Source: Chromatiales bacterium (lineage in GTDB: Bacteria > Pseudomonadota > Gammaproteobacteria > SZUA-152). From it: a DNA stretch of 37,284 bases. A program made the position numbers and the translations under genes. The notes under the pieces are model-generated. The model saw nothing but the letters and a program-made list of their open reading frames with translations. It was not told where the DNA came from and did no database searches. Shown here piece by piece: positions 1 to 37,284 of this stretch (position 1 is its first letter; each line of letters opens with the position of its first letter). The stretch is taken from positions 1-37,284 of the forward strand of contig JALSHB010000154.1 in assembly GCA_026982475.1 (NCBI GenBank), written 5' to 3'.

Positions 1-952
1 CCTTCTTTTTGACGGCGGCCTTCTTCTTCGTCACTGCCTTCTTTTTGACAGCGGCCTTCTTTTTTACCACCTTCTTCTTGGCGGCTTTCTTTTTGACGGC
101 GGCTTTTGTGGTGGTCTTCGTGGCCGATTTTCTGGCGGCCGCCTTTTTGCTCGCGGTTTTTTTCTTTGCCGTCATGGTCCTGGTCTCCTTTTTGGCGACG
201 GATGTTGCCTGAGTAGCGGGGCTGGGCTTGGTTTCGGTCTTTGCCACCATTTCTTTAACGGTTTGCTCAAACCGGGCGGTTTTTTCGTCGGATTTCATGC
301 TGCCGGGGAGCTTGTCGATGATGTCGCACAGCTGCTGGAAGATTTGATCGATGTCGCCACTGCCGTCGACGGTATATTGCTTGCCCTGTGCCTTGTAATA
401 GTCGATCAGCGGCGCCGTCTGCGCCTCGTAGACGCGCAGGCGATTGGTGATGGTGTCTTCGTTGTCGTCGGCCCGGTGGTGCAGCCTGCCGCCACAGACG
501 TCACACAGGCCGTCCATCTTCGGCGGTGAGGTGTAGATGTTGTACATCTGCCCGCAACTGCTGCAGGTGCGGCGACCGGCGATGCGCTGGATAAGCAGGT
601 CGAAGTCCACATCGATGAGGATGGCGGCCTCCAGCGGGCGGCCCAGTTTGTCGAGCATCGCGTCGAGGGCCCGGGCCTGGGGGATGTTGCGCGGGAAGCC
701 GTCGAGGATGAAGCCCTTTTTCGTGTCCGGTTCGGCCATGCGTTCCTCGATCATGTCGAGCACGATCTGGTCCGAGACCAGTTGGCCGGCATCCATGGCG
801 GCCTTGGCCTGCAGGCCAAGGGGTGTTTCCGCGGCGACGGCGGCGCGCAGCAGGTCACCGGTGGATATTTGTGGTACGCCATAGTGGCTGACCAGCTTCT
901 TGGCCTGGGTCCCCTTGCCAGACCCTGGCGCGCCAATCAGGACAATCCTCAT
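1..952 (-). CDS. adk: Adenylate kinase with Lys/Ala-rich histone H1-like C-terminal extension (3' end beyond window)
   Basis: Minus-strand reading from ATG at 952: MRIVLIGAPGSGKGTQAKKLVSHYGVPQISTGDLLRAAV...GFILDGFPRNIPQA...; LID-like CSSCGQMYN...CDVCGG. Frame stays open to base 2: ...KKKTASKKAAARKSATKTTTKAAVKKKAAKKKVVKKKAAVKKK. Absent from the ORF track because no stop lies in the window. Confidence 0.93.
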   Translation of the reverse strand, partial: MRIVLIGAPGSGKGTQAKKLVSHYGVPQISTGDLLRAAVAAETPLGLQAKAAMDAGQLVSDQIVLDMIEERMAEPDTKKGFILDGFPRNIPQARALDAMLDKLGRPLEAAILIDVDFDLLIQRIAGRRTCSSCGQMYNIYTSPPKMDGLCDVCGGRLHHRADDNEDTITNRLRVYEAQTAPLIDYYKAQGKQYTVDGSGDIDQIFQQLCDIIDKLPGSMKSDEKTARFEQTVKEMVAKTETKPSPATQATSVAKKETRTMTAKKKTASKKAAARKSATKTTTKAAVKKKAAKKKVVKKKAAVKKKAVTKKKAAVKKK

Positions 953-1012
953 GTCGGCCGTCTCCCATCGTCATGTCAGCAAACAGGTGTCGCTATTGCA
1001 TGCTGCTTGATC

Positions 1013-1048
1013 GTTGTCTAGGTTGTTGTCTAGGTTGTTGTCTAGGCG
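1013..1048. repeat. Three tandem copies of a 12-bp unit (GTTGTCTAGGTT)
   Basis: gttgtctaggtt gttgtctaggtt gttgtctaggcg, upstream of adk. Confidence 0.8.
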
Positions 1049-1311
1049 GTTATCCTGATAAACCTACCCTCATCAATATGGGCAAGTCAATGACGGGGGG
1101 TGGCCGTTTTGCACATTTTTGCTATTTTTTTCGTGCTGTCGTGGAAATGCACATGAAGCATATTCTATTGGCATAGAAAATCATTTTGTCCTTTTTTATG
1201 CGGATTTGCTGAATCGCCTGCTGCGGTTGTGCTAGCGTGACCGATGCAAGTTTTTTTGCGAGGTGGTGGTACAAACATATACAAGTTATCTGAATGGTAG
1301 GGAGTTGGCTC

Positions 1312-2589
1312 ATGGTGAAAAAATCGGCGAAAAAGAATGCCTTTTATGCGCAGTCGGGTGGCGTGACGGCGGTGATCAACGCCAGCGCCTGCGGTGTGAT
1401 CGAGACCGCACGCAAGAACAAGGGTCGAATCGGCAAGGTCTACGCCGGCCGCAATGGCATCATCGGCGCATTGACCGAAGACCTCATCGATACCAGCAAG
1501 GAGTCGGCGCGCGTCATCGCCGCCCTGCGCCATACGCCATCCGGGGCGTTTGGCTCGTGCCGTTACAAGCTCAAGGGCCTGGAGGAAAACCGCGCCGAGT
1601 ATGAGCGCCTCATCGAGGTCTTCGAGGCGCACAATATCGGTTACTTCTTCTATAATGGCGGCGGTGATTCCGCCGATACCTGCTTGAAGATTTCACAGCT
1701 TTCCAAAACGCTGGGTTATCCTATCCAGGCCATCCATGTTCCCAAGACGGTGGATAACGATCTGCCAATTACTGACAATTGCCCCGGCTTTGGTTCGGTG
1801 GCGAAATATGTGGCGGTGTCGATCCGCGAGGCGGCCTTCGATGTGGCCTCGATGGCCAAGACCTCGACCAAGGTGTTCGTCATGGAGGTGATGGGACGGC
1901 ATGCGGGCTGGATTGCGGCGGCGGGTGGCCTGGCGGCGGAGAACGAGGGGGATGCGCCGCACATCATTCTTTTCCCGGAGGTGGTGTTCAACGAGCGCGC
2001 ATTCCTTGCCCGAGTAAAAGAGTCGGTCAATAAATATGGTTACTGCGCGATCGTGGTTTCCGAGGGGGTGCGTGACAGTAAAGGCAAGTTTCTTGCCGAG
2101 GCGGGGGGCGTGGATGCCTTTGGCCACGCCCAGCTGGGTGGCGTGGCGCCGGTGGTGGCGCGGATGATCCAGAAAAAGCTGGGCTACAAGTACCACTGGG
2201 CGGTGGCGGACTATCTGCAGCGCGCGGCGCGGCATATCGCCTCGAAGACCGATGTGGAGCAGGCCTACGCGGTGGGCAAGGCGGCGGTGGAGATGGCGCT
2301 GGCGGGCAAGAATTCCGTGATGCCGGCCATCAAGCGCACCGCCAACAAGCCCTACCGTTGGAAGATTGGCGAGGCGCGTCTGGCCAAGGTGGCGAATGTG
2401 GAAAAGATGCTGCCGAAGAATTACATCAGCAAGGACGGTTTTCACATCACCCAGCGTTGCCGCACCTATCTGCAGCCGTTGATCCAGGGTGAGGATTATC
2501 CGCCCTTCAAGAATGGCCTGCCGCAATACGTGAAGCTGAAAAATGTGGCGGTGAAAAAGAAGCTGGTGAAAGCCTTCAAGGTTGCCTGA
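1312..2589 (+). CDS. pfp: Pyrophosphate-dependent 6-phosphofructokinase
   Basis: MVKKSAKKNAFYAQSGGVTAVINASACGVIE...NGGGDSADTCLKIS...PKTVDNDLPITDNCPGFGSVAKY; PFK family with PPi-type motifs. Start 1312 or 1294. Confidence 0.9.
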   Translation: MVKKSAKKNAFYAQSGGVTAVINASACGVIETARKNKGRIGKVYAGRNGIIGALTEDLIDTSKESARVIAALRHTPSGAFGSCRYKLKGLEENRAEYERLIEVFEAHNIGYFFYNGGGDSADTCLKISQLSKTLGYPIQAIHVPKTVDNDLPITDNCPGFGSVAKYVAVSIREAAFDVASMAKTSTKVFVMEVMGRHAGWIAAAGGLAAENEGDAPHIILFPEVVFNERAFLARVKESVNKYGYCAIVVSEGVRDSKGKFLAEAGGVDAFGHAQLGGVAPVVARMIQKKLGYKYHWAVADYLQRAARHIASKTDVEQAYAVGKAAVEMALAGKNSVMPAIKRTANKPYRWKIGEARLAKVANVEKMLPKNYISKDGFHITQRCRTYLQPLIQGEDYPPFKNGLPQYVKLKNVAVKKKLVKAFKVA

Positions 2590-2646
2590 ATCCGCAGGGT
2601 CAAGGATTGAAGCCGCTTGGGTTCATGTGTCATTGGACAAGGCTAG

Positions 2647-2929
2647 TACTCTTTCAAGGTAATAACACGGATTCAGTTGGTCTGTCAGCGTTCAGGGCAA
2701 GGCGCGCCTCGCAGCGAATGGGCCTTAGTCCTTTGCAAGAGGCGCACCAACAGTAGGCGCTTTAGGCGACGCCGCCATGGACGCTGACAGGCCAACCCTT
2801 CGGGCGCTCCTGTGGTGTCCCGCTGCTGCGTTGCAGTGCTTGACAAGGGCCAGGCCATTGCCTGCGCACTGCGCCTTGCCGCGAAACACCACAGGAACGC
2901 TGAAACCGTGTTATTACCTTGAAAGAGCA
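2647..2929. mobile_element. MITE-like non-autonomous element, copy 1 (about 283 bp), flanked by CTAG
   Basis: Left TACTCTTTCAAGGTAATAACACGGATTCAG, right CGGTTTCAG-type arm ending ...GTGTTATTACCTTGAAAGAGCA; CTAG at 2643-2646 and 2930-2933; right arm matches copy 2 at 11101-11202. Confidence 0.75.
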
Positions 2930-2969
2930 CTAGAAGTTCCTTGCACACCTCATCTGCGCTACAATCCGG

Positions 2970-3154
2970 CCACAACCAGTAGCGGAACTGGTCTGTGTAT
3001 GCTTGGGTGAAACAGGCAGCACGGATCGTATCGCTGGACAGCGTTCGTCCTGCCTTACGGAGCGAGGCCGGACGGCACCGCGCGATACCCTTGCAGATCA
3101 TCCGAGAGCATTGAGATTCGCTATCTGGAAAGGCCGACATGTCGGCCTTTTTTT
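2970..3154 (+). ncRNA. Candidate structured RNA of unknown family, ending at an intrinsic terminator
   Basis: -10-like TACAAT 2960-2965; ACCAGT/ACTGGT hairpin 2975-2992; GTATCGC (3028-3034) pairs with GCGATAC (3082-3088); GGAT (3023-3026) with ATCC (3100-3103); terminator 3129-3154. Confidence 0.45.
3129..3154 (+). terminator. Intrinsic terminator upstream of ppa
   Basis: AAAGGCCGACA/TGTCGGCCTTT perfect 11-bp palindromic stem followed by T tract. Confidence 0.85.
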
Positions 3155-3198
3155 GTTTGATTTGTAAATCGTTTTATTTCTCAGGAGAACAGAAAAGG

Positions 3199-3747
3199 AT
3201 GAGCCTCGACCGAGTCAGTTCCGGCAAAGATGTGCCCAACGACATCAATGTCATCATTGAAATCCCGTCCCACAGCGATCCGGTGAAATATGAAGTCGAT
3301 AAGGAAACCGGCGCCATGTTCGTCGACCGCTTCATGAACACCGCTATGTATTACCCCTGCAACTATGGTTACGTCCCTCACACCCTGTCCGAGGACGGCG
3401 ACCCGGTGGACGTGCTGGTGGTCACCCCCACGCCGCTGATCAGCGGTTCGGTGATCCGCTGCCGCCCGGTGGGCATGCTGAAGATGACCGACGAGTCCGG
3501 TATCGATGCCAAGATCCTCGCCGTGCCGGTGGACAAGCTGGCCGTGCAGTACCGTGGCGTGGAAAAGCTGGACGACCTGCCCCCCCTGCTACTGGAGCAG
3601 ATTGCCCATTTCTTTGCTCACTACAAGGATCTGGAGAGCAACAAGTGGGTAAAGATCGACGGCTGGGTAGGCACCGATGAGGCCAAGGCCGAAATCCTCG
3701 CCTCCGTGAAACGTTTCCAGACCGCCCCCGAGAAGCCCTGCTTCTGA
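3199..3747 (+). CDS. ppa: Inorganic pyrophosphatase (family I)
   Basis: [77 protein letters not shown]-like aggag upstream. Confidence 0.95.
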
Positions 3748-3804
3748 GGCGAAAGCGACCGGCGGCGGGCGCGTGCCCGCCGCCGGCCCTGAGGGGGTGC
3801 CTGC

Positions 3805-4362
3805 ATGAAAGTCTGCATCGTTTCCGACAGTCACGACAACCGCCGCCTGCTGGAGATCGCCGTCAGGGACGCCAGGAAACGCGGCGCCGAGGCGGTGCTG
3901 CATTGTGGCGACGTGGTGGCCCCCACCACCCTGCGTGTTTTGCAGAAATACGGCCTGCCGGTGCATGTCATCCACGGCAACAACACCGGCGACCTGTACA
4001 ACATGGGCCAACTCGCCAATGAGCCGGACTCGGTGATCAACTACCATGGGCAGGACGTCGGCATCGAGCTGGCCGGACAACGCATCTTCATCGTCCACTA
4101 CCCCCACTACGCCCGCGCCATGGGCCTTACCGGCGACTGGGACCTGGTCTGCTGCGGCCACGATCACCGCGCCGAGATCGACACCATCGACACCATCACC
4201 GGCGGCACCACCGTATTCATCAATCCCGGCACCGTGGCCGGAATCGGCGCGCCACCCACCTATGTCATGGGCGACCTGGCGGCGCTGAGCTTCGAGATCC
4301 TCCCCGTACCCGTCGACCCCGGCATGGCCTACAACATGCCCCATGTCACCGCCCATACCTGA
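3805..4362 (+). CDS. Metallophosphoesterase, YfcE/MJ0936-like
   Basis: MKVCIVSDSHDN...VLHCGDV...VIHGNNTGD...CCGHDHRAEI...INPGTVAG motifs. Confidence 0.85.
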   Translation: MKVCIVSDSHDNRRLLEIAVRDARKRGAEAVLHCGDVVAPTTLRVLQKYGLPVHVIHGNNTGDLYNMGQLANEPDSVINYHGQDVGIELAGQRIFIVHYPHYARAMGLTGDWDLVCCGHDHRAEIDTIDTITGGTTVFINPGTVAGIGAPPTYVMGDLAALSFEILPVPVDPGMAYNMPHVTAHT

Positions 4363-4435
4363 GCCGTCAGTCCGGCGGCACGGCATCGCCGTCCGTCAGT
4401 AGTTGCTGCCAGCAGGCGGCCATTCCCCACCGGCG

Positions 4436-4502
4436 TGCGCCTTTGCGTTCTTTGCGTTGATTCACCATCCCGTGTCGCCGGCTGCGTGCGCATGAATTCA
4501 TC
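4436..4502. repeat. Dispersed intergenic repeat, copy A
   Basis: gcgcctttgcgttctttgcgttgattc...catcccgtgtcgccggctgcgtgcgcatgaattcat, similar to 26486-26563. Confidence 0.6.
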
Positions 4503-4574
4503 TAAAGCCGGGTCAGCCTCCCGGCATTCATCCCGTTGATGCACTCTCTGTGCTCTCTGCGCCGAATGGAAAAA

Positions 4575-4592
4575 AGTTAAGTAGACTTAACT
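4575..4592. promoter_or_regulatory. Palindromic operator candidate upstream of TetR gene
   Basis: AGTTAAGT-AG-ACTTAACT, perfect 8+2+8 palindrome about 25 bp upstream of the start at 4617. Confidence 0.7.
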
Positions 4593-4616
4593 ATTTTTCA
4601 GGACTAATCTTTTTTC

Positions 4617-5306
4617 ATGTCCAGCGATGACGGCCTGCGATTTGAAGACCTCCCCCTGCGCGAGCGCAAGCGCGCGCGTACCCGTCTTGCCTTGCTGGAT
4701 GCGCTGCTATCGCGTATCGGCCCTCGCAGCATCGAGCAGATTCCCGTCAAGGAGCTGTGCGCCGAGGTCGAGATCAGCGAGGTGACCTTTTTCAAGCATT
4801 TCCCCGCCAAGTCCGACCTGCTGACCTGGTTCATTCAGCTGTGGACCATTGAGATGGCCTGGCATGCGGATCAGGCCGTACGCGCGCAGGGCAGCGGCCT
4901 GGAGGCTGTCGGCGAAATCTTTGCACGCACGGCGCGGGACGCCACGCAGAATATCGACATCATGCTGGAGATCATCGCCCACCAGGCGCGCATGCCGAAG
5001 GATCTCGCCCTGCCTGGGGTGAGCACGGCGGAACGCCTGTTGCGATTCCCCGGCCTGGCCGGCGTGGAGTGCCTGCCCGCCGAGGGCCTGGACTCCATCC
5101 TGCCGCGTTTTCTGCACTCGGCCATCGAGCAGGGAGAGCTGCCGCCATCCAGCGACATCGCCAGCCTGACGCTGGCGTTGTCCTCGGTCTTTTTCGGCGT
5201 GCCGCTGTGCGTGGGCCGCCATGATCCCGCCGCCATTGCACCGCTGTATCGCCAGCAACTGGCCCTGGTGTGGGCCGGCGCCCGTAATGCACAAGGAGGC
5301 GCATGA
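4617..5306 (+). CDS. TetR/AcrR family transcriptional regulator
   Basis: RERKRARTRLALLDALLSRIGPRSIEQIPVKELCAEVEISEVTFFKHFPAKSDLLTWFI: TetR-type HTH. Confidence 0.9.
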   Translation: MSSDDGLRFEDLPLRERKRARTRLALLDALLSRIGPRSIEQIPVKELCAEVEISEVTFFKHFPAKSDLLTWFIQLWTIEMAWHADQAVRAQGSGLEAVGEIFARTARDATQNIDIMLEIIAHQARMPKDLALPGVSTAERLLRFPGLAGVECLPAEGLDSILPRFLHSAIEQGELPPSSDIASLTLALSSVFFGVPLCVGRHDPAAIAPLYRQQLALVWAGARNAQGGA

Positions 5307-6814
5307 TGAAACCGACAAGCAATCCACCCCTGAACGGGGTACTGCCTGGGGGTGACCGGGGAGGCGCGGCGTTGATGAATGTTCTGAGCCCCCGCCAGTG
5401 GCTGTTGCTGGGTGTGGTCTTCACGGCGCTGGTGGGCATGCGCTGGAACATCGGTTGGCTGGCCTGGGTGATGCCGGTGCCGTTCCTGCTCTACCTGCGT
5501 GCCGCGCAGGGCTGGCGGGCGCAGTTGTGGTTGCTCGCCGCCCTGCAGCTGGGCGTCTTTGTGCAAATTCTCAAGATGATCACGGAGCCCATACCCTGGC
5601 CGATGGCGGCGATGTTTTCCGTACCCCTGGCACTGGGAAGCTGGATTGCCTACGCGGGATTCGAGTGGCTGCGAAGGCGCCTGGGTGATGGCTGGGGGCT
5701 GCTGCTGTTTCCGTCCCTGGTGATCGCGCTCGAATGGTCGGGCTGGCGCTGGTCGGAATTCGGCTCCTGGGGTGCGCTGGCCAATACCCAGGTCGATAAT
5801 CTGCCGCTGTTGCAGATCACGGCCATCGCGGGCCTGGCCGGCCCGGCGCTGTTGCTTTCGCTGGTGGCGGCCTGGCTGGCGGTGATCCTCGCCGATGTCC
5901 GCCCCTCACGCTGGTGGCGCAGCGGAGTGGCCATCGCCCTGCTGGTGCTGGTGGCGCACGCCTGGGACAGTTACCGTCTGCACCAACCTTTGGCCGGCCC
6001 CCAGGTCACCGTGGCCGGTATCGTCAGTGACTTGGCGCTGGGCGCGGAGGGGATGCCGTCCGTGGAAAACTTGCAGGCCGGCACCGATGAACTCTTTTCA
6101 CGCACCCGGCTGGCGGCGCGACGCGGGGCGCGGCTGGTGGTATGGAATGAAGGGGCCACGGTTGTCTATCCCGCCGACGAAGCGGCCTTCCTGCGGCGCG
6201 GCGCCGAGCTGGCGCAGGCCGTCGGCGTGGATATCGTCATGGCCTATCTCGTGCCGCTGGACGGCATGACGACGTTCGAGAACAAGTATGTCTGGGTCAC
6301 CAGCGAAGGCGGCATCGCTGAAACCTACTTCAAGCACCATCCCGTTCCTGGAGAAGGTTCGATCAAGGGCACGGCGCCCCTGCGGGTACTGGACCGCCCC
6401 TATGGCCGTGTCGCGGGCGCGATTTGTTATGACTATGATTTTCCCGCCCTGGGTCTGAGTCACGCCCGCCTCGGCGCCGGGCTGGTGGTGGTGCCCTCCA
6501 GTGACTGGCAGGGCATCGACCCCTATCACACCCAGATGGCCAGCATCCGCGGTATCGAGGGTGGTTTTTCCGTGTTGCGGCCGGTGCGCTGGGCCACCAG
6601 CGGCGCCTTCGATGCCTACGGCCGCAGCCGCGCCAGCCTGAATCACTTCGAGGCCAATGACCGCATCATGCTGGCAACGTTGCCGGTGGAGGGGGTGCCG
6701 ACACTGTATGCCCGGATCGGTGATGCGCTGCCCGTGCTGGCGTTGCTGTTCGCCTTGCTGGCGGGTGTGCGGGCGGTGCTCGGCAGAGACAAGATAGAAG
6801 CAGACCGGGGTTGA
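5303..6814 (+). CDS. Lnt-like apolipoprotein N-acyltransferase/nitrilase-fold membrane protein
   Basis: Multiple N-terminal TM segments then nitrilase-like domain: VVWNEGATV (E), TYFKHHPVPGEG (K), GAICYDYDFPAL (C); start overlaps tetR stop. Confidence 0.8.
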   Translation: MMKPTSNPPLNGVLPGGDRGGAALMNVLSPRQWLLLGVVFTALVGMRWNIGWLAWVMPVPFLLYLRAAQGWRAQLWLLAALQLGVFVQILKMITEPIPWPMAAMFSVPLALGSWIAYAGFEWLRRRLGDGWGLLLFPSLVIALEWSGWRWSEFGSWGALANTQVDNLPLLQITAIAGLAGPALLLSLVAAWLAVILADVRPSRWWRSGVAIALLVLVAHAWDSYRLHQPLAGPQVTVAGIVSDLALGAEGMPSVENLQAGTDELFSRTRLAARRGARLVVWNEGATVVYPADEAAFLRRGAELAQAVGVDIVMAYLVPLDGMTTFENKYVWVTSEGGIAETYFKHHPVPGEGSIKGTAPLRVLDRPYGRVAGAICYDYDFPALGLSHARLGAGLVVVPSSDWQGIDPYHTQMASIRGIEGGFSVLRPVRWATSGAFDAYGRSRASLNHFEANDRIMLATLPVEGVPTLYARIGDALPVLALLFALLAGVRAVLGRDKIEADRG

Positions 6815-6859
6815 CGTGACGTGGCCCGGGTCGCCCTTGAAATTTCCGGCACGGCCAAT

Positions 6860-6880
6860 ATATTAGTGGTTCACTAATAT
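6860..6880. promoter_or_regulatory. Inverted repeat operator candidate upstream of thioredoxin gene
   Basis: ATATTAGTG-GTT-CACTAATAT, perfect 9+3+9. Confidence 0.65.
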
Positions 6881-6901
6881 CTAATATATGAGGGCCCCAC
6901 C

Positions 6902-7282
6902 ATGGTCGTGGAAGCAACAAAAGACAATTTCGCCGACATCATCGACAGCAACGACATCGTGGTCGTCGACTTCTGGGCACCCTGGTGCGGCCCCTGTCGG
7001 TCCTTCGCGCCCATCTTCGAGGCCGCCGCCGAGAGCCACAAGGACGGCGCCGCCTTCGTCAAGGTCAACACCGAGCAAGAGCAGGAGCTGGCGGCCCATT
7101 TCCAGATCCGCTCCATTCCCACCCTGATGGTGTTCCGCAACCAGATCGTGGTCTTCGCCCAGCCCGGCGTGCTGCCGGAAAGTGCGCTGGCGAAGCTGCT
7201 GGAAGAGGTCGAGGCGCTGGACATGGACGAGGTGCGCCGGGAGATCGCCCAACAGGAGCGGTGTGGACAGGCCCTGGCTTAG
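6902..7282 (+). CDS. Thioredoxin family protein
   Basis: VVDFWAPWCGPCRSFAPIFEAAA with CGPC active site; IRSIPTLMVF. Confidence 0.93.
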   Translation: MVVEATKDNFADIIDSNDIVVVDFWAPWCGPCRSFAPIFEAAAESHKDGAAFVKVNTEQEQELAAHFQIRSIPTLMVFRNQIVVFAQPGVLPESALAKLLEEVEALDMDEVRREIAQQERCGQALA

Positions 7283-7288
7283 ACCAGG

Positions 7289-7975
7289 TCAATACTGGCT
7301 TGTGGTGGTGTCCGCCGGCACCCTGGTCTTGTACTCGCTATCCTGACCCGTCAAGGGGTGGTATTTCCCAAAGGGGAGAACCGCTATCGCTGTGTTGTTC
7401 GCAATGCGTGCAACGGGCACGTAATCTTGCATGGCGGTTTTGATGGCGGTTTCTATCATTGCGGCCAATATGCCACTGTTACTGTTGCCGCTTGTATTGA
7501 TGACTTGGCGTCTGTATTCCTGCCAAAGCGTTGCGCCGGTATGGGTTGAAACCAGGTTGAACTTCAGGGCCACGGTGACATTTCCGCCGATTACATAGTA
7601 ATTTGTGTCCCATTCCTCGATATTGACGAACATTACGGCGTCGGCACCGAACATTTCGCGGAATTTTTCTGGCTTCACCTTGGAGATTTGGGCGCCGTCG
7701 TGTATCCCCTCATTGCGGAATATTCGTGTGGTTACCTCAATGGGGAAGACATAGTAGCCCGCGACTGCGAGTGGCTCGGCAATCGTTGACGCGTACAGGT
7801 CCGGCGCATCAGCTGCGGTACTCTGATTGATTGCTGGAACGACCAAAACCGCTACCGGTTTTTCTTCGTACATGTTGGGATAGGCTTGGCGCTTGGTCAG
7901 GTACTGAACATTGGGTGCGCAACCGAGCAGGGTTGAGATGGCGAACAAAGCGATGATTTGTTTGAGCTTGGACAT
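7289..7975 (-). CDS. DUF799 / GNA1162-family lipoprotein
   Basis: Lipobox LLGCAPNVQ; KPVAVLVVPAINQSTAADAPDLYASTIAEPLAVAGYYVFPIEV. Confidence 0.85.
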   Translation of the reverse strand: MSKLKQIIALFAISTLLGCAPNVQYLTKRQAYPNMYEEKPVAVLVVPAINQSTAADAPDLYASTIAEPLAVAGYYVFPIEVTTRIFRNEGIHDGAQISKVKPEKFREMFGADAVMFVNIEEWDTNYYVIGGNVTVALKFNLVSTHTGATLWQEYRRQVINTSGNSNSGILAAMIETAIKTAMQDYVPVARIANNTAIAVLPFGKYHPLTGQDSEYKTRVPADTTTSQY

Positions 7976-7995
7976 GACTGCTTCCTGTTACCGTA

Positions 7996-8340
7996 CTATT
8001 TCGACTGGCTGATGAGTCGGCTCATCAGCTGTTGTGCTTCCGGGTAGGTTTCAGCTTCGAGCCGGTAATACTCGACCGCCTTGCCAGACTCGTTCCGCAT
8101 TTGGTAAAACTGGCCGAGTTCCGCGTAAACTCCCGGGGGAACCCGAAGGTTCTTCTCCTTTGATTTGTCGATGATCTCGCGCAACTCCTCCATGTGGGCG
8201 CGGGTTGCTTTCTCGCCGGGCGACTTCTTGAGTTCATACAGCGTATTTGAATATTTTCCCCAGTACATGTGTTGAGGGCCGGTGGCGGCACAACCGCTAA
8301 TCACAAATGCGATAAAGAAAATAACTATCATCGGCTTCAT
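7996..8340 (-). CDS. DUF4810 domain lipoprotein
   Basis: Lipobox ISGCAAT; MYWGKYSNTLYELKKSPGEK; neighbour of CsgG-like and DUF799 genes. Confidence 0.8.
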   Translation of the reverse strand: MKPMIVIFFIAFVISGCAATGPQHMYWGKYSNTLYELKKSPGEKATRAHMEELREIIDKSKEKNLRVPPGVYAELGQFYQMRNESGKAVEYYRLEAETYPEAQQLMSRLISQSK

Positions 8341-8654
8341 TTCAGGTTTACCTCGAATACATTGCCGGAAGAAACATAGAACTTGCGGTGTATGATGGTC
8401 GTGTCTCCCCTCACGATGCGTAGCTCATGCGAGCCTGGACCGATACTTATTTTGGTGGCTGTTTTTCCGTTCAGGTTGAATGATGTGGTATCTGTTCCGA
8501 GCACCAGCGGCCGTCGGTTGTCGATATACAATAGTTCGCCATCAGGCTTGCCGATCAGCTGCAGATAAGCATGATCATCAGTTTGAACGGTTTGTTGAAA
8601 GCCCCCGCATGCCGAGAGCAAAAGGACACAGAACAGGACGAGCAATGCTTTCAT
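8337..8654 (-). CDS. Small lipoprotein of unknown function in CsgG-like operon
   Basis: MKALLVLFCVLLLSACGGFQQ lipobox; 4-bp overlaps with both neighbours. Confidence 0.8.
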   Translation of the reverse strand: MKALLVLFCVLLLSACGGFQQTVQTDDHAYLQLIGKPDGELLYIDNRRPLVLGTDTTSFNLNGKTATKISIGPGSHELRIVRGDTTIIHRKFYVSSGNVFEVNLK

Positions 8655-9622
8655 TTCCGGTTTGCCTCTTGATTTGATAATTCTCTGATTACCAGTGAAT
8701 CAAAATTGATTCCTTGAAGGCTTCCCTGAGTTACCGAGCACAGTGAAACTTCATTATTTCCTTCACCGAGCAATTGAGTTATACGGACGCGGGCGATTTC
8801 TGTTCCGGGCAGCTCAATCATGAAACCGGTCTGGCTGTTGCGGACCTTCTTGCCGCGTTTTACAACAGAAAATTCATCACCGACTTGCAGGCCTTGCGAT
8901 TTGCCGCCAGTCATTATGAATAAATTGTCTTGTTCCCCGACAATATAGGCTTGCCAGGGCTTGTCGAGCAGGTTTTCCACCAAATTACTGACGAGCTTGG
9001 ATATCGCCGCGGACAGGGCTTTATCATCCAGTTCGCTGTCAAAGCCGGCCTTTTCGCCTACGCCGAGAACTCGATTGGCTTCAGACATGGCCTCGCCAGT
9101 TCCTTCTTCGGAGAAAACAACCTGGCCGCTTGCGACGTCAATCAGCCGCACATTGACTGTTGCCCGTGCATGTTGCTTCTTGTTGCGGCTGAAAACGCCG
9201 ACTTCACTGGTGATCTTACGCCCAAATTCAGAAACTGAACCGACGATGAGATAGTCGGCACCGACCGTGCTGACATTCATGTCTGTAAGCTTTCTTTCTG
9301 CCTCTACTTTGCCCAGGTCGGCACGTTCAAACAGTAGAAACTTGCCCGTATCCACCAAGCGCGCAGACAGGATGTCCATGCTCTGCTTGCCAACCCTGTC
9401 GTAATTCTCATCCAGCAGAAAGCTGTTGCCATGGCGTGTTTCGTTGCTAAAACGGGCAATGGCGACCTTTCGCTTCAGCACCCTGGTATCAGCTTGCGTT
9501 AATGTTGGGCTGACTTGTGGCTTTTCTGGCGCCTTGTTGACGATTTCCTGGCTAACCGTCGAGCAGGCTGAAAGCAGAATAGAGGATGAGAGTAGAAAGA
9601 AAACGCTGACTATCCGACGCAT
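8651..9622 (-). CDS. CsgG/HfaB family lipoprotein
   Basis: Lipobox LSACSTV; KVAIARFSNETRHGNSFLL...DYLIVGSVSEFGR...ATVNVRLIDVASGQVVFSEEGTGE typical of CsgG family. Confidence 0.88.
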   Translation of the reverse strand: MRRIVSVFFLLSSSILLSACSTVSQEIVNKAPEKPQVSPTLTQADTRVLKRKVAIARFSNETRHGNSFLLDENYDRVGKQSMDILSARLVDTGKFLLFERADLGKVEAERKLTDMNVSTVGADYLIVGSVSEFGRKITSEVGVFSRNKKQHARATVNVRLIDVASGQVVFSEEGTGEAMSEANRVLGVGEKAGFDSELDDKALSAAISKLVSNLVENLLDKPWQAYIVGEQDNLFIMTGGKSQGLQVGDEFSVVKRGKKVRNSQTGFMIELPGTEIARVRITQLLGEGNNEVSLCSVTQGSLQGINFDSLVIRELSNQEANRK

Positions 9623-9848
9623 AGGATTGCATTGCCTCCCGTGAGCGCTTGTAGGCCCTTGGTGTTGTGGTTTGATGTTAACCAGGCAATGGCTTTAAAG
9701 AGGTGACCCTAACAACCGTCCCTGGCAGTACCCCCATGGAGTATAGGTACAAATTGTGATCAAGCATAGAGGTATTTTTCACCATTAAATAGCAGTGGCT
9801 GGTCTTAAAGCTTCTGCCTTTTCCAATCTGCTGATTCAAATGTGTCTG

Positions 9849-11087
9849 TCAAATCAACAAAAACGTCCCACCCACCGCCAGTACCAGCCCCAGCCCCGGC
9901 AGGAAGCTGCGCGCCATCTCGCCACCGGCGATGGCGAGTACCAGCACACCCTTCATCAGGGTATTGGTGAGGGTGGCGATGAGGATGGCCCGCTCGGCCA
10001 CCGCCGCTGGCAGATCCAGCGTCGACATGCGCGCCATGGACAGGGTGATGGCGTCCACGTCGCCGATGCCCGAGACAAAGGCCAGCAGGTAGATGCCGGC
10101 GTCCCCCAGCCAGGCGCGCAGGGCCTCGGCCAGTACCAGGATGACGCTCAGCAGCAGGCCGAATTGCAGGGCGGAGGACAGCTCCAGCGGGTTGTGCAGC
10201 GGCAGCTTGGCAGTGCGCGGCCGGGCGCGGTGGCGTCGCCACAGCCACAGGCCGTAGGCGATGGTGGTGAGGGTCATCAGTCCCAGTGGCGGCGCCAGCG
10301 TCGCCAGCAGCTGCGGATTGATCACCGCCACTTCCACCAGTACGCGTGGAAACATGGTCGCCGAGGCCACCAGGGTGCCGGCCGCCAGCACCTGACCCAG
10401 GCGGATGCGGCGCGCCAGGCGGGCAAAGGTGAGGGTGGTGGCGGTGGAGGAGGCCAGCCCGCCCAGCAGGCCGGTGAGGAGGATGCCGCGCTCGGCGCCG
10501 ACGATCTTCATGGCGAGGTAGCCGGCGAAGGACAGGCCGGCGATCAATACCACCATCCACCAGATGTGATAGGGATTGAGCACCCCCCACGGGCCATAGC
10601 CCTGGTTCGGCAGCACCGGCAACGCCACCACGGAGATCAGCAGCAGCTTCAGCGCGGCATGGAATTCCTCGGCTTCGAGATTGCTCAGCCAGCGGTGCAG
10701 GGTGGGTTTGAGGTTCAACAGCACGGTGGTGATGACGGCACCGGCGGCGGCCAGGGTGGCATGGTCGCGCAGGGCGAGGGCGCCGAGGGAAAAGGTGATC
10801 AGCGCGGCGATCAGGGTGGTGATGCCAACGTCATGATCCGTTTGACGTTCCTGCCAATAGGCGATGATCAGCACCAGGGTCAGGCCGAGAAAGGCGAAGC
10901 CCAGCAGGGTCTCGCCCAACGCCTGCGCCAGCAATGCCCACAAGCCGCCGAGCAGGCCGATGAGGCCAAAGGTGCGGATGCCGGCGACGCGGCTGCCCTC
11001 TGCCGCGCGGCGTTCCCGCCAGCCGCGCTCGGTGCCGATCATCAATCCCAGGGCGAGGGCGATGCCGAGGTTGAGCAGGGTATCCAT
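9849..11087 (-). CDS. MgtC/SapB N-terminal + DUF4010 integral membrane protein
   Basis: MDTLLNLGIALALGLMIGTERGWRERR...GSRVAGIRTFGLIGLLGGL; many TM segments; FVSGIGDVDAITLSMARMS. Confidence 0.88.
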   Translation of the reverse strand: MDTLLNLGIALALGLMIGTERGWRERRAAEGSRVAGIRTFGLIGLLGGLWALLAQALGETLLGFAFLGLTLVLIIAYWQERQTDHDVGITTLIAALITFSLGALALRDHATLAAAGAVITTVLLNLKPTLHRWLSNLEAEEFHAALKLLLISVVALPVLPNQGYGPWGVLNPYHIWWMVVLIAGLSFAGYLAMKIVGAERGILLTGLLGGLASSTATTLTFARLARRIRLGQVLAAGTLVASATMFPRVLVEVAVINPQLLATLAPPLGLMTLTTIAYGLWLWRRHRARPRTAKLPLHNPLELSSALQFGLLLSVILVLAEALRAWLGDAGIYLLAFVSGIGDVDAITLSMARMSTLDLPAAVAERAILIATLTNTLMKGVLVLAIAGGEMARSFLPGLGLVLAVGGTFLLI

Positions 11088-11100
11088 ATCTTCAATCTAG

Positions 11101-11202
11101 TACTCTTTCAAGGTAATAACACGGATTCAGCGTTCCTGTGGTGTTTCGCGGCAAGGCGCAGTGCGCAGGCAATGGCCGCCTCGTTATTACCTTGAAAGAG
11201 TA
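11101..11202. mobile_element. MITE-like non-autonomous element, copy 2 (about 102 bp), flanked by CTAG
   Basis: TACTCTTTCAAGGTAATAAC...GTTATTACCTTGAAAGAGTA; CTAG at 11097-11100 and 11203-11206; internal sequence shared with copy 1. Confidence 0.8.
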
Positions 11203-11396
11203 CTAGGGTCTTTTGCGGTGAATTGCACCACGGTGGTGGTGGAAATCCGCGGCAACCGGCCCCATTACCGATACAGGCTCTCCATTCGCGGCACAGGGAA
11301 GGCGATGGAGAGACGGGCAGGGGGCAGCCCTTTCGGCAATCCATGCCCCGCCCGCGTGGCGCGGGGCGGCTCATTCAATCGACAGGAGGTAGCATC

Positions 11397-11822
11397 ATGT
11401 CGCATACGTGGTTTTTGGTGGCGGACAGCAGCCGCGCGAGGCTCTATGAGCTGGAGAATCGCAAGGGGCCGTTCGTGGAGGTGGAGGACGTCGAGCATCC
11501 CGAGGGCCGCCTGCACGAGGGCGATCTGGTGACGGATCGTCCCGGCTTTGACGGCGGCAGCGTCGGCCAGGGTCCACATGTGCTGGACGACAAGGTCAGC
11601 GCCCGCGAGCAGGAAAACCTCCGCTTTGCCGAGCATCTGGCCGAACGCCTCGATGCCCTGCGCACCAGCGGCCGGTTGCAGCGTCTGGTGCTGGTGGCGC
11701 CGCCGGCCTTTCTTGGCCTGTTGCGCGAGAAGCTGGGCAAGAAGACCCAGGAACTGGTGGTCAAGCAGGTCGACAAGAACCTCGTCCAGCAGCCGCCGGA
11801 AGTCTTGCGGGACTATCTGTAG
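11397..11822 (+). CDS. Host attachment protein family (baeRF-like)
   Basis: MSHTWFLVADSSRARLYELENRKGPFVEVEDVEHPEGRLHEGDLVTDRPG...; strong gacaggaggt RBS. Confidence 0.85.
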   Translation: MSHTWFLVADSSRARLYELENRKGPFVEVEDVEHPEGRLHEGDLVTDRPGFDGGSVGQGPHVLDDKVSAREQENLRFAEHLAERLDALRTSGRLQRLVLVAPPAFLGLLREKLGKKTQELVVKQVDKNLVQQPPEVLRDYL

Positions 11823-11841
11823 CCGGCCGTGGCCGGGCGGC

Positions 11842-12279
11842 TCAGCCCGGTGTGTTGTGCGTCACCCAGCGCGCGTCCTCGCCACTGATTTCCTGCTTCC
11901 AGAAGGGCGCGCGTGATTTCAATTCCTCGATGAGATAACGGCAGGCGGGAAAGGACGCGCGGCGATGCGCCGACCACACCGCCAGCAGCACGATGGCGTC
12001 ATTGGGGTGGATCTCGCCAAAGCGGTGGATGATCAGCGTGTCGAGGATCTCCCAGCGCGATCTGGCCTCAGTGGCAATGGCCTGCAGGTGTTTTTGCGTC
12101 ATGGCCGGGTAGTGTTCCAGCACCATGCGCTCCACATCGGCGCCGTCATTGAAGTCGCGCATGGTGCCGACGAAGACGGAGGTGGCGCCATACTTGCCGG
12201 CCAGTTGGGGATTCCCGGCCTGGTGCCGCTGCAGTTCCCGCCAGGGATCGAAGGCCTCGCCCAGCAGCTTGATGCTCAT
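11842..12279 (-). CDS. moaE: Molybdopterin synthase catalytic subunit
   Basis: GATSVFVGTMRDFNDGADVERMVLEHYPAMTQKHL...IHRFGEIHPNDAIVLLAVWSAHRRASF...PFWKQE. Confidence 0.93.
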   Translation of the reverse strand: MSIKLLGEAFDPWRELQRHQAGNPQLAGKYGATSVFVGTMRDFNDGADVERMVLEHYPAMTQKHLQAIATEARSRWEILDTLIIHRFGEIHPNDAIVLLAVWSAHRRASFPACRYLIEELKSRAPFWKQEISGEDARWVTHNTPG

Positions 12280-12527
12280 CGAAGCACGTCCCCCCCACCC
12301 CCCGTCACCGGTGGAAAAAAGGCCACCTCGTCGCCATCCGTAACGGCCGCGTCGGCGCCGGCGTATTCCATGTTGACGGCGATCAGCGTATTGGCCGGCA
12401 TCTCGCGCCCGTCGGTGGCGGCCTCCCAGGCCTGCTGTGCGGTCTGCGCCCGGGCCGGATCAAGTATGGCCTCGTCCTTGCCCACGGTCTCGCGCAGGCT
12501 GGCGAAGAATTTCACGGTGATACTCAT
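12276..12527 (-). CDS. moaD: Molybdopterin synthase sulfur carrier subunit
   Basis: [20 protein letters not shown]...[12 protein letters not shown]; overlaps moaE. Confidence 0.9.
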
Positions 12528-12574
12528 GGCGTCCCCCGGTATACTTTTGTCTCACTTGCAGTAGGGCCCTTCAC

Positions 12575-13051
12575 ATGAACAAGCTAACCCATTTCAACAG
12601 CGCAGGCGAGGCCCACATGGTCGACGTCGGTGAAAAGGCCGTCACCCAGCGCATGGCGGTGGCCGAGGGGCGGATACGCATGCAGCCGGAGACCCTGCGC
12701 CTGATCATCGAAGGCGGCCACGGCAAGGGCGACGTACTGGGCATCGCGCGCATCGCCGGCATCATGGGCGCCAAGCAGACCAGCAATCTGGTGCCCCTGT
12801 GCCACCCCCTGATGCTCACCAAGGTGGCGGTGGATCTGACCCCGCAGCCCGACGAAAACGCCGTGCACTGCCGCGCCAGCGTGCACACCGCCGGCCAGAC
12901 CGGCGTGGAGATGGAGGCGCTGAACGCCGTGCAGATCGCCCTGCTCACGGTGTACGACATGTGCAAGGCGGTGGATCGCGGCATGGTCATCGGTGACGTG
13001 GGACTGCTGGAGAAGCGTGGCGGCAAGTCCGGCACATGGCAGCGCCGGTGA
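12575..13051 (+). CDS. moaC: Cyclic pyranopterin monophosphate synthase
   Basis: [29 protein letters not shown]...[18 protein letters not shown]...[28 protein letters not shown]. Confidence 0.96.
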
Positions 13052-13064
13052 CGGCCGGCCAACA

Positions 13065-13088
13065 CTCCTGACACGATGCTGTCAGGAG
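13065..13088. repeat. Perfect 9-bp inverted repeat between moaC and VOC gene
   Basis: CTCCTGACA-cgatgc-TGTCAGGAG; no adjacent T tract. Confidence 0.7.
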
Positions 13089-13135
13089 GCCTGCGCTAGA
13101 CTGTGGGCTCGATCAACGGCCAAGGAGAGCACGCC

Positions 13136-13564
13136 ATGAGCTTCAACAAACTCACCCCCAACCTGATGGTGGAAGACGTCGCACAGAGCGTGATCTTCTA
13201 CCGCGACCTGCTGGGCTTCGAACTGCTGATGGCGATGCGCGACGAGCGGCCCTTCGACGGCCTGCCGGCCGCCGGCGACAAGCCCCTCGACTGGGCCATG
13301 GTGCAGCGTGACCAGGTGGCCTTCATGTTTCAGCGGCGCGACAGCCTGAGCGAGGAGATCCCGGCCCTGGCCGGCTGCGAGATCGGCGCCTCCCTGACCC
13401 TCTACATGGAGGTGGACGGCGTCGACGCCCTGCACCAGTCCCTGCAGGGCGAGGCCGACATCATCCGCCCCCCGCAGACCACCTTCTACGGCCGCCGCGA
13501 GCTGTACCTGCGCGACTGCAACGGCTATATCCTGGCACTGACGGAAGACGCAGAAAGCCACTGA
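13136..13564 (+). CDS. VOC family (glyoxalase/bleomycin-resistance fold) protein
   Basis: LTPNLMVEDVAQSVIFYRDLLGFELL...VAFMFQRRDSL...FYGRRELYLRDCNGYILALTE. Confidence 0.88.
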   Translation: MSFNKLTPNLMVEDVAQSVIFYRDLLGFELLMAMRDERPFDGLPAAGDKPLDWAMVQRDQVAFMFQRRDSLSEEIPALAGCEIGASLTLYMEVDGVDALHQSLQGEADIIRPPQTTFYGRRELYLRDCNGYILALTEDAESH

Positions 13565-13604
13565 CCATGCCCCCGCGCATGAGCAAATTGAAAAGGAGAG
13601 CACC

Positions 13605-13976
13605 ATGATCATCGACCATCTGGGACTATCGGTTTCCGACGCCGCAAAAAGCCAGGCCTTCTATGCCGCGGCGCTGGCCCCGCTGGGGATCGCCAAGATC
13701 ATGGAATTCGACGGCTGGGCCGGCTTCGGCCGCGACGGCAGCCCCGAATTCTGGTTCGGCGAAGGCGGACCGGCGCAACACCCCATGCACATCGCCTTCC
13801 GCGCCGAAAACCGCCAGCAGGTGCGCGACTTCCACGACGCCGCCCTCAAGGCCGGCGGCAAGGACAACGGCGCGCCCGGCCTGCGCGAGGAATATCACCC
13901 CACCTACTACGGCGCCTTCATCATCGACCTCGACGGCCACAACATCGAGGCCGTCTGCCACGCGCCGGAGGGCTGA
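13605..13976 (+). CDS. VOC family protein
   Basis: MIIDHLGLSVSDAAKSQAFYAAALAPLG...AFRAENRQQVRDFHDAALKAGG...YYGAFIIDLDGHNIEAVCH. Confidence 0.9.
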   Translation: MIIDHLGLSVSDAAKSQAFYAAALAPLGIAKIMEFDGWAGFGRDGSPEFWFGEGGPAQHPMHIAFRAENRQQVRDFHDAALKAGGKDNGAPGLREEYHPTYYGAFIIDLDGHNIEAVCHAPEG

Positions 13977-13996
13977 GCGGCGCCGGAGAGCATCGC

Positions 13997-14680
13997 GTGC
14001 GCCGCGCCGACCGCCTGTTCCAAATCATCCAGTTCCTGCGCACCCGCCGCGTCACCACCGCGCGCCGGCTGGCGGAGGAACTGGAAGTCTCCGAGCGCAC
14101 CATCTACCGCGACATCCGCGACCTGATGGCCTCCGGCGTGCCCATCGACGGCGAAGCCGGCATCGGCTACGCCCTGCGGCGCGGCTTCGACCTGCCGCCA
14201 CTGATGTTCACCGAGGCCGAAATCACCGCGATGACGCTGGGCGCGCGCATCGTCGACAGCTGGGCCGACCCGGAACTGGCGCGCGCCGCCAACTCGGTGC
14301 TGAGCAAGATCGAAACCGTCCTTCCCGACGGCCTCAAGCAACGCCTCGACCAGACTCGCCTGTTCTCCCCGCTGACGCGCATACCCGCCGAGACCGCTGC
14401 CTGCATGGCGCAACTACGTGCCGCCATCGACACCCGCCGCCGGGTGCGCTTCCGCTACAGCCGCGCCGACGGCGTCACCAGCCGGCGCCACGTGTGGCCG
14501 CTGGGGTTGTTCTTCTGGGGCTCGGTGTGGACCCTCGGCGCCTGGTGTGAGCTGCGCAGCGCCTTCCGCAACTTCCGCCTCGACCGGGTGCGCGAGCTGA
14601 GCCTGTGCGAAGACACCTTCCCGCACATGGCAGGCCGCACCCTGCAAGATCTGATCAACAAGGAAAGAGACTGCCAATGA
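13997..14680 (+). CDS. HTH/WYL-domain transcriptional regulator (YafY-like)
   Basis: RRADRLFQIIQFLRTRRVTTARRLAEELEVSERTIYRDIRDLMASGVPIDGEAGIGY; WYL-like RRRVRFRYSRADG; GTG start. Confidence 0.9.
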   Translation: MRRADRLFQIIQFLRTRRVTTARRLAEELEVSERTIYRDIRDLMASGVPIDGEAGIGYALRRGFDLPPLMFTEAEITAMTLGARIVDSWADPELARAANSVLSKIETVLPDGLKQRLDQTRLFSPLTRIPAETAACMAQLRAAIDTRRRVRFRYSRADGVTSRRHVWPLGLFFWGSVWTLGAWCELRSAFRNFRLDRVRELSLCEDTFPHMAGRTLQDLINKERDCQ

Positions 14681-15252
14681 ACAAGCAATGCCGCTGTTCC
14701 TGGGTACCCGCCGATGACCCCCTCTACATCGCCTATCACGATAACGAATGGGGCGTGCCGGAATACGACGACCGGCGCCTGTTCGAAATGCTGATACTCG
14801 AAGGGGCACAGGCCGGCCTGAGCTGGATCACGATATTGCGCAAGCGGGAAAACTACCGTCGCGCCTTCGATGGTTTCGACGCCGAAAAGATCGCCCGCTA
14901 CGGGACGCAGAAGATCGCCAGCCTGCTCAATGACCCCGGCATCGTGCGCAATCGCCTCAAGGTCAACGCCGCCGTCGGCAATGCCCGGGCCTGTCTCGAC
15001 ATACAGGATGAATTCGGCGGCCTCAGCGATTACCTGTGGCAGTTCGTCGGCGGCGAACCGAAAGTCAACGCCTGGAAGACCTTGGGCGAGGTGCCAGCCT
15101 CGACGCCAGAATCCGATGCCATGAGCCGCGCACTGAAGAAGCGCGGCTTCAAATTCGTGGGCTCCACGATCTGTTATGCCTTCATGCAGGCCGTCGGCAT
15201 GGTCAATGACCACACCACGGACTGTTTTCGCCATCGCATGAAGCGGAAATGA
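14677..15252 (+). CDS. tag: DNA-3-methyladenine glycosylase I
   Basis: MNKQCRCSWVPADDPLYIAYHDNEWGVPEYDDRRLFEMLILEGAQAGLSWITILRKRENYRRAFDGFD; start overlaps WYL stop. Confidence 0.95.
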   Translation: MNKQCRCSWVPADDPLYIAYHDNEWGVPEYDDRRLFEMLILEGAQAGLSWITILRKRENYRRAFDGFDAEKIARYGTQKIASLLNDPGIVRNRLKVNAAVGNARACLDIQDEFGGLSDYLWQFVGGEPKVNAWKTLGEVPASTPESDAMSRALKKRGFKFVGSTICYAFMQAVGMVNDHTTDCFRHRMKRK

Positions 15253-15266
15253 CGCCACGCCAAGGC

Positions 15267-15785
15267 CTAGAATTGATAACCGACTTGTAGCCCGGGCCTG
15301 ATCTTGAAGTCGCCGTCGTATTGGCCAAAGTAGAGGGAGGCGCCAAGGTTGAACCCCGGCGCGTCGATGCCATTGAAAAAATAGACGTACTGAGGCGCAA
15401 CGAACATCTCGATGCTGTTCAGGTTGGCGTGTTCATTGTATGTGGCGCCAAGGTGGACGCCCAATCCATGTCTGTTGCCGAGGTCCGTTCTGAGAAATCC
15501 CGCCCCCAGGCCGCAATTGCTTTCCGTGCCCCTTGAGCGGGAGGTGGAAAGACTCAGGCACCCCAATGAAACGTATTTCAGCGTGCCCAGGCCCTGGAGG
15601 CCATAGGACAGGCCCAGGCCATTGTACAAGGCGCCAATGCCCACACCGATCGTCTTGCCGTCTTTCGCCAGCGCCGCGCCGGAAAGCAGGAGGCAAACAA
15701 GGATCACGGCGGGGGTGGTAAATCGAGGCTTGCGGAGAAAATCCTGTGTGTCCGGGCTGAAGCATGGGCCGGCCATGGCATTCAC
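15267..15785 (-). CDS. Secreted, probable small outer-membrane beta-barrel protein
   Basis: Signal-like hydrophobic segment ending SGAALA-KDG; Gly/aromatic alternating strands; C-terminal ...GLQVGYQF. Confidence 0.6.
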   Translation of the reverse strand: MNAMAGPCFSPDTQDFLRKPRFTTPAVILVCLLLSGAALAKDGKTIGVGIGALYNGLGLSYGLQGLGTLKYVSLGCLSLSTSRSRGTESNCGLGAGFLRTDLGNRHGLGVHLGATYNEHANLNSIEMFVAPQYVYFFNGIDAPGFNLGASLYFGQYDGDFKIRPGLQVGYQF

Positions 15786-15833
15786 TCCCTGTGGTAGGCA
15801 AGGCCCGAGTCTAGCAGCTGCTTGAGCGGTCTG

Positions 15834-16133
15834 TCAGGCGGGGTCTTTCCCGCTGGAGGCCGAGAGTTTTTCCCTGATCATCTTCCGCAGCCTTTCCCGG
15901 CAATCCATGATCCTGCACTCGCCGGCGTAGCGGCAGCTGAGCTGCAGGTCGCGGATGTCGTCGTCCTTGATGTCCAGCATGGAGACCAGGGCGATTTCCT
16001 CCCGCGCGCGCTCGGTCTTGGCCTGGGCGATCAGGGATACGGTGGAACAGCCGTCGACGAAGCGTTTTTTTGCGTAGAAGGCGATGTGTTCGAAGTCGTA
16101 GTTGCCGAGGCAGTCGGGTTTTTCGCGGGACAT
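15834..16133 (-). CDS. Conserved-looking hypothetical protein with Cys residues
   Basis: MSREKPDCLGNYDFEHIAFYAKKRFVDGCSTVSLIAQAKTERAREEIALVSMLDIKDDDIRDLQLSCRYAGECRIMDCRERLRKMI. Confidence 0.65.
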   Translation of the reverse strand: MSREKPDCLGNYDFEHIAFYAKKRFVDGCSTVSLIAQAKTERAREEIALVSMLDIKDDDIRDLQLSCRYAGECRIMDCRERLRKMIREKLSASSGKDPA

Positions 16134-16255
16134 GGCTGGCGGTTCCTGGCGGCTGGGCGTTTCTCCAAGGCGCACTCCGTGCGCGCCGCCTATAGTCTCC
16201 GCCGCCAACCTGTACCCAGCTTGAATAGCCGGGCCGAGTTTGCAACTATCGAGGC

Positions 16256-17086
16256 ATGAAGCTGCTATTTACCAAGATGCACGGCCTGGGCAATGACTTC
16301 GTGGTCATCGACGCCATCAACCAGGTCGTCGACCTCTCCCCCGAACAGGTGCGCTTGATCGCCGACCGCCATCGCGGCGTCGGCTGTGACCAGCTGTTGC
16401 TGGTGGAGCGCCCGGAATCGCCGGATGTGGATTTTCGCTATCGGATTTTCAATGCGGATGGCGGTGAAGTGGGGCAGTGCGGCAATGGCGCGCGCTGTTT
16501 CGCCCGCTTTGTGGTGAATAGGTGCCTGACGGACAAGCGCGAGATCGCCGTGGAGACGGCCTCCGGGGTCATCCGACCGCGTATCGAGGACGATGGCCAG
16601 GTGACCGTCGACATGGGCGCGCCAGGCTTCGAGCCGGCCGACATACCCTTCATGGCGGAGGCACCGGCCGCGCGCTATGACCTGGCCCTGGATGACACCA
16701 CGCTGGAGATCGGCGCCGTCTCCATGGGCAACCCCCATGCGGTGATCCGGGTCGAAGACGTGGACGCGGCGCCGGTGGCCGGGTGGGGGCCGCGCATCGG
16801 CGCCCATCCCCGCTTTCCCGGGGGGGTCAACGTGGGCTTCATGCAGCCAGTTTCGCGCCGGCGGATCCGCCTGCGGGTGTTCGAGCGAGGCAGCGGCGAG
16901 ACCCAGGCCTGCGGCACCGGCGCCTGCGCGGCGGTGGTGGTGGCGCATCGATGGGGGTTGGTGGACGACGACGTGGCCGTCGACCTGCTGGGCGGGCAAC
17001 TTCTGATACGATGGGCCGGAGGCGATGCGCCGGTGTTCATGACCGGCCCCGCGGAAACCGTATTCGAGGGCAGTATCACGTTATGA
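16256..17086 (+). CDS. dapF: Diaminopimelate epimerase
   Basis: [21 protein letters not shown]...[16 protein letters not shown]...[19 protein letters not shown]. Confidence 0.97.
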
Positions 17087-17778
17087 CGAGTGACGCGCAG
17101 GTGATCGACGAACAGGCCGTGGCGGAGTACCTCCGCGACCATCGCGACTTTTTTGAGCACAACCTCTGGCTGCTGCCGGAGCTGCGCCTGCCGCACGAGG
17201 CCGGGGGCGCCATTTCGCTGGTCGAACGGCAGGTGGCCATGCTACGCGCGCAGAACGAGACGCAGAGGACGCAGCTGGAAGAGCTGCTGGCGGTGGCGCG
17301 CGAGAATGACCGTCTCAACACCCAGCTGCACCAGCTGACCCTGCTGCTGATGGCGTGCCAGGACCTGGAAGGCCTGATGAGCCTGATCAGCAGCCGCCTG
17401 CGGCGCGACTATTCGGCCGATGTGGCGAACCTGCTGCTGATGGCGCCACCGCGGGATGCGGGCCTGGCCGCCCGCGGCGAATTCGTGCGTGATACCGAGG
17501 CCCTGCGCGGCCCCTTCCAGCACCTGCTCACTACCGGCCGGCCCTTCTGCGGCCGGCTCAAGGTGGAGCAGCGGGAGCTGTTGTTCGGCGAGCGCGCCGA
17601 TGCCATCGGCTCCGCCGTGGTGCTGCCGCTGGGCAAGGAGGGGCGGGTCGGCCTGCTGGCCATCGGCAGTGGCGACACCCAGCGCTTCGTCCCCGGCAGT
17701 GATGTCTCCTTCCTGACCCGCATGGCGCAGGTGATCGCCGCCGCACTGACCCCTCACCTCCAGCTGGAAGACGCGTAG
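17083..17778 (+). CDS. DUF484 family protein
   Basis: [46 protein letters not shown]; between dapF and xerC as in many gammaproteobacteria. Confidence 0.92.
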
Positions 17779-17790
17779 CCGGCCCGGCCG

Positions 17791-18708
17791 ATGCGCGACA
17801 CCGAACGCCAGTGGCTGGCGCGCTTTCTCGACCACCTGCGACTCCGGCGCCATTACTCCCCGCGCACCCTCGACGGCTACCGGCGTGATCTCACCCGTCT
17901 GCTGAGCTTCTGCGAGGCCCACGGCATCGAGCGCTGGGCGGCGCTGGACGCGCAGCAACTGCGCCGTTTCTCCGCGGAATCCCACCGCCGTGGCCTCGGC
18001 GGCCGCAGCGTGGCGCGGCTGCTGTCCGCCGCGCGCCGCTTTTTCCATTATCTTGTCCGCGAGGGGCATGTCGCCGTCAACCCGGTGGTCGGCGTCAGCG
18101 CCCCCAAGTCACCGCGCAGGCTGCCGGAGCCGCTGGACACGGACCAGATGGCCCGCCTGCTGGCCATCGATGCCAGCGACCCGCTGGCGCTGCGGGACCT
18201 GGCGCTGATGGAACTGCTGTACTCCTCCGGCCTGCGCCTGGCCGAACTGGTGTCGCTGGATCTGGGCCAGGTGGATCTGCGCGCCGGGGCGCTGCGCGTC
18301 ACCGGCAAGGGCAACAAGCAGCGGGACCTGCCGGTGGGCCGTCATGCCATTGCCGCCCTGCGGCGCTGGCAGGCGGTGCGTGGCGAGTTGGCGGCCGCGG
18401 GCGAGACGGCGCTGTTCGTCAGCCGGCGCGGCACCCGTCTCACGCCGCGCGCCGTGCAGGCGCGCCTCGCCCGCTGGGGGCGCCGGCAGGGCATCGACAG
18501 CCATGTGCACCCGCACAAACTGCGCCACGCCTTCGCCAGCCACCTGCTGGAATCCAGCGGCGATCTGCGCGCGGTACAGGAATTGCTGGGTCATGCCGAT
18601 ATCAGTACCACGCAGGTGTACACGCACCTCGATTTTCAGCATCTGGCGCAGGTTTACGACCGGGCCCATCCGCGGGCCAGGAAGAGGCCTTCGAAGCCGG
18701 ACGATTAA
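17791..18708 (+). CDS. xerC: Tyrosine recombinase XerC
   Basis: MELLYSSGLRLAELVSLDLGQVD...GKGNKQRDLPVG...VHPHKLRHAFASHLLESSGDLRAVQELLGHADISTTQVYTHLDFQHLAQVYDRAHPRA. Confidence 0.95.
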   Translation: MRDTERQWLARFLDHLRLRRHYSPRTLDGYRRDLTRLLSFCEAHGIERWAALDAQQLRRFSAESHRRGLGGRSVARLLSAARRFFHYLVREGHVAVNPVVGVSAPKSPRRLPEPLDTDQMARLLAIDASDPLALRDLALMELLYSSGLRLAELVSLDLGQVDLRAGALRVTGKGNKQRDLPVGRHAIAALRRWQAVRGELAAAGETALFVSRRGTRLTPRAVQARLARWGRRQGIDSHVHPHKLRHAFASHLLESSGDLRAVQELLGHADISTTQVYTHLDFQHLAQVYDRAHPRARKRPSKPDD

Positions 18709-18759
18709 TGCGGGCAGGCTGGCGACAGGCTGTCAATCCAGGAATTCGTTATCAGCCTC

Positions 18760-19413
18760 ATGAAGCCCAGCATCAAGACCCTCACGGTCAGGAACCTGAT
18801 CACCTTTCTGCTGGTGCTGGTGACCATCCTGCTGCTGGTCACGGCGATCAATTTCCGCTACCTCTCGACCCGCGCGGTGGAGAACCACGCCCTGTCGGTG
18901 GCCGAGCTGGTCAAGGCGGGGCTGACCGCGCACATGAAGGGCGGCATCATGGACAAGCGTGACTATTTCCTGCGCGAAATCATGGCCCTGCACCGGATCA
19001 ACCGTCTGCACATCATTCGCGGCGAGGCGGTGAGCGCGCAGTTCGGTCCCGGCACGGCACTGGAGGAGGCCATGGACCCGGCCGCGGCACGGGCCTTCAG
19101 CGGCCGCCGGCCGGTGTTCGTTCTGCATGAGTTCACTTCCACGCCGACCATCCGCGCCATCATTCCCTATGTCGCCCCGCCGCAGGGGTTGAAGGGCGAG
19201 GAAATCCATGTCTACGGGCGCATCGCCGGCCTGGCCGATGTCTTCGATGCCCTGATCTCGAGCCGGGTCTACAAGGATGCCTGGGGGCTGCCGCGGGTGG
19301 TGGAATGGATCAGCCGACAGCGCGGCCGGCACTTCGACCCGGCGGTGGTAGCGGCCTTCCTCGCCTCGCAGGACGAATTCATCGCCATCAGCCGTCGCTA
19401 CCCGGCGGCGTGA
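18760..19413 (+). CDS. Membrane sensor (DUF3365-like) fused to a C-terminal remnant of an HD-GYP domain; HD core absent
   Basis: N-terminal TM + ...[25 protein letters not shown], then directly [33 protein letters not shown]...[14 protein letters not shown] (end of HD-GYP) with no HD/HHE...GYP segment. Confidence 0.75.
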
Positions 19414-19481
19414 GCGGGCCCGGTGCCACGGCCCGTTATGGTGTAAAATCTTCTCCTCTGTTTTTCACTGAGGATTCCACC

Positions 19482-20027
19482 TTGGAGCAATATCACGGCA
19501 CAACCATTCTCTCCGTGCGCCGCAACGGCACGGTGGTGATCGGCGGCGATGGCCAGGTCTCGCTGGGCAACACCATCATGAAGGGCAATGCGCGCAAGGT
19601 GCGGCGTCTGTATCACAACCGCGTCATCGCCGGTTTTGCCGGCGGCACGGCGGACGCCTTCACCCTCTTCGAGCGCTTCGAGGGCAAGCTGGAAAAACAC
19701 CAGGGCCACCTCACCCGCGCCGCCGTGGAGCTGGCCAAGGACTGGCGCACCGACCGCATGCTGCGCCGCCTGGAGGCCCTGTTGTCGGTGGCCGACGGCA
19801 CCACCTCGCTGGTGATCTCCGGCAACGGCGACGTCATCGAGCCGGAGCACGACCTCATCGCCATCGGTTCCGGCGGCTCCTTCGCCGAATCGGCGGCGCG
19901 GGCGCTGATGGAAAACACCGAGCTGGATGCGCGCAGCATCTGCGAGAAGTCGCTGAAGGTCGCCTCGGACATCTGCGTCTACACCAACGACAACTTCACC
20001 ATCGAAGAACTGACGGCCGGTGAGTGA
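19482..20027 (+). CDS. hslV: ATP-dependent protease peptidase subunit HslV (probable TTG start)
   Basis: (L)[42 protein letters not shown]...[17 protein letters not shown]. Confidence 0.95.
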
Positions 20028-20099
20028 GCCCCTTCCCCATCGGGGAGAGGGCGCAGGCCCGCAAATCCGATTACAGTAGCGCAACGAGCGGAAAAGACC

Positions 20100-21443
20100 A
20101 TGTCACAAATGACCCCCAGAGAAATCGTCCAGGAACTGGACAAGCACATCATCGGCCAGGCCGACGCCAAGCGCGCGGTGGCCATCGCCCTGCGCAACCG
20201 CTGGCGTCGCAGCCAGGTCGATGAGGCACTGCGCAACGAGATCACGCCCAAGAACATCCTCATGATCGGCCCCACCGGCGTCGGCAAGACCGAGATCGCG
20301 CGCCGCCTGGCGAAGCTGGCCAACGCGCCCTTCGTCAAGGTGGAGGCCACCAAGTTCACCGAGGTGGGCTATGTGGGCCGCGACGTGGAGTCCATCATCC
20401 GCGACCTGGTGGAGATCTCCGTCAAGCTGACCCGCGAAGTGGAGATGAACAAGGTGCGCTTCCGTGCCGAGGAGGCCGCCGAGGAGCGCATCCTCGACAT
20501 CCTGCTGCGCCCGGCGCGGCGCGGTTTCGGCCTCGACAGCGAGCCGGAGCCCATGACCGAACAGGCCGCCAACACGCGGCAGAAATTCCGCAAGAAACTG
20601 CGCGAGGGCGAACTCGACGACAAGGTGATCGAGGTCGAACTGAGCGTCAGCCCCATGGGCGTGGAGATCATGGCCCCGCCCGGCATGGAGGAGATGACCA
20701 GCCAGCTGCAGGGCATGTTCCAGAATCTCGGCAGCACCCGCACCAAGACCCGCAAGCTGCCCATCAAGGAGGCCTTCAAGCTGCTCACCGACGAAGAGGC
20801 CGGCAAGCTGCTCAACGAGGAAGACATCAAGATACGCGCGGTACAGAACGTCGAGCAGAACGGCATCGTGTTCCTCGACGAGATGGACAAGATCTGCAAG
20901 CGCGGTGAAAGCAGCGGCCCCGACGTCTCCCGCGAAGGCGTGCAGCGCGACCTGCTGCCGCTGGTGGAGGGCTGCACCGTCACCACCAAGTACGGCATGC
21001 TGAAGACCGACCACATCCTGTTCATCGCCTCCGGCGCCTTCCACCTCGCCAAGCCCTCGGATCTGATCCCCGAGCTGCAGGGACGCCTGCCCATCCGCGT
21101 CGAACTGAAGGCCCTCAGCGTGGACGACTTCGTGCGCATCCTCACCGAGCCCGACGCCTCGCTCACCGAGCAGTACACCGCCCTGCTGGCCACCGAGGGC
21201 GTCGAGCTGAAATTCACCGACGACGGCATCGCGCGTATCGCCGAGGTCGCCTGGGCCGTCAACGAGCGCACCGACAACATCGGCGCGCGCCGCCTGCACA
21301 CGGTGATGGAGCGCCTGCTGGAAGAGATATCCTTTGCCGCCGCCGACCAGAGCGGTCAGACGGTCAGCGTGGACGCCGCCTATGTCGACAGCCACATCGG
21401 CGAGCTGGCGCAGGACGAAGACCTGAGCCGCTACATCCTCTAA
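20100..21443 (+). CDS. hslU: HslU ATPase subunit
   Basis: [34 protein letters not shown]...[49 protein letters not shown]. Confidence 0.98.
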
Positions 21444-21459
21444 CCGGAGAAAGACAGTC

Positions 21460-21822
21460 ATGAGTTCAGCCCACAAGCCCACCGACATCAAGCTGCATCA
21501 GAAATCCCGCATCCTGGAGATCACCTTCGACGACGGCGCGCACTTCGAGCTGCCCTGCGAATACCTGCGGGTCTACTCGCCTTCGGCGGAAGTGCGCGGT
21601 CACGGCCCGGGTCAGGAAGTGCTGCAGGTGGGCAAGGAAAATGTCAACATTACCGCCATCGAGCCGGTGGGCAACTACGCCATCAAACTGGATTTCGACG
21701 ACGGCCACAACACCGGCATCTATTCCTGGGACACGCTGTACACCCTGGGCAGCGAAAAAGAGGCCCTGTGGGCCGAATACCTCGAACGGCTGGAAAAGGC
21801 CGGGCACCAGCGCAAGGGGTGA
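21460..21822 (+). CDS. DUF971 (gamma-butyrobetaine hydroxylase-like N-terminal) protein
   Basis: PTDIKLHQKSRILEITFDDGAHFELPCEYLRVYSPSAEVRGHGPGQEVLQVGK...YAIKLDFDDGHNTGIYSWDTLY. Confidence 0.93.
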   Translation: MSSAHKPTDIKLHQKSRILEITFDDGAHFELPCEYLRVYSPSAEVRGHGPGQEVLQVGKENVNITAIEPVGNYAIKLDFDDGHNTGIYSWDTLYTLGSEKEALWAEYLERLEKAGHQRKG

Positions 21823-21836
21823 GACGGTAGGCCTGT

Positions 21837-21900
21837 GGGAGCGGCTTCAGCCGCGAACAGGACTAACCTTATTATTCGCGGCTGAAGCCGCTCCCACAGT
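21837..21900. repeat. REP-like palindromic element
   Basis: TGTGGGAGCGGCTTCAGCCGCGAAca...TTCGCGGCTGAAGCCGCTCCCACA. Confidence 0.85.
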
Positions 21901-21965
21901 TTTCGAAACAACAGCCTTTGCAGCCCAGTAGGTTGAGGGGCGAACCCCAACGGAACGATTGAAAA

Positions 21966-22042
21966 CGGTCCGCAAATGCACGCAAATAGACGCCAATAAA
22001 CATGAAACCATTTGCGTATATTCGCGTGCATTTGCGGACAAC
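21966..22042. repeat. Imperfect inverted repeat upstream of ubiE
   Basis: GGTCCGCAAATGCACGCAAATAgacgcc...TTTGCGTATATTCGCGTGCATTTGCGGAC. Confidence 0.65.
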
Positions 22043-22063
22043 CCGGCAACTGAAGGGAACACC

Positions 22064-22822
22064 ATGAATCAGCAACAGGACAAGGACACCACCCACTTCG
22101 GCTACCAGGAGGTGCCCGTCGAGGAAAAGGTGCAGAAGGTCGCCGGCGTGTTCCACTCGGTGGCCGACAAATACGACGTCATGAACGATCTCATGTCCAT
22201 GGGCATCCACCGCCTGTGGAAACGCTTCACCATCGAGCACAGCGGCGTGCGCGCCGGCCAGCGGGTGCTGGACATCGCCGGCGGCACCGGCGACCTGGCG
22301 GCAAAGTTCTCGCAGCTGGTGGGCGACGGTGGCGAGGTGGTGCTGGCCGACATCAACGCCTCCATGCTGGAGGTGGGCCGCGAACGCCTCACCGACCGCG
22401 GCATCCTGGGCAACATCGACTACGTGCAGGCCAATGCCGAATGCCTGCCCTTTCCCGACAACCACTTCGACTGCATCACCATCGCCTTCGGCCTCCGCAA
22501 CGTCACCGACAAGGACGCCGCGCTGCGTTCCATGTACCGCATCCTCAAGCCGGGCGGCCGCCTGCTGGTGCTGGAGTTTTCCAGGCCCGTTGCGCCTGGG
22601 CTGGGCGCGGTGTACGACGTCTACTCCTTCAAGCTGCTGCCAATGATGGGCAAGCTGGTGGCCAATGACGAAGACAGCTACCGCTACCTGGCCGAATCCA
22701 TCCGCATGCACCCGCCGCAGGACGAACTGAAGGCGATGATGGAGGCGGCCGGCTTCGAGCGCTGTGAATATTTCAATCTCACCGGCGGCATCGTCGCCCT
22801 GCACCGGGGCTACAAGTTCTGA
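22064..22822 (+). CDS. ubiE: Demethylmenaquinone/ubiquinone methyltransferase UbiE
   Basis: [47 protein letters not shown]...[12 protein letters not shown]...[13 protein letters not shown]. Confidence 0.97.
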
Positions 22823-23289
22823 TGCTGTGCGGTGCGCCACACTATGCCGGTTTCTGGCGGCGCGCCGGGGCGGCGCTGCTGGACAGCGTGATCTTCACCG
22901 TGCTGGCCGGCCTGCTGCTGGGGCCGGTGTATTTCAACGCCGAATTCTGGAGCCTCGACGGCCTGCTGAGCAATGGCCTGGCCATGGTGCTGACGGTGTG
23001 GCTGTGGCTGAAGTTTCTCGGCACGCCCGGCAAGCTGCTGCTGGGTTGCCAGGTGGTGGATGCACAGAGCTTCCAGCCACTGTCGGCAAAACAGGCGGTG
23101 TTGCGTTATCTGGCCTACATCGTTTCACTACTGCCGCTGGGTCTGGGTTTTTTCTGGATTGCCTGGGACAGGCGCAAGCAGGGCTTTCACGACAAGATCG
23201 CCAACAGCGTGGTGCTGCACGAGGCGGGGCTGGAGGCGGACGACGAATCACGGAAGTCGCTGTCGACGCTGATGGCGGAAGTGCGTTGA
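22822..23289 (+). CDS. RDD family membrane protein
   Basis: YAGFWRRAGAALLDSVIFTVLAGLLL...LKFLGTPGKLLLGCQVVDA...WDRRKQGFHDKIANSVVL. Confidence 0.9.
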   Translation: MLCGAPHYAGFWRRAGAALLDSVIFTVLAGLLLGPVYFNAEFWSLDGLLSNGLAMVLTVWLWLKFLGTPGKLLLGCQVVDAQSFQPLSAKQAVLRYLAYIVSLLPLGLGFFWIAWDRRKQGFHDKIANSVVLHEAGLEADDESRKSLSTLMAEVR

Positions 23290-23315
23290 GCGGCCGATGC
23301 AAAGGACGGTCTAAC

Positions 23316-23966
23316 ATGAAACAGATTCCAACATTCGTCACCGCCGCCATCGAGGCCGCCATCAATCAGGTGCTGGCCCTCGACCCGGATACCCTGCAGC
23401 GCCTGCGCGCCCTCGATGGCAAGGTCATCGCCATCGAGCTGCAGGGTCTCGATCTCAGCCTGTACCTGATCCCCACCGAAGCCGGCCTCAGCGTCTTCGG
23501 CCATTTCGAGGGCGAGCCGGACACCACCCTGCGCGGCACCCCGGTGGGCATGTTGCGCATGGGGCTGGCGGACAATGCCGGCGACAGTTTCTTCGCTGGC
23601 GACGTGGAGATCAGCGGCGACGTGGAGCTGGGCATCCGGTTTCGGGAAATCCTCGACGGCCTCGACATCGACTGGGAAGAGCACCTGTCGCACATCACTG
23701 GCGACGTGGTGGCGCACAAGGTCGGCGAGTTGGCGCGCGACACCCTCGACTGGGGCCGCAAGACCCTGGACACCCTGGCCCGCGACGGCGCCGAATACCT
23801 GCAGGAAGAGAGCCGCGACCTGCCAGCGCGCAGCGAAATGGAAGAATTCCTCGCCCAGGTCGATACCCTGCGCAGCGACGTCGACCGTCTTGAGGCACGC
23901 ATCAAGCGCCTCGAGGCGCGCGCAAGGACCGCCGCGGAAAAAGGCCCGGGAGAGAAGCCCCAGTGA
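23316..23966 (+). CDS. ubiJ: UbiJ-like SCP2 domain protein
   Basis: [48 protein letters not shown]...[46 protein letters not shown]; directly upstream of ubiB. Confidence 0.9.
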
Positions 23967-25627
23967 CCGGATTTCGCCAGGCCCTGCGCCTCATGCACAT
24001 CAATTTCGTGCTGGCCCGCAACGGCCTCGACGACCTCGTGTTCCGCACCCACCTGTTCCGCCCCGTGGCCTTCGTGCGCCATCTGTTGCCGTGGCACTGG
24101 TTCCGCCGCGACACCCGCCCGCGAGGTGAGCGCATTCGCTGCGCGCTGGAAGAGCTGGGCCCCATCTTCGTCAAGTTCGGTCAGATCCTCTCCACCCGCC
24201 GCGACCTGCTGCCGGACGACATCGCCGACGAACTGGCGCAACTGCAGGACAACGTGCCGCCGTTCCCCGACAGCGAGGCGCGCGCGATCATCGAAAAATC
24301 CCTGGGCAAGCCGGTGGGCGAGCTGTTTGCCCGCTTCGACCAGTCGCCGCTGGCCTCCGCCTCCATCGCCCAGGTGCACACCGCGCAGCTGCACGATGGC
24401 CGCGAGGTGATCGTCAAGGTGGTGCGGCCCAACATCACGCTGACGATCAAGCGCGACCTTGCCTTGTTGCATACCCTGGCCGGGCTGGCCGAGCGCTACT
24501 GGGCCGACGGCCGCCGCCTGCACCCGCGCGAAGTGGTGGCGGAATACGAAAAGACCATCATGGACGAGCTGGACCTGATGCGCGAGGCCGCCTCCGCCTC
24601 GCAGCTGCGGCGCAACTTCGCCGGCTCCGACCAGCTCTACGTGCCGGAGGTGCACTGGCCGCTGACGCGCCGTGAAGTGATGGTCATGGAGCGTATCAGC
24701 GGCACCCCCATCGGCGATATCGAGGCGCTGCGCGCACAGGGCATCGACTTCGAGCGGCTGGCGAAAAACGGCGTGGAAATCTTTTTCACCCAGGTGTTCC
24801 GTGACAACTTCTTCCATGCCGACATGCACCCCGGCAACATCTTCGTCGAGCCCTCCGGCCGCTATGTCGCCGTGGACTTCGGCATCATGGGCACCCTCAG
24901 CGAAGAGGACCAGCGCTACCTGGCCGGCAATTTTCTCGCCTTCTTCCAGCGTGACTACCGCCGCGTCGCCGAGCTGCACGTGCAGTCCGGCTGGGTGCCG
25001 GAAGACACCCGGGTGGAGGAATTCGAGGCCGCCATCCGCACCGTCTGCGAGCCCATCTTCGAGCGCCCGCTGAAGGACATCTCCTTCGGCCATGTGCTGC
25101 TGCGCCTGTTCCAGGTGGCGCGCCGCTTCAACATGGAAGTCCAACCACAATTGGTGCTCCTGCAGAAAACCCTGCTCAACATCGAGGGCCTGGGTCGTCA
25201 GCTCTACCCGGAACTCGACCTGTGGGAAACCGCCAAGCCCTTCCTGGAGCGCTGGATGAGCGAGCAGATCGGCTTCCGCTCCTTCGGCCGCGCGCTGAAA
25301 AAGAGCGCCCCGGAGTGGGCGGAAAAGCTGCCGGAGATTCCCGGTCTGCTGCACGCCTTTCTCAGCCAGGCGACGCAGGCCGAGAAACAGGCGAAGGACA
25401 ACAGTCACAAGGCCCTGCAAAAGATCCGCTGGGAAATCCGTCGCGCCCAGCGGCGCAACTTCCGTGCCATCGTCGGCAGCGGTTTCGTCATCAGCGCCTC
25501 GATCATTTACGCCTACGCCGACCCCACCGCCGTCACCATGCTCGGCAATGCGCCGTTGCTGACCTGGATGCTCGGCGGCCTGGGCGGTTTCGTGCTGATC
25601 TTCTCCTGGCCGTCGCGCGGCAGCTGA
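23963..25627 (+). CDS. ubiB: UbiB atypical kinase-like ubiquinone biosynthesis protein
   Basis: [37 protein letters not shown]...ASIAQVH...[11 protein letters not shown]. Confidence 0.97.
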
Positions 25628-25654
25628 CGGCGAATCGCCGATCCCTCGCGTCGC

Positions 25655-26371
25655 ATGGGCATCATCGGCATCCAACTGGGTTTTCTGTTCATCGGCGTGC
25701 TGTTGTTGTGGCGGGCGCTGGATCGTGTGCGCCTGATACGCAAACTGCAGGACACCCCCACCGCAAAGATCGGCAGTGCGCCGCAGGGTTTTGTGCAGGT
25801 GGCCGGGCTGACACAGGCACTCGACGGGCCCGGCCTGCGCGTGCCCGGCGTGCAGGTGCCCTGTGTGTGGTATCGCTACCAGCGCCACGAAGAAGGCGGG
25901 GCGGGAGGTGAAGAGGAGGCCACGCCCTTTTCCGTTCAACAGACCACCCGGCGTTTCCGCATCGCCGACCGCAGCGGCGAGTGCGTCATCGAACCCAACG
26001 GCGCCGAGGTCGAGGCGAAGAAACATCGCCGCTGGCACGGCAGCGACGGCGTGTACCACGAGGTGTACTGGATAGGCGTGGGTGAACACATCAACGTCAT
26101 CGGCTGGATGAAGACGCTGCACCCGATGCCGGTGGTGGTGGACGACATGCAACGCGCCGATGGCAGCGTCACCGGCCAGCGCTACGGCCAGTTGAGCGGG
26201 GAAGAACACATCGTCGGCAAGCCGGTACAAAATGGCCTGCCGTTCTACATTGGCGCCTCGCATGAGCCGTATCTGCTGAACAGGCTGCGCCGCGAGCGGG
26301 GAGGCTACCTGCTTGGCGCCTTCATCGTCGGCGCGATGTTTCCCCTCGTCATCGCCTTCATCAACCGCTGA
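25655..26371 (+). CDS. GIDE/BAM-like domain membrane protein (MUL1-GIDE family without RING)
   Basis: N-terminal TM; VQVAGLTQALDGPGLRVPGVQVPCVWYRYQ...ADRSGECVIEPNGAEV...GLPFYIGASHEPYLLNRLRRER; C-terminal TM. Confidence 0.65.
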   Translation: MGIIGIQLGFLFIGVLLLWRALDRVRLIRKLQDTPTAKIGSAPQGFVQVAGLTQALDGPGLRVPGVQVPCVWYRYQRHEEGGAGGEEEATPFSVQQTTRRFRIADRSGECVIEPNGAEVEAKKHRRWHGSDGVYHEVYWIGVGEHINVIGWMKTLHPMPVVVDDMQRADGSVTGQRYGQLSGEEHIVGKPVQNGLPFYIGASHEPYLLNRLRRERGGYLLGAFIVGAMFPLVIAFINR

Positions 26372-26427
26372 CGCCTCTCCGGCCAGGCGCTATTTCTGGT
26401 TGTGCCGGGGCGCTGCCGTCGCTATCA

Positions 26428-26498
26428 AACGCAGAGGCGCAGAGGACGCAAAGGTTTGTTTGAAAGGGTTTCCTTTGCGTCCTCTGCGCCTTGGCGTT
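26428..26498. repeat. 27-bp-arm inverted repeat
   Basis: AACGCAGAGGCGCAGAGGACGCAAAGG ... CCTTTGCGTCCTCTGCGCCTTGGCGTT. Confidence 0.8.
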
Positions 26499-26563
26499 CT
26501 TCGCGTTGATTCCCGTGGTCGATTCCACATCCCGTGTCGCCCGCTGTTTGCGCACGAATTTAT
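26486..26563. repeat. Dispersed intergenic repeat, copy B
   Basis: gcgccttggcgttcttcgcgttgattc...catcccgtgtcgcccgctgtttgcgcacgaattta, similar to 4436-4502. Confidence 0.6.
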
Positions 26564-26581
26564 GCAACGATTGGGACTATT

Positions 26582-26746
26582 TACCTGAACCCGTGAGTTC
26601 ATGACGGCGAATCGCACAACGCATTGATCCGTCTCGCTATATGAAAAATCTCGTCAATAGTCCCCGCTATTCCCTCGATTTTTCATTACGCGATACGAAT
26701 CAAGCCGTTGCACGCTTCATCCGCCCTGAACTCACGGATTCAGGTA
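26582..26746. mobile_element. Long snap-back palindromic (MITE-like) element
   Basis: TIR TACCTGAACCCGTGAGTTCA / TGAACTCACGGATTCAGGTA; inner arms CAACGcaTTGATcCGTcTCGC...GAAAAATC pair with GATTTTTC...GCGATACGAATCAAGCCGTTG. Confidence 0.7.
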
Positions 26747-26764
26747 TTCAGTCAACCCGGCTGT

Positions 26765-27211
26765 TCAGCCGCCGTGCCAATCCAGCAGCCACAGAATCAC
26801 GCCATAGCGCGCCGCCTTGCCTGTGGCGATGAAGATCAGCGCCGGCCAGAAGCCGATGCGCAGCCAGCCGGCGGCGACGCACAGCGGGTCGCCCACCACC
26901 GGCAGCCACGACAGCAACAGCAGCGGGCTGCCATGGCGTTCGAGCCAGCGGATAGCGCGTTGCTGCGCCGGCTTGTGTAGTCGTTGTTCCGCCGGCCAGC
27001 GGCGCGCCAGCAGGCGGCCGATCAGCCATGAGCTGAGGCCGCCCAGGGTGTTGCCGAGGGTGGCGACGGCCAGCAACAGCAGCGGTGCATGGGCATCGTG
27101 CAGGCGCAGCGCCGAGAGCAGGGCCTCGGAGCCGCCGGGCATCAGGGTGGAGGAGAGGAAGGCGCTGAGGAACAGGCCCCACAGTCCCCAGTCGTTGATC
27201 AGGCTATCCAT
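26765..27211 (-). CDS. YqaA family (DedA/SNARE-associated-like) membrane protein
   Basis: MDSLINDWGLWGLFLSAFLSSTLMPGGSEALLSAL...ATLGNTLGGLSSWLIGRLL...LLSWLPVVGDPLCVAAGWLR. Confidence 0.9.
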   Translation of the reverse strand: MDSLINDWGLWGLFLSAFLSSTLMPGGSEALLSALRLHDAHAPLLLLAVATLGNTLGGLSSWLIGRLLARRWPAEQRLHKPAQQRAIRWLERHGSPLLLLSWLPVVGDPLCVAAGWLRIGFWPALIFIATGKAARYGVILWLLDWHGG

Positions 27212-27237
27212 TTATGGTTATCGGGCAGGGGCGGGCC

Positions 27238-27301
27238 ATGTGGGAGCGGCTTCAGCCGCGAACATCGTCGAGCCTTGCTTCGCGGCTGAAGCCGCTCCTG
27301 C
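27238..27301. repeat. REP-like palindromic element
   Basis: ATGTGGGAGCGGCTTCAGCCGCGAAca...TTCGCGGCTGAAGCCGCTCCTGCA. Confidence 0.85.
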
Positions 27302-27325
27302 AATCTTTGCTCTTCCTTTGTCGAT

Positions 27326-27928
27326 TCAGCGGGCCTTGTACCAACGCTTGCGCAGGGCCGCAAACACGCGGTTGGGATACCAGGTCTTGCCCAGGCTGCC
27401 GTTGTAGCGGGCCAGGGCGCGGGTGAAGTCGCCTTTTTCCTTGTCCAGGTAATGCTTGAGGATGGTGCAGCCGAAGCGCAGGTTGGTGCGTATATCGAAC
27501 AGGTTGTCGCCGGCCTCGGGGATCTCCTCGAGCCAGAAGGGCATGATCTGCATCAGGCCCTGGGCGCCGGCGGAGGAGATGGCCCAGCGGTCGAAATTGC
27601 TTTCCACATGGATCACCGCCAGCACCAGCTCGGGGTGCAGGTCGGCCTTGCGGGCCTCGTAGTGGATGTGCTTCAGCAGGGTGAGGCGCTCGGCGTCGTC
27701 GGGCACGCGTGACTTGAGGCGGTTGGACATATCCATCAACCACACCTCGGCGTCGAAGCGGTCCTTGAAGCTGTCGCTTTCGCCGATCACCCGGGTGAGG
27801 TGTTGGCGCAGGCTGTCGTCCGGGCGCTCCTGGGTGGCGGCGTGTGATGACACGGGCAGGGCGAGCAACAGCGCCAGCAGGAGCCGGTGGAGATGTCGTG
27901 GAAGGTAGGCGGGGCGGGGCGAAATCAT
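27326..27928 (-). CDS. Lytic transglycosylase (SLT domain)
   Basis: HPELVLAVIHVESNFDRWAISSAGAQGLMQIMPFWLEEI...DIRTNLRFGCTILKHYL...ALARYNGSLGKTWYPNRV; signal peptide. Confidence 0.9.
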   Translation of the reverse strand: MISPRPAYLPRHLHRLLLALLLALPVSSHAATQERPDDSLRQHLTRVIGESDSFKDRFDAEVWLMDMSNRLKSRVPDDAERLTLLKHIHYEARKADLHPELVLAVIHVESNFDRWAISSAGAQGLMQIMPFWLEEIPEAGDNLFDIRTNLRFGCTILKHYLDKEKGDFTRALARYNGSLGKTWYPNRVFAALRKRWYKAR

Positions 27929-28018
27929 GTCTCTGAGTATATCGTCTCCGCAATTCACTCTTGTAGGTGCGGCTTCAGGCGCGGCCAGGTCTTTTGCATC
28001 GGGCTGTCGCGCCTTCTA

Positions 28019-29731
28019 CTAGGCGCCGTCGAGCCGCTGGCGCAGAAACTCGATGATGCCATCGAGCGCAACGTCTTGCGAGTCGCTGTCGCGGCGGCCC
28101 TTGTATTCCACCCTGCCCGCATCCAGGCCGCGTTCGCCGAGGACGATGCGGTGCGGGATGCCGATCAGCTCCATGTCGGCGAACATCACCCCGGGGCGCT
28201 CCTTGCGGTCGTCCAGCAGCACGTCGATGCCGGCGGCGAGCAGGTCGTCGTGCAGCCTCTCCACCGCCTCGCGCAGGCGCTGCGACTTGTGCATGTTCAT
28301 GGGTAGCAGGGCCACCTGGAACGGGGCGATGGCGCCGGGCCAGATGATGCCGCGATCGTCGTGGTTCTGTTCGATGGCGGCGGCCACCACGCGCGACACG
28401 CCGATGCCGTAGCAGCCCATGTTCATCACCACCGCGCGGCCGGCCTCGTCCAGCACCGTGGCGTCAAGGGCCTCGGCGTACTTGGTGCCGAGCTGGAAGA
28501 TGTGGCCCACCTCCACGCCGCGCTTGATGGACAGGGTGCCCCTGCCGTCGGGGCTGGGGTCGCCCTCCACCACGTTGCGCAGATCGGCGACTTCTGGCTC
28601 CGGCAGGTCGCGGCCCCAGTTGACGCCGGTGAGGTGCTTGCCGTCCTCGTTGGCGCCGCACACGAAGTCGGCCAGCTGGGCGGCGGCGCGGTCGGCGATC
28701 ACCGGCGCGGCGATGTCGCGCGGGCCGATGGAGCCGGCGGGGCAGCCGCAGCAGGTGTGTACCGCCTCGTCGCCCACCAGGGTCAGGGGCGCGGCCACCT
28801 GGGGCAGCTTCTCCGCCTTGATGGCGTTCAGCTCATGGTCGCCGCGCAGCACCAGGGCCACCACGGCGCTCTCGGTGCCCTTCACCAGCAGGGTCTTGAC
28901 GGTCTGCGCCGGGTCCACGCCGAGGAACGCCGCCACCTCGGCGATGCTGCGCTGGTTGGGGGTGTCCACCACCTGCAGCTCCTGGGTGGGCGCCGGGCGT
29001 TCGCCGGCCGGGGCCAGGGCCTCGGCCAGCTCCACGTTGGCGGCGTAGTCGCTGTCGCTGGAGAAGGCGATGGCGTCCTCGCCGGCGTCCGCCAGCACGT
29101 GGAATTCGTGCGAGGCATTGCCGCCGATACTGCCGGTGTCCGCCTGCACGGCGCGGAAGTCCAGGCCCAGGCGGGTGAAGATGCGCGTGTAGGCATCGAA
29201 CATGGCCTGGTAGGTTTCGTCCAGTGAGTCCTGATCGGCATGGAAGGAATAGGCGTCCTTCATGAGGAACTCGCGCGCCCGCATCACCCCGAAGCGCGGG
29301 CGGATCTCGTCGCGGAACTTGGTCTGGATCTGGTAGAAGTTCGCCGGCAGCTGCTTGTAGCTGCGCAGCTCGCGGCGCGCCAGGTCGGTGATCACCTCCT
29401 CGTGGGTGGGGCCGAGGCAGAACTCGCGCCCGTGGCGGTCATGCAGGCGCAGCAGCTCCGGGCCGTACTGCTCCCAGCGTCCCGACGCCTGCCACAGCTC
29501 GGCGGGTTGCACCATGGGCATCAAGAGTTCCTGTGCCCCGGCGCGATCCATCTCCTCGCGCACGATGGTCTCCACCTTGCGCAGCACCCGCAGGCCCAGG
29601 GGCAGCCAGGTATAGAGCCCGGAGGCCAGCTTGCGGATCATGCCCGCGCGCAGCATCAGCCGATGGCTGACGACCTCGGCGTCGGCGGGGGTTTCCTTGA
29701 CGGTGGCGAGCAAGAACCGGGATGTGCGCAT
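28019..29731 (-). CDS. proS: Proline--tRNA ligase
   Basis: [54 protein letters not shown]...[14 protein letters not shown]...[26 protein letters not shown]. Confidence 0.97.
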
Positions 29732-30062
29732 GGTGATCTGCCTGTGGCTGCGGATTGGCGAAAAGGGTGGGAATTGTAGCGGTAAGCGGCTGTTGCGCCA
29801 ATGAAGATGGCCTCTGTGCGACACCAACGTGTGGCTGTGTGCAGGATTTGGGGAGGGGCCCTGGGGGCCTCATGTCGATGCTTTCGCAAGCCCGCAACAC
29901 CTGTGCGGTTCGTGTCATGTGGGATGTCGGCGTATTTTCAATTCCGTAACCTATTGATATCCGGGAAATAAGCGCCAATCCTGATGACTATTGCCCATCG
30001 ATTGATGCGCGCCTGTCAGTGGGGCATCTGGCGCTGTTGGTGGGCGGCTGAGGACGCTGTCC

Positions 30063-30133
30063 GTAGGAGCGGACCCTTGGGCCGCGATGTCGGACGAGGG
30101 GAAAACCATCGCGGCCCGAGGGTCCGCTCCCAC
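30063..30133. repeat. REP-like palindromic element (second subtype)
   Basis: GTAGGAGCGGACCCTTGGGCCGCGATG...CATCGCGGCCCGAGGGTCCGCTCCCAC. Confidence 0.8.
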
Positions 30134-30174
30134 CTGTGTTGTTGCCGAGGTGATGGCGGGCATGGCCCGCTTCC

Positions 30175-32628
30175 TCAGTTGTTGGCCCACAGCGGGCGCA
30201 CGTAGGCATCGTCGCGGATGCTGTCGTCCTGCATCATGCGCCAGGCGGTCTGGAAGCCGAGTTCGCGGTAGGCCTCGAATTGTTGTTCGTCGAAGAACTG
30301 GTCGCTGGTGGGTTCGTCCGGGAATTGCGGGTGGGTCTTCTTGTAGCCGTAGAGGTCGGCGCTGAGCTGCTCGAAGAAGGTGGTCTTGAGGTAGATCAGG
30401 CGGCCGCGGCTGTTGTCAGGATAGACGATGGTGCACATGATGTAGCCGCGCTCGGCGCACTGGATGGCGTCGTCGGCGACGCCCTTGCCGCGCGGCACCA
30501 GGGGTTGCAGGTCTTCGCAGTCGCAGAGGATGAGGGTGCCGAAGTCGACGCGGGCCTTTTCCATGGCGTTGGCGAGGTCGGTGAACTGAAAATCGGGATC
30601 GGCGCCGCCGTCGCAGACCATGATGAGCCGGGCGCGGCGGCGGATCAGTTCGTACAGGGCGAGGTTTTCGAAGTGGCCGCCGTCGGTGAGCTGCACGTAG
30701 TGGGCGCGTTCATTCAGGCGCGAGCGGAAGAACACCTCGCTGAGCCCGGGGTGGAGGTAGTTGGGGATGGACGGGCTGCCGGATGGCTGGGCGGGATTGG
30801 GCGCCCAGTAGCCGAGGCGGATGTTGAGCAGGCCCATGAGCATGGACAGCAGCGGCTGGCGGGTGACGCCCTGGCCGCCGACGCCGGCGCCGGGATTGAC
30901 GGCGGCGCCGGAGATGGCCATGGCGGTGGGCAGGGTCATGCGGCCGTCCATGAAGACGTCGGACTGGCGCCAGCCGGTGGCGTTGCTGCCGCAGAAGTAG
31001 GGCGAGAGGATGAAGTTGTCGCCGCCGCGGCCACGGAATTTGGGGATGTGGGAGGACTCCAGCACTACGTTGGTGTTGATCAGGTGGTAGGGCGCGGGGT
31101 TGGCTTCGGGGCCCGCGCCCGGGTTGGCGGCGTAGAGATCGTGGATGGGCATCTTGTCGGCGCTGGCCGCGGCGCGGGTGGCGATCTTGCCTGCCAGCGC
31201 CTTGTCGATGTCGGGCATGAAGAGCTCCATCAGGCGGTCGCGGTAGTAGCGGTGGATGGAGAGGTAGTTGATGTTGGCGAGGCGGCCGAGCAACAGGGCG
31301 CCGGCGGCGCTGACGACGATGGCGGTGATGAGCCCCGGCCCGTCGCTGCCCGCCGCGAGGCGGATGGCGCAGTGGTAGGCGAGCAGCAGCAGGCCGAAGC
31401 AGAGCGCGGCGGTGGCGACGCTCACCACCAGGCCCATGGGAATGCGGCCCTTCTTGCCGCTGCTGGTCTTGAAGAAGGCGAACACGCCGGAGAGGGCGCC
31501 GAACAGGGTGGAGAGGGCGCCGATCCAGCCGGGCAGGGCCGAGGCGTCTGCCTGTGCGGCGGCCGCGGGCGCCTCCAGGGTGCCGCTGAATTGCAGCGCG
31601 CCGTCTGCCGAGCGGCTGCCGCTGATGACGAATTCGCTGGCCTCGCTGGCGGCGGTTTCGCCGAGGGCTTGCAGGGCCTCGTAGACGGCGGGCACGGCGC
31701 CGAGGACGAACAGGGCCACGGTGAGGGTGAGCAGGGTGCTCGCGGTGCGCTCGTAGGCCTGGCGCCAGCGATAGGCCGCGGATTTTTCACCCTCCCGGCC
31801 GGGTTCGCGTTTGCTCCTCGACCAGGCGCTGGTGAGCACCGCATACCCCAGGGAGAGGAGCACGAACAGACCGGCGAGGAGCAGGCCGAGCCACAGGGCG
31901 AGGTTGCCGGCGTGCACCGGCAGGCCGAGGTCGGCCGGCGTGTGCGACAGCAGGGGGTAGGCCGCGGCGAGGAACAGGGCCAGCAACAGGCCGAAGTAGA
32001 CGCCGAGGCTGACCAGGGCGCCGCGCAGGATCACCGCGACCAGGGACATGGCGTCGATGCCGTCGCCGGGGGTGAGGTATTTGGCCTGCTGACGCAGGTA
32101 GCGCAGCAGCTTTCCCTTGTAGCGCTCGGTGACGCCGCCCCCGCCGTCGGCGTCGGCCCGGCGCGCGTCGTCGCGCTTGCTGGCGAGGCGCAGCTCGGGG
32201 TCTGAGCCGCTCATGGGGTAGCTGCCGTAGGGGAAGCGCTTGCGGTCCAGGCCGAAGCGCTCGATGCCGGTCTGCGCCGGGTCCATGGGGTGGGACAGCA
32301 GCCAGCTCACGGAGGCGCCGATGTAGCCGCCGCCGGAGACGCTGGAGAGGTAGTCGAAATTCTTCAGCCAGCCGTTGTGGGCCAGGGCCTGCATCACGCC
32401 GAGGGAGAAGCTGGCGGAGCGGATGCCGCCGCCGGAGAGGGCGAGGCCGGTGAGTTCGAGCGGCCTGCCGCCCGTGTGGTCTTTTTGCGCGGGCAGGCCG
32501 CGGCGGCGGCGGATGTATTCAAGCTCCTTTTCGATCACGCATTGCGCGCCAAAATACTGGATGTCCTGGGCGTCGTAGTGGATGTAGCTGCCGTCGTTGC
32601 TTTCCTTCCCTGCACTGCCGTCTGTCAT
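30175..32628 (-). CDS. Patatin-like phospholipase with internal multi-TM block
   Basis: LTGLALSGGGIRSASFSLGVMQAL; LSSVSGGGYIG nucleophile elbow; C-terminal LTDGGHFENLALYELIRRR; several hydrophobic segments between. Confidence 0.85.
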   Translation of the reverse strand: MTDGSAGKESNDGSYIHYDAQDIQYFGAQCVIEKELEYIRRRRGLPAQKDHTGGRPLELTGLALSGGGIRSASFSLGVMQALAHNGWLKNFDYLSSVSGGGYIGASVSWLLSHPMDPAQTGIERFGLDRKRFPYGSYPMSGSDPELRLASKRDDARRADADGGGGVTERYKGKLLRYLRQQAKYLTPGDGIDAMSLVAVILRGALVSLGVYFGLLLALFLAAAYPLLSHTPADLGLPVHAGNLALWLGLLLAGLFVLLSLGYAVLTSAWSRSKREPGREGEKSAAYRWRQAYERTASTLLTLTVALFVLGAVPAVYEALQALGETAASEASEFVISGSRSADGALQFSGTLEAPAAAAQADASALPGWIGALSTLFGALSGVFAFFKTSSGKKGRIPMGLVVSVATAALCFGLLLLAYHCAIRLAAGSDGPGLITAIVVSAAGALLLGRLANINYLSIHRYYRDRLMELFMPDIDKALAGKIATRAAASADKMPIHDLYAANPGAGPEANPAPYHLINTNVVLESSHIPKFRGRGGDNFILSPYFCGSNATGWRQSDVFMDGRMTLPTAMAISGAAVNPGAGVGGQGVTRQPLLSMLMGLLNIRLGYWAPNPAQPSGSPSIPNYLHPGLSEVFFRSRLNERAHYVQLTDGGHFENLALYELIRRRARLIMVCDGGADPDFQFTDLANAMEKARVDFGTLILCDCEDLQPLVPRGKGVADDAIQCAERGYIMCTIVYPDNSRGRLIYLKTTFFEQLSADLYGYKKTHPQFPDEPTSDQFFDEQQFEAYRELGFQTAWRMMQDDSIRDDAYVRPLWANN

Positions 32629-32756
32629 GCTCCCTTCCCCCGTCCGCCTGCCGTGTGCTTGTCAGGAGTACTAGCCTAGCGACAAATAGGGGGCATGGGA
32701 AGGCGGCCCGACGCGCCGGGCACGCGTCGTGGCTGTGCCGGAAAAACGGACGGGCG

Positions 32757-32793
32757 CGAAAAAGGGGGGGTGGGTGCGCACCCATCCCCCCTT
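32757..32793 (-). terminator. Intrinsic terminator downstream of NrfJ-like lipoprotein gene
   Basis: Minus strand AAGGGGGGATGGGTGCGCACCCACCCCCCCTTTTTC. Confidence 0.7.
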
Positions 32794-32815
32794 CTGGTCG
32801 GCGCCGCCGAGGGGT

Positions 32816-33268
32816 CTAGTTGACGACCGAGGCGTTGGAGACGAAGAGGATGGTGTCGAAGGTGCGGTGCAGGCTCTTGCTGTTGAAGTTGTGCAGCACC
32901 GCGGCGTCGCCCCACTGCACCGTGTCGTCGGGCTTTGCGCGCATCAGACTGGCGGCGATCCACAGTGTCTTGTTGTCGCCCGTGTCCACCTTCATGTAGG
33001 TGTAGCCACTGGCGTGCATCAATTCCAGCACGGTGCCCTGCTTGGGCATGCCCTGGGCCTCGGCCAGCGCCTGCCGTTGGGCGGGGCTGAGCTGTTGGCC
33101 CGCCGGGGCGCTGGACTGCGGCGCGGGCGCCGCCGGTGCCGCGGGGGCCTGTTGGGCCGGTGCGGCGGGGGCCTCGGTGTTGGCTGCCGGCTTGGCGTCG
33201 TCGGAATCGGAGCAGGCGGTCAGGGCCAGCAGGGCGGCGGCCAGCGCCAGGATGGAAAGGTGTTTCAT
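32816..33268 (-). CDS. NrfJ-like lipoprotein
   Basis: Lipobox LTACSDSD, Ala/Pro linker, then GTVLELMHASGYTYMKVDTGDNKTLWIAASLMRAKPDDTVQWGDAAVLHNFNSKSLHRTFDTILFVS. Confidence 0.75.
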   Translation of the reverse strand: MKHLSILALAAALLALTACSDSDDAKPAANTEAPAAPAQQAPAAPAAPAPQSSAPAGQQLSPAQRQALAEAQGMPKQGTVLELMHASGYTYMKVDTGDNKTLWIAASLMRAKPDDTVQWGDAAVLHNFNSKSLHRTFDTILFVSNASVVN

Positions 33269-33364
33269 TGCTTGTGTCCCCTGGAAAAATTTGCCCGGTA
33301 CTTTAGCACAGGCGGCAGATTCGCGGCCAATGGGACTATGGGCATAACCCCTGCCCGGCGGTCG

Positions 33365-34204
33365 TTATCCCTGATCCAGCAGGCGCATGGAGAGATCCAC
33401 GGCGCGGATGTCCTTGCTGATGGCGCCGACGGAAATGTGATCCACGCCGGTCTCGGCGATGGCGCGGATCGTGTCGAGCCCGACGTTGCCGGAGGCCTCC
33501 AGCCGGCTGCGTCCGGCGTTGATGGCCACGGCCTCGCGCAGGCTGGCCAGATCCATGTTGTCGAGCATCACGGTGTCGGCGCGGGCCGCCAGCGCCTGCC
33601 TCAGTTCCGTGAGGTTTTCCACCTCCACTTCCACCGGCTTGCCGGGGGCGATTTCCCGCGCCCGGGCCACGGCCTGGGCGATGCCGCCGGCGGCGAGGAT
33701 ATGGTTCTCCTTGATCAGGAAGGCGTCGTACAGGCCCATGCGGTGGTTGCGCGCGCCGCCGCAGGCGGTGGCGTATTTTTGCGCCGTGCGCAGGCCCGGC
33801 AGGGTCTTGCGGGTGTCCAGCAGTTGCGCGCCGGTGCCTTCGATGGCATCGACGTAACGGCGGGTCTGGGTGGCGGTGGCGCTGAGGGTCTGCAGGAAAT
33901 TCAGCGCCGCGCGCTCGCCGCTGAGGAGGCTGCGCGCCGGGCCGCGCAGCTGACACAGGGTCTGGTTGGGGCGCAGGCGCTCGCCGTCGCGGGCCTGCCA
34001 GATCACCTGCACGCGGCGGTCGAGCTGGCGGAACACCTCGTCGAACCAGGCCGCGCCGCAGAGCACCGCCGCCTCGCGCACGATGACCCGGGCGCGGGCC
34101 TCGGCATTCGCCGGGATCAATCGGGCGGTGATGTCGCCGGGGCCGATGTCCTCGGCGAGGGCGCGGCGCACGCTGCTTTCGATGTCGCTGGGCAGGGTGG
34201 GCAT
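33365..34204 (-). CDS. nadC: Nicotinate-nucleotide pyrophosphorylase (carboxylating)
   Basis: [17 protein letters not shown]...[20 protein letters not shown]...[18 protein letters not shown]...VEVENLTEL...DTVMLDNM. Confidence 0.96.
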
Positions 34205-34208
34205 GGCG

Positions 34209-35738
34209 TCAGGCCAGCTTGTCGTCGGCGACGAAGTATTTCGGATCTTCGATGATGTTTACCTCCACCAGGTCGCCGGCCTTTTCCAGCAGCCTGGTGC
34301 ACTCCGGGCTGAGGTGGCGCAGGTGCAGGCGCTTGCCGGCCTTGAGGTAGCGCTCGGCCAGGGTGTCGATGGCCTCGATGGCGGAGTGGTCGGCGACGCG
34401 GGCGTTCTTGAAGTCCACCACCACGTCGTCGGGGTCGTTCCTGGGATCGAACAGGTCCTGGAAATTGCTCACCGAGGCGAAGAACAGGGGGCCTTCCAAC
34501 TCGTAGACCTTGCCGCCGAGTTCGTTGGTGTAGCTCTTCACGTTGATGCGCTTGGCGTGCTCCCAGGCGAAGGCCAGGGCGGAGACGATCACCCCCACCA
34601 CCACCGCCACTGCCAGGTCGGTGGCCACGGTGACGCCGGAGACGAGGATCAGCACGAAGGCGTCGGTGCGCGGGATCTTCTTCAGGATGCGGAAGCTGGA
34701 CCACTCGAAGGTGCCGATCACCACCACGAACATCACGCCCACCAGCGCCGCCAGGGGGATCTCCTCGATCAGGTCCGAGGCAAACAGGATGAAGGCCAGC
34801 AGGGCCAGCGCAGCGGTGATGCCGGACAGCCGCCCGCGCCCGCCGGAGTTCACGTTGATCATGCTCTGGCCGATCATGGCGCAGCCGCCCATGCCACCGA
34901 AGAAGCCGGTGGCGACGTTGGCGGTGCCCTGGGCGATGCACTCCCGGTTGCCGCGGCCGCGGGTCTCGGTGAGTTCGTCGATCAGGGTCAGGGTCAGCAG
35001 CGACTCGATGAGGCCGATGGCGGCGAGGACCACCGCGTAGGGCAGGATGATCTTGAAGGTCTCCCAGTTGAGCGGGACCATGGGGATGTGGAACTCGGGC
35101 AGGCCGCCGGCGATGGAGGCGATGTCGCCCACGGTCTTGGTGTCCAGATCCAGGCCGATGACCATCAGGCTGACCACCACGATGGCCGCCAGGGAGGAAG
35201 GCACGGCCTTGGTGAGCCGGGGCAGGTAGTTGATGATGGCCATGGTCAGGGCCACCAGGCCGAGCATGATCCACAGCTCGTTGCCTTGCATCCACTGGCT
35301 GGCGCCGCTCTCGTCGGTGGTCTGGAACGACTTCATCTGCGCCAGGAAGATGACGATGGCCAGGCCGTTGACGAAGCCCAGCATCACCGGATGCGGCACC
35401 ATGCGGATGAACTTGCCCAGGCGCAACAAGCCGGCGCCGATCTGGATGATGCCCATTAGCACCACGGTGGCGAACAGGTATTCCACGCCGTGATCCGCCA
35501 CCAGCGCCACCATTACCACCGCCAGGGCGCCGGTGGCGCCGGAGATCATGCCGGGGCGGCCGCCGATGCTGGCGGTGATCAGGCCCACCATGAAGGCGGC
35601 GTACAGACCCACCAGCGGCTCCACCCCGGCGACGAAGGCGAAGGCCACCGCCTCCGGCACCAGCGCCAGGGCCACGGTGAGGCCGGAGAGAACATCGTTT
35701 TTGACATTGCGCCTGCGCGCGGCGTGGAGTTCGAACAT
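34209..35738 (-). CDS. SulP family anion transporter with STAS domain
   Basis: [64 protein letters not shown]-terminal [26 protein letters not shown]. Confidence 0.95.
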
Positions 35739-36041
35739 GACAACCTCGGGAGGGGCGTGCCGGCCAACGCCGGCAAAAAGGGCGCGTATTTTACCCGAGG
35801 CGGCGTGGGGCGGGAAGGATGATGCCGAGTCGCCAGCGGTGCGCCAGGCGACTATCTGGGGGACGGCCAATATTCCTTCTCGCTGGAGCCTGTTTGCATG
35901 CCGGCAACCAGTGGCTGTTCCGCCCGGATCTCTGCGAGTCGTTCAAGACCCACTACCCGGGGCATATCGGGGGCGGACACTGCACCTTCGAGGACCGCGA
36001 CGGCGCCTGCGACGAACCCTGAACCCGGCGCGCGGACGGCC

Positions 36042-36848
36042 TCAGTCGCCGATGGAAACGGACATGATCTTCCAGGCCTTGCCGACCTTGATCAGGGTGT
36101 AGGTCGCCGGCTGGGTGTAGAGCAGGTCGTCGCCGGCATCATAGAATTTCCACTGCAACTTGACGATGGCCGTGGTCTTTCCGCTGGAGAGCAGCTGGCG
36201 CTTGTCCGCCTCGATGCGGGCGATCTCGCGCTCACCGAGGTCGGCGCGGGTCTTCTTCAGGAAGGCGACGATCTCGTCGCTGGTGGCGAGCTGGCGGACG
36301 CTGTCGCCGCTGATGACGGTGGTAGGCAGGTAATACTTCTGGGCATGCCGACGCAGGCCGTCCTCCGTGAGGGAGGTGGCATAGCTGCTGAACAGCGCGT
36401 TCATGTCGTCGCCTTCGGCGAAGATGCGCATCACCTCCTGTGACTGGGTGGCGGGCGCGTAGGCGGCCATGTCCTTGTTGAACTGGCGCATCAAGCGACG
36501 CTCGGCGTCGCAGTTGTTGATGGTCATGCTGCACCAGGTTTCCATCACGATCCGGTATTTGCCGTTACCCAGCGGCACCTTGTTGACCGTGATGTCCGTT
36601 TCCCAGAGGAAGGATTCATCGTCCGCCGGGTTGGTCTGCAGGCGCTCGTCGGTGTCGATGGCGAGCCCCTGCGGGGTGGCCTTCATGACCCATTGGCGCG
36701 CCGCCTGCCAGATCCTTGCGCATTCCTCGTCGCTGCTGCACACAGGAATGGTCTGCTGGAACAGCACATCGTCCTTCAGGTCGAAGGCGGTGCTTTGGCA
36801 GCCGGCCAGGAGAATCACGGCACCGAGAACGAAAAAGGGAAATTTCAT
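36042..36848 (-). CDS. Lipoprotein of unknown function
   Basis: MKFPFFVLGAVILLAGCQST lipobox; coding-like sequence throughout. Confidence 0.75.
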   Translation of the reverse strand: MKFPFFVLGAVILLAGCQSTAFDLKDDVLFQQTIPVCSSDEECARIWQAARQWVMKATPQGLAIDTDERLQTNPADDESFLWETDITVNKVPLGNGKYRIVMETWCSMTINNCDAERRLMRQFNKDMAAYAPATQSQEVMRIFAEGDDMNALFSSYATSLTEDGLRRHAQKYYLPTTVISGDSVRQLATSDEIVAFLKKTRADLGEREIARIEADKRQLLSSGKTTAIVKLQWKFYDAGDDLLYTQPATYTLIKVGKAWKIMSVSIGD

Positions 36849-36899
36849 GGTTGCCTTCGCTTGTGGGGGTAAACCGAGTCTATCACCGATACGGCCCGC

Positions 36900-37259
36900 T
36901 CATGGCGCGTCGGCCCGGCGCAGCAGTTTGTAGACGACGAGGTCGGGGTCGAGATCCGCCAGCTCGATGCACACCTGCAGGCCGAAGGGCGCCAGGGTGG
37001 CGTTGGGCGGCTGGCGGAACAGCAGCTCGCGGAACAGGGCGTAGTTGTCCGCGCTGTCGGCCAGCCGCTGCGCGGCCGGCACGGTCTGATTGTGGCGCGC
37101 CACGGTGAAGGCGAACAGCGCCGGCAGGGTGAAGGTGAGGCGGTCGCCCGTCAGCGCCAGGCCCTCGCCGAACTGGCGAACCAGTGCCTGCATCCCGGCA
37201 TCGCCGGCGGCCACGGCGGGGAGGATCTCCTCCAGCATCAGTCGGTAGATGTTTTCCAT
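36900..37259 (-). CDS. Hypothetical protein
   Basis: MENIYRLMLEEILPAVAAGDAGMQALVRQFGEGLALTGDRLTFTLPALFAFTVARHNQ; plausible coding ORF. Confidence 0.65.
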   Translation of the reverse strand: MENIYRLMLEEILPAVAAGDAGMQALVRQFGEGLALTGDRLTFTLPALFAFTVARHNQTVPAAQRLADSADNYALFRELLFRQPPNATLAPFGLQVCIELADLDPDLVVYKLLRRADAP

Positions 37260-37284
37260 GCGGTGATTCTACTAAATTCCTGAA

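Follow-up and report, generated by a model that had tools for sequence, protein, structure and literature searches.

The spacer between pfp and ppa in the window (the whole stretch of Chromatiales DNA that was analysed, 37,284 nt long) holds, in this order, a repeat insertion (2643-2933), a promoter, a non-coding RNA of ~180 nt, an intrinsic terminator, a Shine-Dalgarno sequence and the ATG of ppa (Table 1). The terminator stem occupies positions 3129-3150 and the T-run positions 3148-3154, with the ppa ATG 45 bp downstream at 3199. A preliminary description of the locus had reported ~185 nt without a convincing coding sequence between pfp and ppa, a TACAAT box resembling a -10 element and, 45 bp ahead of the ppa start, a perfect intrinsic terminator, and all of this stands: the box at 2960-2965 is part of a promoter found in all six congeners compared, the terminator lies where it was described, and a coding sequence in the RNA is ruled out, as the longest open reading frames do not align across species and the indels between species, which are not multiples of three, break the frame.

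Table 1. Features of the pfp-ppa spacer and its flanking genes (positions in the window).
Feature	Position	Strand	Evidence or remark
pfp, PPi-type phosphofructokinase	1294-2589		Pfam PF00365
-35-like element TTCCTT	2937..2942	+	17 bp before -10; TTYCTY in related genera; sequence and genus/family promoter alignment
-10 element TACAAT of the ppa/leader promoter	2960..2965	+	sequence; kept in 6/6 congeners and other family genera
Predicted leader RNA/short terminated transcript, ~183 nt	2972..3154	+	homologues in 6 congeneric genomes (alignment A1); covariance model R1 matches
Conserved closing stem, 5' strand (CCAG...)	2976..2986	+	pairs with 3117-3128; 88% of cells paired over six species
Three-codon mini-ORF, ATG NNN NNN stop (TAA/TGA)	2999..3010	+	same place in 6/6 species
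Apical hairpin GCCT-TACGGAGC-GAGGC	3052..3068	+	helix 5; loop consensus YAYGGAGCGA kept in alignment A1
Conserved closing stem, 3' strand	3117..3128	+	abuts terminator; alignment A1 and fold
Intrinsic terminator, perfect 9-10 bp stem AAAGGCCGA-CATG-TCGGCCTTT and T7	3129..3154	+	sequence; hairpin -14.0 kcal/mol
Shine-Dalgarno AGGAG of ppa	3183..3187	+	sequence; kept in congeners
ppa, inorganic pyrophosphatase, downstream gene	3199..3747	+	Pfam PF00719, E 1.4e-58

Some smaller features of the spacer can be set apart from the RNA itself. The repeat is a dispersed imperfect palindrome of MITE/REP-like type, which ends in CTCTTTCAAGGTAATAACACGG and has CTAG at its flanks; this genome carries some seven nearly complete copies as well as a broken one at 11096-11206, and every genome of the genus has many partial copies. 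The codons of the mini-ORF vary among the six species; it lacks a clear Shine-Dalgarno sequence and is too short for amino-acid-sensing attenuation, and its shared position may be a coincidence. In this genome, the terminator loop contains an ATG in frame with ppa that would lengthen the gene by 20 codons (3139-3198), an extension that is probably a coincidence too, since it is absent or different in the other congeners.

A nucleotide search recovered the locus from five congeneric genomes, and the DNA upstream of ppa was taken for every ppa in the family; the sequences are draft assemblies, mostly metagenome-derived. Promoter, RNA and terminator lie directly before ppa in each of the six congeneric genomes in which the region upstream of ppa is assembled, and the distance from the T-run to the ppa ATG is 34-46 nt. 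The six sequences were used to build a covariance model (R1), which was run on 57 genomes and gave one full copy per genome in the six congeners, none away from ppa in the 57 genomes, and a few weak partial matches in other genera, several of them at a hairpin before ppa. The seventh member of the genus (G001), whose contig ends inside ppa, was left out of the six, and the model gave no copy elsewhere in its genome. Among the 57 genomes searched, this RNA family is restricted to one genus and always tied to ppa. What lies upstream of it varies, from a divergent hppA (G003) and an hppA remnant (G005) to a dispersed-repeat insertion (G000) and bare pfp (the others), and since this neighbour changes while the RNA stays before ppa, the RNA travels with ppa. 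The gene hppA (a proton-pumping pyrophosphatase, named from sequence) is found in the pfp-ppa spacer as a divergent gene in G003 (L114) and as a 5' remnant in G005, which suggests that it was lost from the spacer in part of the genus.

The 218-nt stretch that covers promoter, RNA and terminator has a folding energy of -81.8 kcal/mol, compared with -70.3 +/- 4.6 for shuffled sequences (z -2.5). The six species share a fold in the form of a long, imperfect rod with CCAG/CUGG at its closed end and a conserved apical loop; the terminator follows the rod directly. In alignment A1, 82% of cells pair, against 35-43% with the partners slid, and 12 pairs are changed on both sides. Relative to column-shuffled alignments, the core, taken without the terminator, has an RNAalifold energy z of -2.85 with all six sequences and of -4.78 with the five that remain once the copy from the window, with its 14-nt insertion, is left out. 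Because the structure came from the same sequences on which it was tested, we also simulated 150 structure-free alignments along the fitted tree and passed them through the same pipeline. No simulated alignment came as high as the observed summed mean pairing probability (20.0 vs 8.7 +/- 1.8) or pair number (52 vs 40.1 +/- 4.7), and three did for double-change pairs (12 vs 5.9 +/- 2.5); the percentage paired is by itself unexceptional (23/150). With six sequences, a small number, as the basis of these statistics, the comparison indicates a shared RNA fold that is conserved beyond chance.

The preliminary description had proposed to look for covariation upstream of ppa; among the six species, pairs changed on both sides are present and more numerous than in nearly all tree simulations. 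Its list of helices fared unevenly: GTATCGC/GCGATAC is helix 4 of the conserved fold, ACCAGT/ACTGGT and TGCTTG/CAGGCA use bases and the 14-nt insertion that are private to this genome, and the conserved closing stem, a different pairing, was missing from it. Within the genus, identity amounts to 85% in the promoter, 92% in the terminator, 63% in the RNA core and 75% at fourfold sites in ppa, and the 150 bp upstream of the promoter, at 32%, are not alignable. The divergence of the core therefore roughly equals or exceeds that of fourfold-degenerate sites; besides the 5' strand and the apical loop, it has few invariant unpaired positions, it has other minimum-energy folds in two species.

The promoter, which has the form TTYCTY-17 bp-TACAAT/TATAAT, is also found before ppa in related genera without this RNA. 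Between the terminator and ppa, no second promoter fits, and there is no room for one. In G003, the leader promoter is preceded at a distance of 0.12 kb by the start of the divergent hppA, which leaves ppa without any other obvious promoter. As in a terminator-type leader, the RNA lies between promoter and start codon, on the same strand, in all six congeners, and an intrinsic terminator precedes the coding region. We favour the reading as a leader of ppa because the RNA stays with ppa, its promoter is that of ppa in genera without the RNA, and the gap from terminator to ppa is too small for another. Some other genera of the family (g6, G009 and G014) have a GGCC-rich hairpin or terminator between the ppa promoter and ppa, and the sequence preceding it is unrelated. 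The sister genus g6 (L015, L019, L021-L024) has a different, short ppa leader, in which a small hairpin of variable sequence (GCACAA/TTGTGC type) comes first, then a T-run and, ~100 nt ahead of the start codon, a GAGGGGCCGACATGTCGGCCCCTC hairpin that hardly varies. In other families, ppa mostly has a short, plain leader whose -10 box is a few tens of bases away from the ATG, so that attenuating leader control of ppa is not general.

Taken together, we regard the RNA as a 5' leader of ppa that acts as a transcription attenuator, with a probability of roughly 0.6; the folded RNA of ~180 bases is probably a built-in brake on ppa. RNA polymerase would start at the ppa promoter (predicted start site ~2972) and make an RNA that folds into the rod with its CCAG/CUGG closure. 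A large part of transcription would then stop at 3129-3154, in the intrinsic terminator, and yield a stable RNA of ~180 nt, and the fraction that reads through would become the ppa mRNA. A transcript from this promoter, its partial or regulated termination and an influence of the rod on termination are what we infer from this arrangement. Rod and terminator would coexist, with read-through either a fixed fraction or altered by a factor that acts on the polymerase, and the terminated ~180-nt RNA may also act in trans.

A leader that switches between terminator and antiterminator is not what the six species point to: no conserved antiterminator is predicted among them, and the 5' arm of the terminator has no conserved pairing with upstream sequence. 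When transcripts are cut before the 3' arm of the terminator, the 5' arm is, in five of the six species, either unpaired or engaged in no more than a small local hairpin. Closing stem and terminator adjoin without overlapping and can form together, as they would in a free-standing sRNA. A candidate antiterminator formed by the GGCC just after the -10 element and the terminator arm was rejected on inspection, its bases lying upstream of the inferred start and being mismatched in three species.

The preliminary description had offered either an sRNA or a 5' leader/riboswitch. A structured RNA of no known family is supported, and linkage to ppa, a shared ancestral ppa promoter and the lack of another promoter favour the leader or attenuator; the riboswitch part is unsupported, because there is no conserved antiterminator and the RNA is confined to one gene and one genus. 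An independent gene for a trans-acting sRNA, with its own promoter and terminator, whose rod or apical loop has other RNAs or a protein as its target and which leaves ppa to leaky read-through, is a possibility that we consider rather unlikely. It would account for a unit complete in itself (promoter, start-proximal closing stem, rod, strong terminator), for the lack of an antiterminator and for the conservation of apical loop and 5' strand, but not for an RNA that is never away from ppa in 57 genomes and is driven by what is the ppa promoter in genera without it; moreover, the loop GGA, which hints at CsrA binding, is lost in G006. A CsrA/RsmA sponge was rejected, as this GGA is not conserved (CGA in G006). 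Improbable, too, is a riboswitch through which a metabolite or ion (pyrophosphate, fluoride, Mg2+ or nucleotide) controls the terminator. A structured domain directly before a terminator, preceding a pyrophosphatase in a locus that also has pfp and, in relatives, hppA, would suit it; yet it meets no mutually exclusive antiterminator, a core with the divergence of silent sites or more and few invariant unpaired positions, a single copy before a single gene in a single genus where an aptamer shared by several genes or taxa would be expected, and no match to an Rfam riboswitch, fluoride included. The missing antiterminator counts mainly against the riboswitch, because an attenuator that works through a protein or through the polymerase needs none. 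Still less probable is the specific proposal that the rod is an aptamer, or an element modifying RNA polymerase, that senses pyrophosphate (PPi/Pi or Mg state) and thereby determines how much transcription continues into ppa; if true, it would be, to our knowledge, the first RNA sensor for pyrophosphate.

We give similarly little credence as to the riboswitch to the absence of any RNA function, that is, to a stable but unimportant transcript whose conservation reflects recent descent in a GC-rich spacer. The silent-site speed of the core and the two species that favour other minimum-energy folds agree with it, but the tree-based null was rejected, and promoter and terminator are strongly conserved next to upstream DNA that cannot be aligned. 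A known housekeeping RNA (6S, SRP or tmRNA), or a second 6S, has hardly any probability. The closed-end rod and a length near 180 nt are indeed those of 6S RNA (RF00013), but no Rfam model matches at its gathering threshold, 6S is unlisted even at E up to 5, and this genome has a separate, clear 6S gene on contig C63 (88.6 bits).

The Rfam search, one of the checks suggested at the outset, used 4227 models and covered the window at gathering thresholds, a relaxed local E-value scan and the five homologous loci. No family came above its gathering threshold in the window or in these loci, in agreement with the failure to match 6S, SRP, tmRNA or a riboswitch consensus by eye, and the relaxed matches were dismissed as weak chance matches to terminators or microRNAs. 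The fluoride (crcB) riboswitch (RF01734) can precede pyrophosphatase genes and is, like the RNA described here, a leader linked to pyrophosphatase in some bacteria, but it is much shorter and has a pseudoknot that is not seen here. Closer in kind are leader-derived RNAs. Rli51 of Listeria mpl, a 5'-UTR attenuator and sRNA, shares the long structured 5' UTR, the premature termination before the gene and the short RNA, but differs in phylum, gene and sequence; trans activity is reported for Rli51 and may occur here (PMC11394854). The sRNA derived from the 5' UTR of rhlI in Pseudomonas aeruginosa is likewise gammaproteobacterial and comes from the leader of the downstream gene, but gene and regulation differ, and no sequence relation is evident (PMC6786874). 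In the literature searched, we found no matching report of a ppa leader RNA, a ppa sRNA or a pyrophosphate riboswitch. The RNA family is new, with no entry in Rfam, while leader-derived terminated RNAs are as a kind already known.

Pyrophosphatase is essential in most bacteria and usually regarded as constitutive. A conserved structured leader and terminator before ppa, alongside a PPi-dependent phosphofructokinase and sometimes a PPi-driven proton pump, suggests that in this genus the output of ppa is tuned against the use of PPi.
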